Assembly: GCA_937899835.1 (NCBI GenBank)
Contig: CALCCE010000096.1
Span: 1-64,000 of the forward strand
DNA: 64,000 nucleotides
Reading direction: 5' to 3'
Source of the DNA: an uncultured Flavobacteriales bacterium
Lineage (GTDB): Bacteria > Bacteroidota > Bacteroidia > Flavobacteriales_G > Salibacteraceae
Shown: in pieces, positions 1 through 64,000 of the stretch
Layout of the letters: each line of letters opens with the position of its first letter
How positions within the stretch are numbered: the first letter of the stretch is position 1
Notes under the pieces: model-generated
The model's database searches: none
Seen by the model: the letters and a program-made list of their open reading frames with translations, nothing else
What the model was told of the DNA's origin: nothing
Translations under genes and position numbers: made by a program

Positions 1-553
1 AAATGCCGTCTCCTTCCCAACGGGTAGTGTCAATACTCGACCATGTTGTGCCATTCCAAGTGGCAATACCACTCGCAGCAATCCCTCCAATCGAATCAAA
101 AGTTCCGGTAACGTAAAGCAGGCTATCAGTGGAATAAAGGTTCGAAACAATTCCGGGCACAACAACGATCGAATCCCACGAAGCCGAACCCCATCGGCCA
201 ATGGAGTACCGGCCAGAGGCAAACAACATCCCAGCAATGAAGTAGCTACCCTGAAATTTAGTTATTGCTGTAACAGGATTTCCGCAAGCACCAACCGCGT
301 TCGTAAAATTAGCACCCGCCCCAAGAGAATCCCATTGCTGGCCATCCCATTGAGCGATACAGTTCACAATAATTCCATCCACCTCCAAAAAGCCACCACC
401 GGCCAACAACACATTGGACGTAGAGTCATAATACAACTCGTTCACTTGACGGGAGGCTCCCTGTCCCAACGAAAGCCAATCCTGAGAAAAACAAAACGTG
501 GTGCTGATCATACAGCACCACGTTAACAATATCGTTTTACAAAGCAGTTTCAT
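1..553 (-). CDS. Secreted WDG/kelch-like beta-propeller protein, 3' end outside the window
   Basis: An open frame runs from ATG at 553 to the window edge (184 codons, no stop). It opens with a signal peptide (MKLLCKTILL..., cleavage likely after CFSQ), followed by repeats built around IAQWDGQQWDSLG and IATWNGTTWSS, typical of Bacteroidota secreted proteins that form beta-propellers of 'W(D/N)G..W..L' units. It starts 20 nt after the stop of the SBBP-repeat gene, so the two are probably co-transcribed. The missing C-terminus would be expected to carry a T9SS sorting domain, but that cannot be seen. No enzymatic motif is visible. Confidence 0.75.
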   Translation of the reverse strand, partial: MKLLCKTILLTWCCMISTTFCFSQDWLSLGQGASRQVNELYYDSTSNVLLAGGGFLEVDGIIVNCIAQWDGQQWDSLGAGANFTNAVGACGNPVTAITKFQGSYFIAGMLFASGRYSIGRWGSASWDSIVVVPGIVSNLYSTDSLLYVTGTFDSIGGIAASGIATWNGTTWSSIDTTRWEGDGI

Positions 554-573
554 TGCATATTTCAAAACCAACC

Positions 574-3255
574 TCAATTTACAACGATTTTTTCGGTAAA
601 ATGGCGTGCGCCATTCCATACCGAAAGCAGATATAGGCCCGAAGGTAGGCCCTCGACCGAGATATCAAAAGCCACTTCCGGGTGATCTATCTGCATCCGA
701 TCTACTCGAACTAACTTCCCCGTGATATCGCGTAGTTCAATCCTGATCGCACCAATGGTTCCTGTAAACGAGACCCGTGCAACATCAGTAACCGGATTCG
801 GAGCAACCGAAAGCCCCCTATACAGCTCCTCCGCAACCCCTGTCACCTGATCCCCATTGATGCGGATCAAAAAAGCATCATCCAACTCCTCCCGGTCGCC
901 AAAGTATAGCTCCCGACAGTACTGCGAAGCGTTATCACACTCGGTAGGAAACAAATAGGCATTGGAAGCACCCGTCATGTACAGCATATCCCCGGGGCCA
1001 GTCGCTATTGCATTCGCGCCTTCAGTAGCTCTCTGAAAAGTGTCAATACTATTTACCGTATAGGTGCCACCATAATAGGTGCTCCAATGGTGCCGGTGCT
1101 GATCATCGAACGCAGCCACAAAAGCGTCTGCCCGGTTAGTAGTGTTATCCGCCTGATAGAACTGGAAATAATAACCCCATTTGAAATAGCGCGGAAAATC
1201 AAGGCTGTTGGTGGAACCAGTTATAAAAAGCTCACCATTCGCATTCACGTCCACCGCCCGGAGCTCATCGAAATCCGAACCACCGTAATAGGTACTCCAC
1301 TCCAATTCATTGTTCGAATTAAATTGCGCAATGTATCCTTCGGTCTCCCCCAAGTGTTGGTCCTGGAAATAAGCCCCGTTCCCTTGATCACAAAGCGGAA
1401 ACTCACCAAAAGCAGCCGGCACCCCACAGCCCGTCAACCCTTGGTCAGCACGGGTATTGCCCACCACCACTACGTTATCCTGGTCATCTATAACCATCCC
1501 GGTAGCCGTTTGAAGGATGTGTCCACCAAACCAGGTAGACCAAATCAATTCACGATCTACGTTGAACCGCGCCAAAAAGCCAATCCCCGGAAAATCTTGA
1601 TAGTAATCCAGACTACCCGCCGGATCGCACAACGGCAATCCACCATTCGTGCTCACTCCACAGGGTACATCACCGGGAACACTCGAAAAGGTGCCGCCAT
1701 AAACATAGATTTCGTTCGAACTGTTGGTGGCCACACTCACCAGTCCATCATCCGAGTTCGTTCCAAAGTAGGTCCCCCATTCCAACACCCCGGAAGGGTT
1801 GTCAAATTGGGATAAATCTGGTGCAAGCTCCACCAAAAAACCTTCTGAGGCAGCCCCTTTTACGGATTGATTAAAAGGGTTGCTCCCAGAGGTAGCCGCA
1901 AGATTGGTAAAATCAGGCGAGGACGTTCGTCCAACAATTCGCACCACATCATTACCATCTACATCCAGGCAGTTAGGCCCCTTGATAAAGTCTTCACCAC
2001 TTCCCCCGAAGTAGCTGGCAAATACCCGAACCCCAAACTGGTTAATCTCAAAAACAAACAAGTCATTTACCCCGATAAAGTTGGAAGCACCGTTGCATAT
2101 CACGTTTCCCAAACCGCAATCAACCGGCAAATCCCAGCTATTAGTTAAAGTAGCAACTACACAACTACCATTGCTTTTTAAACCAATGCCTTCTCCGGAA
2201 TCATCCCCACCACCTCCATAGTAGGTACTCCATTCAATTTGATCGGAAGGGTTAAACTTTGTTACGTAGACATCGCTGAAAACATTATATCCAGTTATGG
2301 TAGGTCCCAAAACTGGTAAGTCCAAACTGTTAGTCCGCCCCGTAACAAACAGCCCACCATTCGCATCCGTCACCATACTGTTCCCCGCATCGCCATAGCC
2401 AGCACCACCAAACATCGTAGCCCACTCAATCTGATCATTCCCCGTAGGTGGAGCCGGTGGCGGAAGAGGCAAAGCCGCAGCTACGATCACCAACTTCTCA
2501 CCCGTGTTGTAAGTGCCCGTTTGCAACTTCACCTCATCCGTTCCCACCTTACTAAAGGCAGGCAGCCAGCCCGTTGGGGTCATCGCTCCATTTTGTGCCA
2601 CCTGATAGGCAATCCCCTCCTCAAACACAAACGTCTTTTGCACCATCAGCAGTTCCAAATCAGCATTCAGGTTCACATCCAACTGATCCTGGCCACTGAA
2701 CCGCAAGTGGATGTCATTCGGGTTCGCCCCTTCGTGCACCACGAAATAGAACTTATACCCTACCGTGTTCGACAAATAGTGTACGTCAATCCCTGGCCAC
2801 ACCTCCTCGTATACCAAGCGTTGAAAACTGTGCACGTTCGTCACCCCAGAGGGCACATGCTGGTTATAATAATGTGCCACACCCGCAGAAGAAGTATATC
2901 CCACCGGAGCGCTTTCACAACTTCCCTCCGCTACCGGACACACAAAATCCACATCGATCCGGTACGAAGAACTCAACTGCCCCGGCTCACTGCCCGGCTC
3001 CACATACACATAAGAAACCCGATTCTCCGCAAAAAAGAGCAACGGAAACTTGTCCATAGAATAATACAGCACCTCATCCGCCTGGCTGCCATCCGTGCGG
3101 CCCAACTGCCCCAAATTCTCGGTGTAGTCAATGGAGGATGATACCTCCTGACCCATTAGATCAGGTGGGAAATAGGGAGTTTGGCCGTAGGTAAATTCAA
3201 ATCTTACAAGCACCAGGCAAAGTGCGGTAGAACAAAAAATCACAAATCGATTCAT
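574..3255 (-). CDS. SBBP-repeat secreted protein with T9SS type A sorting domain
   Basis: 893 residues. A signal peptide (MNRFVIFCSTALCLVLV...) is followed by an N-terminal domain with ENLGQ near residue 48 (DUF7948-like start) and then beta-propeller units marked by repeated WSTYYGG / WGTYFG / WSTWFGG strings spaced roughly 55-70 residues, the signature of SBBP repeats. The last ~80 residues (VAPNPVTDVARV, LRDITGKLV, LPSGLYLLSV, ending EKIVVN) are a T9SS type A C-terminal sorting domain, so the protein is predicted to be exported and anchored at or released from the cell surface. Substrate and partners are unknown. It leads a two-gene unit with the partial propeller gene downstream. No clear TAnnTTTG box precedes the start. 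Confidence 0.85.
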   Translation of the reverse strand: MNRFVIFCSTALCLVLVRFEFTYGQTPYFPPDLMGQEVSSSIDYTENLGQLGRTDGSQADEVLYYSMDKFPLLFFAENRVSYVYVEPGSEPGQLSSSYRIDVDFVCPVAEGSCESAPVGYTSSAGVAHYYNQHVPSGVTNVHSFQRLVYEEVWPGIDVHYLSNTVGYKFYFVVHEGANPNDIHLRFSGQDQLDVNLNADLELLMVQKTFVFEEGIAYQVAQNGAMTPTGWLPAFSKVGTDEVKLQTGTYNTGEKLVIVAAALPLPPPAPPTGNDQIEWATMFGGAGYGDAGNSMVTDANGGLFVTGRTNSLDLPVLGPTITGYNVFSDVYVTKFNPSDQIEWSTYYGGGGDDSGEGIGLKSNGSCVVATLTNSWDLPVDCGLGNVICNGASNFIGVNDLFVFEINQFGVRVFASYFGGSGEDFIKGPNCLDVDGNDVVRIVGRTSSPDFTNLAATSGSNPFNQSVKGAASEGFLVELAPDLSQFDNPSGVLEWGTYFGTNSDDGLVSVATNSSNEIYVYGGTFSSVPGDVPCGVSTNGGLPLCDPAGSLDYYQDFPGIGFLARFNVDRELIWSTWFGGHILQTATGMVIDDQDNVVVVGNTRADQGLTGCGVPAAFGEFPLCDQGNGAYFQDQHLGETEGYIAQFNSNNELEWSTYYGGSDFDELRAVDVNANGELFITGSTNSLDFPRYFKWGYYFQFYQADNTTNRADAFVAAFDDQHRHHWSTYYGGTYTVNSIDTFQRATEGANAIATGPGDMLYMTGASNAYLFPTECDNASQYCRELYFGDREELDDAFLIRINGDQVTGVAEELYRGLSVAPNPVTDVARVSFTGTIGAIRIELRDITGKLVRVDRMQIDHPEVAFDISVEGLPSGLYLLSVWNGARHFTEKIVVN

Positions 3256-3648
3256 AGCATATTTTTAGAATGGTTTCAACGCTGAGTTTCTTTTCAAGAA
3301 AAGGAATACAGTACATAGGAAACCTGTAAAAAATGCTCAAAATCAATTCTTTATCGGGCAAGAAGAAGTGATGCGCCTGAAGTTTTTAATATACTCTGAA
3401 TGGGAAGTAAAGGTGGGTACGTGAGGGATTTGGAGAGCCCGCATGTTTACGGGAAACAAGATCAGACAGTAAGTCGATTTACCTTTTTGGGTGGTACCTG
3501 CGGCTATTGCCACAGCTGTAAAGGAGGTAATGCTGTCTTGTCGTAGGGTAAAAATTAAAAGGGCTATCACCACGTAGTGATGGAGAACTAAGTGATCCCG
3601 GTCCCCAGCTAACCACCATCCCTAAAAACACAGAAATTGGCTCTCAGA
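3256..3648. other. Intergenic region (393 bp), no convincing gene
   Basis: This stretch separates the YdcF-like gene from the SBBP-repeat gene. It holds one 76-codon open frame on the minus strand (3343-3573) whose product has no signal peptide, motif or family resemblance; it is most likely spurious or a decayed remnant. No exact TAnnTTTG promoter box, hairpin terminator or repeat was recognised. Confidence 0.4.
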
Positions 3649-4410
3649 TCAAATATATCCCACCACCTTGTAGGTCACATATCCCACCCATTCTTTGATG
3701 AGGTGCTTCCAAACCAGCAAGGCCTCGGCGTGTGGCAAAATCAAGTGGTCGAGGTAAAACTTGCGCGGCCCCGAGTGACGGTCAACACTGTAGGGAGTAA
3801 CAGGAACGCCCACTTTTTCGAAACACGCCTTCGCACGTTTCATGTGGTAGGCGCTGGTGATCAGCAGACAACTGGCTTTTGGATAATTTTCCTGAATAAT
3901 TTTTTGACTTAGCTCCGCATTTTGGTGGGTGTTTTTGCTCTGGTTTTCCACCAAAATGTCCCGGTTGGGGATACCGATACTGAGCAAATACTCTCGACTG
4001 GAATCGGCTTCGGATTTCGAAACTTCGGTCATACGTCCGGAACCACCACTGATTAGAATCTTCTTGATTTTCTTTTGGCGATAGAGCTCAATGGTGGCCG
4101 TCAGGCGGTCGGCATTGGGTCCCAACTCAATACGATCGATCTCGCTGTCGTAATCGGAATAACCACCGAGTAAAATACCGATGTCGTGCTTTTCTATTGC
4201 ATCCAGGCGCACCGCCGGGTACTCCCATCGATACATGATTTCATTGAACAAAAAGGCATTGGAAAACAGGTAAAAGACGACAATGGCACCCACCAATCCC
4301 CGTTTCTTCCACTTTCTTCCCCGTGCGAAAACAGCGAGTAGAAGCAATAACATTACCCACACCGATGGTGTAATGAGAAAGACCAGAAGTTTTGAAATCA
4401 GGAAAAACAC
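3649..4410 (-). CDS. YdcF/ElyC/SanA-like DUF218 membrane protein
   Basis: 253 residues. Two N-terminal transmembrane helices (residues ~5-25 and ~37-55) precede a DUF218 (YdcF-like) domain. Family hallmarks are ILLGGYSDYD near 79, KKILISGGSG near 117, the ENQSKNTHQNA segment near 155 (the conserved S.nT.eNa motif) and LLITSAYHMKRA near 183. In Enterobacteria ElyC and SanA act in envelope and peptidoglycan/ECA homeostasis; the molecular function is unsettled. The start is GTG, 9 nt after the stop of the BNR-repeat gene, so it is probably the last gene of the 10.5-3.6 kb transcript. Confidence 0.85.
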   Translation of the reverse strand: MFFLISKLLVFLITPSVWVMLLLLLAVFARGRKWKKRGLVGAIVVFYLFSNAFLFNEIMYRWEYPAVRLDAIEKHDIGILLGGYSDYDSEIDRIELGPNADRLTATIELYRQKKIKKILISGGSGRMTEVSKSEADSSREYLLSIGIPNRDILVENQSKNTHQNAELSQKIIQENYPKASCLLITSAYHMKRAKACFEKVGVPVTPYSVDRHSGPRKFYLDHLILPHAEALLVWKHLIKEWVGYVTYKVVGYI

Positions 4411-4419
4411 CCCACAAAC

Positions 4420-7185
4420 TTAGGGCGAAACCACCAACTTACGCGTTGAAATGCCCTCCGCCTGTGTTAACCGGAGGAAGTAAACGCCAACATCCAACCC
4501 ATCCAGTTGTACGGGGATTTCCTGGTTGGCCCCAATTGCACCTTGCCAGAGGTTGCGCACTAACCGGCCGTTTTGATCAAACAATTGCAGGGAAGCATTC
4601 GATCCCCCTTCCTTGCCCAAACGTACCGTAACCACATCGCGTGCCGGGTTGGGAAAAAGGGTGAAAGTGGGTTCTTTCACCGTGAATTCCTCCTGACCAG
4701 TGGCCAAAAGGTTGGAAGTATACACCCCGGTGCCGTGGGTGCCAATGGCCAAGAAGCCATCCGAAGGTCGGTAAGCCATCATGTCGACCACCACATTGCC
4801 CACCGTTGAGGAGCCCTCAGCCGTCCATAAGGTGGAATCGCCCAGCAAAGTATCGGTGGAATAAAGGCCAGTGCTGGTGCCCAGGAGGTAGCGCGTGGCG
4901 TCTCCATCGGGAACGATGACCGCCCAACGGCAAGAAGGACCATCGCCAAATCCAGGAGGGAAATTCGGTGGAATGGGTTCTTCCAGGTTGCCAGCAATGG
5001 ATTGCCAGGTGTCGCCGGCGTCTTCCGAATACCATAAGCTGATCACGTTGTAATTCGAGTAAACCACAATGAGCTTGTCTCCGTCTCGCGGGTCTACCGC
5101 AATGCAATGCGTATATCCACCGGAGGTAATGCCATTGGTAATGTCTACCGCCACCGGATCACCCACATTGGCCGAGTCGAGCCGGTAGATTCGGCGGGTC
5201 CGGTTGCCATAGTACAACCGGTGAGTTGGGTTAGTGACCGTTGCTGCTAAAGCAGTGATGGTATTGCTGGAGGTAGCATTGCTATACTCGTGCCAACCCA
5301 AACTAATGGAATCGTATTCATTGTCGTAAGGAATAGACGACAAACTGTCGTTGCGCCACAGGTTGGTGCCCTCCGCCAAATACATCACATTGTTGTCTAC
5401 CGGGTCTAGAATGTAAGGGTTGATAAACGAGTAATCAGTTCCTCCAATGGGATCGAAACGGTTGAATTGCACCACTTCTCCATTAGCGTCCAGATCAACC
5501 TTTAGCATGCGTCCGCGTTGACGCGAAAAGTAGTAGGTGCCACCTCCGTCTTCTACCGCACAGTGGGCCCCGTCTCCGGTAGAAGGAAAGGTCCAGGGGG
5601 TTTGAACGTTGTTGGAATTGGTCCACCAAGAGCCATTGTCCTGCGTACCGCAGATAATGACATTGCTCCCCACCGTTCCCTGGTCGATCGCAATGGTATA
5701 CAATTGGGTGGTTTGATAGCCGTTGTTGAGCGTAGTCCAGCTCACGTTAGCTGCCGAGCAATCGTCAGTGCGCGCTACCCCTCCATCGTTGTACGACCAC
5801 ATAACATCCGGATTGGTGCTCGAAAACGCTACCCCGTGTAGATCACGGTGGTCAACGTATAATTAAAAAAAATAAAGAGGGGTGGGGACAGGCTCGTACC
5901 CGCCGACCCAGGAAATGTTATTCGGGGTGGTGAAACCATCGGTAGATCGGTAAAGGTTAGTACCACCAATAAAAACGGTATTGGTATCGCTGGGCTTGTA
6001 AGCCAAGGCCAGATCGTAAGAGCCCTGGCTGTAGAAATTGCCAAATACCCCAAGGTTGTTCGGCAAATTGGCCGAGTAATCCGTCCAGGTACCATCGGAT
6101 CCAGAGCCATCTCCAGTTTTATAAACGTATTTCCACAAACTGGTCCAGGCCGTACTGCTAAAAAATACGTTGGTGAGCAAACCAGAACCTGGTGTATTGC
6201 CCATCATCAAAATTGAATTTTCGTTTTGAGGGTTGACTGCTAATAAAAGCCGCCCATAGGTTCCAGGAAAGTTGTTTATTCCTTGGTCGATTTGTGTCCA
6301 GTTGATGCCATCGGGCGAACGCCAAACCCCGGCTGATGCACCGTTGCTACTCAAGGTAGCATACACGACTCCGGTAGATGTAATGGCCAGGTCCATAAAA
6401 GTAGATAACAAACCAGAAGAACCCAGCACTTCGGTCCAGGATGTACCTCCATCAATGCTTCGAAACACTTTGCCGTTGGCAGCAGCATATAGCTCGTCTT
6501 CGGTTGTGTTGGAGGCATCGATCACCACATCCCAAATCAAATCCCAGGGATCAGTCGCTTGTGGATCGCCCGTGACCGTAGCCGGGAGAGACGTCCAGGA
6601 TTGGCCGTTGTCGGTAGATTTATATAAACCGTTTCCCAGGTAGTTGGCAGAAAAACTCGCACTCGCTGAATTGCCGATCACCTCGCCAGAACCGTAGTAC
6701 CAAATGTCAGTTTTTCCGGGTCGGGTATCCTGTATTAAGCAGGTAGAACTGTGATGATCTGCGGGTGCGGTGGTTTTTGTCCAACTCTGACCACCATCGG
6801 TGGATTGCCACATACCACCGGAAACTCCGCCTGCCAACAAATGATCTTCATTGTTTACATCCACTCCGAAAGCACGGGTGCGGCCACCCACGTTCCAAGG
6901 GCCCATGGGAGCAAAAGTATATCCAGAGCGATCGGCTTTTTGCGGGAGGGATTGAGCATAAGCCAATTCCCGCATGCGCATGTTCTTAGGAATGTCGCCG
7001 GTGGCTGGATCTTGCAAGCGTTCCCATTCAAAGCGGGCACGCGCATCAGGGTCTTCTGGTCCCCCGGCAGATAAAGGTGTTCCCGAAAACAACGGGGTGT
7101 GAATTTTTTGCTGAGAAGGAGTTCCTACGAATAGCAATAGACTAACCAAGGCTAACCCCATCAAGGGAACAAATGCACGTTGCAT
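4420..7185 (-). pseudogene. BNR/sortilin-like T9SS protein interrupted by one in-frame stop
   Basis: Read through a single TAA (5863-5865) this frame encodes ~921 residues that align along their length with the 931-residue neighbour at 7245-10040: signal peptide, WNVGGRTRAFGVDVNNEDHL, many BNR-type S.DGG..W repeats, and a T9SS type A C-terminus (LFPNPARDVVTV ... RKLVVSP). Counting codons between the shared GGY and the shared (D/H)H.D.H gives 14 in both genes, with TAA sitting where the paralogue has Arg, so this is not a net frameshift. The stop follows a run of eight A/T at 5866-5873. Without readthrough, the first 440 residues would be made without a sorting signal. Whether it is true decay, a compensated double indel or a sequence error is open. 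Confidence 0.75.
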
Positions 7186-7244
7186 GGGCCAAGAAGATCA
7201 AATTTTACCTAAAAATACGCTTTGTGGCGCGAGGCCCGGCAAGA

Positions 7245-10040
7245 TTATTCCGAAACCACCAGTTTTTGAACAGTGCCTGCTTCAGGAAGCACACAAAAAT
7301 AAACTCCCTTGGGCAGTTGATCAACCGCAATGGTCTCCCGCCAGGGTGAAGTACCATTGGAGCGAATGGCATGGCTAAACACCAACTTGCCTTGCACATC
7401 ACGAATCTCTACTTGTGAAGCTTTTTCAGTCCCTTCAATCGTAATCACATCCCGGGCAGGATTGGGAAATACCCGAAGGCCTTGATCCCATGCCGTCCAC
7501 TCGTCCAGGTTGGTTACTCCATCTACATCGGTAATGAAAGAAGTAAAAACCCCGTTGCCGTGTGTCGCAATGGCCGTAAAGCCGTCCCACTGCCGCGAAT
7601 CGATCGCGTCAACCACCACGTTGCCGATGGTATTCGGCCCCTGTTGGTGCCATACCGTAGAGTCTCCTTGCAACTGAGCCGTAGCATACAGCCCGGTACT
7701 GGTACCAACCATAAACACAGTTTGGTTGTCTTCTACTGGAATAATGGCCGCACAGCGCACGGAGGGCCCGTCTCCAAATCCTGGAGGCGCTCCGGTGGGC
7801 GGGTTAGGGTCTTCTAAATTGCCCGCAACACCTGTCCAATTGTTACCACCATCTTCTGAATACCAAATGCTGTACACATTGTAGTTAGAATACACTACCA
7901 TCACATTATCGGCATTTCTCGGATCGATGGCAATATCGCTGGTGTAAGTACCAGAATTAATATTATTGGTGATATCCACCGAAGTGGGGTTGCCGGTATG
8001 CGCATCATCAATTCGGTAAATACGGCGGTTGCTTTGACCCACATACAAACGGTGGGCTGGTTCATACGAAGCGGCAAGCGTGGTAATGATGTTGGAAGTG
8101 GTAGCATTGGTCATCTGCACCCAATTGGTCGTTTGCTTCTCGTAGAGATCGTCAAGACCGAGTTGCGACAGGTCGTTGTTGCGCCACAGTTCCGGACCGT
8201 TGGGTAAGTACATAATGTCGTTGTCCCTCGGGTCGAGAATGAAAGGATGCACAAACAAATAACCACCCGGAATTTGATCCGGATCAATTCGTGTATATCC
8301 CGTTTTTTCACCTTGGCTGTTCAGTTCAGCCTTTAGAATCCGTCCATATTGCCGGGAGGAGTAATACATGGTTCCGTTGTCGGCAATGGCACAGTGCGAA
8401 CCGTCTCCCAGGTTGGGCGATACCCAATCAAAATTCGGATCGGTGGAGTTGGTCCATTGCGTACCGTTGTCTTGCAATCCGCCCATCACCGTGAGGTTGA
8501 GGTCCTGGCCGTGATCAATGGCAACCGTATAGAACTGAGAAGTAACGTAGCCTTTGCTAATGCTCTTCCAGGTAGGTAGCGAATCCAAACAGTTGTCGGT
8601 TTGATACAAACCGCCATCATTGATGGAAATTAAAACATCCGGGTTGGAGGGTTGAAAAGCAATCAAGTGTTGATCCGGGTGGTGATTTTCCCAGCGGTAG
8701 CCCCATGGGCCACTAACGCCGGGCAGGTAACCGCCAATTTGTGTGATTTGCGTATCGCTGGTAAAACCATCGGTAGAGCGGAAAAGGTTGGTGCCACCAA
8801 TAAAAACTACATTGGGATCATCGGGTTTTACAGCCACCACAATGTCATAAGAACCTTGGCTGGTGAAGGTGGTGCGGCTGCTTTGGGTAGAAGGAATGTT
8901 AGCCGTGAGGTTGTCCCATTGGCCGTTGGTGCCAGAACCGTCTCCGGTGAGGTAGGTGTATTTCCAAAGGCTGTGGTAATCGGTGTTACCACTATTGGGA
9001 TTCACCGGAGCACCCGTTCCAGGGGTTTCACCTAAAAAGTAAATTCGGTTTTCATCCGAAGGGTCAACCCCCATCACGATGCGCTCGTAATTGGATGGAA
9101 ATCCAGCGGGAGTAATGTTGATCCAGTTGATACCGTCGATGGATCGCCAGATGCCTCGTTGTTGACCTCCACTGCTCAGGGTGGCATAGCAAACTCCTGT
9201 TTCGGTAACGGTAATATCGGTATAAAACGAAGCCGTAAGACCACTGCTGGAACCCAAAACGGTCGTCCAGGTTTGTCCTCCATCCTCACTCCGACGAATT
9301 TCATTGGCCATGGCCACGAATACCACATCATTGTTTAGGTCCGATGGATCGGTGGCAATGTTCCAAGCCCGATCAAAAGCATCGGTGGCTTGTGGAGTTC
9401 CGGAAACAGTAGAACTCAGTGGAGCCCAACTTTGTCCGTTGTCCGTGGATTTATAAACCCCGTTTCCTAAATAGTAGGCAGAAAAACTTCTACTCGCGGA
9501 GTTGCCGCGCAGCTCACCAGAGGCATAGTACCAGGTGTCGGTTTTTCCAGGTCGACGGTCTTGAGAAAGACAAGTAATGCTGTGGTGCTGATCGGGCGCG
9601 GTGGCTTTTTGCCAGGTTTGACCACGGTCGGTACTTCTCCAAATTCCGCCAGAGACGCCCCCGGCAAGATAGGTGTTTTCGTTGTTGACATCAATTCCAA
9701 ATGCCCGGGTACGGCCGCCTACATTGGAGGGGCCCAAAAGGGTCCAGGGAAATTTTTCGGAACGCGCTGAAGAACCCACTTGGTTTTGGGGAAGCGTAGC
9801 CGCAAAAGCAAGTTCGCGTTGGCGCACGTTATCGGGAAGCTTTCCGGTTGAAGGGTCTTTGATGCGTTCCAATTCATAAGCCCAGCGCCCTTCACGGGCA
9901 TGGAGTCCTTCCTCATGGGACTGTTCTACAAACCGAGCCTCCGAAACCGCTTTTGGGGTTGGAGATTCTTCACCTGAGGTGAGCACCCAGGTTCCTGCAA
10001 TTAAAAACGTTCCCATCAAAGGAATCAATACTTTCTTCAT
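7245..10040 (-). CDS. BNR/sortilin-like (VPS10-type) beta-propeller protein with T9SS type A sorting domain
   Basis: 931 residues with a signal peptide (MKKVLIPLMGTFLIAGTWVL), a charged linker, then WTLLGPSNVGGRTRAFGIDVNN and a series of S.DGG.TW / S.DGGNNW BNR (Asp-box) repeats as found in sialidase- and sortilin-like propellers often annotated 'glycosyl hydrolase'. No glycosidase acid/base or nucleophile set can be assigned, so a binding role is as likely as catalysis. The C-terminus (RVFPNPARDVITIEG ... LPKGVYFCVL ... QKLVVSE) is a T9SS type A sorting domain. It lies 13 nt after the small lipoprotein gene and 59 nt before its tandem paralogue, consistent with one transcript and a gene duplication. 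Confidence 0.85.
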   Translation of the reverse strand: MKKVLIPLMGTFLIAGTWVLTSGEESPTPKAVSEARFVEQSHEEGLHAREGRWAYELERIKDPSTGKLPDNVRQRELAFAATLPQNQVGSSARSEKFPWTLLGPSNVGGRTRAFGIDVNNENTYLAGGVSGGIWRSTDRGQTWQKATAPDQHHSITCLSQDRRPGKTDTWYYASGELRGNSASRSFSAYYLGNGVYKSTDNGQSWAPLSSTVSGTPQATDAFDRAWNIATDPSDLNNDVVFVAMANEIRRSEDGGQTWTTVLGSSSGLTASFYTDITVTETGVCYATLSSGGQQRGIWRSIDGINWINITPAGFPSNYERIVMGVDPSDENRIYFLGETPGTGAPVNPNSGNTDYHSLWKYTYLTGDGSGTNGQWDNLTANIPSTQSSRTTFTSQGSYDIVVAVKPDDPNVVFIGGTNLFRSTDGFTSDTQITQIGGYLPGVSGPWGYRWENHHPDQHLIAFQPSNPDVLISINDGGLYQTDNCLDSLPTWKSISKGYVTSQFYTVAIDHGQDLNLTVMGGLQDNGTQWTNSTDPNFDWVSPNLGDGSHCAIADNGTMYYSSRQYGRILKAELNSQGEKTGYTRIDPDQIPGGYLFVHPFILDPRDNDIMYLPNGPELWRNNDLSQLGLDDLYEKQTTNWVQMTNATTSNIITTLAASYEPAHRLYVGQSNRRIYRIDDAHTGNPTSVDITNNINSGTYTSDIAIDPRNADNVMVVYSNYNVYSIWYSEDGGNNWTGVAGNLEDPNPPTGAPPGFGDGPSVRCAAIIPVEDNQTVFMVGTSTGLYATAQLQGDSTVWHQQGPNTIGNVVVDAIDSRQWDGFTAIATHGNGVFTSFITDVDGVTNLDEWTAWDQGLRVFPNPARDVITIEGTEKASQVEIRDVQGKLVFSHAIRSNGTSPWRETIAVDQLPKGVYFCVLPEAGTVQKLVVSE

Positions 10041-10053
10041 CGTCGAACTGCAC

Positions 10054-10521
10054 TTAGGGGCGAGGAAGCAAATCGTAGTGAAATATCACCAATTGCCAAT
10101 TTTCCAGGCCCATGTTTTCAATTTTAGCTTTTGCCTTGAACCGGTCCTCTTTCTTCAGGCCAGGATATTGCTGTTGCAAATCCGCTAATAATGCCTGAGT
10201 ATTAGACGTGCTGTAGGCAAATCGTACTTTGCAAATACCACCTTTCCAATCGAGTGGTCCCCCTTCTCCAACTTCGTGCACCTTTATATATGCAAAGCAT
10301 GGCGCCTTGGAACAAACTGAACCATTATCCTGCGAAATTGCCGGGTCGATAGCTACAACACTTGCTTCCAGTTGAAAGTTCTCTCGTCCGAAGGGAGCCG
10401 GAACGGTTACCTCGGGAGGAATAAAGCTGGAACCTGGCGTTGAGGTCGCTTTCTCAGGGCTTTTACAAGCCCATAAAAGGTTCATTACCAGGTACAAAGT
10501 GAGTGTCAGGCGATTTGACAA
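10054..10521 (-). CDS. Small lipoprotein of unknown function (TTG start)
   Basis: 155 residues from the chosen TTG at 10521. That start gives a lipoprotein signal (SNRLTLTLYLVMNLLWAC, Cys 19), whereas the only ATG (10485) leaves just six residues before the Cys. A perfect TACTTTTG box at 10528-10535 ends 6 nt upstream of this TTG and lies inside the longer open frame (to 10548), which also argues for 10521. The mature protein has a Pro/Ser-rich linker, a Cys pair (VCSKAPCF) and a C-terminal ENWQLVIFHYDLL. No family recognised. It is the first gene of the run leading into the two BNR-repeat proteins. Confidence 0.6.
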   Translation of the reverse strand: MSNRLTLTLYLVMNLLWACKSPEKATSTPGSSFIPPEVTVPAPFGRENFQLEASVVAIDPAISQDNGSVCSKAPCFAYIKVHEVGEGGPLDWKGGICKVRFAYSTSNTQALLADLQQQYPGLKKEDRFKAKAKIENMGLENWQLVIFHYDLLPRP

Positions 10522-10527
10522 AGCACC

Positions 10528-10535
10528 CAAAAGTA
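10528..10535 (-). promoter_or_regulatory. -7 box TACTTTTG for the 10521 lipoprotein operon
   Basis: Exact match to the Bacteroidota -7 consensus TAnnTTTG on the minus strand, ending 6 nt before the TTG start at 10521, which predicts an (almost) leaderless mRNA. Confidence 0.55.
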
Positions 10536-10642
10536 GGAATTGATCCAATGAGGTCGATACCGATTCATGATTATCCGGGGAAACTCACAACTAAATTAAT
10601 TTGGGTAAGGAGTCAACCATTTCCAATTTTTATGCGTCTACC

Positions 10643-10662
10643 TTAAAAGGTTCACCTTTTAA
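10643..10662. promoter_or_regulatory. 20-bp inverted repeat, candidate operator
   Basis: TTAAAAGGT and ACCTTTTAA form perfect 9-bp arms around a 2-nt centre, in the region between the divergent lipoprotein/BNR operon and the giant adhesin gene. The compact symmetry and lack of a T-tail suit a dimeric regulator site better than a terminator. No cognate regulator is adjacent. Confidence 0.4.
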
Positions 10663-10812
10663 TACACCGGGTTGATCTCTTAAAATCGCCTTTTCACAGG
10701 TAGTTTTACGTGTAGTTTAAGAAGTTTTCAGACCTGACTTCTAACCACTTTTTCATCCCTGCTGGCAGTGACTTATCATTCGCGGTAAGCTTATTTTATG
10801 AAAGACCAAACT

Positions 10813-10820
10813 TATCTTTG
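10813..10820 (+). promoter_or_regulatory. -7 box TATCTTTG for the giant adhesin gene
   Basis: Exact TAnnTTTG match. A transcript starting a few nt downstream would begin at about 10825, making ATG 10860 (not ATG 10830) the natural start, with a leader of ~35 nt. Confidence 0.5.
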
Positions 10821-10859
10821 CGATAGCACATGTGCTACTTGACCCCAATTTACTGCCCT

Positions 10860-13800
10860 ATGAAATTGACCCTTCGCCCAGGTCGTTTGCCTATCCTCCG
10901 ATCTTTCCTCCTCGTTTTTTTGATAGCTTGTGGTAGTTATGCTGCCCACGCACAGTATTGGATGCAAAGTGCTGGCGGCATCACGGTAGATGAGGGCTAT
11001 GATATTGCTGTGGACGGCAACGGCAACAGCTATACTACCGGTTATTTCACCGGAACCATGAACGTGGGCGCAGGCTCACTCAACGCCTCAGGGTCAACCG
11101 ATATTTTTGTTACCAAAACCAACAATCAGGGTGTTTTTCAATGGGCGGTGAAAGCCGGTGGATCCGGTGCTGATCGCGGATTGTCCATTGATGCGGATGC
11201 CCAAGGAAATTGTTATGTATCCGGTTTTTTCAACGGTACCGCCACTTTTGGCACCCAAACCATCGTTTCTTCGGGAGCACAAGATGTTTTTGTAGCCAAA
11301 TACAATACCTCGGGAGTGCTTCAGTGGGTATTCTCTGCCGGCGGAGCACAAGCCGATATTGGTAATGGGGTTTCGGTAGACAATTCCGGAAACGTGTATG
11401 TGACCGGTGAATTTCTGGGCACCGCGACTTTTGGTACTTCTACTTTGGCCAGCCAGGCCAATTCTATTGATGTGTTTACCATGAAGTTGGACGGCAATGG
11501 CAACTTCACCTGGGTAGAGTTGGGTACCGGCAGTCAAACCAACCGAGGCATTGATGTAGCCACCGATAATTCAGGCAATGTTTACGTCATTGGGCAATTT
11601 AGCGATACAATCACCTTTGATGTGCAGCATCCCAACACTGGTTTCAACGCTATTTTCGTCATTAAATACAACACCAGCGGCCAAGAGCAGTGGTTTCGAA
11701 GGATCAGCGGAGGAGCATCCAATTTTGGTACTGCCATTGAAGCCAGCGGAAACGGAACGGTTTATCTGACGGGCGATTTTACCGGAACGCTCACTTTTTT
11801 CGGCTCTACCAACAACACCTTAACCAACCCATATACCAATAAGGTTTTTGTAGCCAGCTATGCCACGGGCGGAAACTTCAGTTGGGCCGAAGCTGCCGGG
11901 TCTGATGGTCTGCTCAATTCCAGGGCCATTGCGATCGATGGATCTGGCAACGTAGCCATTGGCGGAGAATTTACCTGCAAACTCAACGAATTTGCCGATG
12001 TCTATGGTCAGGGCACCTTCAATGCAGTAGGAGAAAGAGACATTTACATTGCACGCTACAATGCTTCAGGAGCCTTTCAATACGCTCGAAACCTGGGTGG
12101 TCGACAAGAAGATTTTGCGTTTGGGGTAGCCTTAACCAACAACGGCAGGGTGCACTACACCGGAAGTTATACCGACGATTTATTTGTGCCGACTTCCAGT
12201 GCATTCCTCACCTCCAACACCGGTTTGTGGACCCAATTAGACTGCTCTACCAACGCCGGCTATTGTGGTGATAACAACTATGGCACTTTTCATGGTATGA
12301 GTGCTGCAGGAAATTTAGACGTTGTAATTGCCAATAGTTTTGATCCCAACCGAGAGCCCTTCGACTTTTATTTGCGCTCTGGTACGGCTTGCGCCAGGCC
12401 CATGGGCGATGTGTGTGTAGGCAATAACTGTCCTGATACGATCAAAACCTGTGGTGCTACTCCCATCAGTGCTTTCACGAATTTATGTTCTGGTGTAGGC
12501 CCTAACGTGAGCTACTCCTGGAATGCAGGTGGAGGAAATCAATCCAGTGCCACTTTCGGGACAAGTGGTATTAAAGCCGTGACCATCAACACTGCGGATG
12601 GCTGCTTTACTTTCACCGATTCTACTTTTTTGCAAATCAATCCGCCTCCATCATCACCAACTATAACCGACGATGCCGGGTTCAACCTCAACGCTTCCAG
12701 TCCGATTAAAATCGAATTGTGCGACCCCGATACGGTTTTGATCACTGCCGGTAACCTCGGTGGCAATCCCATTCAATGGTCGGGGCCGGGTTTGCCGGCC
12801 AACTACACCAACCCAAGTTTTTCCACTTCGCAAACCGGTACTTACATTTTGACCCTTTTTGGGCAAGACAGTTGCCAGCTGAACACCGATGTAGATGTAG
12901 AAGTGATTCTTGGCCTGGATTCAGTGAGCTATGAAATGTCGCATCCCGACAGTGTAGAGCTTTGTGCCAATCAAAACTTACAAGTATATATCTACGATGC
13001 GGTAGTAAACCCTTTTGGAGCAGCACTTTGTTTGCAAGATGTAATGACCAACTGGACGGTGACCCCCAATACGCCGGTGCTGACCAACTGCGAAACATTT
13101 GCTTTGATCAACCCCAGTCAACCTGGATGGTACGTATTTGAGGCCGAAATTATCCGAAATAACATTTGCGAATCCGATACGATGATTGTTATTGACAGTG
13201 TGTATGTAGACACGCTTCCTTCGCCAGTGGTACCACCTTTCAACATTTCTATTGCCGGGCCCAATGTATTGTGCCCGGGAGGAAGCGCCACTTTCGTAGC
13301 AAGTGGAGGGCCCGATTATCTGTGGACCGGACCAGGAGTTAACAACCTTACTTCCGATACGGTAATCACCAATCAGGATGGTTCCTTCATCGTAACTTCC
13401 ACGGTACGAGACACCAACAGTGTGGGGTGCACGGCACAGTATACGGCAACGGCAGTTAAGATTCTTACCACCAAAGCACAGCCGCAAATCACGGCCAGTA
13501 CCGATGTTATTTGTCCCAACGATACGGTAGCCATCACCGTGTCATCAGGGGCCGGAGGGGGCAGTACCTTCGTCTGGAATGGCCCTGGGGGCTTTGTAGG
13601 CGGTGATACCATCACGGTTTTAGCCACAAATCCCGGGTCTTATTCCGTAACGGTGGATGACGCTGATAGCTGTGGTTTGGTCAGTAATACGTTGCAGCTC
13701 AATCAATATGCTACTCCGAGTCTGGCGGCTAACAATACCTTTATTTGCCCGGGAGGAACCGTAACCATTTCAGTGGTGTCTTCCGACACCAGTTTGGTAG

Positions 13801-15092
13801 AATGGCAGGCTCCTCTAAGTGGAATGGGCGCTTCCCGAACGGTGACTGCTCCCGGTACCTACACCGCGAAAATTACCGTTTGTGGCATTGAAACTTTCGC
13901 AGATATCGTTGTACTTCCGGCAGGCGCATTGGCTACCATTACACCCAGTGGCCCACTTTGCACCGGAGACTCTATCACACTTTCTGCGCCTTCAGGATTG
14001 CTTTCTTATGTCTGGAGTACCAGCCCGGGCGATACCAGTTCCAGCATTACCATCACACAGTCGGGCACCTATTCCATTACGGCCTCCGACAGTCAAAACT
14101 GCGTAGCCAGCGATACGATTACGGTGGTAGAAAGTGCAGTAAGTCCCAGCATTTCGGCCAGTGGAGCACTCACCGTTTGTCAAGGGGATTCGGTGATGCT
14201 TCTGGGTGATACTGGATTGACCATTTACAGTTGGCAGCCCAATGGGGACAGTACACAAAACATTACGGTGTCCAGTCCTGGAACTTATTTCTACTTGGGT
14301 ACCGATTCCAACGGGTGTAGCGGAGTTTCGAATCAGGTTACGGTGCTGGTGCCCGATACCATTGCTCCGATCGACACCTTGGGCAATGTTGCTTTTTGTG
14401 AAGGCCAATCGGTGACCCTTACTGGAACTGCTCCCGGACAGGCAGTTTTTGCATGGTCACCGGGCAACGACTCAACACAAAGTTTGGTCGTTACCCAATC
14501 GGGAACTTACACGCTTACTACCATTGATCCCTTTGGATGTGTGGCTACTTCTGCTTCGGTATCGGTATTGGTACAACCTAATAACCTCGTTCAACCCAAT
14601 GCCAACGACACTTTGATCTGCCTGGGCTCCCAGGCGGTATTAACTGCGGACACGGGAGCCGGCAACCTGGTCTGGTACGACCTCAATGGCAACCAGGTAG
14701 GCAGTGGGCCAGTATTTACGCCTCCCTTGCTTACCGCTACCACCATTTTTTATGTTCAGGCAGAAGAGGGGCTCTGCGCCAGCGATTCCAATCAGGTAGT
14801 GGTGCAGGTCGAAGACTGCAATCAGGTGATCATTCCCAATGTAATTACCCCCAATGGAGACGGCGTTAACGACTTGTTTGAAGTGCGGATTTTTGAAAAT
14901 ACCTGCTTTACCTGCAAGATCTACAACCGTTGGGGAGAGATGATCTATGCTTTCGATGAGGCCGGAATCGGCTGGGACGGCACAACGAATGGCCGTGAAG
15001 TATCCGAAGGTACCTATTTCTTCATCCTCGAATACTGCGCATTCGATGGTAGCAAATCCAGCGAGGCGGGTTACCTAACGGTGATTCGATAG
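10860..15092 (+). CDS. Giant SBBP plus Ig/PKD-like repeat surface protein, T9SS type B (gliding motility-associated) C-terminus
   Basis: 1410 residues from ATG 10860. This start gives a clean signal peptide (MKLTLRPGRLPILRSFLLVF...HAQ) and fits the promoter box at 10813-10820; an upstream ATG at 10830 adds ten residues. Residues ~35-430 hold SBBP-type propeller units (D..GN.Y.TG.F.GT). From ~520 to ~1330 come Cys-containing Ig/PKD-like modules of the form C.GDS..L....Y.W...G..T..I.V...GTY.(V/I)...D..C, at least six copies. The end (PNVITPNGDGVNDLFEV, IYNRWGEMIY, GWDGTTNGREV, GTYFFIL) is the CHU_C / T9SS type B domain used by SprB-like adhesins. Likely a cell-surface adhesin or matrix protein; monocistronic. 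Confidence 0.88.
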   Translation: MKLTLRPGRLPILRSFLLVFLIACGSYAAHAQYWMQSAGGITVDEGYDIAVDGNGNSYTTGYFTGTMNVGAGSLNASGSTDIFVTKTNNQGVFQWAVKAGGSGADRGLSIDADAQGNCYVSGFFNGTATFGTQTIVSSGAQDVFVAKYNTSGVLQWVFSAGGAQADIGNGVSVDNSGNVYVTGEFLGTATFGTSTLASQANSIDVFTMKLDGNGNFTWVELGTGSQTNRGIDVATDNSGNVYVIGQFSDTITFDVQHPNTGFNAIFVIKYNTSGQEQWFRRISGGASNFGTAIEASGNGTVYLTGDFTGTLTFFGSTNNTLTNPYTNKVFVASYATGGNFSWAEAAGSDGLLNSRAIAIDGSGNVAIGGEFTCKLNEFADVYGQGTFNAVGERDIYIARYNASGAFQYARNLGGRQEDFAFGVALTNNGRVHYTGSYTDDLFVPTSSAFLTSNTGLWTQLDCSTNAGYCGDNNYGTFHGMSAAGNLDVVIANSFDPNREPFDFYLRSGTACARPMGDVCVGNNCPDTIKTCGATPISAFTNLCSGVGPNVSYSWNAGGGNQSSATFGTSGIKAVTINTADGCFTFTDSTFLQINPPPSSPTITDDAGFNLNASSPIKIELCDPDTVLITAGNLGGNPIQWSGPGLPANYTNPSFSTSQTGTYILTLFGQDSCQLNTDVDVEVILGLDSVSYEMSHPDSVELCANQNLQVYIYDAVVNPFGAALCLQDVMTNWTVTPNTPVLTNCETFALINPSQPGWYVFEAEIIRNNICESDTMIVIDSVYVDTLPSPVVPPFNISIAGPNVLCPGGSATFVASGGPDYLWTGPGVNNLTSDTVITNQDGSFIVTSTVRDTNSVGCTAQYTATAVKILTTKAQPQITASTDVICPNDTVAITVSSGAGGGSTFVWNGPGGFVGGDTITVLATNPGSYSVTVDDADSCGLVSNTLQLNQYATPSLAANNTFICPGGTVTISVVSSDTSLVEWQAPLSGMGASRTVTAPGTYTAKITVCGIETFADIVVLPAGALATITPSGPLCTGDSITLSAPSGLLSYVWSTSPGDTSSSITITQSGTYSITASDSQNCVASDTITVVESAVSPSISASGALTVCQGDSVMLLGDTGLTIYSWQPNGDSTQNITVSSPGTYFYLGTDSNGCSGVSNQVTVLVPDTIAPIDTLGNVAFCEGQSVTLTGTAPGQAVFAWSPGNDSTQSLVVTQSGTYTLTTIDPFGCVATSASVSVLVQPNNLVQPNANDTLICLGSQAVLTADTGAGNLVWYDLNGNQVGSGPVFTPPLLTATTIFYVQAEEGLCASDSNQVVVQVEDCNQVIIPNVITPNGDGVNDLFEVRIFENTCFTCKIYNRWGEMIYAFDEAGIGWDGTTNGREVSEGTYFFILEYCAFDGSKSSEAGYLTVIR

Positions 15093-15105
15093 TTCCTTAA
15101 CCCCT

Positions 15106-15123
15106 AACTTTCGGAAGAAAGTT
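15106..15123 (+). terminator. Hairpin after the adhesin gene (weak terminator)
   Basis: AACTTTC, loop GGAA, GAAAGTT: a perfect 7-bp stem with a tetraloop 14 nt after the stop codon, followed only by GTCTTTC rather than a continuous T run. Plausible weak terminator or 3' stabilising hairpin. Confidence 0.35.
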
Positions 15124-15157
15124 GTCTTTCATGGTGTCTTTCCGGGCGCTTGGTTGA

Positions 15158-15188
15158 TTGTCAGATCGGTGCAATAGGAGTAACTTTG
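15158..15188 (+). promoter_or_regulatory. Promoter of icmF: TTG - 20 nt - TAACTTTG
   Basis: TTG at 15158-15160 and TAACTTTG at 15181-15188 are separated by 20 nt, matching the Bacteroidota -33/-7 arrangement. The start codon at 15211 lies 22 nt beyond the -7 box. Confidence 0.6.
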
Positions 15189-15210
15189 CGGTGACCAACC
15201 CAGGATTCTC

Positions 15211-18200
15211 ATGCAGCAGGAAAAACCATACTTTCCGAAAAATAAAGTGCGGATTGTAACCGCAGCGTCCCTTTTCGATGGCCACGATGCAGCCATCAAC
15301 ATCATGCGCAGGATCATTCAATCCAGCGGAGTAGAAGTGATCCACCTGGGCCACGACCGTTCCGTTCAGGAGGTAGTGGATTGCGCCATTCAGGAAGATG
15401 TACAAGGCATTGCCATGACCTCTTATCAAGGTGGGCACATTGAGTATTTCAAATACATGTACGATTTGCTCAAAGAAAAGGGCTGCGGCCACATCAAAAT
15501 TTTTGGTGGTGGTGGCGGTGTGATTCTGCCCGATGAGATCGAGGAACTGCATGACTATGGCATTTCACGCATCTATTCTCCGGACGATGGTCGTGAAATG
15601 GGCCTTCAAGGCATGATCAACGATTTGGTGAAAAAGTGCGATTATCCTTTGGGGCAAAACCTCAATGGAGAAGCAACCCATATTCTGGAGCAAGAGCCGA
15701 AAGCCATTGCTCGCTTAATTTCTGCCGCTGAGAACTATCCTGAAGTAAGTAAAGATGCCCTCGATCCTTTGCGGAATAAAGCCAAAACGGCCACTACGCC
15801 AGTGCTAGGAATTACCGGAACGGGTGGAGCTGGTAAATCTTCGTTGGTAGATGAGTTGGTCCGTCGGTTTTTGATCGATTTCGAAGCCAAAAAGATTGGT
15901 ATTGTTTCCGTAGACCCCTCCAAACGAAAAACGGGTGGGGCACTGCTGGGCGACCGCATCCGAATGAATGCCATCAGCAACGAACGGGTATACATGCGTT
16001 CCTTGGCTACCCGCCAATCGAACCTGGCGCTTTCGCGCTACGTGCAAGAAGCGGTAGACATACTCAAAGCGGCAGCCTTCGACCTCATCATTCTTGAAAC
16101 CTCAGGCATCGGTCAGAGCGATACTGAAATCCTGGATCATTCCGACATGAGCCTCTACGTGATGACCCCCGAATATGGGGCCGCCACGCAGCTGGAAAAA
16201 ATCGACATGCTCGATTTTGCGGATGTGATTGCCCTCAACAAATTCGACAAACGTGGCGCCCTCGATGCCCTTCGGGACGTGCGCAAACAATACAAGCGCA
16301 ACCATCAGCTTTGGGAAGCCAAAGAAGATGAATTGCCCGTGTTCGGCACCATTGCCTCGCAATTCAACGATCCGGGGATGAATTCCCTGTACAAAACGTT
16401 GATGGACACCTTGGTGGAAAAAACCGGGGCGGACCTAAAATCCAGTTTCGAGGTCACCGACCAGATGTCGGAGAAAATCTTCATTATCCCGCCCAAGCGG
16501 GTGCGCTACCTCAGCGAAATTTCTGAAAACAATCGCGGTTACGATGCCTGGGTGGCCAGGCAAGCGGCAATAGCCGAAAAGCTTTATGGCTTGCACCTCT
16601 CCATGGAGACGCTGCGCCAATCGGAGTTAGAGGACAAAGACCGCCTCATCAAAGGGCTTCAGGAGAGCTATGCACAGGTGGAATTGGACCTCGATCTGCG
16701 CAACAAAAAATTATTGGAAGATTGGCCAGCTTTGGCCGAGCAATACCGCAGCCCTGAGTTTGTGTATCAGGTTCGGGCCAAAGACATTCGGGTAAAAACC
16801 CACACCGAATCGCTGTCGCACTCACAGGTGCCCAAAATTGCGCTGCCGCGTTATCAAAACTGGGGCGACCTACTGAAGTGGTTGCTTCAAGAAAATGTGC
16901 CTGGACGCTTCCCATTTACGGCTGGAGTTTTCCCCTTCAAGCGAGAAGGAGAAGATCCTACACGGATGTTTGCCGGAGAGGGCGGACCGGAACGAACCAA
17001 CCGTCGGTTCCACTATGTATCGCTCGGCATGCCCGCCAAGCGGCTTTCTACCGCTTTCGATTCGGTCACACTTTATGGCCGTGATCCGGAGCATCGCCCG
17101 GATATCTATGGAAAAATTGGCAACTCAGGTGTTTCTATTTGTTGCCTCGACGATGCCAAAAAACTGTATTCTGGTTTCAACTTGTCCGATCCGAAAACCT
17201 CGGTTTCGATGACCATCAACGGGCCGGCTTCGATACTTACTGGCTTCTTTATGAATGCCGCCATCGATCAACAGTGCGAAGTGTACATCAAAGCCAACGG
17301 GCTTGAGTCAGAGGTGGAAGCCAAAATCAAAGCCATCTACAAAAAACGAGGTGTACCAAGGCCCAAATACAATGGCGACTTGCCCGAAGGCAACGATGGC
17401 TTGGGCCTCATGCTGCTTGGAGTAACCGGTGATCAGGTGTTGCCGGCCGAGGTGTATGCACAAATTAAAAAAGACACCCTGCCCAAGGTGCGGGGAACTG
17501 TACAAGCCGATATCCTGAAAGAAGACCAGGCCCAAAACACCTGCATTTTCTCTACGGAGTTTTCGCTCCGCCTAATGGGGGATATGCAGGAGTATTTTAT
17601 TGGTAAAGGTGTGCGTAATTTTTACTCGGTGTCCATTTCTGGTTATCACATTGCTGAGGCGGGCGCCAATCCAATTACCCAATTGGCCTTTACCCTGGCC
17701 AACGGTTTCACTTACGTGGAATATTACCTCAGCCGGGGCATGGACATCAACAAGTTTGCGCCCAACCTTTCTTTCTTCTTTAGCAATGGTATCGATCCGG
17801 AATACGCAGTAATTGGCCGGGTGGCAAGGAGAATTTGGTCAAAGGCCATGAAACAGAAATATGGTGCTGATGCGCGTTCGCAGATGTTGAAGTACCACAT
17901 TCAAACTTCGGGACGTTCCCTTCACGCCCAGGAAATTGATTTCAACGACATCCGAACCACTTTGCAGGCGCTTTACGCGATTTATGACAATTGCAACTCG
18001 TTGCATACCAACGCATACGATGAAGCCATTACCACGCCAACCGAAGATTCAGTGCGCAGGGCGATGGCCATTCAGTTGATCATCAACCGCGAGTTGGGCC
18101 TCAACAAAAATCAGAACCCGCTTCAAGGATCCTTTATCATCGATGATCTGACGGATTTGGTAGAAGAAGCTGTACTATCCGAATTTGACCGCATCACCGA

Positions 18201-18591
18201 GCGCGGAGGAGTTCTGGGAGCCATGGAAACCATGTATCAGCGTGGTCAAATCCAGGAGGAAAGCCTCTATTATGAAACATTGAAGCACACCGGTGAATAC
18301 CCAATCATTGGGGTAAACACTTTCCTGAGTTCCAAAGGATCGCCAACGGTGGTGCCCAACGAAGTAATCCGTGCTACGGAAGACGAAAAGCAATTCCAGA
18401 TCAGCATGGTTGAGAACCTGAACCGTGGCAATGCGGCCACGACCCAAAAAATTCTGCGGGAAGTTCAGCTCATTGCCATTCAAAACGGGAACGTTTTTGA
18501 AGCACTGATGGAAGCCACCAAATACTGTAGTCTGGGGCAAGTAACCCACAGTTTGTTCGAAGTGGGCGGACAATACCGGCGAAATATGTAG
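15211..18591 (+). CDS. icmF: IcmF-type fused B12-dependent acyl-CoA mutase with G-protein chaperone domain
   Basis: 1126 residues with the three-part IcmF order. Residues ~10-140 are a B12-binding Rossmann domain with the DGH motif at 23-25 (His 25 as lower Co ligand) and the GGGGG loop. Residues ~195-410 are a MeaB-like GTPase with P-loop GTGGAGKSS (~203-211), VSVDPSKR and NKFDKR. Residues ~540-1120 form the acyl-CoA mutase barrel, with [16 protein letters not shown] and [12 protein letters not shown], the IcmF rather than methylmalonyl-CoA mutase signature. The enzyme interconverts isobutyryl-CoA and n-butyryl-CoA (some members isovaleryl/pivalyl-CoA), the fused G-domain gating cofactor loading. 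Length fits the family (~1090). No metabolic partner genes adjoin; it has its own promoter. Confidence 0.93.
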
Positions 18592-18725
18592 ATAAGGACG
18601 GGTAATTTTTGAGCTATAACTATTGTCCGTGAGGTATTTAAGAGGTGTGGGGCCATAATATGGAGTAAACCTGGAACCATAGAGCTCATTTTTCGTATAA
18701 AGGTTGAATTGACTATTCCCCCTTT

Positions 18726-19160
18726 ATGCACACCACGAACGAATACCTCGATGTCGATGACAGCAATTATCCGGTTGTAGTCTATCGTTTCAGTGACATT
18801 GACCCTTCTGAGAAAGATTTTGACGAATATTTGAAGGTCGTTTCAGAGATGATCGATCGACCGGGAAAAGTCATTCAGTTGATGGATGCTTCCCAGGTAG
18901 GGTTCATGAAAACGCAAGACCGCATCAAAGCCGCTAACTTTCTACGAGACAACCGGGATCGCATTCAAAAAGGTACGCATGCCTACGTGTTTGTGACAAA
19001 AACGCTGATCACCCGTTTCCTAATCCACGGAATTTTACAAATTCAACCCCTACCGGTTACTTACCGCCTTTTCGATTCGTTTGAAAAGGCACACAAATGG
19101 TCGATGCGGGAAATGGGATTGGAGCCTGAAGCGGTGAAATCGGAGCGGGTCAGCAGTTAA
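18726..19160 (+). CDS. STAS/SEC14-like (SpoIIAA-like) small cytoplasmic protein
   Basis: 144 residues, no signal peptide or membrane segment. The pattern NYPVVVYRFSD ... DFDEYLKVVSEMI ... IQLMDASQVGF ... RIKAANFLRDNRDRI ... AYVFVTKTLITRFLIHGIL ... PVTYRLFDSFEKAHKW resembles a widespread family of ~140-150 residue alpha/beta proteins annotated as STAS/SEC14 or SpoIIAA-like, role unknown. ATG 18726 is the only reasonable start. The preceding 134 bp hold no exact TAnnTTTG box. Assignment rests on overall pattern only. Confidence 0.65.
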   Translation: MHTTNEYLDVDDSNYPVVVYRFSDIDPSEKDFDEYLKVVSEMIDRPGKVIQLMDASQVGFMKTQDRIKAANFLRDNRDRIQKGTHAYVFVTKTLITRFLIHGILQIQPLPVTYRLFDSFEKAHKWSMREMGLEPEAVKSERVSS

Positions 19161-19217
19161 TTCCTTTTCATTTTTCAATTTCTCTTAGTCTTTTTGAGGT
19201 ATTGTCATTGTTACGAC

Positions 19218-19248
19218 TTTGCTCTACGCTTTGCTATCCGTAGATTTG
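19218..19248 (+). promoter_or_regulatory. Promoter TTTG - 19 nt - TAGATTTG
   Basis: TTTG at 19218-19221 and TAGATTTG at 19241-19248 match both elements of the Bacteroidota promoter with a 19-nt spacer. It reads toward the repeat protein at 19290 and probably also serves the AIM24 gene. Confidence 0.6.
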
Positions 19249-19289
19249 AAAGAGACCCTGTTGATTAAGTTTTCCTGTTGGGGTAGCGC

Positions 19290-19709
19290 ATGAACACTAA
19301 ACTGAATTATCCTCCCAAAGTACTTTTGGCCTGGACAGAGGCAGTAGGAGGCAATGCTAAAATCAGGGATTGGTTGATTCAACACGGCTACAAAGAGCTG
19401 GGTATCTTTTGTTTTGCCTTGCGCAATAAAGCTTCTGCCCGACAGTGGTTGCTCGAAAATAAGTTTCCCCACCTTTTGGCCCTGATCAATGGGGTGGAGG
19501 GCAACCTGTCGGCCATCAAGTGGTTGGATCGCTATGGTTTCAAAGTGTTGGCCAAAGTGGCCTTAGCAGGGGATAGCAATGAGGAAGCCTACCGTTGGCT
19601 GGTAGATTTAGATTTGAAGGTGATGGCACTGCTGGCCAAAAAGATCGAATACGTCAAACTCGACATTGAAGAAAAAAACAACGATATCCACCGGTTTAAC
19701 CCAGATTAA
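19290..19709 (+). CDS. Protein made of four 25-residue W-L repeats, function unknown
   Basis: 139 residues, cytoplasmic. From about residue 20 to 118 the chain is four consecutive units, three of 25 residues and one of 24, each with WL at unit positions 8-9 and an aromatic or leucine five residues later: [68 protein letters not shown]. The spacing suggests a small helical solenoid, perhaps for protein contacts. The C-terminus is charged ([12 protein letters not shown]). It ends 20 nt before the AIM24 gene, so the two are likely co-transcribed. No named family recognised. Confidence 0.75.
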
Positions 19710-19729
19710 AAAAAATCACCTTCTCATCC

Positions 19730-20521
19730 ATGAACGATCACGAAGTAGACTACCGTATTATCGGCGAAGAAATGCAATGTGTGGAGATTGAACTCGATCC
19801 TCAGGAAACAGTCATTGCAGAAGCCGGTGCCATGATGTACATGTCTGATGCCATTGAAATGCACACTATTTTTGGAGATGGCACCAATCAAGACGCTGGT
19901 TTTTTAGGAAAACTCTGGTCAGCCGGCAAAAGAGTGCTTACGGGTGAAAGTCTATTTATGACCACTTTTACCAATGGTGGACACGGAAAAAAGCACGTTT
20001 CTTTTGCCTCTCCTTACCCCGGAAAAATTGTTGCGCTCGATCTGGCCGTCTTAGGCGGTAAGGTCATCTGCCAAAAAGATGCCTTTTTGTGTGCTGCCAA
20101 AGGTGTGGCTATTGGAATTGAATTCTCGAAAAAAATTGGCCGTGGTCTTTTTGGAGGCGAGGGCTTCATCATGCAGCGAATCGAAGGAGATGGCATGGCC
20201 TTTTTACACGCGGGCGGAACCATCGTTCAGCGAGAATTGCAGGCGGGAGAATCCTTTCGGGTAGATACCGGATGTTTAGTAGGCTTCACGCAAGGCGTGA
20301 ATTACGATATCAAAATGGTTCCTGGGATCAAAAATGCAATTTTTGGTGGCGAGGGGCTCTTTTTTGCTCAACTCTCCGGTCCCGGAACGGTTTGGATCCA
20401 GAGCCTGCCCTTTAGTCGATTGGCAGATCGGATCATTTCCTCAGCACCGAGAATGGGAGGAAACCGCAAAGGCGAAGGAAGTATCCTCGGCGGCTTAGGC
20501 GACTTGCTGGACGGGGATTGA
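19730..20521 (+). CDS. TIGR00266 / AIM24 family protein
   Basis: 263 residues. [24 protein letters not shown] near the start, a glycine-rich middle ([31 protein letters not shown]) and ... [19 protein letters not shown] near the end are diagnostic of the bacterial AIM24/TIGR00266 family, beta-rich proteins named after a yeast mitochondrial protein and of unresolved bacterial function. No signal peptide. It follows the 25-residue repeat protein by 20 nt, suggesting a shared transcript. ATG 19730 gives the usual family N-terminus. Confidence 0.88.
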
Positions 20522-20583
20522 TTCCATCTCAGGGGCCTTACGAACGACATTTAGCTACACTACAGAATCAACACTTTTCAATC

Positions 20584-22176
20584 ATGGATTTTACCGAAGA
20601 AGACACTCAGGGATTACAACTGGAGATCAGTAAAAACCGGAGGTACCAGTGGTTATTGTTACTGGCCAGTGCTGCAGGTATTATCGGCCTGTCGGTTTTT
20701 TTCATCACCCGATCCTACAATACCAGCCTTGAAAGCATCGAAGCGCGAGAGTTGAGCCGTCTATCGGGAATTGTTAATTCTGTGGCCGCTCAAATTGATG
20801 GCGACCAATACGAACGGATTCTCAATAATTATTCACGCAAAAACGAAATTTCCGACAACCAACAGGATGCGGATTACAAAAATGTTCAGCAAATACTCAG
20901 TAAAGTTCAAAAGGCTAATAACCTGCAAACTGACATTTACACCTTAAGCCTCCCCCAAAGTGAAGACGGAGAGGATTTGTTTCAGTTTGTTGTTACTTCT
21001 GCTGAGAAGCCCTATTTCAGACATACTTACAACGATCCTTCGGGTATGATCCGGCAGCATTATACCCATGGTGGCATGATTCCGAATTACCGCTCCAATA
21101 CCGATACTTGGGTGAGTGCTTTTGCCTCCATTCACAACAATGAAGGGGAGGTAGTAGGGGTAGTAGAAGCAGATGTGAAACTGACAGAAATTCTGAATCA
21201 AGCCTCAAGCGACTTTAAAACCAGTGTAATTGGAATCTTAGCTTTTACCTTGTTCATCCTTATTGTGGTGGTAACGCTTACCGTTTTTATTTCGCGCAAC
21301 ATCCTACGGGCCCAACATGCCATTGTAGATGCTTTTCACCGGATCAATACCACCTTCAATCTGCTTTCTTTCTTTGCGGCTGAAATTGGTAAAGGCAATT
21401 TTGAAAACGATCTTTCGGAAGTAGAACAGCAAGAAAATAACCTTTCTCAGTCCTTGCTCAAGATGCGTGAAAACCTTTTGGCATCTAAAGAAGACGATGA
21501 GAAACGCAGTTGGATCATCCGTGGGGTGGCCAAATTTGGGGAAGAACTCAGGAATCAAAACAACGACCTCTCTCAGCTTTCTAAAAGTATGGTTTCAGGC
21601 CTGGTCAAATACCTCGAAGCCAGCCAGGGAGCAATGTATATCCTCAATGACGAAATTCCGGAGCAGCCTTTCCTGGACTTAAGAGCCACTTATGCTTACG
21701 ATCGGGTGAAACACCTCAGCGGAAGAATTGAAAAAGGCGATGGGCTGGTTGGCCAGTGCTGGCAAGAAGGCGATAAGATCTTCCTGACGGATGTACCTTC
21801 CAGTTACGTAAACATTACTTCGGGTCTGGGGGGCGCCAATCCTACCTGTGTGATCATTGTGCCCTTAATGGTAAATGAAGAGCTCTTTGGAGTAATGGAG
21901 TTAGCCTCCTTTAAAGTTTTTGAAAACTTTGAGGTAGAGTTTATCGAGCGGGTAGCCGAAAGTATTGCCTCCACCATTTCGGTTGTAAAGGTGAATGAAC
22001 GGACGACTCGCCTGTTGGAAGAGGCGCAAATGATGACCGAAGAAATGCAGAGCAAAGAGGAAGAACTGCGTCAAAATGCAGAAGAGATGCGGGCTACCCA
22101 AGAAGAGATGGACCGCACCATCCACGCCTTGCAGGAGCAATTGGCCGAAGCCAATGCCGCGGCTGCCTCTTCCTGA
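20584..22176 (+). CDS. Membrane sensor: extracytoplasmic domain, TM, GAF, coiled coil; no output domain
   Basis: 530 residues from ATG 20584; a longer frame opening with TTG at 20518 would overlap the AIM24 gene and adds an unlikely N-terminus. TM1 (~residues 22-41) and TM2 (~214-236) bracket a ~170-residue periplasmic sensor. A HAMP-like/coiled segment follows, then a GAF domain (~325-470: SQGAMYIL ... GLVGQCWQEGDKIFLTDVP ... PLMVNEELFGVMELAS), then a C-terminal coiled coil (MTEEMQSKEEELRQNAEEMR) like those in Bacteroidota GAF/PAS sensors and chemoreceptors. No histidine kinase, cyclase or GGDEF domain is present, so signalling must go through a partner; none is adjacent. Confidence 0.8.
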   Translation: MDFTEEDTQGLQLEISKNRRYQWLLLLASAAGIIGLSVFFITRSYNTSLESIEARELSRLSGIVNSVAAQIDGDQYERILNNYSRKNEISDNQQDADYKNVQQILSKVQKANNLQTDIYTLSLPQSEDGEDLFQFVVTSAEKPYFRHTYNDPSGMIRQHYTHGGMIPNYRSNTDTWVSAFASIHNNEGEVVGVVEADVKLTEILNQASSDFKTSVIGILAFTLFILIVVVTLTVFISRNILRAQHAIVDAFHRINTTFNLLSFFAAEIGKGNFENDLSEVEQQENNLSQSLLKMRENLLASKEDDEKRSWIIRGVAKFGEELRNQNNDLSQLSKSMVSGLVKYLEASQGAMYILNDEIPEQPFLDLRATYAYDRVKHLSGRIEKGDGLVGQCWQEGDKIFLTDVPSSYVNITSGLGGANPTCVIIVPLMVNEELFGVMELASFKVFENFEVEFIERVAESIASTISVVKVNERTTRLLEEAQMMTEEMQSKEEELRQNAEEMRATQEEMDRTIHALQEQLAEANAAAASS

Positions 22177-22211
22177 TTTTGGTTCCGGATACTATTTTGG
22201 TCTTGCTTGCG

Positions 22212-22219
22212 TATGTTTG
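22212..22219 (+). promoter_or_regulatory. -7 box TATGTTTG for the coiled-coil lipoprotein
   Basis: Exact TAnnTTTG match downstream of the longest-frame ATG (22207) and 32 nt before ATG 22252, which is one reason to choose 22252 as the start. Confidence 0.5.
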
Positions 22220-22251
22220 TGAATAGCATACCATCCAAGCGAAGCAAGCAC

Positions 22252-23112
22252 ATGAGAACCCTAATTGCCCTTATCCTCTTCAGCCCTTTGAGTTTGACCT
22301 TTATTGGTTGTCAAACCACCAATAAAAACACCGAGGTTTCCGAAGAGTTGGAAAAACTCAAGTCGGAAAAAGAGGCCCTGCAAGCCCAGGCAGATTCCCA
22401 AAACGAAATGATCGATCAGTACCTTCAGTCGGTCAATCTGATTGAAGCCAACCTCGACGAGATCAAAAAACGGGAAGGCATCGTCAACCTCAACTATCAA
22501 GACGACGAGATACCGCCTGATCAGGCTACCCGAATCGCTGAAGACATCAACGCCATTGGACGTTTGATGCAAGAGAACCGGGAACAAATACAGCGGCTGC
22601 AAAATGCCCTAAAGGCGTCCAATGTTCAAATTCAAGGCCTGGAATCGATGGTCTCCCGTTTGACCAAAGTTTTGGCCCAAAAAGACAATGAGATACGCGA
22701 CCTCCGCCAGGAGTTGATTGCTACCAACCAGGCACTCGATGAATTGTTCAACGAATACAGTGCAAGCCTGGAAGTGATCAACGAACAAACCGAAATTCTA
22801 AATACCGCATGGTTTGCATACGGCTCGGCCAAAGAGTTGAAAAACAATGGGGTAATTACTAAAGAAGGCGGTTTTGTGGGCATTGGAGGTGCCAAAAAGC
22901 TGAAAAACGATTTCAACCGAGCGTATTTTCAGAAAATTGACATCACCAAGGTAGATACCCTCGAACTCTACGGTAAGAAGGCCAAACTCATCACTACACA
23001 TCCTACCGAATCCTACAAATTGATCGGGGAGGGAGAAGCTGTGAAATTGGTGATCAAATTGCCGGAAACCTTCTGGAGCGCTTCCAAATACCTGGTCGTT
23101 CAAGTGGATTAA
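22252..23112 (+). CDS. Coiled-coil lipoprotein
   Basis: 286 residues from ATG 22252. The signal peptide MRTLIALILFSPLSLTFIGC ends in a lipobox with Cys 20. Residues ~28-180 are heptad-rich coiled coil (EELEKLKSEKEALQAQA ... RQELIATNQALDEL). A C-terminal globular part follows (AWFAYGSAKELKNNGVITKEGGFVGIGGAKKL ... YFQKIDITKVDTL ... KLITTHP.SYKL), seen in Bacteroidota envelope proteins of unknown function. Probably anchored in the inner or outer membrane. The gene is convergent with the serine hydrolase, 7 bp apart. Confidence 0.8.
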   Translation: MRTLIALILFSPLSLTFIGCQTTNKNTEVSEELEKLKSEKEALQAQADSQNEMIDQYLQSVNLIEANLDEIKKREGIVNLNYQDDEIPPDQATRIAEDINAIGRLMQENREQIQRLQNALKASNVQIQGLESMVSRLTKVLAQKDNEIRDLRQELIATNQALDELFNEYSASLEVINEQTEILNTAWFAYGSAKELKNNGVITKEGGFVGIGGAKKLKNDFNRAYFQKIDITKVDTLELYGKKAKLITTHPTESYKLIGEGEAVKLVIKLPETFWSASKYLVVQVD

Positions 23113-23119
23113 AAGTTCC

Positions 23120-24217
23120 TCAAATGGAACGCGCCAGGCTGGCAAAAATCTTTTCCCAGCCATGGAAACCCTGTCCGCCACGTGCCGTTCCCAGCCGAAC
23201 GATTACTACTTCCTTCACCGGGTTGACGTAAATGTATTGCCCTAAAAAGCCACGTGCCATGTATTCTTGTTGGTCTCCGCGAAGCAGCCACCAATGGTAG
23301 CCGTAGAAAGGCCAGGTTTTGCGTACCGTATCTCGGGTAACCGATTGTTGGATCCAATCTTGCGGTACGATCTGTTCACCTTCCCAGCGCCCATAATTGA
23401 GGTAGAGCCGACCCAATTTGGCCAAATCGCGGGCCGTAGCATTCAAGCAACAAAAGGCTTTCTCCAAACCCGGTTCGCTTTCATCGGTGTTCCAAAAAGC
23501 GTCCGATTCCATGCCCAGCGGCACCCAAAGGCGTTGTTGCAAATAGTCGGTGAGGCTAATGTTGGGTAGTGCCCGCTCCAACGCAAGGCCCAGCAACTGC
23601 GAATTGATGCTGCGGTACACCCATTCTTTGTCCGGTTGGCCCCGAAGTTTCAAGCTCGGCAAGAGCTCCCGCCAGTTGTCCTGGTAGTAGGTACCCGCCT
23701 CCGGATAAGAAATCCCGGTGCGCATTTGTAGCAAATGCCGCAGCGTAACCGCGTTGAATTCTTCCCGCAACTCCGGCACATATTCCCGAACCGATTGCTC
23801 CAAAGAGTCGATATAGCCATCCTCCAACGCACAACCCACCAGGGTGCCAAGAAACGATTTGGTGACGGAAAAAACGTTGGGGCGAGTGGTGTCCGTGTAG
23901 CCATCGAAATATTGCTCGACGATCAGCGTATCGCAATGCAGCACCAGAAAAGCAGTGGTCTTGGTCTCCAACAAGAAATCATTCAAAGAGCTGGTTTTTT
24001 TTCCTTCGTGCACCTTGAATTGCCTTTCCGTAGGTTGGCTATTAAACTGAAATACTTGCTCTCCGGCTTTAACGGATTTGCGGGAAAAGCGGGCTCCGTC
24101 TTCTACGGAGGGAAACCCCTTGCGCAACACCCAAGCCAACTCGCAGCCGCTCAATGCCAAGAGCAGGCTGAAGGCCGCGGCTTTCAAAACCCATAATTGT
24201 TTTATTCGGGAGCGCAT
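23120..24217 (-). CDS. Class C beta-lactamase-like serine hydrolase, lipoprotein
   Basis: 365 residues from ATG 24217. Signal peptide with lipobox LLLALSGC. The serine-hydrolase core shows SVTK (SxxK nucleophile motif, ~residue 118) in VFSVTKSFLGTLVG, a Tyr-x-Ser/Asn element YRSINSQ near 202, and GFLGQYIYV near 330 in place of the KTG/HTG box. This is the Pfam Beta-lactamase (PF00144) fold of penicillin-binding-protein/esterase-like enzymes; true beta-lactam resistance is not implied. A near-consensus -7 box TGGCTTTG lies ~20 nt upstream. Confidence 0.87.
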   Translation of the reverse strand: MRSRIKQLWVLKAAAFSLLLALSGCELAWVLRKGFPSVEDGARFSRKSVKAGEQVFQFNSQPTERQFKVHEGKKTSSLNDFLLETKTTAFLVLHCDTLIVEQYFDGYTDTTRPNVFSVTKSFLGTLVGCALEDGYIDSLEQSVREYVPELREEFNAVTLRHLLQMRTGISYPEAGTYYQDNWRELLPSLKLRGQPDKEWVYRSINSQLLGLALERALPNISLTDYLQQRLWVPLGMESDAFWNTDESEPGLEKAFCCLNATARDLAKLGRLYLNYGRWEGEQIVPQDWIQQSVTRDTVRKTWPFYGYHWWLLRGDQQEYMARGFLGQYIYVNPVKEVVIVRLGTARGGQGFHGWEKIFASLARSI

Positions 24218-24276
24218 CACAGTCGTAAAATTACAAAGCCACCTCCGGAAACCTAAGACCGATGTGCATCCGAAAC

Positions 24277-25287
24277 TTAAAAGAGGAGAAAAAACTGTTG
24301 GTTCGCTTGAAAGCCCATGGCCTCTAACCGTGTTTTTAGCGTGCCCACAATTTCGCGCCCTGAGACCGCTACCAAAATCTGCGGGTCTTTTTCCGATTCC
24401 AGAAATGCAGGATCAACAATCTTTTGGCCATAAATGGTATGGCCCCACTTGCGCGGATTATCACACGTCCAGGTAAAGGACTTACCCAGCTTTTGCAGCA
24501 ACAAGGCCAGGTCTTTTCCATTGCGTCCGGCACCCCACACCACCAGTGGACTTGCTTCTCTGCGGTCGATCTCGAAAAAGTAGCGCATTTTCAAGGCGTA
24601 ATACCGTTGATCGGCGTAGTGGTCGAGTGTGCGCGATATTCGCACCGGATGATCCCGCCAGTGGTGCAGGTATTCAGGGCAGGTTTTCACCTTCAGTCCA
24701 TAGCGGTAGAACCGAAAAGCAAGGTCGTAATCTTCGGGATAGCGCTCGTCCACAAAACTCTCGCAACCATCAAGGTCTTGGCGGTAAACCATCCAACAAG
24801 ACGATGCCACTACACATTCTTTGTAAATGCCTGTCCAATTCGCCTCCCGCCGGTTGAGGTCGTTGAGCCATAGCTCGTAGCGTTTCCAACCTTCTCCCAG
24901 TCCATCATCAGCGAAGCAGCGGGTGAGGCCAGTGGCCAGTGTACCAGGGCCGTGCTCCAGCGCGATGGCTTTGAGTCGCTCCAGCTTTTGCAGCGACATG
25001 TAGTCGTCACCGTCAATGCGGGTAATCAGTTGGCCCGAGCTGTGGCGGTAAGCCTCTCGCACGCCGGGAATCACCCCCAGTCCTTTACCGGGAAACAATT
25101 TCATCCGGGGATCGGCCGCAGCGTATTCCGCCATGATTTTTTCGCTTCCGTCTGATGAAATGTCGTCCATCATAATCAACTCCCAATGGCGTTCGGTCTG
25201 ATCGCGTATCGAGTCCAGGCATTGGTGCAGAAAAGGAGCCTCGTCCTTCACGGTCATCAAAATGCTGATTAGCGGATTATCGGGCAT
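24277..25287 (-). CDS. Glycosyltransferase family 2 with C-terminal nucleotide-binding-like domain
   Basis: 336 residues from ATG 25287 (MPDNPLISILMTVKDEAPF); the longer frame to 25380 adds a non-conserved stretch. The GT-A core shows SILMTVKDEAPFLHQCLDSI, MMDDISSDGSEKI, GVIPGVREAYR and the DxD-type motif RIDGDDYMSL, so it is a nucleotide-sugar-dependent inverting transferase, cytoplasmic. The last ~95 residues (PLVVWGAGRNGKDLALLLQKLG ... ILVAVSGREIV) look like a small Rossmann-type domain appended to some GT2 enzymes. Acceptor unknown; no polysaccharide cluster nearby. Confidence 0.88.
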   Translation of the reverse strand: MPDNPLISILMTVKDEAPFLHQCLDSIRDQTERHWELIMMDDISSDGSEKIMAEYAAADPRMKLFPGKGLGVIPGVREAYRHSSGQLITRIDGDDYMSLQKLERLKAIALEHGPGTLATGLTRCFADDGLGEGWKRYELWLNDLNRREANWTGIYKECVVASSCWMVYRQDLDGCESFVDERYPEDYDLAFRFYRYGLKVKTCPEYLHHWRDHPVRISRTLDHYADQRYYALKMRYFFEIDRREASPLVVWGAGRNGKDLALLLQKLGKSFTWTCDNPRKWGHTIYGQKIVDPAFLESEKDPQILVAVSGREIVGTLKTRLEAMGFQANQQFFLLF

Positions 25288-25416
25288 GGCGTAAAATAGA
25301 GGCCGTGAAAATAGATAAAAACCACTGTCACTCCGACGGTTTTTCCTGTCAGTTCGACCGCCATACAATTTGGCATACAACTTGTGAAAGAGGCACTAAA
25401 CCAAAATGCGTTGACC

Positions 25417-25635
25417 ATGACGATTTTAGAATACAGTAAAGTGATTTTGGAAAAGGTCAGTTTTGATACCCAGCTTTTCCAGAAAGAATTCGCCAAGGCC
25501 CTCAAGCAACTGGTAGAGCCCGAAGCCAGGGACCTTACCCGGTGGGTAGAACGAAATTTTGGTCAAAAAGCCCTCTTACCTGCCCTACAGCGAATTCCCC
25601 AAAGCAATCAGGGGCCGGATGTGATACGACACTGA
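25417..25635 (+). CDS. Small conserved hypothetical protein (72 aa)
   Basis: MTILEYSKVILEKVSFDTQLFQKEFAKA... is a helical, charged protein without membrane segment; this N-terminus resembles a short protein common in Bacteroidota, with no known role. An in-frame GTG at 25384 would add 11 residues. It is divergent from the glycosyltransferase and ends just before a strong bidirectional hairpin. Confidence 0.6.
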   Translation: MTILEYSKVILEKVSFDTQLFQKEFAKALKQLVEPEARDLTRWVERNFGQKALLPALQRIPQSNQGPDVIRH

Positions 25636-25670
25636 CACAAGGCAGGCATCCGGAACTTCCACATAGATAA

Positions 25671-25703
25671 ACGGGCTTCTGAGCAATCAGGAGCCCGTTC
25701 CTT
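25671..25703 (+). terminator. Strong GCAA-tetraloop terminator hairpin, bidirectional
   Basis: ACGGGCT, a T/G wobble, CTGA, loop GCAA, TCAG, AGCCCGT make a 12-bp stem (25671-25698) followed on the plus strand by TCCTTTT. It lies between convergent genes, and one arm overlaps the last codons and stop of the head-GIN gene on the minus strand. Confidence 0.6.
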
Positions 25704-26394
25704 TTGATACCGACCCAACCCCCGAAATTTCTTTGCTCACGGTAGCATCGCCATAATAAACACAACTGGCAGCTCCTGAAATCCGAAGGTCCAGGGACTC
25801 GGAAGCATAAATTTCTGCATCACCCGCCCCGCTCATGTGTAGCCTGGCACGGGCACATTCCAGTTCCCTCGACTTGAAATTGGCGGCTCCACTGATGGCA
25901 TAACTACTTTCTACCGCTTCCCCTTGCAGGTAGATGTCGGCTGCACCGCTGATGTTCACCTTCAGTTTTTCCAACGCTACATCGAGGTCTACCTGGCTGG
26001 CTCCACTACAAGTCAAAACAAGCGACTGGCCTTCAATGGCCGTCTCTCCAACAATTTCAGCCGCTCCACTAATGTCAATTCTTTCAAATACCGGGCTGCT
26101 GATGATTAAATTGAGGGCTTCTGCCGTAGCAATTTTTTCTCGAGTGCTCAGCGAAAGCATCCCATTCGACTCTTTTAGTTCAAGGTACTCTTGTAAGTTT
26201 TCATCCGCTTCGAAAACCAAGGTGGTGGCCTCTCCTTGAGTGAGGTACACCGAAAAGTGCCCTGAAACAGAAAGGGTTTGAAAAGGCACAATGGGATATT
26301 CACGTTCAACAACGTTGCCGTTGCCATCCACACCTTCAATACAGGCGCTTAAGACAAAAGGTAAGAGGAGGATCAATACAAATCGAAACTTCAT
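25687..26394 (-). CDS. Head-GIN domain (DUF2807) lipoprotein
   Basis: 235 residues from ATG 26394; the open frame continues upstream to 26979 but that part is antisense to the next gene and not protein-like. MKFRFVLILLLPFVLSAC is a lipoprotein signal. The body is DUF2807: repeated beta turns of the type ISGAA, CSGAS, ISGAA, ISGAA, MSGAG (right-handed beta-helix-like repeats), starting with PFQTLSVSGHFSVYLTQGE. Such proteins are abundant in Bacteroidota and are thought to be auto-transport or adhesin-like, function unsettled. A one-mismatch -7 box TACTTTTA ends 6 nt before the ATG. Confidence 0.88.
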   Translation of the reverse strand: MKFRFVLILLLPFVLSACIEGVDGNGNVVEREYPIVPFQTLSVSGHFSVYLTQGEATTLVFEADENLQEYLELKESNGMLSLSTREKIATAEALNLIISSPVFERIDISGAAEIVGETAIEGQSLVLTCSGASQVDLDVALEKLKVNISGAADIYLQGEAVESSYAISGAANFKSRELECARARLHMSGAGDAEIYASESLDLRISGAASCVYYGDATVSKEISGVGSVSKGTGS

Positions 26395-26469
26395 TCGAGC
26401 TAAAAGTAAGTGCATAACATAGTACGTTTTCCGAGCAGAAAACCTGCCAGTCCAATATAGGAAATTGGT

Positions 26470-26477
26470 TAGTTTTG
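26470..26477 (+). promoter_or_regulatory. -7 box TAGTTTTG, 4 nt before GTG 26482
   Basis: Exact TAnnTTTG match, ending 4 nt before the GTG start, so transcription should begin at or within a few nt of the start codon. Confidence 0.55.
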
Positions 26478-26481
26478 TATT

Positions 26482-27168
26482 GTGAAAACCCCAAGTTTGC
26501 CTCGGGTAATGGTTGTCACCTGCCTGGGATTTCTTTTTCTTCTTACCGGTTGTTTTGAAATTGTAGAAGACGTTACCCTTCGTAGGGACGGTTCGGGCAC
26601 CTTCAAAGTGGTGGCCAACCTGAGTCAGAGCAAGACCCAATTGAAATCGGTGATGTTGTTGGATAGCATCAATGGGTATCCCGTGCCCAAAGAGATGGAA
26701 ATCGACCGCCAAATGCGAAAAGCTGCCGAGGCCATGGCCCAAACTTCGGGCATTTCCAGCATGAGTGTCAATACCGACTTCGAAAACTTCATTTTTACGA
26801 TGAGTTGCGAATTCGACAACATTCAAACCCTTAACCAAGCCATTGAGGCAGCTGCCAAACACATGCACCGGGGAAAAGATCCACTGCCCAAAATCGAAAG
26901 TTTTCGCTTTGTCGAAGGAACTTTCGAGCGCATCGGTAAATACACAACGGCCAAAGTTTTTAGCCAACTGAATCAACAAGACAAAGCGGCCTTCGAGGGA
27001 GCCAATTACGTTGCCGTCTATCGTTTTGAAAACGAAGTGAGCACCATTTCTAACCCCAGCGCCAAAAAATCAGCCAACGGTAAAACCGTGTTCCTCAAAC
27101 TGCCCATCGAGGATTTACTGCTTGAAAAATCGAACCTTTCCAATTCCATTCAACTCCTTGCTCCATGA
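26482..27168 (+). CDS. Lipoprotein of unknown function, first gene of a two-gene operon (GTG start)
   Basis: 228 residues from GTG 26482 (MKTPSLPRVMVVTCLGFLFLLTGC, lipobox Cys 24). ATG 26509 would give a shorter signal without the basic n-region, so GTG is preferred; if the mRNA begins right after the box at 26470-26477 it would be leaderless. The mature part opens with FEIVEDVTLRRDGSGTF, a beta-rich start seen in Bacteroidota lipoproteins that carry LppM-like folds, then a helix (EIDRQMRKAAEAMAQ). It overlaps the next gene by 4 nt (ATGA), implying translational coupling. Confidence 0.78.
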   Translation: MKTPSLPRVMVVTCLGFLFLLTGCFEIVEDVTLRRDGSGTFKVVANLSQSKTQLKSVMLLDSINGYPVPKEMEIDRQMRKAAEAMAQTSGISSMSVNTDFENFIFTMSCEFDNIQTLNQAIEAAAKHMHRGKDPLPKIESFRFVEGTFERIGKYTTAKVFSQLNQQDKAAFEGANYVAVYRFENEVSTISNPSAKKSANGKTVFLKLPIEDLLLEKSNLSNSIQLLAP

Positions 27169-29150
27169 AGCATACCCCAACCCTTAGGTGCATCGCTTGC
27201 ATTGTGTGCACCCTATGTATGGCGCCCTTTGCAGGGATGAGCCAAAAACTTGTACAACAAATTCCGGTAGAAGCCAACATGGTGGTGATGATTGACGGTG
27301 AGCGTCTGGCAGAAAAAGGACAGATCGCCCGCACCGCCGAACTCTCCTTTATGAAGGAGTTAGACAGTGGACTTTCCGGTTTCCGCCAAGCCTTTCGGCT
27401 CAACAAATCGGTGGTGACCACCTTTTTGAAAGACCCGGCAGAATATGGCTTAGACCTCAAATCAAAGAGTTTCTTTTACATCGAAGAAAACGATAGCATA
27501 AAAGCTTACAGCGTATTGTTGAGCATGGCCGATGAAGCCCGCTTTAGTGCCTGGCTGCAATCTGCTGTTTTGCCCGATTATTGGGAAGCTCCAACGCAAA
27601 ACAATGACGAAAAGTCGTTGGTATTGGGGCAGTTTGGCCTTCGGTGGAATGCCAACCGACTCATGGTCAGCTGGCTGGAAATGTCGGATGCCTACTTCAG
27701 TGAACACTACGGTGGAGGCTTTTCTTTCGACTTGAGTGCCATGCTCATGGAACGCTTGCAAACCGACGGGTCAGGCGTAGAAAACGACACTTTAAGTTTA
27801 GACAGCCTGGAAATGGCCCGTTTAGAAGCCGAGAAACCAGAACTGTTGAAGACCATAGAAGCGGAAAAATCTGCGGAAGAAAAATCCGCAGAAGACGAAG
27901 AGGAAGCTGAAGAATTGAGTTACAGCGAAAAGCGAGAGCTCAAATCTAAAATGGAGAATGAATGGCTCAAGGCAAGGCTGGTCCGTCCAATAGAAGTATC
28001 AAAGCAATCTTCTTTGTTGAGCAACGATCAATTTCTCAAAGCTCAAAAAGCCAAAGTAGACATTGGATGGTGGATGAAGTTCGAGCAAGAATCTCCGGCT
28101 ACAAGCCTGGGAGCCATGGCGTTTTCCTATCCAATGCTGTATTCCTTTTTGAAAGACATGCGTGCTGGCGCACCTACGCAAACGTCTTTTTTAGTCTTTC
28201 AAAATTTTGAAGACGATGAAGTGGTGTTGGGCATGGATGTTTACCTCGATCGGGATACCTACAAATCGTATAAGAAAACCTACAACAACAAAATAGACAA
28301 GAGCTTTCAAAAGTACCTTCCGGCCGATGGCACGGTAGCATATTACGGAGCCTCCATCAACATCGAGGCCCTGGTGGAAGCTACTCGCGAATCCTTTGAT
28401 CCGGTGTTGCGGTTAGTACCCAATTATGGGAAAAACATGGTGGACGTATTAGAATTGGCCGATATGGTGGTGGATGGAGACGCCATGTACGACCTGTGGA
28501 CGGGCGATGTGATGCTCGCTTGGACAGGAGTCAAAGAGTTCGAAACCACTTACATTTCCTACGACTACGATGAGAATTTCAATCAGGTAGAAGTAGTAAA
28601 AACCAAAACCGAAAAGCTGCCGAGTTTCACCGCCTTGATGTCGACCGAGGATGATGCCAGTTGGGAGCGTATGATGAAAATTGGAGCAGCCACCGAGGTA
28701 CTGAAAGATATGGGAGGTTACTTCCGCGTAGAAGAGGAAGACCTCGAATTGGACTTTAGTCTGTTTATCGGTGTGAATGATGGCGTGGTCATCATGACCA
28801 ACGATGAAGACTTGCTCAAGTATAACCTACCGGACGGATTGCCTAAAAACCAACAAATGACCAAGCAGCAAATGGCAGAGTTGCGAAATGGAAAAGCTGC
28901 TATGTCCCTTGATATTGGTGGTCTGTTGGATTTGCTTCCTGAATTTACCCCAGCCGCTCCCGACGAAAAACAACTCCAGCTCATTAGCATGGTACAGGAA
29001 AACTTTATTCGGATGCGGATCTCTTCCTTCTCGGTAAAGTCCCGCAAGATCAGGGTAAGCGCAGGGTTAGAAATGGCCGAAAAAGAGGGCAATGCCTTGT
29101 TTCAAGCTTTGGTTTTTGGTAACCAAATGTTTGAGTTTTTTCAAAATTGA
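27165..29150 (+). CDS. DUF4836-like exported protein
   Basis: 661 residues. Signal peptide MKHTPTLRCIACIVCTLCMAPFAGMSQ. The mature start QKLVQQIPVEANMVVMIDGERLAEKGQI matches the 'IP..A..V..ID...L..K' opening of DUF4836, a Bacteroidota family of periplasmic or outer-membrane proteins without known activity. A Glu/Lys-rich low-complexity stretch (EAEKSAEEKSAEDEEEAEE) sits near residues 230-250. The start overlaps the preceding lipoprotein gene, and a strong terminator follows. Paired lipoprotein/DUF4836 genes suggest an envelope complex, by inference only. Confidence 0.75.
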   Translation: MKHTPTLRCIACIVCTLCMAPFAGMSQKLVQQIPVEANMVVMIDGERLAEKGQIARTAELSFMKELDSGLSGFRQAFRLNKSVVTTFLKDPAEYGLDLKSKSFFYIEENDSIKAYSVLLSMADEARFSAWLQSAVLPDYWEAPTQNNDEKSLVLGQFGLRWNANRLMVSWLEMSDAYFSEHYGGGFSFDLSAMLMERLQTDGSGVENDTLSLDSLEMARLEAEKPELLKTIEAEKSAEEKSAEDEEEAEELSYSEKRELKSKMENEWLKARLVRPIEVSKQSSLLSNDQFLKAQKAKVDIGWWMKFEQESPATSLGAMAFSYPMLYSFLKDMRAGAPTQTSFLVFQNFEDDEVVLGMDVYLDRDTYKSYKKTYNNKIDKSFQKYLPADGTVAYYGASINIEALVEATRESFDPVLRLVPNYGKNMVDVLELADMVVDGDAMYDLWTGDVMLAWTGVKEFETTYISYDYDENFNQVEVVKTKTEKLPSFTALMSTEDDASWERMMKIGAATEVLKDMGGYFRVEEEDLELDFSLFIGVNDGVVIMTNDEDLLKYNLPDGLPKNQQMTKQQMAELRNGKAAMSLDIGGLLDLLPEFTPAAPDEKQLQLISMVQENFIRMRISSFSVKSRKIRVSAGLEMAEKEGNALFQALVFGNQMFEFFQN

Positions 29151-29193
29151 TGGCAATAGTCTAAGGCCTTCCAAAAACAAAAGCTACAGTATT

Positions 29194-29227
29194 AAAAAAG
29201 CCACTTCTGATCAGGAAGTGGCTTTTT
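29194..29227. terminator. Bidirectional intrinsic terminator
   Basis: A-tract, GCCACTTC (29200-29207), loop TGATCAG, GAAGTGGC (29215-29222), T5. The A/T tracts extend the stem and make it usable for both the DUF4836-like gene and the convergent T9SS gene. Confidence 0.85.
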
Positions 29228-29345
29228 GTATTGCTCCAGGCTGCTTGGTAACTTTTTGCCTTATCACCTATGTTTTCATTTCTTCCGCCAAAAGGGCAAA
29301 AGAAGTAAAGAACGCAAAGCATGCCGGAAGCAAATGTCTTGTGTC

Positions 29346-30233
29346 TTAAGGGAGCAGTAGTTTTTTAGTAATAGCTCCGTCATCAGCAGCGTCAAAACGA
29401 ATCATGTAAAGGCCCGATCCCAGCGGCTTGGTATACAAAGCTTCATTAGCTACCAACGTCAATTCCTGTATTAGCTTACCAGTGATGTCAATGACGGTCA
29501 CCTTTCCAGGCAAAGAACTGGTTACCATGGCCCGACGGTTTTCTACATCAGCCGCGATGGATAGATCAGATTCCGCTTTCCCGTTTTTACCAATAGAAAC
29601 AGGGTACAGTGTGATGCAAACCGGTTGATCGGGCATGGAAGCTGGGTCGGAGCCTAAAAATGGGGCACCTTGACTACAGTTGTCAACCGTTTTGTTGGGG
29701 TTGTAAGCGTAGGCACGTGCCTGATAGCAATAGGTTTTACCAATCTCCAGGTTTTGTCCGGAAAACTGATCGGTCAAAAGGGTCAACTGAGGCTCCAAAC
29801 CGGTATTGTTGGCTTGTAACATCAATGTAGGAATGCACTGGCCTCCAATGGAAGTATAGTTTGAAAGGTGTGTCGTTTGATCAGCGAGGTCGCTTTGGCC
29901 AGCCAATCTTACGACCAAGGGATCGTCCAGACGGTTGGGGAGTATGGTTGCGTTAGCGAACTGATAAATCAAATAGCCCTGAAAGTGAAAGCTGGCAAAT
30001 TCGGCTTTTTCCGAAGCCGACAAGGGCACACCACCCACAGAATCGGGTACTGGAATGGTAGGATCGAGGTAAGTGTATTGTTGTTGGTAATTGTTGCTGG
30101 TTGGCGGGTTGCTCAGTGTAATCGATATGGAAGTGCCGTTGGCACTTAATTGAAGGATGGGCGGGTCGGGACTGGATTGTGCGAATAAAAGACCCGGCAA
30201 AGGCAACAAAAAAAAGAGTAGGAATCTTATCAT
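29346..30233 (-). CDS. Secreted protein with T9SS type A sorting domain
   Basis: 295 residues from ATG 30233 (signal peptide MIRFLLFFLLPLPGLLFAQ). The middle has an Fn3-like beta pattern (ILQLSANGTSISITLSNPPTS ... GKTYCYQARAYAYN) and six Cys. The end (KVTVIDITGKLIQELTLV ... LGSGLYMIRFDA ... KKLLLP) is a T9SS type A sorting domain. No catalytic motif. A perfect 12-bp inverted repeat lies in its 5' leader, ending 10 nt before the ATG. Confidence 0.78.
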   Translation of the reverse strand: MIRFLLFFLLPLPGLLFAQSSPDPPILQLSANGTSISITLSNPPTSNNYQQQYTYLDPTIPVPDSVGGVPLSASEKAEFASFHFQGYLIYQFANATILPNRLDDPLVVRLAGQSDLADQTTHLSNYTSIGGQCIPTLMLQANNTGLEPQLTLLTDQFSGQNLEIGKTYCYQARAYAYNPNKTVDNCSQGAPFLGSDPASMPDQPVCITLYPVSIGKNGKAESDLSIAADVENRRAMVTSSLPGKVTVIDITGKLIQELTLVANEALYTKPLGSGLYMIRFDAADDGAITKKLLLP

Positions 30234-30243
30234 GTCGGGTGAT

Positions 30244-30279
30244 TTTGAATCAGGGTACGGAGGTGTGCCCTGATTCAAA
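30244..30279 (-). repeat. Perfect 12-bp inverted repeat in the 5' leader of the 30233 gene
   Basis: TTTGAATCAGGG (30244-30255) and CCCTGATTCAAA (30268-30279) are exact reverse complements separated by 12 nt. There is no adjoining T run, so it is not a standard terminator; it could be a leader hairpin or an operator. Confidence 0.6.
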
Positions 30280-30377
30280 TAAACCCAATACTTAAGCGTC
30301 AGTCAACCAGCATTGAGCCACTGGTTGGATTTAAGGGATAATTGGTAGGGGGAATTATTTGATTGGTAAATGGCAGA

Positions 30378-30863
30378 CTACTTCATCTCTATTTCAATCA
30401 ATTGAAATAGGCGATCCCTTAAAGGCACGCACTTTTCATAGTCTTCCTTACGCTCAAAATACTCCATCACGCGATGCACAAACTCGATGTCATCATACAA
30501 TGGATGTACCGCATTCAGCGGAACTTCTTCGATTATAGCCAAATCATAAAGCTCTTCCCGATCGGAGGCTTTCACCTGGGCAACCTCATCTTTGAGGTCA
30601 TACATCTGACGCAAATCGTCAGCCAGATTATTATAGATCATAATGAGGGCCTTTTGGCGCTCAAGAGCGTTTTGATTGTTCTCTAGCAATTGGCGGTTTA
30701 CCTGCATGCATTCGTCCAGGTTTTTGGCCCCTTCGTGTGGTTCGAAGTCGATCGACAGTGCGGTGTTGTTGTCTTCAATTTGCTGAAAGTTATCAATGAT
30801 GCTGTTTCGCAGTTCATTAACTTCTTTGTTCAGCTTCTTAAGTATGGCGGCAATTTCTATCAT
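30378..30863 (-). CDS. Coiled-coil protein with UVR-like C-terminal motif
   Basis: 161 residues from ATG 30863 (MIEIAAILKKLNKEVNELRNSI); an in-frame ATG at 30905 adds 14 hydrophobic residues and cannot be excluded. The protein is almost all charged helix. Near the C-terminus FERKEDYEKCVPLRDRLF resembles the UVR motif (E.eDYE.A..LRD), the UvrB-UvrC contact helix also found in ClpC/McsA. No signal peptide in the short form. Function unknown; monocistronic or co-transcribed with the T9SS gene 144 nt downstream. Confidence 0.68.
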   Translation of the reverse strand: MIEIAAILKKLNKEVNELRNSIIDNFQQIEDNNTALSIDFEPHEGAKNLDECMQVNRQLLENNQNALERQKALIMIYNNLADDLRQMYDLKDEVAQVKASDREELYDLAIIEEVPLNAVHPLYDDIEFVHRVMEYFERKEDYEKCVPLRDRLFQLIEIEMK

Positions 30864-31026
30864 CTCATTCACAATTTGAACCCAACAAGCCAATATCCAT
30901 GCCATTAGGATAAAGTGCTGTTATTCAGCGAGTAAGATGTGCAAGCAGGTAGGTGTTTTTCCAATTTTTGGAAAACTCTTCCAAAAAGCGATCTCGCAGA
31001 AGAAAAGCCGTTTCGAAGGAGAAAAA

Positions 31027-31413
31027 TCAGAGAGAGGGGAGAAAGGCGGAAGTAACCTGACTGTTGTTAAACTGCACAACAGCATAAACATCTCCATTAG
31101 GAGTCCAGTAGCGCCAGTTTCCTTCGCGTTGACTGTAATGGTACAAGCCTTCGGCGTTCTTTTGACCGTCAGGTCGGTAAGACACCCAATGGCCATGGTT
31201 TTGGCCATCCTTGAAAAAACCGGTTTCGCGAACCCTTCCATCTTCGTAATAATAGGTCACTTGGATCACGCCAGACCGTAAACCCTCATAATCGGTTTTC
31301 AGTTGACCGCTATTATAGTATTCGTCAGTAGGAATTTGCGCGCTTGCTGAACCTGCGAAAGAACAAAAGATGAGCAGGGCAGAAAGCAGTAGTGGTATGT
31401 TCGGGAGGCTCAT
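31027..31413 (-). CDS. Exported YwqK-like (MORN-variant repeat) protein
   Basis: 128 residues from ATG 31413. Signal peptide MSLPNIPLLLSALLIFCSFAGSASA. The mature part has YwqK/MORN-variant repeats: YYNSGQLKTDYEG, YYEDGRVRETGFFKDGQNHGHW, YRPDGQKNAEGLY, REGNWRYWTPNGDV. In Bacteroidota such proteins are common envelope or periplasmic repeats; the 'antitoxin' label often attached to them is not supported by a toxin gene here. It is divergent from the TetR gene with a 263-bp spacer. Confidence 0.78.
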   Translation of the reverse strand: MSLPNIPLLLSALLIFCSFAGSASAQIPTDEYYNSGQLKTDYEGLRSGVIQVTYYYEDGRVRETGFFKDGQNHGHWVSYRPDGQKNAEGLYHYSQREGNWRYWTPNGDVYAVVQFNNSQVTSAFLPSL

Positions 31414-31659
31414 CGAATAAATTTTTGGTAACACTAATTTAACAATATTAATTCAATTGGTAATCATTTGGTAATGTTAAGTTTTTGGCGATACTGCCTG
31501 TTAACAAGCGTTTTGAGATGATAATCATAGTGCGTTAACTGTTTTCGCATGGAAATATTTCGGTATTTGCCACAAGATTTCCTCCAATGTTACCGAATTG
31601 TTATGCGATTTGTCAAAGACGCATAAGCAGGGTAAATTGGAATTAATTCCTACATTTTG

Positions 31660-31673
31660 AGACCAATCGGTCT
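31660..31673. promoter_or_regulatory. TetR operator 1, AGACC-N4-GGTCT
   Basis: AGACC AATC GGTCT ends 3 nt before the TetR start codon and is followed by TTTAATG. The same element with only one base changed (AGACC GATC GGTCT) recurs at 32303-32316 before the hydrolase gene. Position predicts autorepression by covering the start region. Confidence 0.7.
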
Positions 31674-31676
31674 TTA

Positions 31677-32282
31677 ATGCCTAAAGGAGAAAATACCCGC
31701 GATCTCATCATTCGAAAGTCGGCAGAGTTGTTCAACCAACGGGGCTACGATGGTTGTTCCCTGAGTGACATTATGCAAGCGACCGGTTTAAAAAAAGGTG
31801 GGATATACAACCACTTCAAAAACAAAGACGAGATTGCCCTGGCTGCATTTGACTATTCTTTTGGTTTGGTAATTCGCAGGTTTCGGCAACGCTTGGACCA
31901 GGATAATACTTCGTTGGATAAGCTCAATTCCATTCTCGCAGTTTTTGAAAGTTACGTGTACGATCCTGTAATTGAAGGAGGTTGTCCGGTGTACAACACT
32001 GCAGTAAACGCTGCCCAACATTCACAATTGAAGCAAAGGGCCCTTGAAGCGTACAAAATGTTGCATACTTACATCTCCATAAAAATTGATGAAGGCAAGG
32101 AAAGCGGAGAATTTCAAGCAGCGGTAAATAGCGATGAAATGGCGACTGTGCTCATCTCTTCTTTGGATGGAGCAGTAGTAATGTCCCGACTCAATCACCA
32201 CCTCGGAGCCATCGAAACCACCATTCGGTTCATACGCGAGCAAATCATTCAAAACATGCTGGTGCAAACCACCCTTCATTGA
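31677..32282 (+). CDS. TetR family transcriptional regulator
   Basis: 201 residues. Residues ~7-52 are the TetR_N helix-turn-helix (TRDLIIRKSAELFNQRGYDGCSLSDIMQATGLKKGGIYNHFKNKDEIALAA). The C-terminal ligand/dimer domain contains GGCPVYNTAVNA, as in the TetR_C subgroup that often responds to electrophiles or lipophilic compounds. Identical palindromes lie directly before this gene and before the downstream alpha/beta hydrolase, so it probably represses both. The start ATG 31677 fits the operator position. Confidence 0.92.
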   Translation: MPKGENTRDLIIRKSAELFNQRGYDGCSLSDIMQATGLKKGGIYNHFKNKDEIALAAFDYSFGLVIRRFRQRLDQDNTSLDKLNSILAVFESYVYDPVIEGGCPVYNTAVNAAQHSQLKQRALEAYKMLHTYISIKIDEGKESGEFQAAVNSDEMATVLISSLDGAVVMSRLNHHLGAIETTIRFIREQIIQNMLVQTTLH

Positions 32283-32302
32283 TATTTTTTTTACCCAAAT
32301 AC

Positions 32303-32316
32303 AGACCGATCGGTCT
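32303..32316. promoter_or_regulatory. TetR operator 2, fully palindromic AGACCGATCGGTCT
   Basis: Perfect 14-bp palindrome 7 nt before the hydrolase start codon and 20 nt after the tetR-family stop. Shared with operator 1 through the following TTTAA. Confidence 0.75.
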
Positions 32317-32323
32317 TTAAGGT

Positions 32324-33241
32324 ATGGCACAAAACAAGAAAAAAGCAAAGATTCCACTTCCGCTTCGCATCATTCGAACCGTCTTTCCCATGCTCGAAAG
32401 TGTAGCACCGTCGGTAGCCGGGCGTTGGGGTGTTCAACTTTTTGTGAAGCCTTTTCGCTTTGCTTATCCTCCGGCGGAACAAGCGTGGCTGGAAAAAGCA
32501 AACCAACAAGAATTACAGGTAGTTGGTCAACCGGTAAAAGTGTACCGGTGGGGAAAGGGAAAGCCCGCCATTTTGATGCACGGTTGGAGCGGACGAGGAA
32601 CTCAGCTGCACCGATTTATTCAGCCATTGATCAACAAAGGCTTTGAAGTGATCGCGATGGATGCTACGGGCCACGGAAAATCGGGCGGTAAAACTTCGAA
32701 CCTCATTGAGTTTGCCGCCGGTTTGGAACAGTTGATTACTTCTCTGGACGAAACGCCGGTATACATTGGCCACAGTTTGGGAGGCGCGGCAGGCTATTTG
32801 GGCATGAGTCAAAATCAATTTCAACTCAAGCGCATGGTAAGCATCGGCACACCCACCATAGGCGCTGATATCATAAGCGAATTTCTTCAACGGATCAATG
32901 GTCGGCCAGCCTCTGGCCAATACCTGGATCAATACGTGCAAAAGCGATTTGGCAACACTTTCGCATATTACAGTGCGATAGAATCTGCTAAACGGTTGCA
33001 ACCGCATTACCAAGTGCCCACTTTGGTGGTGCACGGAGAACGGGACCGGGAAGCTCCGGTAGCTCACAGCGAGGCCCTGCACCAACTGTTGAAGAGTGCA
33101 CAATTATTGGTAGTGCCCGATGTTGGGCATACCAGTATCCTAAAAAATGAAGACGTGGTGCAACGCATTGTAGAGTTCGTGGCAGGAGAAGAAGACACCG
33201 ACGAGCCAGAAGCGCTATTTACTGCGGGCACATCGGCTTAG
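32324..33241 (+). CDS. Alpha/beta hydrolase, predicted TetR target
   Basis: 305 residues, cytoplasmic. Alpha/beta-hydrolase elements: oxyanion HGWSGRG (~85), nucleophile elbow IGHSLGGAAG (Ser ~149), acid GERDREAPV (~240) and catalytic His in VPDVGHTSIL (~267). Substrate unknown; similar enzymes paired with TetR regulators are often esterases or lipases acting on hydrophobic compounds. It begins 7 nt after a perfect copy of the TetR operator and overlaps the convergent MFS gene by 4 nt at the 3' end. Confidence 0.9.
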   Translation: MAQNKKKAKIPLPLRIIRTVFPMLESVAPSVAGRWGVQLFVKPFRFAYPPAEQAWLEKANQQELQVVGQPVKVYRWGKGKPAILMHGWSGRGTQLHRFIQPLINKGFEVIAMDATGHGKSGGKTSNLIEFAAGLEQLITSLDETPVYIGHSLGGAAGYLGMSQNQFQLKRMVSIGTPTIGADIISEFLQRINGRPASGQYLDQYVQKRFGNTFAYYSAIESAKRLQPHYQVPTLVVHGERDREAPVAHSEALHQLLKSAQLLVVPDVGHTSILKNEDVVQRIVEFVAGEEDTDEPEALFTAGTSA

Positions 33242-34407
33242 TTTTTGGGCAGTAGGTGCTTTCGAAAGGCAACGACTACCAATCCCATTGCAGCAAATAC
33301 TGATCCTGATAAAAAGGCCATCCAGAAATTTTCCGGTCGGCTGTTGTGGAGCCATGCCGAAAACAAAGCACCAAACCCGATGCCCAGTTCCAGGCCAATG
33401 TAGAAAAAGGCGATAGCACGCCCTCGCTGACCAGGCTGGCTCAGGTCTACCGTCCAAGCGAGAATGGTGGGTGAGTTAATGCCCATGCCAAAGCCATACA
33501 ATGCAAGACCAATGATCACCATAGGTATGGTTTGCGCCATGGCGATCAATCCAAACCCGATGATGTCCATTAGCAATCCTACCACCAATACCGGGGTGCG
33601 TCCTAACCTGTCGGAGGTACGGCCAGCAAAAATTCTGACCAGCATAGAAGCAAGGGTGGAAACGGCGATCAGGGCTCCCTTGTTGGCGATGCCGAGGTGG
33701 GTGCTCAAATCGGGCACTACAGTGAGCACCAGACCAAAAGAATAGCTGTGAAAGAGCATGGCCAGAAACGGAGCTAAAGCCCGAGGCTCCATGATGTCTT
33801 TTCGGGAAATGAGCAGGGTATTGAGTTGCAGCCGTTGCCGGTTTTTCAGGCTTTCGGGCAGCCCCATTAAAATCGCAACCGAAAGAGCGGCCATGCCCGA
33901 GGAGCAATAGAACATGGCATCCAAAGAAAAGTAATTGGCCACTGCGCTTCCAAGCATGGGCCCAAAAGATGCTCCAAGGGCGTTGCAGAGTCCGAGAATG
34001 CCCATGGCTTCCCCTCGCCGATCTTCCGGAATGATATCCGCCAGATAGGCGGCTGTGCCCGTAGGTTTGAAACCAGTGGAAAAGCCGTGCAAGAAGCGCA
34101 GCAAGAAAAATCCCCACAAAGAAGCAAATACCGGATAAAGCAATCCCGCCACCAAAGAAACCACAACTCCTACAAGTATAACGGGCAGCCGGCCCACCCG
34201 ATCGGCCAGTCGACCACTAAAAGGACGAGAGATCAGGGCGGCAACGGTAAACAACCAAATGATCATTCCCTTGTATTCGGCTCCACCCCGAGCCGTGAGA
34301 AAGTCGGGAAGTTCGGCAATGATAAAATTGAAGCTGGCAAAAAACAGGACCGAGCTGGCACACAACAGCCAAAAGGTGCGGGTATAAATGCGGGATGCAG
34401 GAACCAA
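33238..34407 (-). CDS. Major facilitator superfamily transporter
   Basis: 389 residues with 12 predicted membrane helices. Motif A between TM2 and TM3 is GRLADRVGRLP, and a second copy GRTSDRLGRTP follows TM8, the usual MFS duplication. It falls in the drug/sugar efflux type (MFS_1). The open frame starts with TTG at 34407; no ATG or GTG exists before TM1, so TTG is probably the true start. Convergent with the TetR-controlled hydrolase and not part of that operon. Substrate unknown. Confidence 0.9.
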   Translation of the reverse strand: MVPASRIYTRTFWLLCASSVLFFASFNFIIAELPDFLTARGGAEYKGMIIWLFTVAALISRPFSGRLADRVGRLPVILVGVVVSLVAGLLYPVFASLWGFFLLRFLHGFSTGFKPTGTAAYLADIIPEDRRGEAMGILGLCNALGASFGPMLGSAVANYFSLDAMFYCSSGMAALSVAILMGLPESLKNRQRLQLNTLLISRKDIMEPRALAPFLAMLFHSYSFGLVLTVVPDLSTHLGIANKGALIAVSTLASMLVRIFAGRTSDRLGRTPVLVVGLLMDIIGFGLIAMAQTIPMVIIGLALYGFGMGINSPTILAWTVDLSQPGQRGRAIAFFYIGLELGIGFGALFSAWLHNSRPENFWMAFLSGSVFAAMGLVVVAFRKHLLPKN

Positions 34408-34479
34408 TCAGAAAAATTTAAGCTGCAAAGGAACTAAGAAGCCTGGAGGTGAAAAAAGAGAACTCGCTGCGTCTTTTTC

Positions 34480-34500
34480 AAGGGTTTAGCGACTACCCTT
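34480..34500 (+). repeat. Inverted repeat AAGGGT-N9-ACCCTT upstream of the Cys-rich micro-ORF
   Basis: Arms at 34480-34485 and 34495-34500; an overlapping pairing GGTTTA (34483-34488) with TAAACC (34502-34507) is also possible. It sits 22 nt before the micro-ORF start and could be a regulator site or alternative leader hairpins. Confidence 0.35.
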
Positions 34501-34522
34501 ATAAACCAATTCTTTTTCAATT

Positions 34523-34636
34523 ATGAGTTGTTGTTCAACAGTAGAAGCATCGGCCAATCCAACGGATTGCTGCCCGATTTGTGGTACGTGTTGCTGCTGC
34601 TATCGCCCAACCAATAGTGGGCCTGCTTGTAGCTAA
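34523..34636 (+). CDS. 37-residue cysteine-rich micro-ORF (10 Cys)
   Basis: ATG 34523 to TAA 34634-34636. Ten of 37 residues are Cys: MSCC at the start, the cluster CCPICGTCCCCY in the middle and ACS at the end. No signal peptide. It lies directly before a strong hairpin (34642-34672) and 72 nt before a SigZ-like sigma-factor gene that itself has a Cys-rich tail. The density of Cys suggests a metal- or redox-binding microprotein or a leader peptide whose translation controls the hairpin; no family is recognised, and chance cannot be fully excluded at this length. Confidence 0.5.
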   Translation: MSCCSTVEASANPTDCCPICGTCCCCYRPTNSGPACS

Positions 34637-34641
34637 TGGAT

Positions 34642-34672
34642 ATCGGAGCGCTTGCCGTGCAGGCGCTCCGAT
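34642..34672 (+). promoter_or_regulatory. 10-bp perfect hairpin between micro-ORF and sigma factor (candidate attenuator)
   Basis: ATCGGAGCGC and GCGCTCCGAT are exact complements around an 11-nt loop. The stem begins 5 nt after the micro-ORF stop, and no T run follows immediately, so it is not a classic terminator. The position fits attenuation, RNA processing or differential mRNA stability. Confidence 0.5.
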
Positions 34673-34708
34673 TACAGCAACCGTTACCTGTCTTTTATCG
34701 GTATCCAA

Positions 34709-35290
34709 ATGAAAACCAAGAACTTTGAAGCCATGGCACCTACGGTAACCACTGAGCAAGCCTGGGAACAATTGGCAGAAGCATTGCGCCAATTTATTTT
34801 CCAAAAGGTTACTGATGCAGCGCTGTCGGAAGACCTGTTGCAAGAAGTATTTCTCCGCATCCATCAACAGCTGCCCACTTTGCGTCACCCCAAGCGCCTG
34901 GAAGCCTGGGTATACCGAATTGCCCGCAATGTGATCAGCGATCATTACCGAAAACGCTACCGATCAGAGAACGTTGAAACCGGATTGGAAGAGGAAACCA
35001 CAGATGCCTGGGAGCAACTGAAAGGGTGTTTGGATCAACTGGTGGCCCGACTCGATTCGCCCTACCGGGAGGTGCTCACCGAAGTAGATTTGCACGGCCA
35101 TTCGCAAAAAGCAGTGGCGCAACAACTCAACCTTTCTTATTCAGGATTGAAATCGAGGGTACAACGTGGGCGCAAAGCCTTGCGCGACATGATGGTGGGA
35201 TGTTGCCAAATGGAATTGGACAAAAGCGGACGATTGAAAGGAGTGTTCGACCCGGACGAATGCCGGCTCTGCAAAGACGAATCAGCCTAA
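34709..35290 (+). CDS. sigZ: SigZ-like ECF RNA polymerase sigma factor
   Basis: 193 residues from ATG 34709. Sigma-70 region 2 spans ~20-90 (LSEDLLQEVFLRIHQQLPTL, LEAWVYRIARNVISDHYRKR), region 4 ~110-165 (LDSPYREVLTEVDLHGHSQKAVAQQLNLSYSGLKSRVQRGRKAL). The tail VGCCQMELDKSGRLKGV ... DECRLC is the Cys-rich C-terminal extension typical of the SigZ family (CC..E.D..G). No anti-sigma factor gene is adjacent; the Cys tail and the Cys-rich micro-ORF upstream suggest redox or metal control, by inference. Convergent with the XRE gene, 4 bp apart. Confidence 0.85.
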   Translation: MKTKNFEAMAPTVTTEQAWEQLAEALRQFIFQKVTDAALSEDLLQEVFLRIHQQLPTLRHPKRLEAWVYRIARNVISDHYRKRYRSENVETGLEEETTDAWEQLKGCLDQLVARLDSPYREVLTEVDLHGHSQKAVAQQLNLSYSGLKSRVQRGRKALRDMMVGCCQMELDKSGRLKGVFDPDECRLCKDESA

Positions 35291-35294
35291 GGAG

Positions 35295-35714
35295 TTACTC
35301 CCCTTTACGCTTTTCCAGGAGCATTTCAATGATGGCCGCCTTGTCGGAAACCTGCTCTTTCAGCGTGCGGTTAAAATCTTCCAACACACTCAGCCTTTTT
35401 TCCAGGTATTCGTTGCGTTCTCGTAGCGACTTGATGTAAGTGGTCTTATCTGGATAAGGACGATCCGGTTCAGTAGTCGTCATGCTTTCCCGGGCAGGCC
35501 GGTCGAACCGGCTGGCGTGAAAATTCATCATTTGGTCTACCGAAAGATCGAAAATGCGGCACGCCTGCTCCACCAATCGAAAATCTATCTTGCTTCCTTC
35601 GGCTTCAAAACGGGCATAGCTGGATTGCGTGATTCCCATTTCGATGGCCATGCTCTCCTGGCTGTAGCCACGGATTTTGCGAAGCGCTTTGATATTCTCC
35701 AGTATTTGATGCAT
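35295..35714 (-). CDS. XRE-family DNA-binding protein with C-terminal coiled coil
   Basis: 139 residues. Residues ~5-62 are a lambda-repressor-type HTH_3 domain (NIKALRKIRGYSQESMAIEMGITQSSYARFEAEGSKID). After a Pro-rich linker (~73-90) the C-terminal 45 residues form a coiled coil (YIKSLRERNEYLEKRLSVLEDF), probably for dimerisation. Common in Bacteroidota as small solitary regulators. The ATG at 35714 lies 6 nt after an exact TAGTTTTG box. Confidence 0.88.
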   Translation of the reverse strand: MHQILENIKALRKIRGYSQESMAIEMGITQSSYARFEAEGSKIDFRLVEQACRIFDLSVDQMMNFHASRFDRPARESMTTTEPDRPYPDKTTYIKSLRERNEYLEKRLSVLEDFNRTLKEQVSDKAAIIEMLLEKRKGE

Positions 35715-35720
35715 TCATCA

Positions 35721-35728
35721 CAAAACTA
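35721..35728 (-). promoter_or_regulatory. -7 box TAGTTTTG for the XRE gene
   Basis: Exact TAnnTTTG match on the minus strand, 6 nt before ATG 35714; predicts an almost leaderless transcript. The remaining intergenic DNA to 35965 contains a small CGGGT-GATAA-ACCCG hairpin (35874-35888) and nothing else recognised. Confidence 0.55.
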
Positions 35729-35965
35729 TCTTCCTGTTAAGCGCCCCTTATCCGGCTTTTGGGTCAATTAGGCCTAAGCCGACCGGCAGGAAGTAAATTT
35801 TATGCAATTTTTGGGTAGAGGATAGGCAAAACCCGTATTTATACCTATAAATTCTATCCTTTGGTATGAATTCCGGGTGATAAACCCGAAAACGAATGCA
35901 AATTATGACAAATATGTAATATTAAAAGTCCTCAACTATGGGCTATCAAAACGGCCAATGTGCCA

Positions 35966-36901
35966 TCAAAGGCCCAACTCTTTTCGTTTACCCGAGTCCG
36001 AATTGCTGTTTTGGCTCCAATAAGGCTCCATGATTTCATGCGTGCGCACCGCTTTGGTAGTAAGCATCTTGGCACCAGCACCCCAACCGCTGGAATGGCG
36101 GTCCTCCCATCCGGCAATGCGGTGTGGGAATTCTGATTCGAACACAATGGAGAGCTCGCGCTTGAGGGTAGGGTAATTGACTTTGAATACCTTGAGCTTT
36201 TCTCCGGGATAACCCGAATCCTTGAAATCGGATACCGAACACTGCGCAGTTTCCACCCGAAAAGGAACGTGTTTGAGTCTTGAAAACTGAGTACCGGGAA
36301 TCACCTTCAACTCTCCCTCAGGTAAATTTTCAGGAGCCGTGCGGATCATGGTCCAAAATTCATCTTCCAACCATGTCGCCGAAAGTTGGATGTCTTGATC
36401 TCCTTCAGACTCAAAGTACGAGTAGCCGCTCAGCACATAGTTATCATCGCGCAGGTTCAATTGCGTGAAGGTTTGACCACACCATTCCTGGGAGGAGGTA
36501 GATACTTTAAGCGCATGCGGATAGGCCTCTTGATCCAAAGGCTGAAAAACCGAAGTCATCATCGAATAATCATAGATGCCGGTCGGAAACTTTTTCAGCA
36601 GGTTCAACTTTAAAATAGGTGTTGCTTTGTCGCGGGCTCCCGACTCGAGCTTTACCTGCAAATCGGTGCGAAAATCTTCGGTAACAAACACCATGACGGC
36701 ATTTCCGTTGTGAATTTCACCGTAGCGCACTTGTTCTAGTTCATAGCGCGACAGTTCTGCTTTGCCCTGGTACCAATAGGCACTAAACGTTTTGTTATCG
36801 GCCGGTGCTATCTCGGTGGATTCGTTGTTGGCACTGTAGGCATTACACCCCACCAGTGCGATTGCAAGTATGGATACGAAGAGAAAATCTATTTTTCGCA
36901 T
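35966..36901 (-). CDS. Conserved Bacteroidota lipoprotein of unknown function
   Basis: 311 residues. Lipoprotein signal MRKIDFLFVSILAIALVGC. Characteristic segments are FSAYWYQGKAELSRYELEQVRYGEIHNGNAVMVFVTEDF, KFPTGIYDYSMMTSVF, SSQEWCGQTFTQLN and YSYFESEGDQDI. This family is sometimes labelled 'septum formation inhibitor Maf' in Bacteroidota genomes, but it has nothing in common with true Maf pyrophosphatases and that name should not be used. Envelope-anchored; role unknown. Confidence 0.78.
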   Translation of the reverse strand: MRKIDFLFVSILAIALVGCNAYSANNESTEIAPADNKTFSAYWYQGKAELSRYELEQVRYGEIHNGNAVMVFVTEDFRTDLQVKLESGARDKATPILKLNLLKKFPTGIYDYSMMTSVFQPLDQEAYPHALKVSTSSQEWCGQTFTQLNLRDDNYVLSGYSYFESEGDQDIQLSATWLEDEFWTMIRTAPENLPEGELKVIPGTQFSRLKHVPFRVETAQCSVSDFKDSGYPGEKLKVFKVNYPTLKRELSIVFESEFPHRIAGWEDRHSSGWGAGAKMLTTKAVRTHEIMEPYWSQNSNSDSGKRKELGL

Positions 36902-37040
36902 AATCAGGATTTTACGAAGTGAAAATTAGCCATTTTTTAAAGTAGTGTTGTGTAGAATACCACTGAATTCACTTGGAGAACGTTCGATAAATCAACAACG
37001 CACCAGTGCAGGTGGTTCACGAATTCCGATACAGCTTTTC

Positions 37041-37048
37041 TACTTTTG
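37041..37048 (+). promoter_or_regulatory. -7 box TACTTTTG, 4 nt before ATG 37053
   Basis: Exact TAnnTTTG match. Transcription is expected to start at or next to the ATG at 37053. Confidence 0.55.
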
Positions 37049-37052
37049 GTGC

Positions 37053-37715
37053 ATGACCGAACTGCGGCACTTTTCTACTTCAACCGAAGCACGCTTCGCC
37101 CGCTTGGGTACGCCAGGGCCACACGTCCGCACCTTGTGGATGGTGTGCCACGGCTACGGCCAGTTGGCCGAGTATTTCATTCGCCCTTTCGAAACCCTTG
37201 TAGACGAAACTACCCTGGTTGTGGCTCCTGAAGCTTTGCACCGGTTTTACCTCGCTGGGGTAAAAGGCAGAGTAGGCGCCAGTTGGATGACGAAAGAAGA
37301 CCGCGAAACCGACATTCGAAATTACGTTCGGTACCTTGATGGTCTTTACCGTTCAGTGATTGAAACCCTGGACGAATCACTGCTTACGGTGAATGTACTC
37401 GGGTTTTCGCAGGGAGGCGCCACCGTTTGCCGTTGGCTGGCCAACCGGCAGGTGCCCGTCTCCAATCTGGTGCTTTGGGCTTCCACCTTTCCGCCTGATT
37501 TCAATTTTGAGGCAGACCGTGCCCACCTCAACCAAATGAACATTCAAGTAGTGGTAGGAGATGCGGACGAGTACCTGAATACCAGCTATTTAGATAACCA
37601 AAGAGCGTTTTTAGACCAAAACGGAATTCAGTATACTTTTACTCCATTTCAAGGGACGCACCGCATCGATGCCAAGGTTTTGCTCCGATTGGCAAAGCGC
37701 CTTGCCGACCAATAG
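37053..37715 (+). CDS. Carboxylesterase/phospholipase-type alpha/beta hydrolase
   Basis: 220 residues from ATG 37053; the open frame reaches 36945 but the added 36 residues precede the promoter box. Motifs: LWMVCHGYGQLAEYF (oxyanion), LGFSQGGATVCRW (nucleophile Ser ~119), GDADEYL (acid ~169) and THRIDAKVL (His ~204). This is the YpfH/Abhydrolase_2 small serine-esterase type. Cytoplasmic, substrate unknown. The permease gene follows 71 nt later on the same strand. Confidence 0.87.
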   Translation: MTELRHFSTSTEARFARLGTPGPHVRTLWMVCHGYGQLAEYFIRPFETLVDETTLVVAPEALHRFYLAGVKGRVGASWMTKEDRETDIRNYVRYLDGLYRSVIETLDESLLTVNVLGFSQGGATVCRWLANRQVPVSNLVLWASTFPPDFNFEADRAHLNQMNIQVVVGDADEYLNTSYLDNQRAFLDQNGIQYTFTPFQGTHRIDAKVLLRLAKRLADQ

Positions 37716-37786
37716 TTTCCCGGAAGATTTTTACATTGCAATAAGAATCGAACACCTTTGCCCACCTTCAAATCTTTGGATTAAAA

Positions 37787-38905
37787 ATGATTTTTAATCA
37801 CGTTACCCGAACCGTCTTCGGGATTCTGTTTCTATTGCTGCTCACAGTGGTGGGAATCTGGTTTTTTTGGACGGTCCGCACCATTTTGGTATATGTAGCC
37901 ATTTCGGTGGTATTGTCCCTCATTGGTCGTCCCATTCTTCGGTTGCTCGATCGGGTGAAATTGGGTAAAAAAGACCTTCCTGATTCCATAAAATCACTGA
38001 TTTGTATTGGGCTTATGCTGAGCTTGCTGGCGGGTTTTGTGGGCATTTTTGTACCCTTGGTAGCCGAAGAGATTCGCATTATTTCATCCATCGACCCAGA
38101 GGCAGTGGCCACCAACCTCGAAGGTCCGATTCAGGAATTAGAAACCTGGGTAGGTCAATACGACATTGGCGCCAACCCCGATGAAACCAACCGGGAATTT
38201 TTGGAGCGTAAGTTGACCAGTGTGATCGACCTCACGCAAGTTTCCAACATTTTTGGGCAGCTCATCGGAACCTTGGGCAATTTGTCGATGGCCCTTTTTT
38301 CCATTTTATTCATCACTTTTTTCTTGCTCAAGGACCGAAAAATCATCAGCAATACCGTCAGCGCCATTACTCCCGATCTCTACATGGAGCAGGTGTTGGA
38401 AGTGTTGCAGCATTCGCGCCAAACCCTTACCCGCTATTTTACCGGCATCTTGCTGCAAGTATCCATTGTGACCACATTGCTCACCATCGGCTTGTGGATA
38501 CTCGGAGTAGAAAATGCTATAGTGATTGGGTTTTTTGGTGGTGTGATCAACGTTATCCCTTTTGTGGGCCCGTTCATAGGGGCGGCTTTTGGTATTGTGA
38601 TTACCCTGTCCACCAACCTCGACCTGAACTTTGTGGATGGGATGTTGCCCCTCGCTTTAGGCGTAGCAGCAGTGTTTCTCACTGTGCAATTGTTAGACAA
38701 TTTCTTGCTACAGCCCATTATCTTTTCCAACAGCGTCAATGTGCATCCATTAGAAATATTTCTGGTCATTCTCATTGCTGGCAATCTTGCCGGCGTGGCA
38801 GGCTTGATTCTCGCCATACCATCTTATTCTTTCCTGCGCATCATTGCACGCGAATTTTTGTCCCAGTTTAAGTTGGTTCGCTCGCTTACTTCTAACTTGG
38901 ATTAG
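37787..38905 (+). CDS. AI-2E family transporter (PerM/UPF0118)
   Basis: 372 residues, about eight membrane helices. The pattern is that of PF01594: N-terminal helices (GILFLLLLTVVGIWFFW, TILVYVAISVVLSLIGRPIL), a long cytoplasmic/periplasmic stretch (~100-170), then FFLLKDRKII, LGVENAIVIGFFGGVINVIPFVGPFIGA and a C-terminal HPLEIFLVILIAGNLAGVAGLILAIP. Family members export diverse small molecules or act in Na+/H+ exchange; the AI-2 label is historical. Close spacing (14 nt) links it to the acetyltransferase downstream. Confidence 0.92.
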   Translation: MIFNHVTRTVFGILFLLLLTVVGIWFFWTVRTILVYVAISVVLSLIGRPILRLLDRVKLGKKDLPDSIKSLICIGLMLSLLAGFVGIFVPLVAEEIRIISSIDPEAVATNLEGPIQELETWVGQYDIGANPDETNREFLERKLTSVIDLTQVSNIFGQLIGTLGNLSMALFSILFITFFLLKDRKIISNTVSAITPDLYMEQVLEVLQHSRQTLTRYFTGILLQVSIVTTLLTIGLWILGVENAIVIGFFGGVINVIPFVGPFIGAAFGIVITLSTNLDLNFVDGMLPLALGVAAVFLTVQLLDNFLLQPIIFSNSVNVHPLEIFLVILIAGNLAGVAGLILAIPSYSFLRIIAREFLSQFKLVRSLTSNLD

Positions 38906-38919
38906 TACCTTCCTTTCAC

Positions 38920-39474
38920 ATGTTCCCCTCAGCCATAAACACCCCTCGCACACTGCTCCGAAAATACCATTCGGAAGATAGTGCTACTATCCTGAAGTTG
39001 TTGCAAGCCAACCGGGAACGCCTGGTCTCCAGCTTTCCTGCTACCTACATCAAGCTAAGCAATGTGGAAAAGCTCGGTAAATGGCTGGAAGAAGAAATGC
39101 CTGCCGCCTGGGAAAACAAGCAGATGTATCCGCTGGGCTTATGGCACAAGCAATCCGGAGACTATTTTGGCCAGGTTACGTTGCGCAACATCGACCACTC
39201 GGTTCGCAAAGCCGAATTGGGTTACTACCTCAGTCAGGATTATGAAGGTCGGGGCCTGATGTCGGAAGTATTGGCCAGCTTGATTGAGGTGGCCTTCGAT
39301 GAGTTGGAACTCAACCGCCTGTATGTGCGCATCATGTTACGAAACAAGCGGTCGGTGCGCTTGATCGAGCGATGTGGTTTTCGCTATGAGGGTACCTTAC
39401 GGCAGGACTTTCGCAGCTTCTTTGGGAATTTGGAAGATGTGATGATCTACGGCCTGTTGCGGGAGGAGTACTAA
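38920..39474 (+). CDS. GNAT acetyltransferase, RimJ/RimL type
   Basis: 184 residues. INTPRTLLRKYHSEDSATILKLL is the RimJ/RimL N-terminal signature. The acetyl-CoA loop is LSQDYEGRGLMSEVLASLIEVAF (Q/R-x-x-G-x-G/A region), followed by LNRLYVRIMLRNKRSVRLIERCGFRYEGTLRQDF, the conserved 'N.rS..l.ekcGF..EG' ending. It probably N-acetylates a protein terminus or a small amine, using acetyl-CoA. Likely co-transcribed with the permease gene. Confidence 0.92.
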   Translation: MFPSAINTPRTLLRKYHSEDSATILKLLQANRERLVSSFPATYIKLSNVEKLGKWLEEEMPAAWENKQMYPLGLWHKQSGDYFGQVTLRNIDHSVRKAELGYYLSQDYEGRGLMSEVLASLIEVAFDELELNRLYVRIMLRNKRSVRLIERCGFRYEGTLRQDFRSFFGNLEDVMIYGLLREEY

Positions 39475-39542
39475 GGTCCTTATCCACAAAGCGCTGTTAT
39501 TTAATTTTCAGGCAAAGGGCATCCTTCAGGCGTTTGGGCAGC

Positions 39543-39550
39543 TAAATTTG
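39543..39550 (+). promoter_or_regulatory. -7 box TAAATTTG, 5 nt before ATG 39556
   Basis: Exact TAnnTTTG match; predicts a leaderless or near-leaderless mRNA for the Rrf2 gene. Confidence 0.55.
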
Positions 39551-39555
39551 AGGAT

Positions 39556-39987
39556 ATGCTTACGTCCACTCGCTTCATTACTTCCATCTATCTCTGTTTG
39601 TTACTCGCCTGGAAAAACAACGGTTTGTTGACTTCCAGCTGGTTGGCCAAACGTGTACAAACCAATCCAGTAGTGGTTCGGCGGTTGTTGGCCCTGCTGC
39701 GTGATGCCCAATTGGTGCACAGTGAGCCCGGCACGCAGGGCGGCTATCGGCTTGCCAAATCTGCTGAAGAAATTTCGCTGTGGGACATTTACCAGGCCAT
39801 CATGCAGCGAGAACTGTACACCGAAACCAATTTTGCCGAAGACTGCCCGGTAGCCAGTCAATTGGATCAGGCGCTGGAACCTACCTTTCTAATGGCCGAA
39901 ATGTCCATGGGTGTCACATTCGAGCAAACCCGTTTGAGCGACATGTTAACACGCAGCCTACCCCGAATCGAAGCTTCTGCGGCTTAA
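39556..39987 (+). CDS. Rrf2 family transcriptional regulator
   Basis: 143 residues with the Rrf2 winged-helix: LLTSSWLAKRVQTNPVVVRRLLALLRDAQLVHSEPGTQGGYRLAKSAEEISLWDIYQAI. Only Cys 14 in the N-terminal helix and the Cys in EDCPVASQL are present, not the three-Cys cluster of IscR/NsrR, so it is probably not an Fe-S sensor; it looks closer to the YwnA type. Its 3' end overlaps the convergent membrane-protein gene by 4 bp. Confidence 0.9.
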   Translation: MLTSTRFITSIYLCLLLAWKNNGLLTSSWLAKRVQTNPVVVRRLLALLRDAQLVHSEPGTQGGYRLAKSAEEISLWDIYQAIMQRELYTETNFAEDCPVASQLDQALEPTFLMAEMSMGVTFEQTRLSDMLTRSLPRIEASAA

Positions 39988-41513
39988 CTCTCCTTTTTTT
40001 CTGCTTGGTTTTCTTCGGGAAACCGGACTTTCAACTTGCGATAAGCTTCCACATCGGCCCAGGTATGTGAGGGCCATCCGTGCACCTCATACTCCCGAAT
40101 AAAATTCCGGGCCTTGTTGGCCAACACCTTTTCGAAATCGGCGATTTGGAGCAAGTGCACCCAAATTACCTCATTTTTTTTGTGAGCTGCCATCTGAGCT
40201 TCAATGTTGTCCAGGTGTTCAAAGAGCATCGGATAGGTAGTTGGAGAAAGCTGTAAATAGTAATCGATGTCGATTTCGTTGGCCTTGTGGTGGTGGAGGT
40301 TGGTGCCGGCGATCCATGCGCTATGATCCACCAGAGATGCTAGCACGAAGGTTCCCACCACGGCCCAGGAGTTGATTCGAATGAGCCAAAAAGCGCTTTT
40401 CCGTTGATACACTTTCCAGGCCAGGGCAGCCAATCCAAATAAGGTAAGGCCCAGGAAGTAGATCACGAAAATTCGGCCGGGAGCCAGGCCGTGAAAATCA
40501 ACATAGTAGCCGTTGCGAAGGAACACCGAAACAGTAAGCAGGATGTTTTGACCGATCCAACAATAGGCAAAGAGCTTTAGCCATCGGTTGCCTCGAAAAA
40601 AGTTGAGGTTGCCTCGGAAGAAAAATAGTACAGTGGCCATGGAAAGCAAAATGCTGAACACCAACAAGCCAGTTCCATCGTGCACAAAATCTTTGAGGCT
40701 AAAGCCGTTGGGCACCGAAAAACCAAACCATATCCACTTGATGTCGATAATGTTGACCACCAGCAGCAATAGGTTTAAGGCCAGAAGAGCGACTACCCAT
40801 TGTGCGTTTTCGAGTTGAAGCGCTCTCCAGCCAATTTTTCTGGATTTTATGGGCAAGCGTTTTCGAAGCAGTTCGGTTGAACCATGGTCCCATTTTTCCA
40901 GATCGGTCGCCCAAAGCTGCTGCCAAAAGGTGGCGATGATCCAAAGACCCAAACCCATGAAAAGCATCCAGGCGATGGAAACATCTTCGAACCAGGTTCC
41001 CAGCCATTTCCATGAGTTAGCCGACCATTGACCCAATACCGGGTTGGCTGTGGCGTAGATGGCAAAGAAAACGATGACCAATGCCAGGGGCCACACCGAA
41101 AAGTAGGCTACCCGAGCTACGGGGATTTTGATGAACGCAGGTTTGGGTAAATTTTTAAAGGCTTGTGCCGGAGCCACAAAAAATTGAAAGAGACTTTGGA
41201 GAAAAGGCAAATAAGGGGAAGTATAGCTCGGCTGTCGGAGCAAAACACTGTTGACCGTTAGCAGCAGGAAAAAGGTGAAAAAGGCGATGCTACTCCCAAT
41301 AAAGGCTGCACCACAACCAACGAGGAGTTGTAGCGTCAGCAGGATCAGCACTTTGCGGTGACGTAGCGATTGGGGATGATTTAGCCCAAGCACCACCAGC
41401 AGGAACAGGCCAAAAAGAAGGAGGTTGACTCCTGGGTTTTCTTTCCAGAAAAGCACATGAAAAATGGGTAGGGCAAGCCAAACCGGCTTTTTGAGTAGAG
41501 GGGAGTTAAGCAT
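39984..41513 (-). CDS. DUF4153/DUF4173-type multi-pass membrane protein
   Basis: 509 residues, about 11-13 hydrophobic helices across residues ~10-410 and a soluble C-terminal tail (~415-509). The pattern of an early LLFGLFLLVVLGLNHP, IKWIWFG, and GRIFVIYFLGLTLFGLAAL with a hydrophilic end fits the DUF4153/DUF4173 families. Function unknown. Start ATG 41513. The upstream 60 bp hold an AGGAG...CTCCT inverted repeat (41519-41537) but no exact -7 box. Confidence 0.75.
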   Translation of the reverse strand: MLNSPLLKKPVWLALPIFHVLFWKENPGVNLLLFGLFLLVVLGLNHPQSLRHRKVLILLTLQLLVGCGAAFIGSSIAFFTFFLLLTVNSVLLRQPSYTSPYLPFLQSLFQFFVAPAQAFKNLPKPAFIKIPVARVAYFSVWPLALVIVFFAIYATANPVLGQWSANSWKWLGTWFEDVSIAWMLFMGLGLWIIATFWQQLWATDLEKWDHGSTELLRKRLPIKSRKIGWRALQLENAQWVVALLALNLLLLVVNIIDIKWIWFGFSVPNGFSLKDFVHDGTGLLVFSILLSMATVLFFFRGNLNFFRGNRWLKLFAYCWIGQNILLTVSVFLRNGYYVDFHGLAPGRIFVIYFLGLTLFGLAALAWKVYQRKSAFWLIRINSWAVVGTFVLASLVDHSAWIAGTNLHHHKANEIDIDYYLQLSPTTYPMLFEHLDNIEAQMAAHKKNEVIWVHLLQIADFEKVLANKARNFIREYEVHGWPSHTWADVEAYRKLKVRFPEENQAEKKES

Positions 41514-41590
41514 CTTAGAAGGAGTTAGGTTAGGCTCCTAACGATTTTGGTGAACACTTAGTATGATCCGGTTTTGCAAGCAGAAGGCAT

Positions 41591-41628
41591 AAAAAAATCC
41601 CCGTTTAACTCAGTTAAAGCGGGGATTT
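41591..41628 (-). terminator. Intrinsic terminator of the 42517-41651 lipoprotein gene
   Basis: AAATCCCCG...CGGGGATTT (41595-41603 / 41620-41628) encloses TTTAACT...AGTTAAA, giving a nearly continuous stem; on the minus strand it ends in a T7 run (41597-41591). Confidence 0.88.
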
Positions 41629-41650
41629 GAGGTCTTTGGGAATGCCGCAA

Positions 41651-42517
41651 TTAGCGCAGGAGAATATCGTAATCCCGGTTGCCAATGGAGACAGTGGCAT
41701 TTTGGTCGCAGTCGCCATCGCCATAATCGATGGTGCGAGTTTTGAGATCGTTGGGACGAATTTCCATTTCCCCGGCGGTAATCCACCTACAATCCAACTC
41801 AACGCGGAGTGCCTCTGTAATTTCTACTTCAAAATCGCGGCCAGCACGGCTGGTACCACTTCCTGATCCGGTGATGAGGTATACATCGTCTAAAATACCC
41901 GTGATTCCGTCGGTTAGAAAGTTGGTGTTTTCCCCTTCAATCCACTCACGGTTGCGGGTGGAATTCCAGGTTACCACCTCACCCTCGGGGGTGGTGATGC
42001 GGGCACCGCTCACCTCGATGGAAAAATTGAGGTTGTTGTTGCCGTTGCGGCCGTTGTTGGTCACTTTTCGAGTACCATCTACCTGATAGTCGTTAACGGT
42101 ATAATTTTCGGTGGTGATGGTCATCACCGAGCCGTCGTTTCGGTAGTAGTCCGTCAAGGTATACACCAATTTCCCGGTGCGGGTGCGTCCATCGGTTCCG
42201 GTGCAGGGAGAAGTGCCGAAATCAACATCAATGGTTTTGGGAAAGCTAGGATCGGGCCATGCGGGATTTACCGTTACCGTGGCACAGCTACCAAAAGAAT
42301 ACACCATCTCGGTTTTTCCCTCTTCGTCCAGCTCTTCGCCTTTGGCTGCTTCTTCCGCCACTTTGTGTACATCGTTGAAGAAATTTTCGGCGAGGTTGTT
42401 GTCTTCGGAAGCGTTCGTTTCCCGGTTCAGGCGGTATTTTTCGCAAGAACTAAATGTAAGGACGGTTAGCAGCGCAAAAGCCGGGAGCAAAAAAGTCAGG
42501 GCAGCATTTCTTTTCAT
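41651..42517 (-). CDS. Bacteroidota lipoprotein, tandem paralogue A
   Basis: 288 residues from ATG 42517 (MKRNAALTFLLPAFALLTVLTFSSC, lipobox Cys 25); the frame extends to 42583 without a signal-like sequence. The mature part includes GTDGRTRTGKLVYTLTDYYRNDGSVMTITTENYTV ... VDGTRKVTNNG ... REWIEGENTNFLTDGITGILDDVYLITGSGSGTSRAG and ends RPNDLKTRTIDYGDGDCDQNATVSI. The 42718-43596 gene encodes a clear paralogue with the same block order. Secreted beta-rich lipoprotein, function unknown. Two palindromes lie in its leader. Confidence 0.8.
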   Translation of the reverse strand: MKRNAALTFLLPAFALLTVLTFSSCEKYRLNRETNASEDNNLAENFFNDVHKVAEEAAKGEELDEEGKTEMVYSFGSCATVTVNPAWPDPSFPKTIDVDFGTSPCTGTDGRTRTGKLVYTLTDYYRNDGSVMTITTENYTVNDYQVDGTRKVTNNGRNGNNNLNFSIEVSGARITTPEGEVVTWNSTRNREWIEGENTNFLTDGITGILDDVYLITGSGSGTSRAGRDFEVEITEALRVELDCRWITAGEMEIRPNDLKTRTIDYGDGDCDQNATVSIGNRDYDILLR

Positions 42518-42573
42518 GAGATTCGGTTTTGAGGAGGGCCAATCGAAGCGCTCCGTTAGTTTCAGGTCTATGA

Positions 42574-42600
42574 CTTTGGCCAAAGCAAAGGGTTTAACCC
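42574..42600. promoter_or_regulatory. Two adjacent palindromes upstream of paralogue A
   Basis: CTTTGGCCAAAG (42574-42585, perfect) and GGGTTTAACCC (42590-42600), 4 bp apart, 57 bp before the start at 42517. Candidate operators; no regulator gene adjacent. Confidence 0.4.
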
Positions 42601-42717
42601 TACCGAAATAAAAATACGGATAAAGACCCGAATATTAAATGTAAGTTGTTGTATAAGAATAGATTGTGAGCCTTTGAAAAGCGGAGGGAAATTGGAGGAG
42701 GTGCCGTTGAAAAGGAC

Positions 42718-43596
42718 CTAACGCTGATTGAAATTGTTGTCAATAATTCGGTCGCTTTCCCAAGAAACGACCACCTCTTGTTCACAGGTGCCGTCTCCAA
42801 AGTTGGCCGTTCGCAAATCGTTGGGTTCAGGAGGCGTTACCTCCATAGTGCCTGAAGTGATGTACAAACAATCCATATCAATCCGCAAACCATCAATGAT
42901 TTCGATGCCAATATTGCCATCGTCATTCTCTGTAACACAGCCCGTGCCCGTTTCGGTGTATACATCGTCTACCAAACCCCTGCGGCCGTCGTCCGCCAAA
43001 CGCGTATCCTCGCCCTCAATCCAAACCCGTATGCGGGTAGCGTTCCAATCAATTTCGTTGTTGGTAGGCGTAGTGATTTGGCCATCGCGGGTCAGTACCT
43101 CAAACTGTAGATTTCCGTTGGCATTGGCCCCTAAGTTGGTGACCGTTCGTGTGCCACTTATGCTGTGAAAGTCGATTTGAAGGTTTTCCGGCATTATTTC
43201 CATCACTGCTCCCGGGTTGCGAAATGCATCGCTCAGGCGCACCAATAAAAGACCGCTTCTGGTACGGCCATCAATGCCATCGCAGAGGGAATCGAAGGTG
43301 ACGGATATCACCTTGGGAAACGTTGGATCAGGCCAATCCGGGATAACACTTACGGTGGCGCACGGACCAAAAGAGTAGGGGATGGCGCTAAGAAATTGTT
43401 CGGATTGTTCCTCGCCTTTGGCGACTTCTTCTGCCATCTTGTGCAGGTCATTGAACATCACTTCTCCGATGCAGTTGGCAGAGGAAAATCGGGTGGATTC
43501 ATTGACGTCAGGATCTTTGAGGCACGCGGATAAAACCGGTATAGCGATCAGGAGTAAAAGTAACTGAAAGCGGTTTGGATGGGCCTTACTTCTCAT
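42718..43596 (-). CDS. Bacteroidota lipoprotein, tandem paralogue B
   Basis: 292 residues from ATG 43596 (MRSKAHPNRFQLLLLLIAIPVLSAC, lipobox Cys). It shares with paralogue A the blocks PYSFGPCATVSVIPDWPDPTFPKVISV, DGIDGRTRSGLLLVRLSDAFRNPGAVMEI, SGTRTVTNLG, RVWIEGEDTRLADDGRRGLVDDVYTETG and LRTANFGDGTCEQEVVV. The pair probably arose by tandem duplication, 200 bp apart. Role unknown; anchored to the envelope. Confidence 0.8.
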   Translation of the reverse strand: MRSKAHPNRFQLLLLLIAIPVLSACLKDPDVNESTRFSSANCIGEVMFNDLHKMAEEVAKGEEQSEQFLSAIPYSFGPCATVSVIPDWPDPTFPKVISVTFDSLCDGIDGRTRSGLLLVRLSDAFRNPGAVMEIMPENLQIDFHSISGTRTVTNLGANANGNLQFEVLTRDGQITTPTNNEIDWNATRIRVWIEGEDTRLADDGRRGLVDDVYTETGTGCVTENDDGNIGIEIIDGLRIDMDCLYITSGTMEVTPPEPNDLRTANFGDGTCEQEVVVSWESDRIIDNNFNQR

Positions 43597-43718
43597 AGTA
43601 TTGGGGGTAATCGTGGAGCTTATGCCATAGTGATGCATTTCCAAGGCAATAGCGTTGGCAACAACCTAAATCAATGCAATTAACATTGAAATGGCCCTAA
43701 AATAGAAAAAAGAAAAGG

Positions 43719-44891
43719 TTAGGAGGGTACCGCTTCGGCGGCAAATTCGTACTCCATGTAGTCTGTTACTACATTGTAGAGTGTGTCTCGTTCAACGGGA
43801 TGGCGGTTGGCACCTTTGATCAGGTTGACCAATTGTTCAGTGGTAAGGGCTGGGTTTTGCTCTTCCGATCCGGCCATGGAATAAATTTTAGTACTGTCGT
43901 CGATGGTGCCGTCCACATCATTCACCCCGTAAGAAAGCAGAAGCTGGGTCGTTTCCCGGCCAATCATTGGCCAATAAGCTTTCAGGTGAGGAAAGTTATC
44001 CATGTAAATGCGCGAAACTGCGTAAGTGCGCAAATCCTCCACTACAGACACTTCGTCAATGCTCGACATTTGGTTGTTGCCGTTGCGAAACTTCAAAGGA
44101 ATGAAGGTGTTGAAGCCACCTGTCTTGTCTTGCAACTGCCGTAAACGATTCATGTGATCGATGCGATGGCTTGCTTTGTCGTAGTGGCCATACAGCATGG
44201 TGGCATTGGATGGCATGCCTAATTTGTGAGCCGTTTCATGGATTTCCAACCACTGGGCACTGGTGCACTTGTCCTTGCAAATGATTTTCCGAATTTCTTC
44301 GTCAAAAATTTCGGCACCGCCTCCCGGAAGTGAATCCTGACCGTGGTCTTTCAAAATTTGAAGCCCTTCTTCGAAAGACACTTTGGCTTTGCGGCACATG
44401 AACTCAAGTTCTACGGCAGTAAATGCTTTGACGTGGAGCTCAGGGCGAATTTCTTTGATGTTTTTGATGAGGTTGGCAAAGTAATGCAGCCCCATTCGAG
44501 GATGAACGCCACCAACAATGTGAACTTCGGTCACGGGCTGGCCTTCGTAACCTCTAACGGTATCGTAAATCTGCTCTTCGGTCATTTCCCAGGCGCTGTA
44601 TTCGCCACGGTCGCGGATGAGCCTGGAGTAGGAGCAAAACTTGCAATCGAACACGCAGATGTTGGTGGGCTCGATGTGAAAATTGCGGTTGAAGTAAGTG
44701 AGATCACCATGCCGGCGGTCGCGAATGTGGTTGGCAAGTACACCCAGGTAGCCGAGCTCTGCCTTTTCAAACAACAGCACGCCTTCTTCAAAAGAAACGC
44801 GTTCTTGTGCAACTACTTTCTCTGCAATCTTTTGCAGGTCTTTACCAAGAGACGAATTCTTCAGCAGGACCTCAATTTTTTCCTCACTCAT
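43719..44891 (-). CDS. mqnE: Aminofutalosine synthase MqnE (radical SAM)
   Basis: 390 residues. The radical-SAM cluster motif is CVFDCKFC (Cys 79, 83, 86; CX3CX2C) within HIEPTNICVFDCKFCSYSR. HIVGGVHPRMGLHYFANLI, AFTAVELEF, LPGGGAEIFDEEIRKIICKDK and MPSNATMLYGHYDKASHRIDHMNRLRQLQD are MqnE/MqnC-family segments, and the HRIDHMNRLR form is that of MqnE. It joins SAM radical chemistry to 3-[(1-carboxyvinyl)oxy]benzoate to make aminodeoxyfutalosine, the second step of the futalosine route to menaquinone. No other mqn gene is in the window. TATTTTTG at 44908-44915 is its likely -7 box. Confidence 0.95.
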   Translation of the reverse strand: MSEEKIEVLLKNSSLGKDLQKIAEKVVAQERVSFEEGVLLFEKAELGYLGVLANHIRDRRHGDLTYFNRNFHIEPTNICVFDCKFCSYSRLIRDRGEYSAWEMTEEQIYDTVRGYEGQPVTEVHIVGGVHPRMGLHYFANLIKNIKEIRPELHVKAFTAVELEFMCRKAKVSFEEGLQILKDHGQDSLPGGGAEIFDEEIRKIICKDKCTSAQWLEIHETAHKLGMPSNATMLYGHYDKASHRIDHMNRLRQLQDKTGGFNTFIPLKFRNGNNQMSSIDEVSVVEDLRTYAVSRIYMDNFPHLKAYWPMIGRETTQLLLSYGVNDVDGTIDDSTKIYSMAGSEEQNPALTTEQLVNLIKGANRHPVERDTLYNVVTDYMEYEFAAEAVPS

Positions 44892-44907
44892 TCCGCACAG
44901 CTTTCCA

Positions 44908-44915
44908 CAAAAATA
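44908..44915 (-). promoter_or_regulatory. -7 box TATTTTTG for mqnE
   Basis: Exact TAnnTTTG match on the minus strand, 16 nt before ATG 44891, inside the 39-bp gap after the protease gene. Confidence 0.5.
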
Positions 44916-44930
44916 ACCCGAAATTGGTAT

Positions 44931-46226
44931 TTAATGTTCAAGCACTTGCACCTTTTTGGTAGCAATACCAAAGGGAGTGGTGAGTTCGACAAGGTAAAGG
45001 CCGGCGGGTTGTTGCGAAAGGTCAATGGGCAGGTTGCCAGAGTAGAATTGTGTGAACTGGTTGCGCTCCACTACCTGCCCCAATTGATTGTAGACCCGAA
45101 GATCGACCGTAGAAGGGGCATTGAATTCGATATAGGCAGTAAATTCGCCCGTACTCGGGTTGGGAAATACCGATAAACTTTCTGAAAAATCAGAGCCGCG
45201 CCAACTGGGAACACTGTTCAGTGAGCAGCCGTTTGAACTTTTCAACCCCGGACGCTGCACGTCTATGGTAGCCAACATGCGTTGCTTTTGGCCCGCCGTA
45301 AAAAGGTTCATGCACGCATCGTTAGAATAATCCATGTAGTTCATAAACATGTCGCCTCCATCAGCATTGTTGTTACAACTGAATTGGGGAAAAGAAGGAC
45401 AACCAGACGTGAAAGTTTCTTGCTCTGGGGTGTCGGCCACGCCATCGTTACCACAAAAAGCATCTCCCCAAATGTGTTCCAGGTTGAACCAATGCCCCAA
45501 CTCGTGTGTGGTGGTGCGCCCTAAATTATAGGGAGGAGTAGCGGTGCCAATATTTCCAAAATAGCGGTAATCGATCACCATTCCGTCACGGTTGGCGGGA
45601 GCTACACCCGGCTGAAAGGTAAAACCAAGAATACCATCACCAATTTGGCATACCCAAATGTTGAGATAAGAATCGGGGTCCCAGATGTCGTGCCCACCGG
45701 AGGCAGTGAGGTAGTAAGCACTCGTATTGCCAATATTATCTACCGAGGTGGTGGTATAGGTGACTCCCGAGGTGTAATTGCCGTTAGGATCGGTATCGGC
45801 CAGGCAAAAATCAATTTCGGTGTCGGCGGCCACCGAAGAAAAAACATTGGGCGTAAGCACCTTATCAGGATTGCTTCGTCGAAAATCTTGAGAAAGCACA
45901 TCGATTTGCGAACGGATCTGATCGTAGTAGATAGGGGGCATACCCGGCCCGGTAAGCACGTGAACGACCACCGGAATGATAATTACAGCGTCTTGGCTGG
46001 TACTTGGATGCGTGGCGATCCACTCGTCGATCTGGGCATTGATGTCTGCACGACGGGCGTCCAAACCAGGGTCTGATGCACGCATCTCCTGATGCTTGTG
46101 GTGGGTGTGGCACCGAATGACTGTAGCTGGGTCTACCGGTGTTGGTGTATCTTGTGCAGCGAGCGTGCTTGCAAAACAGCTGGACAGCAGTAAACAAGTG
46201 AAAACCCGTTGAATAGAAATAAGCAT
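44931..46226 (-). CDS. Pappalysin-like (M43) zinc metalloprotease with T9SS type A sorting domain
   Basis: 431 residues. Signal peptide (MLISIQRVFTCLLLSSCFASTLAAQ), a prodomain region with RCHTHHKHQE, then the protease domain with IIIPVVVHVL (~84) and the extended zinc motif HELGHWFNLEH (His 241, Glu 242, His 245, His 251) and a downstream FMNYMDYSNDACMNLFTAGQKQRM Met-turn, as in ulilysin/cytophagalysin M43B enzymes. The C-terminus (LSVFPNPSTGEFTAYI ... QQPAGLYLVEL ... KVQVLEH) is a T9SS type A domain. Secreted endoprotease. Divergent from the response regulator with abutting promoters. Confidence 0.92.
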   Translation of the reverse strand: MLISIQRVFTCLLLSSCFASTLAAQDTPTPVDPATVIRCHTHHKHQEMRASDPGLDARRADINAQIDEWIATHPSTSQDAVIIIPVVVHVLTGPGMPPIYYDQIRSQIDVLSQDFRRSNPDKVLTPNVFSSVAADTEIDFCLADTDPNGNYTSGVTYTTTSVDNIGNTSAYYLTASGGHDIWDPDSYLNIWVCQIGDGILGFTFQPGVAPANRDGMVIDYRYFGNIGTATPPYNLGRTTTHELGHWFNLEHIWGDAFCGNDGVADTPEQETFTSGCPSFPQFSCNNNADGGDMFMNYMDYSNDACMNLFTAGQKQRMLATIDVQRPGLKSSNGCSLNSVPSWRGSDFSESLSVFPNPSTGEFTAYIEFNAPSTVDLRVYNQLGQVVERNQFTQFYSGNLPIDLSQQPAGLYLVELTTPFGIATKKVQVLEH

Positions 46227-46252
46227 AGGGTTAAGGGTTGAAGGTAGTAGAT

Positions 46253-46260
46253 CAAATATA
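46253..46260 (-). promoter_or_regulatory. -7 box TATATTTG for the M43 protease
   Basis: Exact TAnnTTTG match on the minus strand, 26 nt before ATG 46226. Only 5 bp separate it from the plus-strand box at 46266-46273. Confidence 0.55.
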
Positions 46261-46265
46261 GTGAT

Positions 46266-46273
46266 TAGTTTTG
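46266..46273 (+). promoter_or_regulatory. -7 box TAGTTTTG for the response regulator
   Basis: Exact TAnnTTTG match on the plus strand, 50 nt before ATG 46324. The divergent arrangement with 46253-46260 means the two promoters must compete for RNA polymerase. Confidence 0.55.
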
Positions 46274-46323
46274 CGGAGAAACCAACCGATTAATGTCCAC
46301 CCGGGCGATCCCATTTTGAACCA

Positions 46324-47019
46324 ATGAGTTATCGGATACTATTAGTCGACGACGAAGAAGCCCTTCGGGACAACATCCGACTTTTGTTGGAATTGGAAGG
46401 ATATGAAGTAACCGATGCCGAAGATGGTAAATCGGGCTTAGAAGCCTTTCACAAAGGCCGATGGGACCTGGTGGTTTTGGACGTGATGATGCCCCAGATG
46501 GATGGATTTGAAGTGTGCAGTGCCATCCGTAGGGTCAACTCTCGGGTGCCCGTCTTGTTTCTTACGGCCAAAAACGAAGGCGATGACCGGGTAGAGGGCT
46601 TGCGCCTGGGGGCCGACGACTACCTCACCAAGCCTTTTAATCTGGAAGAATTTCTATTGAGGGCCAAGAACCTCATCCGCCGAGGAGCTGAAGCCAGTGG
46701 TGGAGGGCAGGAATTTGAAACGTATTCGTTTGGCAACAACACGGTGAATTTTGTGACTTACGAAATTCAGGGGCAGAAAGGCAAGAAAAAAACCATTACC
46801 AAACGCGAAATTATGCTGTTGCGGCTCATGATTGAGCGAAAAAATCAGGTGGTGAGCCGGGAAGACATCCTCGAAAAGGTTTGGGGTTACGATATTTTTC
46901 CTTCTACCCGCACGATTGACAACTACATTCTCGCTTTCCGCAAATACTTTGAAGCAAACCCCAAACAGCCTTTGCACTTTCATTCCGTTCGTGGGGTAGG
47001 GTACAAGTTCACCGATTGA
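46324..47019 (+). CDS. Orphan OmpR/PhoB-type response regulator
   Basis: 231 residues. Receiver domain ~4-118 with acidic pair DDEE (~9-12), phospho-acceptor Asp in VVLDVMMPQMDG (~53), Thr in LFLTAKNEG (~81) and Lys in DYLTKPF (~103). A winged-helix Trans_reg_C domain follows (~135-230: TITKREIMLLRLMIERKNQVVSREDILEKVWGY ... RTIDNYILAFRKYF ... HFHSVRGVGYKF). No histidine kinase gene adjoins. It is transcribed away from the M43 protease gene. A hairpin terminator with T9 follows. Confidence 0.95.
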   Translation: MSYRILLVDDEEALRDNIRLLLELEGYEVTDAEDGKSGLEAFHKGRWDLVVLDVMMPQMDGFEVCSAIRRVNSRVPVLFLTAKNEGDDRVEGLRLGADDYLTKPFNLEEFLLRAKNLIRRGAEASGGGQEFETYSFGNNTVNFVTYEIQGQKGKKKTITKREIMLLRLMIERKNQVVSREDILEKVWGYDIFPSTRTIDNYILAFRKYFEANPKQPLHFHSVRGVGYKFTD

Positions 47020-47054
47020 GTAGTGTTTTGCCTTCCATTTTTGACCTGATGGCC

Positions 47055-47084
47055 TGATTTTGGCCAAAAAATCAATTTTTTTTT
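47055..47084 (+). terminator. Terminator of the response regulator gene
   Basis: TGATTTT (47055-47061) and AAAATCA (47068-47074) form a 7-bp stem around GGCCAA, followed by A and T9 (47076-47084); an alternative TGGCC/GGCCA pairing overlaps it. Confidence 0.7.
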
Positions 47085-47312
47085 AGCATTCCCAGTCTTT
47101 TAGTGACCGGTGCTAAAGTGGTGGTAAACGGCAACTTATCGCCTATGAGTGGCTGGAAACGACTGCCTGAAGGGCCGTAAAAAGCAGTTTTTTAAAAAAA
47201 AATTGAAGGGGCCTGCCAACCATTTGTCGTGCGTTTGCGTCTATGTTAATAGAACCACGGTTCAAAAAGATTTTTACGATCCTTGACACATTTAAGATTG
47301 CTTCCTGGTTAG

Positions 47313-47410
47313 AAAATGCCTGAAGAGAACACCATCCTCATTTACTATACTCCTTCTTTAGAGACTACACAAACAGAGAATAGCTAAAGTTCACTTCAGG
47401 CATTTTTGTT
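47313..47410 (+). ncRNA. Candidate structured small RNA (possibly 6S-Flavo-type)
   Basis: A gene-free 450-bp stretch contains a ~95-nt element. Its outer stem AAAATGCCTGAAG (47313-47325) pairs perfectly with CTTCAGGCATTTT (47394-47406); after an A-A mismatch GAAC pairs with GTTC (47327-47330 / 47389-47392). Inside, TTTA-CTAT (47341-47348) pairs with ATAG-C-TAAA (47380-47388), leaving a 10-nt 5' bubble and a ~31-nt apical region. The distal arm runs into TTTTTGTTT, terminator-like. TTGACA at 47283-47288 lies about 20 nt upstream of TTAGAA and may be its promoter. A long rod with an asymmetric bubble recalls 6S RNA, but the identity is not proved. Confidence 0.5.
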
Positions 47411-47438
47411 TCTTCCTTTAATGTGAAAGATTTTCCTA

Positions 47439-47467
47439 CCGGCCACTGCAAAGTGGCCGGTTTTTTT
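47439..47467 (+). terminator. Strong intrinsic terminator (GCAA loop, T7)
   Basis: CCGGCCACT (47439-47447), loop GCAA, AGTGGCCGG (47452-47460), T7 (47461-47467). It reads on the plus strand, where the only candidate transcript is the structured RNA just upstream, and it is 5 bp from the 3' end of the convergent nuclease gene. Confidence 0.9.
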
Positions 47468-47472
47468 ATGCC

Positions 47473-50286
47473 TCAATGGCAAAAGCGGCAATAGGGAGAT
47501 TCTGCCCGGTGTTGAAACGGCAAATTCGGATCATAGATTTCCCGAATCATTTCATGCAAAAAAGTGCCAAAATGTTCAGTAACAGCAGTATCGAGCATGG
47601 TTTCCCCTTCAATACTTAAAGGCATGAGGCCTTCGCTCAACTTGCGCATCGACGTAATGCCCGAAAGCACCGAATCTTGAGATTGGGCATGATAGAGGTA
47701 GGCATACATCATCAATTGCCGGGCCTTGGAAGCGGCAGGATCACTGAAAATGGTTTCAATGCTTTTCAGACGAAGCTCCTGAGGATAAACCACCCCCGTT
47801 TTATAATCAATGATGCGTAAATGATTGGATACCCGATCCATTCGGTCGGCTTTACCAATCAATCGAATGTGGCGTTCGCCCACCCTAATTTCCCGAGACA
47901 ATTCCTTTTCTAAAGCTAAGATGCTCAAACGACTGCCTTCGCCTTCCCACTTTTTGAGTTGCGCCAATTCGCCTCGCAAGAAGGTTTCGACAAACCGGAT
48001 CGCTACCCGCAAGGTGAGCAGGTTTTTGCCATTGCTGATTTCTTTTCGGTTGAACCGGGTGAGAAACACGGCTTCGGTTTTGGCGGCCGCCTGCTTCAAC
48101 ATGGCTTTGATGTCAGCTTCAGCTACTACCTGATTCACTTTTGGGGTGTAGAAGTCTTCCAGAACCTGGTGTACGAAATCGCCCAAAGTAGAAGCTTCGA
48201 TGGTTTCTTCAACTTCATCAGATTCTCGAATGCCTGCCACGTAGTTGTAGTAAAAATCGAGTGGGCAGTTCACGTATTTGTTCAAAGCCGAAGGGGAGAG
48301 TCCACGTTTCATGAAAGCATCGATTCCCTCTATGATCTCGGGTGTTTTCTGCACCATACTCACTTTCATTTCCTCCTTCACTACCGGCAGGCGCACAATA
48401 CTTTCTTTGATCTTCACCTTTGGGTTGACTTTGGGAAGCTCCTCCAAAATTTGAGTAATGAAGCGGCTTTTTTCACCACCACCCAGCGTATCGGGCTCGG
48501 TGTTGTAAATCACTTGCAATCGTTCGGTACGTTGCAAAAGGCGGTAAAAATGGTAGGCATATACGCCGTCTCGTTCGCGGTAAGTAGGCAGGTCGAATTC
48601 TCGCCGGAGGTCGTAGGGAATAAAGGAGGATTGGTTTTTACCTTCGGGCAGTTGGTCTTCGTTGGCCGAAAGTAAGATCACATTTTTAAAATCCAATGCC
48701 CGGGTTTCGAGCATGCCCATCAATTGCAGCCCTTGCAGCGGTTCACCATAAAAGGTGAGGTGCTCCTGGCCTACCATGCGGTTAAAAAACAAGCGCAAGG
48801 TGCGCAGGCTGCTCATCGTGCCCTGGTTGGTCACCAAGCGGAGCAATTGCTGAATCACCAAATGGTAGCGGTACAAATATTCGAGTTCGAGCGAAGGAAG
48901 GTCCGTTGCTGTTTTGGTTGCACTTAGGCGATCTCTGAATACACCTACCAGTTGTTGCAACGCTTTTAAAGCCAGCAAGGGTTGGTCTTGCCAATCTTCG
49001 AAAAGTGTTTCCAGGGGAGCGAAGGCCGGATGCATCTCCTCCGGCAAGAGTGCCTTTAGTTCTTTAGGGGTTAACCAAACCCGGTTGCGCGTTCTGATGG
49101 CCTTGAGAGCGGCTTGGCCCAATTGAAAACCATCAGGCAAGTGCTTTAAGAAAGGGTGGTTGAGTACCGCCAGCACATCCCTAAAATAGAATGAGCCGCT
49201 GCGGCCCCAGCGATTGGCATTGTCATGGAGCTGGAGAATGGCGGTCCACAAACTGTGTAAAACGGTATTTTTTAATGGGTAGCCCATCGTGATATTCACG
49301 TGCTCAAAATGATCGGGTAGGGCTTGCAAAACCGGAACCAATAGCGACTGATTGGCCAACACCACCACCGTTTCGGTGCTCTCTGATTCAGGAATACTGG
49401 CCAGTAACTGACCCGCCAGCCTGGCCTGGCCAATGTTTCCGGCAACTCCGGTTACCTCAATGGTTTTGGGCAGCTGAGACAAATACGACTCTTCGAAGCG
49501 AAAGGGGAAATTTGAGAAGCGATTTTTGATGCCACTGAAATATTCACCCGCCTCCTGAGCGGGATTGTTGGTGTAATATGCGTCCGTGTCCCAGAATACT
49601 TCCGCTTTGCCTTGTACCAGCAGAATTTTGAGAATTCTTTCCTGGGCTTTGTTCAGGGCATAATGCCCAACAAAAATCAATTTCTTCCAGGTACGTCCTT
49701 CCAGTTCGAATGGAGTGTTGGGAGCTTGTTTTTCGAGTTGTTCCACCGCTTTTCGGGCAGCCAATCCGGCCCAACCTAAGTTTTGAGCCTCCAGGTTTTT
49801 GCGCAACGACAGGTAATAGCGCCCCAGGGCTTCCCAAAATTGCAGGTACTGCTCTTGCACATTGCTCAATCCTTCGTTCGAGGGATTCCAAAGTTCAAGG
49901 GCGCGGGTTTCGTTCACGAAGCGAAACAGCTGTGGAGCATCTACCAACTGACCATCTACCTCATTGAAGTCATTCAACAATTGTTGTCCCCAGGTCATGA
50001 ACTCCTCAAAGGGTTGGGCATCTGCCCCTTCCAATTCCTGATAAACCGAATAAAAGGCAAACAGCAGTGGTATCGACTCCGGAACCACCGTTTCTGAAAG
50101 GGTTTCGATGAGCTCTTCGAAAGTCATCACCCGCGGGGCCCAAATGGTGCGCCCGGCAGCCTCACCAAGGTAGCGTTTCAGAAAGAGGCCCGAACGCCGG
50201 CTGGGCATTACCACTACTACTTCGTCGAGCGAGTCGGCGTAGCGGTCGATCAGTTGTTTGGCAATGGTTTTAAGGAAGGCTTCCAC
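47473..50286 (-). CDS. AddB-like PD-(D/E)XK nuclease/inactivated helicase subunit
   Basis: 937 residues from GTG 50286 (MEAFLKTIAKQLIDRYADSLDEVVVVMPSRRSGLFLKRYLGE, the usual AddB-like opening of Bacteroidota); TTG 50319 is an alternative and no ATG fits. The long middle shows helicase-like NVILLSANEDQLPEG and a YRERDGVYAYHFYRLLQR motif region. The C-terminal nuclease has YVNCPLDFYYNYVAGI, then IRLIGKADRMDRVSNHLRIIDYKTG (catalytic D...DYK) and ends SPYCRFCH, so Cys residues flank the nuclease as in AddB-type Fe-S clusters. It should pair with the helicase at 54267-57413 in double-strand-break resection. It follows the TPR gene by 46 nt. Confidence 0.85.
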   Translation of the reverse strand: MEAFLKTIAKQLIDRYADSLDEVVVVMPSRRSGLFLKRYLGEAAGRTIWAPRVMTFEELIETLSETVVPESIPLLFAFYSVYQELEGADAQPFEEFMTWGQQLLNDFNEVDGQLVDAPQLFRFVNETRALELWNPSNEGLSNVQEQYLQFWEALGRYYLSLRKNLEAQNLGWAGLAARKAVEQLEKQAPNTPFELEGRTWKKLIFVGHYALNKAQERILKILLVQGKAEVFWDTDAYYTNNPAQEAGEYFSGIKNRFSNFPFRFEESYLSQLPKTIEVTGVAGNIGQARLAGQLLASIPESESTETVVVLANQSLLVPVLQALPDHFEHVNITMGYPLKNTVLHSLWTAILQLHDNANRWGRSGSFYFRDVLAVLNHPFLKHLPDGFQLGQAALKAIRTRNRVWLTPKELKALLPEEMHPAFAPLETLFEDWQDQPLLALKALQQLVGVFRDRLSATKTATDLPSLELEYLYRYHLVIQQLLRLVTNQGTMSSLRTLRLFFNRMVGQEHLTFYGEPLQGLQLMGMLETRALDFKNVILLSANEDQLPEGKNQSSFIPYDLRREFDLPTYRERDGVYAYHFYRLLQRTERLQVIYNTEPDTLGGGEKSRFITQILEELPKVNPKVKIKESIVRLPVVKEEMKVSMVQKTPEIIEGIDAFMKRGLSPSALNKYVNCPLDFYYNYVAGIRESDEVEETIEASTLGDFVHQVLEDFYTPKVNQVVAEADIKAMLKQAAAKTEAVFLTRFNRKEISNGKNLLTLRVAIRFVETFLRGELAQLKKWEGEGSRLSILALEKELSREIRVGERHIRLIGKADRMDRVSNHLRIIDYKTGVVYPQELRLKSIETIFSDPAASKARQLMMYAYLYHAQSQDSVLSGITSMRKLSEGLMPLSIEGETMLDTAVTEHFGTFLHEMIREIYDPNLPFQHRAESPYCRFCH

Positions 50287-50332
50287 GGCGGTGGCGTAAA
50301 TGTACGCCAAGCCATTCAATCAGGAGAAGAAC

Positions 50333-50965
50333 TTAAGCTTCGCCCTTGAAGCCCCGGCGAACAAATTGGGTGAATTCTTTCCAGGTTTCTTTGGATTGAA
50401 ATACGCGACTGATCATCGATAAATGATCCCCTAAAGAGGCCGGTGGAGGAGGTGTTTCAGTCTCGGCTTTTACACCAGGCTGTACGGAAATCCCAGATTC
50501 GGCCAGCTGCATTTTCTGAAGTGCTTTTTCTTTGCGCTCTTGGGCAAGATAGGCTTGCGCATCGGCCAATTTGTCGGCCTGCTTCACCAATCTTTTTGCG
50601 TCTTCCTTGCGTCCGAGCTTTTCTTGAAGTAAGCCCAGGTTGTTGTGCGCTACGGCATCAAACGGATCGAGTTGTACGGCGATTTCATAATCTTTGATGG
50701 CACCGCTGGTGTCGCCCATGGTATCGCGGATGTAGGCACGACTGCTGTACCGATAAGGGTTGGAAGGTTGCAGCTCCTGTGCGCGGTCGAGATCCTTGAG
50801 CGATTTTCGCAACTGACGAATGTGATAGTAAGCCACTGCACGTTCACTCAACACGTCGGCATCTTCTTTCAAGGCTAAGGATTCGGTAAAATCCTCAATC
50901 GCCCCTTTGTAATCTTTTCTGGCATACTTTTGCTTGCCCCGTTCAAAGAAATTCACTGCGTCCAT
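50333..50965 (-). CDS. TPR-repeat protein, operonic with the AddB-like gene
   Basis: 210 residues from ATG 50965. Four consecutive tetratricopeptide repeats cover ~1-130 (FFERGKQKYARKDYKGAIEDFTESLAL, LSERAVAYYHIRQLRKSLKDLDRAQEL, YRYSSRAYIRDTMGDTSGAIKDYEIAVQL, AHNNLGLLQEKLGRKEDAKRLVKQA). The last 80 residues are charged and low in order. Cytoplasmic scaffold, partner unknown. An exact TAGTTTTG box at 50985-50992 precedes it; TTG 50980 lies only 4 nt after that box and could be a leaderless start adding five residues. Confidence 0.85.
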   Translation of the reverse strand: MDAVNFFERGKQKYARKDYKGAIEDFTESLALKEDADVLSERAVAYYHIRQLRKSLKDLDRAQELQPSNPYRYSSRAYIRDTMGDTSGAIKDYEIAVQLDPFDAVAHNNLGLLQEKLGRKEDAKRLVKQADKLADAQAYLAQERKEKALQKMQLAESGISVQPGVKAETETPPPPASLGDHLSMISRVFQSKETWKEFTQFVRRGFKGEA

Positions 50966-50984
50966 GGCGTCCTTTTCCAAGGAA

Positions 50985-50992
50985 CAAAACTA
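50985..50992 (-). promoter_or_regulatory. -7 box TAGTTTTG for the TPR/AddB-like operon
   Basis: Exact TAnnTTTG match on the minus strand, 19 nt before ATG 50965 and 4 nt before the in-frame TTG 50980. Confidence 0.55.
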
Positions 50993-51022
50993 CTCCAATC
51001 TTTGTTGAGCGAAGCGCTGATT

Positions 51023-51286
51023 ATGTCACAAACCGAACACTATCCGATCTTTCGGAAATATCCAAACGGGGCCTCCTTTTTTCGAATCGATTCTCCACGC
51101 CTTTTTACCGAACTCAAACTTACTCCAAGCTTCTTCAGCTTAGAACAAATTCAGGCCACCATTCATCCGGATCGCTTGCTGATCTCCGACATGGTAGAAA
51201 TGCGTTCGGGTTATTGGGAGCCTTCCTCTGAAGAGGAGTTTGCTGAACGCCTCGCATGGTGTGAGAAAAACCTCAAGTCCTTTTAA
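51023..51286 (+). CDS. Small conserved hypothetical protein (87 aa)
   Basis: 87 residues from ATG 51023; the frame is open to 50930 but the extra part would overlap the divergent TPR gene. Sequence features: YPIFRKYPNGASFFRIDSPRLFTELKL, IHPDRLLISDMVEMRSGYW, EEEFAERLAWCEKNLKSF. Soluble, no motif of known function. A one-mismatch -7 box AATCTTTG lies at 50997-51004. Its stop overlaps the end of the convergent cREC pseudogene by 4 bp. Confidence 0.65.
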   Translation: MSQTEHYPIFRKYPNGASFFRIDSPRLFTELKLTPSFFSLEQIQATIHPDRLLISDMVEMRSGYWEPSSEEEFAERLAWCEKNLKSF

Positions 51287-51621
51287 GAATTCTCCCGCAG
51301 GTGCTTTTGATAATTGGTGAGTAGCGAACGAATTTGTTCAGCTGCTATGGGGTTGGCAGAATGCACCTCAAACCGCAATTGCCGCGAATCCAGGCCACTT
51401 TTGTACACCAACCACCGGGCAGCCAGATAGCCGTCCTAATCTGCCGAACCGTTTTCATCCAGGCCAAGGTCGTTGTCAAAACTGATGAAATAGGGCAAGC
51501 CGTGTGCTAAGATGTAGTCTACGAAATCCCAATAGGTGCGCACCACCACAAATTCAGCTTCCCTGCCGGGATACACCATAGAGACCGTTCATACGTCGTC
51601 CAGAAACAGTTGATAGGTCAC
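51283..51621 (-). pseudogene. Cyclic-phosphate-processing receiver (cREC) domain protein, two in-frame stops
   Basis: From GTG 51621 a 112-codon frame reads MTYQLFLDDV*TVSMVYPGREAE..., FISFDNDLGLDENGSAD*DGYLAARWLVYKSGL and FEVHSANPIAAEQIRSLLTNY to TAA 51283. The LFLDD(V/I)R opening, SFDNDLG core and HSANP..A..I ending are those of the cREC (cyclic-phosphate processing receiver) family, ~110 residues. Codon 11 is TGA where family members have Arg (CGA to TGA) and codon 62 is TAG. Length and frame are otherwise intact. The GTG overlaps the stop of the upstream membrane-protein gene (GTGA), implying former translational coupling. Confidence 0.7.
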
Positions 51622-53231
51622 GGTTGGGATGCTTTTTTATACAAGCTACAGCGGTCGGTGGAGGCCACTATTTCAAATTGATTTTGCAGCAATTGCATTA
51701 CCTCTACCGCACATTCATCCGCTCGTTCTACGCCGTTGTGGAGTAAAAATACATAGTCGATCGGTCGCGTTTCATGTTTCGGGTCCGACCGCCAATGAAG
51801 GCAGGGAAAGTCAGGTGCTGTTGGACTGAGTTGTGTATGGGGCAATTGATCGCGGTTCCAGGCCACTGGAAAATAACCGGTTCCGGCTTCGTAATTGTCT
51901 AAAATGACCAAAGGTTTATCGGCTCCAAGGTAGTTGGAAAAGTGGAGGTGGAGCCAATTGTCGGAATGATTGATCGGCAATACCACACTGTTGGCAGGAA
52001 TAGAAGCCCCAACAGTTTCGCATTCCCGGGCCGTATCACTGAGGCTTTTGAGGGCTTTCCCATAAAATATATTGAGTTGGAAACTGCTAAAAAGAACGAC
52101 CAGTGCCGCAACCCCAATGCCCCACCGGTAGAGTTTCAGGGAACTGATCCACAGCAGTAGGAACAAAAAACTTACCCAGGCCAATCGGGTGGAAATATAT
52201 CCGGCAGCACCATCGGAATCGGGCAGAAACAGGTAGAGCCCCATAATTCCTATCCAGCACGAAAGCCAATACAGTGGCATCGACCAGACGGCATTTCCTT
52301 GTTGCGGAGTGGCCTCCGCTTGTTGCTTTTTTTGCTTCCACAAACGAATGCCTTGTCCAATAAGTCCCAACAAAAGCAAACCATAGATGGCGTAGGCTAT
52401 CAGTTGCGTGTGCTGAATCTCCTCGTCGAAGTTATAGGCAATGAGTGGGCGGGCTTGAGTGAGCCATTGTAGCAATTCCGAAGTGGCGATGAACACATCA
52501 TCGCCCAAATCGGGCCGTGAAAGAAAATAGTTGATGAAGAAAACCAGCGGGAGGGAGGCGGCCAACAACAAACGGCCGAGTTGCTGTAGTAGCCCTTGCA
52601 TGGCGGCTTTCCGGTCTCCATCGTCAGGAAACAAGCCCTTGAATACGATCCGGGCACCAATCACAAGCCCCAGCAAGGCAAATACAAAGAGGTGTGAAAA
52701 ATAGGTGAGGGTGAGCAGTACAAACAATTGGAGGGTTTGCCCCCACGTAAGTCTTCGGGTTTCGTTTCGGATCCAAAAGGAAAGGGTGAAAAACAAAAGC
52801 ACCAGGCCCAAAGAAAAATTGTAAAAGCCCAGTTGAAAGAGGTAAGCGTAGCAAAAAGGAAACACCAGATAGCTCACACCCACGTTTTGTGGAGCAATGG
52901 TTTGGATCAACCTGCGAAAGGCGAGGGGCAGGCCAGCAAGATAGATCAGCAGCAATACTTTTTCGGCCAGAAAAGCAGGTAAAAAGCTACCAAACAGGCC
53001 AAGTATAAAATGGCCAATCCAATTGGGCAAGGCCTCAGTTTGCAGTTCAAAATACGCTTGCAGCACCGGAGCATCTCCGGTGAGGAGCGAACGAATCAAT
53101 TGCGCATTGTAGAGGTGGGCAGCCCCGTCGAGGGTCGGAAAATAATGCCATGCCAAGGCCGGCAGGGCATTGGCCACCAGGAGAGCTAAAAAAAGCAGGA
53201 ACTCGTATTTTCGAAGGTATTGCACGCTCAT
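51618..53231 (-). CDS. Multi-pass membrane protein (GT-C glycosyltransferase-like)
   Basis: 537 residues from ATG 53231 (MSVQYLRKYEFLLFLALL); ATG 53258 adds nine residues. About 10-11 membrane helices lie between residues ~10 and ~400, with an extracytoplasmic loop after TM1 (HYFPTLDGAAHLYNAQLIRSLL) carrying acidic residues, and a soluble C-terminal domain of ~150 residues (ETVGASIPANSVVLPINHSDNWLHLHFSNYLG). This layout recalls GT-C lipid-linked-sugar glycosyltransferases, but no definite family was recognised. Its stop overlaps the start of the cREC pseudogene. It follows the ElaA-like gene by 58 nt. Confidence 0.7.
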   Translation of the reverse strand: MSVQYLRKYEFLLFLALLVANALPALAWHYFPTLDGAAHLYNAQLIRSLLTGDAPVLQAYFELQTEALPNWIGHFILGLFGSFLPAFLAEKVLLLIYLAGLPLAFRRLIQTIAPQNVGVSYLVFPFCYAYLFQLGFYNFSLGLVLLFFTLSFWIRNETRRLTWGQTLQLFVLLTLTYFSHLFVFALLGLVIGARIVFKGLFPDDGDRKAAMQGLLQQLGRLLLAASLPLVFFINYFLSRPDLGDDVFIATSELLQWLTQARPLIAYNFDEEIQHTQLIAYAIYGLLLLGLIGQGIRLWKQKKQQAEATPQQGNAVWSMPLYWLSCWIGIMGLYLFLPDSDGAAGYISTRLAWVSFLFLLLWISSLKLYRWGIGVAALVVLFSSFQLNIFYGKALKSLSDTARECETVGASIPANSVVLPINHSDNWLHLHFSNYLGADKPLVILDNYEAGTGYFPVAWNRDQLPHTQLSPTAPDFPCLHWRSDPKHETRPIDYVFLLHNGVERADECAVEVMQLLQNQFEIVASTDRCSLYKKASQP

Positions 53232-53289
53232 CACCGTTTCACCGGCCAAAATACGCATTCAACTCAGACGATTGTTTGATGGCCTGGAA

Positions 53290-53754
53290 TCACTTGCGCA
53301 ACATGGCAACGTGTGGAATGCCGTCTTCGAGGTATACTTCACTGATGGTGTTAAACCCCCACCGTTGGTAGTAACCTTGCAGGTGCTCCTGAGCCGATAG
53401 TTTGATGGCCTGATGCCCCCAGGTGTGCTCACAATGTTGCAGGGTGCGTTGCAGCAATTCGTGCCCAAGTCCACTGCCCCGTACCGAGGCCGAGGTTACA
53501 ACCCGGCCAATGGCCAATTCGGAATATGCCAATCCGGCTGGCAGTACCCGGGAATAGGCAACTGGCTGGTCATTAGAATCAATGGCAAAACAGTGATAGG
53601 CCGCTTCATCCAGGCCATCTAAATCCTGGTAAACGCAGTCTTGTTCCACCACAAAAACTTCCGACCGTAGCGCCATGATCCGATAGAGGATGACAACCTC
53701 TAAATCGGCCAACTTTTTCCAATGCCAGGAGTAGCTGTTTTTGGGCATGGTCAT
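53290..53754 (-). CDS. ElaA-like GNAT acetyltransferase
   Basis: 154 residues from ATG 53754 (MTMPKNSYSWHWKKLADL); ATG 53748 is equally possible and the frame is open to 53817. The ElaA pattern is clear: YRIMALRSEVFVVEQDCVYQDLDGLDEAAYHC, AYSRVLPAG, IGRVVTSASVRGSGLGHELLQRTLQHC (acetyl-CoA loop RGSGLG) and LSAQEHLQGYYQRWGF. Probable N-acetyltransferase of unknown substrate. An exact TAGATTTG box ends 6 nt upstream of ATG 53754. Confidence 0.92.
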   Translation of the reverse strand: MTMPKNSYSWHWKKLADLEVVILYRIMALRSEVFVVEQDCVYQDLDGLDEAAYHCFAIDSNDQPVAYSRVLPAGLAYSELAIGRVVTSASVRGSGLGHELLQRTLQHCEHTWGHQAIKLSAQEHLQGYYQRWGFNTISEVYLEDGIPHVAMLRK

Positions 53755-53760
53755 GCAGAA

Positions 53761-53768
53761 CAAATCTA
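53761..53768 (-). promoter_or_regulatory. -7 box TAGATTTG for the ElaA-like gene
   Basis: Exact TAnnTTTG match on the minus strand, 6 nt before ATG 53754. It sits in a 45-bp gap between divergent genes; a one-mismatch plus-strand box AAGGTTTG (53790-53797) precedes the SRPBCC gene. Confidence 0.55.
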
Positions 53769-53799
53769 ACAGCACCGTGTTAGAGTGAAAAGGTTTGAT

Positions 53800-54210
53800 A
53801 TGAAAATCTATCAGCATGTGGCCGAACAGGTTGTTCCAACTACCCTCAACCGGGCTTGGGCTTTCTTTTCGGATGCCCGGAATTTGAAGAACATCACGCC
53901 GGAGGAAATGAATTTTGTGATTTTGAGTGATTTAGGCGATGGAAAAGTGTATCCAGGAATGCTGATTCACTACAAGGTGAGCCCTTTGCTCAATATTCCG
54001 CTGCGGTGGACCACCGAAATCACCAATGTGAAAGAGGGTGAATACTTTATCGACGAGCAGCGCTTCGGACCCTTTGCCATGTGGCACCACGAGCACTATT
54101 TTAAAGAAGTGGAAGGTGGCGTCTACATGCGCGATCAGGTAGATTATGCCATACCATTCGGTCCTTTGGGCCGATTGGCGCACGCCATAACTGTGAAAAA
54201 TCGGGTATAA
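53800..54210 (+). CDS. SRPBCC (START-like) family protein, truncated by an in-frame TAA
   Basis: 136 residues from ATG 53800 (GTG 53785 is also in frame). MKIYQHVAEQVVPTTLNRAWAFFSDARNLKNITPEEMNF ... VYPGMLIHYKVSPLLNIPLRWTTEI ... YFIDEQRFGPFAMWHHEHYF ... VYMRDQVDYAIPFGPLGRLAH is a SRPBCC ligand-binding fold. After VKNRV comes TAA (54208-54210); the frame then continues EIFAYRNKMLQSLF to a second TAA at 54298-54300. That segment is the normal end of the family's long C-terminal helix, so the gene carries a premature stop costing ~20-30 residues. The continuation would overlap the convergent helicase gene by ~34 bp. Confidence 0.8.
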   Translation: MKIYQHVAEQVVPTTLNRAWAFFSDARNLKNITPEEMNFVILSDLGDGKVYPGMLIHYKVSPLLNIPLRWTTEITNVKEGEYFIDEQRFGPFAMWHHEHYFKEVEGGVYMRDQVDYAIPFGPLGRLAHAITVKNRV

Positions 54211-54266
54211 GAGATTTTTGCGTACCGCAACAAAATGTTGCAATCCTTATTTCCTGCCAGACAGCC

Positions 54267-57200
54267 TCAAATGGGCAACAACGTCATGGTTTCGGTGTAA
54301 AACAAAAAGCTGTCGACTTGGAGGTAGCCAATCTCCCAAAGAAGTTTTTTGTACCACTCCATTTGCTTTCGATCTTCTTTCGCCGGTTTTCCGGTTTTGA
54401 AATCGAGTATACTCGCCCTTCCGTGTTCCACTACCACCCTGTCGGGCCGGTAACTGCGTCCGTTGGGCAGTAAAATTTCTGCTTCTTTGCGAATGTCCAG
54501 TCCATATTTATAGAAAGGCTGAATCTGTGGGTGACTCAAGATCTTCTGCAGCAGCACCTCTAGTTCCTGGCGTTCTGGCGTCATGATCTTTCCTGCCAAC
54601 TCCCACCGCTGCAGCAAATCCGGCACCGCCTCCCGCGTATCGATTCGGGCCATGGCCTGATGGACCAATTTTCCAAAATGCCCCGAGGGGTTGACTTGTT
54701 CCAGGTCCCAAAACTCAGGCGCCTGTCGACTGATCTGCAATTTACTTCGCCAGTTGCCTTCGGGTGCCGCTTCTGCAATGGCTACAGCCTCCGTTTCTGA
54801 AGGCTCAGATTTTTCTTTCGGTGCTTCCGGGCTCCCCCATTCAAATTGAAGTCGCTCTTCATTCCAATTTTCGTGTTGGCTGAGGAAAGGTAAAAAGTAG
54901 TTGCTCAGGTCTTTGCTCCGCTCTTTTGAAGTAAGCACATAAAGCCGCTCTACAGCCCGCGTAAAGGCTACGTACAACACATTGAAATTGTCCAACATGG
55001 TTTTGTTCACCTCTTCGCGGTATTGGCTTTCGTAAGGGGTGTCTTCGAGTTTCTTACCCGCACTCACCAGGGCAGAGGGCATGCCGTATCCCTCCGGAAG
55101 GTCGATCCATAATTGATCTTTGGCCAGGCGCACCCGCCAATTGGTAAATGGCATGATGACCACCGGAAATTCGCGCCCTTTCGACTTGTGAACCGTCATG
55201 ATCGAAACGGCCTCTGTACCTTCTGGCAGTATGATGGATCGCTTGTCGGCCTCTTCTTCCCACCAGGACAAAAATTCCCGCAGGTGGGCATCAAACTTAC
55301 CCGACCATTGAAAAACGGCTTCGAGGAAAAACGCCAAATATGGATTTTTACGACTGTCTAAGCGAAACAGCTTGATGAGCACTTCGGTCAAATCGTACAC
55401 CGGCAGGGCGAGCAGCACATCTGGATCAAAATCGGCATAACCTTGGGCTTGAAACAAACCCGGAAGGTCAAAAGCTTCAGGATCTTGGTTGAGTTGCCGC
55501 AGATAGGGGAAAACCTCGCCTTCGAATCGATCGTTTCGTGCCAGCCGGAGCAATACTTCCGCCTGCGCAATGCGATTGGGAGGGTCGTTGAGGTATTCCA
55601 AAACCGCCACCAGCAATTGCACTTTATTGGAATGACCGATGATGAGACTCTCCGAAGAAATGACGTCAATGTCTTCCTCCAACAGGTAGTTGGCCAGCAT
55701 GCTGGCTTCTCCGTTTCTTCGGCAGAGAATGGTGATGTCGCGCAACGAATAACCATCGTCTACCGCTTGCCAAATCAGTTCGGCAGTGCGGGCAAGGTAT
55801 TCTCCGGTGATTTCCGAATCGGGTTCCGTACCGAGTATTTCAACGGAAACATAACCTCCCGTTTTGGTCGGCAGAGGCGCTTGTTCCAGGCCTTCATAAA
55901 TGCTGGCAAACTCCTCATCGAGGTGTTGGGTGAGGGCGCGGAAAAAGTAGTTGTTGAAATGCACCACTTCCTGTAACGACCGAAAGTTGTTGACCAACCT
56001 TTTTTCTTCGTAGTTGCGTAGCAGGGTGTTTTCTCGTTCTTCGAGCAGACCGTCTTTTTCAACCAGGCTTAGCGCTGGCAAACGGGCAAATTGTTCCACT
56101 TCGCCACCGCGCCACCGATAAATGCTTTGTTTTCCATCTCCCACCAACATGTTGAAATGGCCGGCGGCCAGCGAGTTGTCCACCAATGGCAGCAGGTTTT
56201 GCCATTGCAGCACCGAAGTGTCTTGAAATTCGTCGATGAGAAAATGGCGGTAGCGTTCTCCCAGCCGCTCATAAATAAATGGCGCGGGTTCGGTAGCGAC
56301 CACTTGAGCAATCCGTCGATTGAACTCCGAAATGTGGATCAGGTTCTGTTCGTTGCGGTATTCTTCAAGGATTTTCTCCATCTCGTTGAGCACCGCCAAG
56401 GAATAGAGGTTGCGCACCACCAACTGAGCCAAACGGTAACCAGACAAATATTGCTCGGCAAATTGAATCGCTTCCCAGAACCAGGTTTCCAGTTGTCCCC
56501 GAATGCTGTCAATGGCCTGTTTGTCGATGTCACTGGCTTTGGTAGCATGCCATTTTCCGGCTTCTACGTTTTTACGAACACTGTTTGACGGAAGCAGTTT
56601 GTCGTCCCGCACTTCAGCGAGGTAGGAAAAATACTTGGCAATGCCCGATTTTCCCCCTGCAAAAAGACTCGGATCAATTCCAGCATTTTCAATTAGTTCG
56701 AGCCCTTGGCGGCCCCATTTTCGAATGGTCGATTCAAATTGAGTCAGTTCGGCCACCAGGTTTTTGCGTGCCTCAAAAAAGTCGCTCATCGAGAGTTGAC
56801 GTAAGCGATCGAGGTGCTCCCGACCATCGTCTTGCAGCAGATAGCGGGCAAATTGTAGCAAATCAGACTCAATGTGCCAGCTTTTTTCTTCGTCGGCTTT
56901 GCTCTTCGTAAATTCCACCAAAGCCTTGGTCAATTGTTCATCTGCTCCCACTTGCTCAATGAGCAAGTCCACTGCATTGCCGAGGAGCCGATCGCCGTCC
57001 AATTCTACTTCAAATTGTAGTGGAAGGCCCAGGTCGTGGGCAAATGAGCGCACCACGCGGTACACAAATTTGTCGATGGTACTGATGCTGAAATCGGAAT
57101 AATGGTGGAGGATGTGCTCCAATACTTTGCCTGCCCGCCAACGCACCTCGTCAGGGCCAAGGTTGAGTTCTTCCTGAATGTCGAGCAGCAAAAAAGCCGA

Positions 57201-57413
57201 GGTGCCACTGGCCTGATTTTCGGAGGCCAGATCGCGCAACGATACGATGACCCGCTCCTTCATTTCATTTGCCGCCTTGTTGGTAAAAGTGATGGCCAAA
57301 ATGTGGCGGTAGGCATCGGATTGTCGCGTAGCCAGCGCAATTTTGAGGTACGCTTTGACCAAGGTGTAGGTTTTGCCAGAACCGGCAGAGGATCGGTATA
57401 CGGTAAAGCTCAT
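54267..57413 (-). CDS. AddA-like UvrD/Rep helicase-nuclease
   Basis: 1048 residues from ATG 57413 (MSFTVYRSSAGSGKTYTL; Walker A at residues 8-15). Further SF1A motifs: ITFTNKAANEMKERV (~44), LIDEFQDTSVLQW (DExQ motif II, ~390), GDGKQSIYRWRGG (motif III, ~424), MTVHKSKGREFPVVIMP (motif V, ~735) and YVAFTRAVERLYVLTS (motif VI, ~810). The end, SYRPDRVVVEHGRASILDFKTGKP, is a PD-(D/E)XK nuclease core (D...DFK). With the AddB-like gene 4 kb away this forms the RecBCD-equivalent break-processing enzyme of Bacteroidota. TATTTTTG at 57426-57433 is its -7 box. Confidence 0.92.
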   Translation of the reverse strand: MSFTVYRSSAGSGKTYTLVKAYLKIALATRQSDAYRHILAITFTNKAANEMKERVIVSLRDLASENQASGTSAFLLLDIQEELNLGPDEVRWRAGKVLEHILHHYSDFSISTIDKFVYRVVRSFAHDLGLPLQFEVELDGDRLLGNAVDLLIEQVGADEQLTKALVEFTKSKADEEKSWHIESDLLQFARYLLQDDGREHLDRLRQLSMSDFFEARKNLVAELTQFESTIRKWGRQGLELIENAGIDPSLFAGGKSGIAKYFSYLAEVRDDKLLPSNSVRKNVEAGKWHATKASDIDKQAIDSIRGQLETWFWEAIQFAEQYLSGYRLAQLVVRNLYSLAVLNEMEKILEEYRNEQNLIHISEFNRRIAQVVATEPAPFIYERLGERYRHFLIDEFQDTSVLQWQNLLPLVDNSLAAGHFNMLVGDGKQSIYRWRGGEVEQFARLPALSLVEKDGLLEERENTLLRNYEEKRLVNNFRSLQEVVHFNNYFFRALTQHLDEEFASIYEGLEQAPLPTKTGGYVSVEILGTEPDSEITGEYLARTAELIWQAVDDGYSLRDITILCRRNGEASMLANYLLEEDIDVISSESLIIGHSNKVQLLVAVLEYLNDPPNRIAQAEVLLRLARNDRFEGEVFPYLRQLNQDPEAFDLPGLFQAQGYADFDPDVLLALPVYDLTEVLIKLFRLDSRKNPYLAFFLEAVFQWSGKFDAHLREFLSWWEEEADKRSIILPEGTEAVSIMTVHKSKGREFPVVIMPFTNWRVRLAKDQLWIDLPEGYGMPSALVSAGKKLEDTPYESQYREEVNKTMLDNFNVLYVAFTRAVERLYVLTSKERSKDLSNYFLPFLSQHENWNEERLQFEWGSPEAPKEKSEPSETEAVAIAEAAPEGNWRSKLQISRQAPEFWDLEQVNPSGHFGKLVHQAMARIDTREAVPDLLQRWELAGKIMTPERQELEVLLQKILSHPQIQPFYKYGLDIRKEAEILLPNGRSYRPDRVVVEHGRASILDFKTGKPAKEDRKQMEWYKKLLWEIGYLQVDSFLFYTETMTLLPI

Positions 57414-57425
57414 GGTGCTACCCGT

Positions 57426-57433
57426 CAAAAATA
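57426..57433 (-). promoter_or_regulatory. -7 box TATTTTTG for the AddA-like gene
   Basis: Exact TAnnTTTG match on the minus strand, 12 nt before ATG 57413; it overlaps the first codon of the longest open frame (57428), which is therefore not the start. Confidence 0.55.
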
Positions 57434-57536
57434 ACCTTTTCGGGAGTTGAGTTGTTTCCTTATCAATCCAATTAGGAATGCAAGCCCTTTTGATTTTGCA
57501 GAGAAGCTTCGGACACTATTAGGAGGTGATTTTGCG

Positions 57537-57544
57537 TATTTTTG
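57537..57544 (+). promoter_or_regulatory. -7 box TATTTTTG, 5 nt before ATG 57550
   Basis: Exact TAnnTTTG match on the plus strand; predicts a leaderless transcript for the subtilisin-like protease. Confidence 0.55.
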
Positions 57545-57549
57545 AATGA

Positions 57550-59253
57550 ATGTCGTTTATAAGCACAACTTTTCGGCCCCTTTGGCTTTTCAGGATTGGT
57601 CTGGTCCTTTTCCTATCCATTGGGTTTCAAAATCAACAAAAGGTACAGGCGCAGACTGAAAATTATGTTGCGCACCAGGCCATTGTGCAGCTCAAACACA
57701 ATCAGCCGGTAGAGCATCTTTTGCAAGCCATCTGGGAAAGTTACCCAAGTGCCAACCTGCGGGTGGAACGCGTGCTGTCTCAGCGCATCAACATCTGGTT
57801 ATTGCAATTCGATGGATTTCAGGGACCAGACCGGGAGATGCTGCGTATCCTTCGCGACCGGCCGGAGGTGGAGATCGCTCAGTTTAACCATACGAACCTC
57901 GAACAAAGAATTTTACCCAACGATACTGACTTTTCGGTGCAGTGGAACCTTTTTAATGACGGTACTAACGGTGGCCCAGGAATGGCAGATGTGGACGCTG
58001 AACGAGCTTGGGACATTACCACCGGGGGCACAACGGCCAACGGTGATACCATTGTGGTAGCGGTAATCGATGGCAATTTTGACTTGACACACGAAGACCT
58101 CGACTTTTTCAAAAACCGTCACGATTCCATCAACGGCATCGACGATGATGGCAACGGTTACCTCGATGATTTTGATGGTTGGAATGCCTATGACGATACC
58201 AATACCTTTAATGGTTTTAACAAATCCCACGGTACCCACGTTTCGGGAATTGTAGGCGCCCGGGGAAATAACGGTCTCGGTGTAACGGGGGTGAATTGGA
58301 ACGTGAAAATTATGCCCATTCGTGGCTCTTCTACGCAAGAAGCACCAGTGATTGCGGCTTATGCTTATGCCTTGGAGATGCGCCTGAAGTACAACGAAAC
58401 CAATGGTGATTCGGGAGCCTACGTTGTGGCGACTAATTCTTCTTTTGGGGCCAATTACGGTCAGCCGGCCAACTTTCCAATTTGGTGTGCCATGTACGAC
58501 ACTTTGGGCCAGGCGGGTATCGTAAATGTAGGTGCTACCGCCAACATCAACATTGACGTTGATGTCTCGGGTGACATCCCAACCACTTGTCCGAGCAATT
58601 ACCTTGTGGCGGTGACGGCCACCAACAGCCAGGATCAAAAGTTACCCGGGGTAGCCTATGGCCCTACGCACATTGATTTGGGTGCCCCCGGAAACACCAT
58701 TTACTCCACTGATGCTACCAACAGTTTTGGATTCAAAACAGGAACTTCCATGGCCACCCCAATGGTGAGTGGCGCCATTGCCCTGATGTACTCTAATCTG
58801 TGTGCTCAGGCAGTTTCTAATGGTTACCAGCGGCCAGACAGTTTGGCGGGTATGATGATCGATGCACTTTTGCAATCGGGTACCGAACCCGTTTCCGACC
58901 TATCGGGTGCTACCACCACCGGTGGTCGGCTCGATTTGTTCAAGGCGGTGACCGCAGCGGGAGAAATTTTGTGCCATCCCATTAGTACGGGCCCCGATCT
59001 GAGTCAGGCAAGCGCAGATTGGCAAGTGTATCCCAACCCAAGTTTGGACGGGCAAGTGACCGTCTCTATTCCTCCAAACACCAGTGCACGCCTTTGGGTA
59101 AGCAATGTACTTGGAGCAGTAGTTTGGGAAACCCGTATGGTAGCTGATCAACAGGTGCTCAACGGATCGAATTGGCCTTCGGGAGTGTATTTCGTGACGG
59201 TTCAGTACGACGGAGCTCCGCCTTCCACCCAGCGGTTGGTACTTCGCAAGTGA
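57550..59253 (+). CDS. Subtilisin-like S8 serine protease with T9SS type A sorting domain
   Basis: 567 residues. Signal peptide (MSFISTTFRPLWLFRIGLVLFLSIGFQ...VQA), an inhibitor_I9-like propeptide region (~30-115), then the S8 catalytic domain: Asp 174 in VAVIDGNFDLTHEDL, His 227 in SHGTHVSGIVGARGNN and Ser 400 in GTSMATPMVSGAIAL. An Asp-rich DDDGNGYLDDFDGW insert after the Asp motif is usual in Bacteroidota subtilases. The C-terminus (WQVYPNPSLDGQVTV ... WPSGVYFVTV ... RLVLRK) is a T9SS type A domain. Secreted endopeptidase, divergent from the AddA-like gene. Confidence 0.95.
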   Translation: MSFISTTFRPLWLFRIGLVLFLSIGFQNQQKVQAQTENYVAHQAIVQLKHNQPVEHLLQAIWESYPSANLRVERVLSQRINIWLLQFDGFQGPDREMLRILRDRPEVEIAQFNHTNLEQRILPNDTDFSVQWNLFNDGTNGGPGMADVDAERAWDITTGGTTANGDTIVVAVIDGNFDLTHEDLDFFKNRHDSINGIDDDGNGYLDDFDGWNAYDDTNTFNGFNKSHGTHVSGIVGARGNNGLGVTGVNWNVKIMPIRGSSTQEAPVIAAYAYALEMRLKYNETNGDSGAYVVATNSSFGANYGQPANFPIWCAMYDTLGQAGIVNVGATANINIDVDVSGDIPTTCPSNYLVAVTATNSQDQKLPGVAYGPTHIDLGAPGNTIYSTDATNSFGFKTGTSMATPMVSGAIALMYSNLCAQAVSNGYQRPDSLAGMMIDALLQSGTEPVSDLSGATTTGGRLDLFKAVTAAGEILCHPISTGPDLSQASADWQVYPNPSLDGQVTVSIPPNTSARLWVSNVLGAVVWETRMVADQQVLNGSNWPSGVYFVTVQYDGAPPSTQRLVLRK

Positions 59254-59296
59254 TTTTTCTCTATTTTTTCTGATTCATATTGGAGGGTAACTGTCC

Positions 59297-59304
59297 TACC
59301 TTTG
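59297..59304 (+). promoter_or_regulatory. -7 box TACCTTTG, 6 nt before ATG 59311
   Basis: Exact TAnnTTTG match on the plus strand, overlapping the longest frame (TTG 59302) and supporting ATG 59311 as start of a near-leaderless mRNA. Confidence 0.55.
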
Positions 59305-59310
59305 TGGCCA

Positions 59311-59691
59311 ATGCGTTGCACGCAGTTCATAGTGGCTTTCATTTTGGCAATGGCGGTATTGTCGGCTCACTGGGGTGCCAGCCTTATCCAAGTAGATTAC
59401 CTGGTAAACATAGAGCGCATCATCGAGCAGTTTTGTGTGAACAAAGACAAGCCCATGACCACCTGCAATGGGCAGTGTCACCTCGCCAAGCAGCTCAAAA
59501 AGCACGAAGAAAAACGTAAGGAAGCCCAGCCCAACGAGCAGGAAGAACAATTCAACCTGCAATGGTGGGTACCCGTATCCAACCAAACCCATCCAAGGGT
59601 AACCATTGCGCTTTTGCAACAGGCCTTTCAGAACCCTTCCCTGTGCTCTGGTTTTCCGAAAACGCTCGATCGTCCTCCCGGAATCAGCTGA
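59311..59691 (+). CDS. Small exported/membrane protein with CNGxC motif
   Basis: 126 residues from ATG 59311. An N-terminal hydrophobic segment (MRCTQFIVAFILAMAVLSAHWG) acts as signal or anchor. A Cys motif follows, FCVNKDKPMTTCNGQCHLAKQL (spacing C-x10-C-x2-C), then a Lys/Glu-rich linker and a hydrophobic QFNLQWWVPV. Small Bacteroidota proteins of this 'C.NK..P...CNG.C.L' pattern often sit with copper or cytochrome genes; function is not established. It starts a likely operon with the beta-barrel and peroxidase genes. Confidence 0.72.
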   Translation: MRCTQFIVAFILAMAVLSAHWGASLIQVDYLVNIERIIEQFCVNKDKPMTTCNGQCHLAKQLKKHEEKRKEAQPNEQEEQFNLQWWVPVSNQTHPRVTIALLQQAFQNPSLCSGFPKTLDRPPGIS

Positions 59692-59714
59692 TATCTCTCT
59701 CTTTCTGAGTTTAT

Positions 59715-59734
59715 AGAAACCGTTTTCGGTTTCT
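59715..59734 (+). promoter_or_regulatory. 8-bp hairpin with TTTT loop between operon genes
   Basis: AGAAACCG, TTTT, CGGTTTCT form a perfect stem-loop in the 68-nt gap between the CNGxC gene and the barrel gene. There is no T tail; it could be a processing or attenuation element. Confidence 0.4.
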
Positions 59735-59759
59735 GCATTGCTGATTCAATCTTAACATC

Positions 59760-60728
59760 ATGAAATTATTTCTTGCCAGGGTATTCCTGGCAGTAGGCAT
59801 TTGCCTGGGTGGCATTTCCTACACTTCGGGCTGTGATTTTTGCAACCTGTATTTATCCATTCAACCCAACGACTATCAACATTCGCTGGGTGTTCAATAC
59901 CGTTTTAGAAACTACCGGGCGTGGGTCACGCAAAGTGGCGTCACTCCTTCTTTGCGCACCGAACACGGTGGGAATCACATTTTTATTGACGCTGATGAGC
60001 CGGTGCTGGTAGAAGAAGCGTACCGTTCTTATGAAGTTTGGGGACGTTTTTTTATTCGCCCCGAGTGGCAGGTCTTTGCTTCAGTGGCTTACGCGGAAAA
60101 TTTGTTGCTGAACGATGAAAAGATTGTCGACCACCTCAATGGAATAACCGATCTGACTTTGCTTTCTTTTTATCAGGTGACCAATACCATCAGCGATTCG
60201 GTTGATCATCGCTTTCGGCAACGCTTGCTATTGGGTGGAGGGCTTAAGTTGCCCACAGGTACTTACAAAATTCCTACTGATGGCGAGATCGATTATCAAA
60301 TGCAGCCAGGTACCGGTAGTCTCGATTTTCTCCTTTCTTCCAACTACCTGGCGCAATGGAGGCGTTTTGGCTTCAATGGCCTGATTACCTACCGTTTCAA
60401 CACAAAAAATGATTTGGGCTTCACCTTTGCCAATCGTTTTAACCTGAATGCCGATGTATTTTATCAACTTCGCTTTAGCGGATGGACATTGCAACCGCAA
60501 ACCGGATTGTATTTCGAGCATGCAGAACGGGACGTACTACAAGGAAAATTGGTGGAAGGCACCGGCGGACGGGTATTGTTTTCTGCTATGGGTGGAATCA
60601 TTTACCGCGGCAGGTTTTCGCTGGGTATACACTACCAATCTCCTTTGACAGAAGAACTGCACGACATTCAACTGCCCAATCGAGAGCGTTGGATTGCTGG
60701 TTTGACTTACTATATTCCTGGTAAATAG
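59760..60728 (+). CDS. Outer-membrane beta-barrel protein with CDFC N-terminal motif
   Basis: 322 residues. Signal peptide MKLFLARVFLAVGICLGGISYTSG; the mature protein begins CDFCNLYLSIQPNDYQHSLGVQYRFR. Alternating amphipathic strands fill the rest (RLLLGGGLKLPTGTYKIP, LITYRFNTKNDLGFTFANRFNLNADVFYQLRF, GGIIYRGRFSLGIHYQSP ... WIAGLTYYIP), typical of a ~12-14-strand barrel of the transporter/OMP type. The exposed C..C pair at the mature N-terminus recalls metal- or heme-related Bacteroidota proteins. It is followed 25 nt later by a di-heme peroxidase gene. Confidence 0.75.
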   Translation: MKLFLARVFLAVGICLGGISYTSGCDFCNLYLSIQPNDYQHSLGVQYRFRNYRAWVTQSGVTPSLRTEHGGNHIFIDADEPVLVEEAYRSYEVWGRFFIRPEWQVFASVAYAENLLLNDEKIVDHLNGITDLTLLSFYQVTNTISDSVDHRFRQRLLLGGGLKLPTGTYKIPTDGEIDYQMQPGTGSLDFLLSSNYLAQWRRFGFNGLITYRFNTKNDLGFTFANRFNLNADVFYQLRFSGWTLQPQTGLYFEHAERDVLQGKLVEGTGGRVLFSAMGGIIYRGRFSLGIHYQSPLTEELHDIQLPNRERWIAGLTYYIPGK

Positions 60729-60753
60729 GAAACTAAAAGACACAACTTTTTAA

Positions 60754-61869
60754 ATGATTAAACGTCTTTTAAAAATGGTGATTGATAGAGGTCGATGGAA
60801 TTGTGTGTTGATGTGTGCGTTGATTGTAGGCAGCATTCTGTCGGGATGTGCGAAGGACGACCCTACCATTGAGGTTCCAATTTTGGAAAGCTCCGGACCG
60901 CAACCCTATTTCTTGGAGGTACCCGATCACTTTCCTGAACCTCTGATACCGAATGATAAACCCATGACGGTACAAGGGGTCGAGTTGGGTAGAAAGCTAT
61001 TTTACGACCCCATTCTTTCAGGGGATTTTACACAGAGTTGTGCCAGTTGCCACAACCAAAAATTTGCTTTTACCGACAATGGATTACGCTTCAGTTTAGG
61101 CATCGATGGCATCGAAGGAGATCGCAACTCAATGGCCATTATCAACCTGGCCTGGGGTGCGAGTTTTCTATGGGATGGCCGTTCGCCCACCTTGGAAAGT
61201 CAGGCGTTGGAACCGGTGCCCAATCCTATTGAAATGCATTTGGCATGGAGCGAAGCGGTGGAACGGCTAAAAAATGATGCTGATTATCCTGATTTGTTTG
61301 ACGGTGCATTTCCCGACCAACCCATCACTTCCGATTTAGCGGCCAACGCAATGGCTCAGTTCATGCGCTCTATCGTTTCGGGCAATTCGCGTTACGATGC
61401 TTATGTAAAGCGTGAAGGGTGGGCCCGGTTTACGCCAGATGAAATTTTGGGAGAACAGATTTACAACAGTGAGGTAGGGGATTGTTTCCATTGCCACGGT
61501 ACCATTCTGCTCACCGACAACGAGTTTCACAACAACGGACTCGACTCTAATGTGACTGGCAAAGGGGTAGGTGGTGTAACGGGCGAACCCAATCAAATGG
61601 GTTTGTTTAAGACGCCGACCCTCCGCAATGTGGCTTTGACCGCTCCCTACATGCATGATGGCCGCTTCAACACTTTAGAGGAAGTAGTAGAGCACTACAG
61701 CAGTGGCGTGAAATTTTCGCCTACCGTAGACCCGTTGATGAAACAAGTAGCACAGGGTGGTCTTCAACTCAGCGATGACCAGAAACGTCAATTGGTGGCC
61801 TTTTTAAAGACCTTTACCGACGAAGACTTTTTGAACAATCCGACTTATGCGGATCCCCAATTAGATTAG
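60754..61869 (+). CDS. Di-heme cytochrome c peroxidase (MauG/CcpA type), copy 1
   Basis: 371 residues. Lipoprotein signal with lipobox VGSILSGC (Cys 32). Two c-type heme sites: CASCH (Cys 96, Cys 99, His 100) in the N-terminal domain and CFHCH (Cys 244, Cys 247, His 248) in the C-terminal domain. FKTPTLRNVALTAPYMHDGRFNTLEEVVEHYSSG near 290-320 is the conserved distal segment. The enzyme reduces hydrogen peroxide in the periplasm with electrons from small cytochromes, or oxidises a partner in the MauG-like branch. A tandem copy follows. Signal LSGC predicts membrane anchoring, unlike most soluble bacterial CCPs. Confidence 0.93.
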   Translation: MIKRLLKMVIDRGRWNCVLMCALIVGSILSGCAKDDPTIEVPILESSGPQPYFLEVPDHFPEPLIPNDKPMTVQGVELGRKLFYDPILSGDFTQSCASCHNQKFAFTDNGLRFSLGIDGIEGDRNSMAIINLAWGASFLWDGRSPTLESQALEPVPNPIEMHLAWSEAVERLKNDADYPDLFDGAFPDQPITSDLAANAMAQFMRSIVSGNSRYDAYVKREGWARFTPDEILGEQIYNSEVGDCFHCHGTILLTDNEFHNNGLDSNVTGKGVGGVTGEPNQMGLFKTPTLRNVALTAPYMHDGRFNTLEEVVEHYSSGVKFSPTVDPLMKQVAQGGLQLSDDQKRQLVAFLKTFTDEDFLNNPTYADPQLD

Positions 61870-61892
61870 TCTACGCACATTGCGAGGCATTG

Positions 61893-61930
61893 AAAAGGGG
61901 GCACATCAATTGAATGTTTGCCCCTTTTAT
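61893..61930 (+). terminator. Terminator between the two peroxidase genes
   Basis: AAAAGGGGGCA (61893-61903) pairs with TGCCCCTTTT (61919-61928), with one unpaired G, and ends in T4. It suggests the second copy is at least partly transcribed on its own. Confidence 0.75.
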
Positions 61931-62033
61931 GGTGACTTGTGCAGGAACCGGGAACCACTAAAGCTTCTACGCGAAAAATTTTAGCAGTTCAGAAATACAA
62001 CCTTTCAATTTTTGCTTACGTCTTACCAGTAGA

Positions 62034-63122
62034 ATGATTGGAAAGCGCGGTAGGAATTGTTTGAGTTTTGTGCTGGTAGTAGGCGGGATTTTGATGGGAT
62101 GTGCGAAAAGCGACCCCTTCATAGAAGTGCCTATTTCAGAAAGCTCGGGACCACAACCTTACTTTTTGAAGGTACCCGATCATTTTCCCGAACCCTTGAT
62201 TCCCGATGATAAACCGATGACGGTACAAGGCGTGGAATTGGGTAGAAAGTTATTTTATGATCCGATTCTTTCGGGCGATTTTACGCAAAGTTGTGCCAGT
62301 TGCCACAACCAGAAGTTTGCTTTTACCGACAATGAATTACGTGTCAGTGTTGGAATTGATGGTATCGAAGGCGATCGTAATTCCATGGCCATCATCAACC
62401 TGGCTTGGGGGGCTCGGTTTCTTTGGGACGGCCGTTCGGCTACGTTGGAAGAGCAGGCTCTGGAACCCGTTCCCAATCCAATTGAAATGCATTTGGAGTG
62501 GACCGAAGCGGTGGAAAGGCTTAAAAATGATGCCGATTATCCCGATTTGTTTGACGGAGCGTTTCCCGGACAGTCGATCACTCGTACATTGGCAGCCAAC
62601 GCCATGGCGCAATTCATGCGCTCCATCGTGTCGGGTAATTCACGATACGATGCTTACGTGAAACGGGAAGGCTGGGCACGGTTTACTCCGGATGAAATTT
62701 TGGGGGAACAAATTTTTAACAGCGAGGTGGGCGATTGTTTCCATTGCCACGGTAGTATCTTGCTCACCGACAACGAGTTTCACAACAATGGGCTCGATTC
62801 CAATGTAACGAATACGGGCGTTGGAGAATTTTTTAGCACGCCAAGTCAATACGGTTGGTTTAAAACACCCACCTTGCGCAATGTGGAACTAACGGCACCT
62901 TACATGCACGATGGCCGTTTTAAAACACTGGAAGAAGTGGTAGAGCACTACAGTACCGGTGTGAAATGGTCTGACACTATCGATCCGTTGATGAAACAAG
63001 CGACCCAAGGTGGTTTGCAACTCGAAGAGGACCAAAAACGGCAACTGGTGGCTTTCCTAAAGACCTTGACCGACGAAGACTTTATCAACAATCCGGCTTA
63101 CTCCGATCCGAATTCAAAATAG
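62034..63122 (+). CDS. Di-heme cytochrome c peroxidase, copy 2
   Basis: 362 residues, highly similar to copy 1 along its length. Lipobox VGGILMGC; heme sites CASCH (Cys 87, Cys 90, His 91) and CFHCH (Cys 235, Cys 238, His 239). Differences cluster in the segment just after the second heme: copy 1 has KGVGGVTGEPNQMGLFKTP, copy 2 NTGVGEFFSTPSQYGWFKTP, and near SATLEEQ versus SPTLESQ. This loop lies close to the C-terminal heme in the family and could alter substrate or partner. The upstream 164 bp hold the copy 1 terminator but no exact TAnnTTTG box. Confidence 0.93.
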   Translation: MIGKRGRNCLSFVLVVGGILMGCAKSDPFIEVPISESSGPQPYFLKVPDHFPEPLIPDDKPMTVQGVELGRKLFYDPILSGDFTQSCASCHNQKFAFTDNELRVSVGIDGIEGDRNSMAIINLAWGARFLWDGRSATLEEQALEPVPNPIEMHLEWTEAVERLKNDADYPDLFDGAFPGQSITRTLAANAMAQFMRSIVSGNSRYDAYVKREGWARFTPDEILGEQIFNSEVGDCFHCHGSILLTDNEFHNNGLDSNVTNTGVGEFFSTPSQYGWFKTPTLRNVELTAPYMHDGRFKTLEEVVEHYSTGVKWSDTIDPLMKQATQGGLQLEEDQKRQLVAFLKTLTDEDFINNPAYSDPNSK

Positions 63123-63143
63123 TTTTCGAGCATTTAATGCATT

Positions 63144-63182
63144 AAAAAGGGGCTGACTTCAACTGAAGTGCAACCCCTTTTT
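63144..63182. terminator. Bidirectional terminator between convergent genes
   Basis: AAAAAGGGG (63144-63152) pairs with CCCCTTTTT (63174-63182), with an inner ACTTCA / TGAAGT stem; A and T tracts serve the peroxidase gene on plus and the oligopeptidase gene on minus. Confidence 0.85.
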
Positions 63183-63203
63183 ACTTTCTAACGCGTAACT
63201 CTT

Positions 63204-64000
63204 TTAGCTTTTCTCGGGGGCCTTTCCGGCCATCTCCATACCAAGGTGGTGAAAGGTGAACGCCCACATGTCAGCCAGCTCGGCAATGGTCATGGAAACT
63301 GGTTTCCCTGCTCCGTGACCACCGGATTTTTCAATACGGATAAGGGTTGGCTCGTTTCCTTTTTGAGCTTCCTGCAAGGTGGCGATAAACTTAAAGCTGT
63401 GGGCCGGCACAACCCGGTCGTCGTGATCGCCGGTGATGACCAAGGTGGCGGGATATTCTTTGGCTTCCAGGTTGTGCAAGGGAGAATACCCCATGAGGTA
63501 GTTGAATTGCTCCTGGCTTTCTTCACTGGTGCCGTAATCACCGGCCCAGGCCCAACCAATGGTAAATTTGTGGTAGCGGAGCATGTCTAAAACTCCTACT
63601 TGTGGCAATGCCACCTGAAACAGGTCTGGGCGTTGGGTCATCACCGCTCCTACGAGCAATCCACCGTTGGAACGTCCGTGCACCGCCAGTTTTTCTGAGG
63701 AGGTATACTTTTCCTGAATGAGGTATTCGGCAGCGGCAATGCAATCGTCAAACACGTTTTGCTTGTTCATCTTAGTGCCTACCATGTGCCAATCTTCACC
63801 GTATTCGCCACCGCCACGCAGGTTGGCCACCGCATATACGCCACCGTTTTCTAAGAACACAACCTGGCGCGGGCTAAAGGACGGCTTGATGCTAATATTA
63901 AAACCCCCATATCCATAAAGGAACGTTGGATTTTTGCCATCCATTTGTAAGCCTTTTTTGTGGGTGATGGTCATCGGTATTTTGGTGCCGTCCTTCGAAG
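63204..64000 (-). CDS. Prolyl oligopeptidase (S9A), C-terminal part; 5' end outside the window
   Basis: The frame is open to the window edge ([15 protein letters not shown]...), so the ATG at 63974 is internal. About 265 C-terminal residues are present. The S9A catalytic domain shows [29 protein letters not shown], the nucleophile in [13 protein letters not shown], Asp in [18 protein letters not shown] and His in [10 protein letters not shown]. Prolyl oligopeptidases cleave short peptides after Pro in the cytoplasm or periplasm. The missing N-terminal ~440 residues should hold the seven-bladed propeller; localisation cannot be judged. Confidence 0.93.

Follow-up and report, generated by a model that had tools for sequence, protein, structure and literature searches.

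A cysteine-rich micropeptide gene paired with sigZ in Bacteroidota: a probable autoregulated unit for metal or arsenic defence

In the 64 kb stretch of DNA analysed here (the window), a very short reading frame crowded with cysteine codons is followed by a hairpin and then by the gene of a sigma factor that itself ends in cysteines. This arrangement raises the question of what the micro-ORF encodes and why it lies beside a sigma factor gene. The first-pass annotation had proposed an undescribed thiol or metal control unit in which the micro-ORF is one of three things: a leader peptide that senses cysteine supply through the hairpin, a partner of the sigma factor that binds thiols or metal, or a small metallothionein-like product. 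Comparison with relatives favours the control unit and the metallothionein-like product and speaks against the cysteine-supply leader, and the sigma partner is kept as a rival. The coordinates of the features are collected in Table 1.

Table 1. Features of the micropeptide-sigZ locus, in positions of the window
Feature	Position	Strand	Remarks
Predicted SigZ-type promoter	34468..34495	+	TGCGTCTTTTT at 34468-34478, 11-nt gap, CGACTA at 34490-34495
Cys-rich micropeptide gene, metallothionein-like	34523..34636	+	37 aa, 10 Cys, MSCCSTVEASANPTDCCPICGTCCCCYRPTNSGPACS; sigZ adjoins
Hairpin	34642..34672	+	14 bp (one G-U), 3-nt loop; starts 5 nt past the micro-ORF stop
sigZ, ECF sigma factor	34733..35290	+	TIGR02959; alternative ATG at 34709
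Cys107	35027..35029	+	numbered from ATG 34709; linker between sigma regions 2 and 4
Vicinal Cys165-Cys166	35201..35206	+	end of the last region-4 helix
C-terminal CRLC (Cys185, Cys188)	35261..35272	+	aligned with Cys in 97% and 81% of the SigZ proteins linked to a micro-ORF

Translation confirms the 37-codon reading frame with ten cysteines. It is the sole reading-frame stretch in the window with at least 8 Cys per 37 aa, and ten cysteines were reached in none of 300 Markov shuffles of the 2.4 kb around it. Close pairs of micro-ORFs from other genomes differ at synonymous sites to saturation or with dS above 1, while dN is about 0.04-0.2; TGC and TGT are exchanged at 2-8 positions between such pairs, and no cysteine is lost. 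This pattern indicates purifying selection on the micropeptides of relatives that extends to all cysteines, beyond the codons near the hairpin. Since the micro-ORF of the window has no close relative, selection was measured on other members of the family. The micro-ORF could instead be a chance ORF or the by-product of a structured RNA, as its TGY codons are repetitive and the segment folds better than shuffles. However, an Rfam scan of the locus brought no regulatory RNA near threshold, and conservation, selection and the locus and shuffle statistics all speak against this explanation, which is refuted in the relatives and has a negligible probability. Judged by conservation and purifying selection in relatives, the family is one of genuine protein genes.

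SigZ-like loci were gathered from relatives, a phylum sample, a class sample and a genome-contig collection, which left 136 loci after removal of duplicates; 33 loci of non-SigZ ECF sigma factors served as controls. A strict Cys-rich ORF was defined as one with at least 6 Cys and at least 20% Cys. Such an ORF adjoins sigZ on the same strand in 30 of the 136 distinct loci, and the remaining 1.5 Mb of strand-bases holds only 2 others, both convergent just downstream of sigZ (L181 and L194). None of the 33 control loci has a Cys-rich ORF beside the sigma gene. An order-level search yielded no further locus type, and a search of plasmids yielded distant SigZ only. The conservation beside sigZ whose absence would have spoken against the first-pass annotation is thus found at 32 loci, and all carriers of the pair belong to the phylum of the window or to named Bacteroidota.

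The layout of these loci is not uniform. Seventeen loci, of the type to which the window belongs, have the micro-ORF upstream of sigZ; it is downstream in 13 and convergent in 2. In a tree made by a quick method, most micro-ORFs fall on two SigZ branches, one for the upstream and one for the downstream layout. The window SigZ is placed in the upstream-layout branch, and one upstream-layout locus (L155) is found elsewhere in the tree.

The micropeptides are 21-58 aa long and contain as many as 14 Cys, arranged in CxC/CxxC arrays; their length and cysteine spacing differ greatly among members. In size and composition they are metallothionein-like: small, with about 20% Cys or more, and with CxC, CxxC and CC clusters. 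No family was found in a search of Pfam and NCBIfam, and metallothionein profiles were matched by 0 of 27 members, the best score being that of a single member against PF12749 with an E-value of only 0.46. A PDB search with the micropeptide gave no relative. A profile of the micropeptides had 0 matches in the window's own genome and missed even the known copy, so that this search says nothing about further copies. The peptide family is unannotated and absent from the profile libraries tested.

The sigma factor has the domains PF04542 (sigma70 region 2) and PF08281 (region 4_2). It scores 172.4 bits against TIGR02959, above the curated cut-off of 168.65, and 182.3 against the sister model NF007215, below that model's own cut-off of 212. 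Alignment with relatives indicates that translation likely starts at ATG 34733 or 34709. A TTG at 34652 was also considered as the start and is unlikely, as it falls within the hairpin. The earlier description of a SigZ-like factor with a cysteine tail (CC and CRLC) is therefore borne out, and inspection of the neighbouring ORFs agrees that no anti-sigma gene lies beside sigZ in the window. Directly behind sigZ lies a convergent gene of the Cro/CI helix-turn-helix type (35295-35714), which the listed relatives do not show next to their sigZ.

In addition to the tail, the linker carries Cys107, which had escaped the first-pass annotation. This cysteine is present in 32 of 32 micro-ORF-linked SigZ proteins compared with 62% of other SigZ; relatives have Cys or CC at this linker position, and the window SigZ has the single Cys. 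The vicinal pair Cys165-Cys166 is likewise found in 32 of 32 micro-ORF-linked proteins and in 87-89% of the others, and nearly all micro-ORF-linked proteins have a CxxC or CxC at the C-terminal end. An AlphaFold model predicts a helix at 144-166; the model is good within domains (mean pLDDT 87.6), and its pTM of 0.55 leaves the packing uncertain and the Cys-Cys distances unreadable.

Side-by-side reading of the upstream regions revealed a bipartite motif with the consensus TGCGTCTTTTT-N10/11-CGTCTA, in which TGCGTC and CGTCTA are 15 or 16 nt apart. The window copy lies 27 nt upstream of the micro-ORF ATG. A tolerant core pattern occurs 57 times in 49 of the 136 sigZ loci and was absent from both the control loci and the shuffles. 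A scoring matrix trained on SigZ loci without a micro-ORF places the motif 15-65 nt ahead of the start of all 32 micro-ORFs, with at most 1 of 200 shuffles scoring equally. Because the training sites of this matrix were picked by the core suggested in micro-ORF loci, genomic specificity provides the cleaner and fully independent test. In 395 genomes of the class, the exact motif has 6 matches, all 6 at sigZ loci, and in 25 genomes with a micro-ORF the relaxed motif has 12 matches, again all at sigZ loci. In most loci of the downstream layout a second copy stands ahead of sigZ, and each convergent micropeptide gene (L181, L194) has a copy of its own.

The inverted repeat noted earlier before the ORF (AAGGGT 34480-34485, ACCCTT 34495-34500) is present and overlaps this motif. 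The related upstream regions inspected did not show it and have the bipartite motif as their conserved element instead; on this ground, and because it overlaps the predicted promoter, the repeat was rejected as an operator.

The window's own genome has three copies of the motif, which belong to the window operon, to another sigZ gene (contig C284), and to the arsM gene behind that second sigZ. In this second unit (L031, C284 44500-50129), sigZ stands directly before arsM with a motif ahead of each gene. The spacing of the motif is 16 nt in the window unit and 15 nt in the C284 unit, a difference that might allow the two SigZ units separate specificities.

At SigZ loci elsewhere, the motif often leads first into an arsenite methyltransferase gene (arsM, NF008823) or a gene for an ArsI/CadI heavy-metal enzyme (NF041414), and sometimes into PhzF or a permease with distant similarity to Cu/Zn or SaoE efflux proteins. 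Of the 104 loci without a micro-ORF, 65 have an arsM, ArsI, permease-type or PhzF gene in the neighbourhood of sigZ, compared with 1 of the 32 loci with one (Fisher p = 4e-10), a split which implies that the micropeptide occupies the effector's slot in a metal(loid) detoxification regulon.

Several individual loci deserve mention. An ArsI/CadI-type metalloenzyme gene is found directly behind the motif in L042-L045 (Nitrospira), L127-L130, L134, L135 and L140, which suggests that heavy-metal genes are under SigZ control in different phyla. L193 is the sole micro-ORF locus that also has an arsM-like gene, which lies about 1.1 kb ahead of sigZ; the micropeptide of this locus has 21 aa (MENNCCGSTCCCCGTSGSGCC). 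In L066 the motif is directly followed by a gene (about 4594-5169) for a protein of 191 aa, which has a Cys-rich N-terminus (CCQTPNNNCGCNTGCC) and a fused domain like NF049942, the DF family (seleno)protein, which scores below the cut-off. In L036, L190, L154 and L079 the motif precedes genes without an obvious metal role, namely for secreted proteins likened to PAP2-type phosphatases on visual inspection alone and for a PhzF family isomerase.

These loci bear on two other explanations of the pair. The micropeptide may be mainly a regulator of SigZ, either as a small thiol-bearing or metal-charged partner that holds SigZ inactive or by passing metal or a disulfide to its cysteine cluster, and would thereby replace an anti-sigma factor. 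The almost invariable coupling to a SigZ lacking an anti-sigma gene, the presence of Cys107 in every micro-ORF-linked SigZ compared with 62% of others, and the position of both genes behind one motif are in keeping with such a role. However, detoxification enzymes or permeases fill the place of the micropeptide in other SigZ loci, which suggests an effector, the loci with arsM or ArsI manage without any micropeptide, and the wide variation in peptide length and cysteine spacing would be unusual in a binding partner. A primarily regulatory role is therefore considered rather unlikely.

It is also conceivable that oxidants or electrophiles, instead of metals, are the signal for the SigZ cysteines and the peptide, in a stress module based on thiol oxidation. 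The vicinal and CxxC cysteines could form disulfides, and PhzF and thioredoxin-like genes are present at some SigZ loci. Yet the genes most commonly linked to the motif are those for arsenic and heavy metals, and peptides whose CxC/CxxC arrays hold up to 14 Cys are closer to metal-binding peptides than to redox proteins, which makes a redox module improbable. The peptide could also bind metal for storage only, or offer redox-active thiols.

The hairpin between the two genes had been described as a perfect stem of 10 bp beginning 5 nt after the stop; its presence and position are correct, and the stem is longer, at 14 bp with one G-U. It was considered as a genome repeat, and this was ruled out as its sequence is a single copy in the 6.9 Mb genome. 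Most loci of either layout have a stable hairpin behind the micro-ORF. In the upstream layout it usually separates the micro-ORF stop from sigZ, and in the downstream layout it is mostly terminator-like with a T-run. Across loci, each hairpin having been folded stand-alone, position is conserved and sequence is not. The window hairpin has no T-run downstream and is probably a partial terminator or a stabiliser of the 3′ end of the micropeptide mRNA, 3′-end protection being an alternative because the T-run is missing.

According to the remaining option, the cysteine-supply leader, the progress of the ribosome over tandem Cys codons would set the hairpin and hence sigZ expression. The order of tandem Cys codons, hairpin and sigZ in the window is what such a leader would need, the hairpin recurs in most upstream-layout loci, and this layout could also be compatible with attenuation. 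As a general mechanism, however, it is disfavoured by the layouts. Nearly half of the loci (13 downstream, 2 convergent) have the micro-ORF after sigZ or facing it, with a promoter copy of its own and in most cases followed by a terminator. Selection acts on every cysteine of the peptide instead of only on codons near the hairpin, and no gene for cysteine biosynthesis lies beside the micro-ORF. Cysteine sensing by a leader is thus highly improbable, and a terminator or partial terminator fits the hairpin better than a cysteine-sensing switch. In the simplest reading, partial termination would leave the cell with more peptide than sigma factor.

Taken together, conservation, purifying selection and the shared motif strongly support an undescribed thiol or metal unit with a real peptide product, for which the metallothionein-like option is the best fit of the three. 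The reality of the gene, its conservation, the shared promoter-like motif, the position of the hairpin and the conservation of the SigZ cysteines are supported at the level of sequence. Because the pair and its promoter recur across Bacteroidota in the slot that holds arsenic-detoxification genes in other bacteria, metal or arsenic defence is the probable function, and the micropeptide-SigZ unit is probably a self-contained, autoregulated metal(loid) response. Its wiring, in which SigZ would act through the motif on the micropeptide gene and on sigZ itself, is well supported and very probably correct. Sequestration of metal by the micropeptide is a good deal less firm but still probable.

The proposed response would begin at SigZ. 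Cys107, the CC pair that closes region 4 and the C-terminal CxxC or CxC would form the sensor, and binding of As(III), the most likely ligand, or of a metal such as Cu, Cd, Zn or Hg would make the sigma factor competent for initiation. We infer metal binding by both SigZ and the peptide, as well as activation of SigZ by the metal, with As(III) or another soft metal as the likely candidate inducer. Active SigZ would then recognise TGCGTCTTTTT-N10/11-CGTCTA (CGACTA in the window), so that the micropeptide gene and sigZ are transcribed; in the window, a single promoter would read through micropeptide gene, hairpin and sigZ, and the hairpin would partly terminate or protect the transcript in favour of the peptide. 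The micropeptide would sequester the inducer, which would protect the cell, lower the signal and close a negative feedback. There is a small chance that the micropeptide is both effector and co-sensor and exchanges metal or As(III) with the cysteine cluster of SigZ. If so, a saturated peptide pool would switch SigZ on and demetallation would switch it off, and a metallothionein would replace the anti-sigma factor.

SigZ is named in many annotated genomes, and the open-licence literature searched reports no SigZ inducer, promoter or regulon, and no SigZ with arsM or with a Cys peptide. The present analysis provides a predicted promoter, a predicted signal and a very small predicted regulon, which consists of sigZ and, in the usual case, a single detoxification gene. 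New as well is an unannotated family of metallothionein-like peptides of 21-58 aa in Bacteroidota.

One of the closest known counterparts is CorE, an ECF sigma factor with a cysteine-containing C-terminus and no anti-sigma factor, which needs Cu for DNA binding (PMC3107203). The CorE group features a Cys-rich C-terminus and a CxC in the linker of regions 2 and 4 (PMC8999054). Like CorE and CorE2 of Myxococcus xanthus (ECF238, formerly ECF44), the window SigZ has linker and C-terminal cysteines and lacks an anti-sigma gene. Unlike CorE, it belongs to TIGR02959, has a single linker cysteine instead of CxC and a tail of the form CC...CxxC, and has a predicted metal dependence. Furthermore, CorE drives copper genes, whereas the predicted targets of the SigZ motif are micropeptide or arsenic genes. 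The window SigZ lacks the linker CxC and is not classed as CorE-like, and the resemblance may lie in the mode of working. The present data suggest that sigma factors which sense through cysteines of their own extend beyond the CorE group.

Bacterial metallothioneins (SmtA/BmtA/PmtA and MymT) are small, intracellular and highly Cys-rich, with CxC/CxxC arrays. The micropeptides are similarly rich in cysteine but shorter, match no Pfam or NCBIfam metallothionein model, and would be controlled by a linked sigma factor instead of a repressor such as SmtB. PmtA is treated as a bacterial metallothionein in PMC11237414. As for SigZ itself, the model TIGR02959 is named after Bacillus subtilis SigZ, and the window sigma factor scores above its cut-off; the pairing with a Cys micropeptide occurs, within this survey, only in Bacteroidota-type genomes. 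The SigZ-arsM and SigZ-ArsI/CadI loci of Nitrospira, Chloroflexota, Bacillota and Bacteroidota share the same motif and sigma family, with an enzyme gene in place of the micropeptide.
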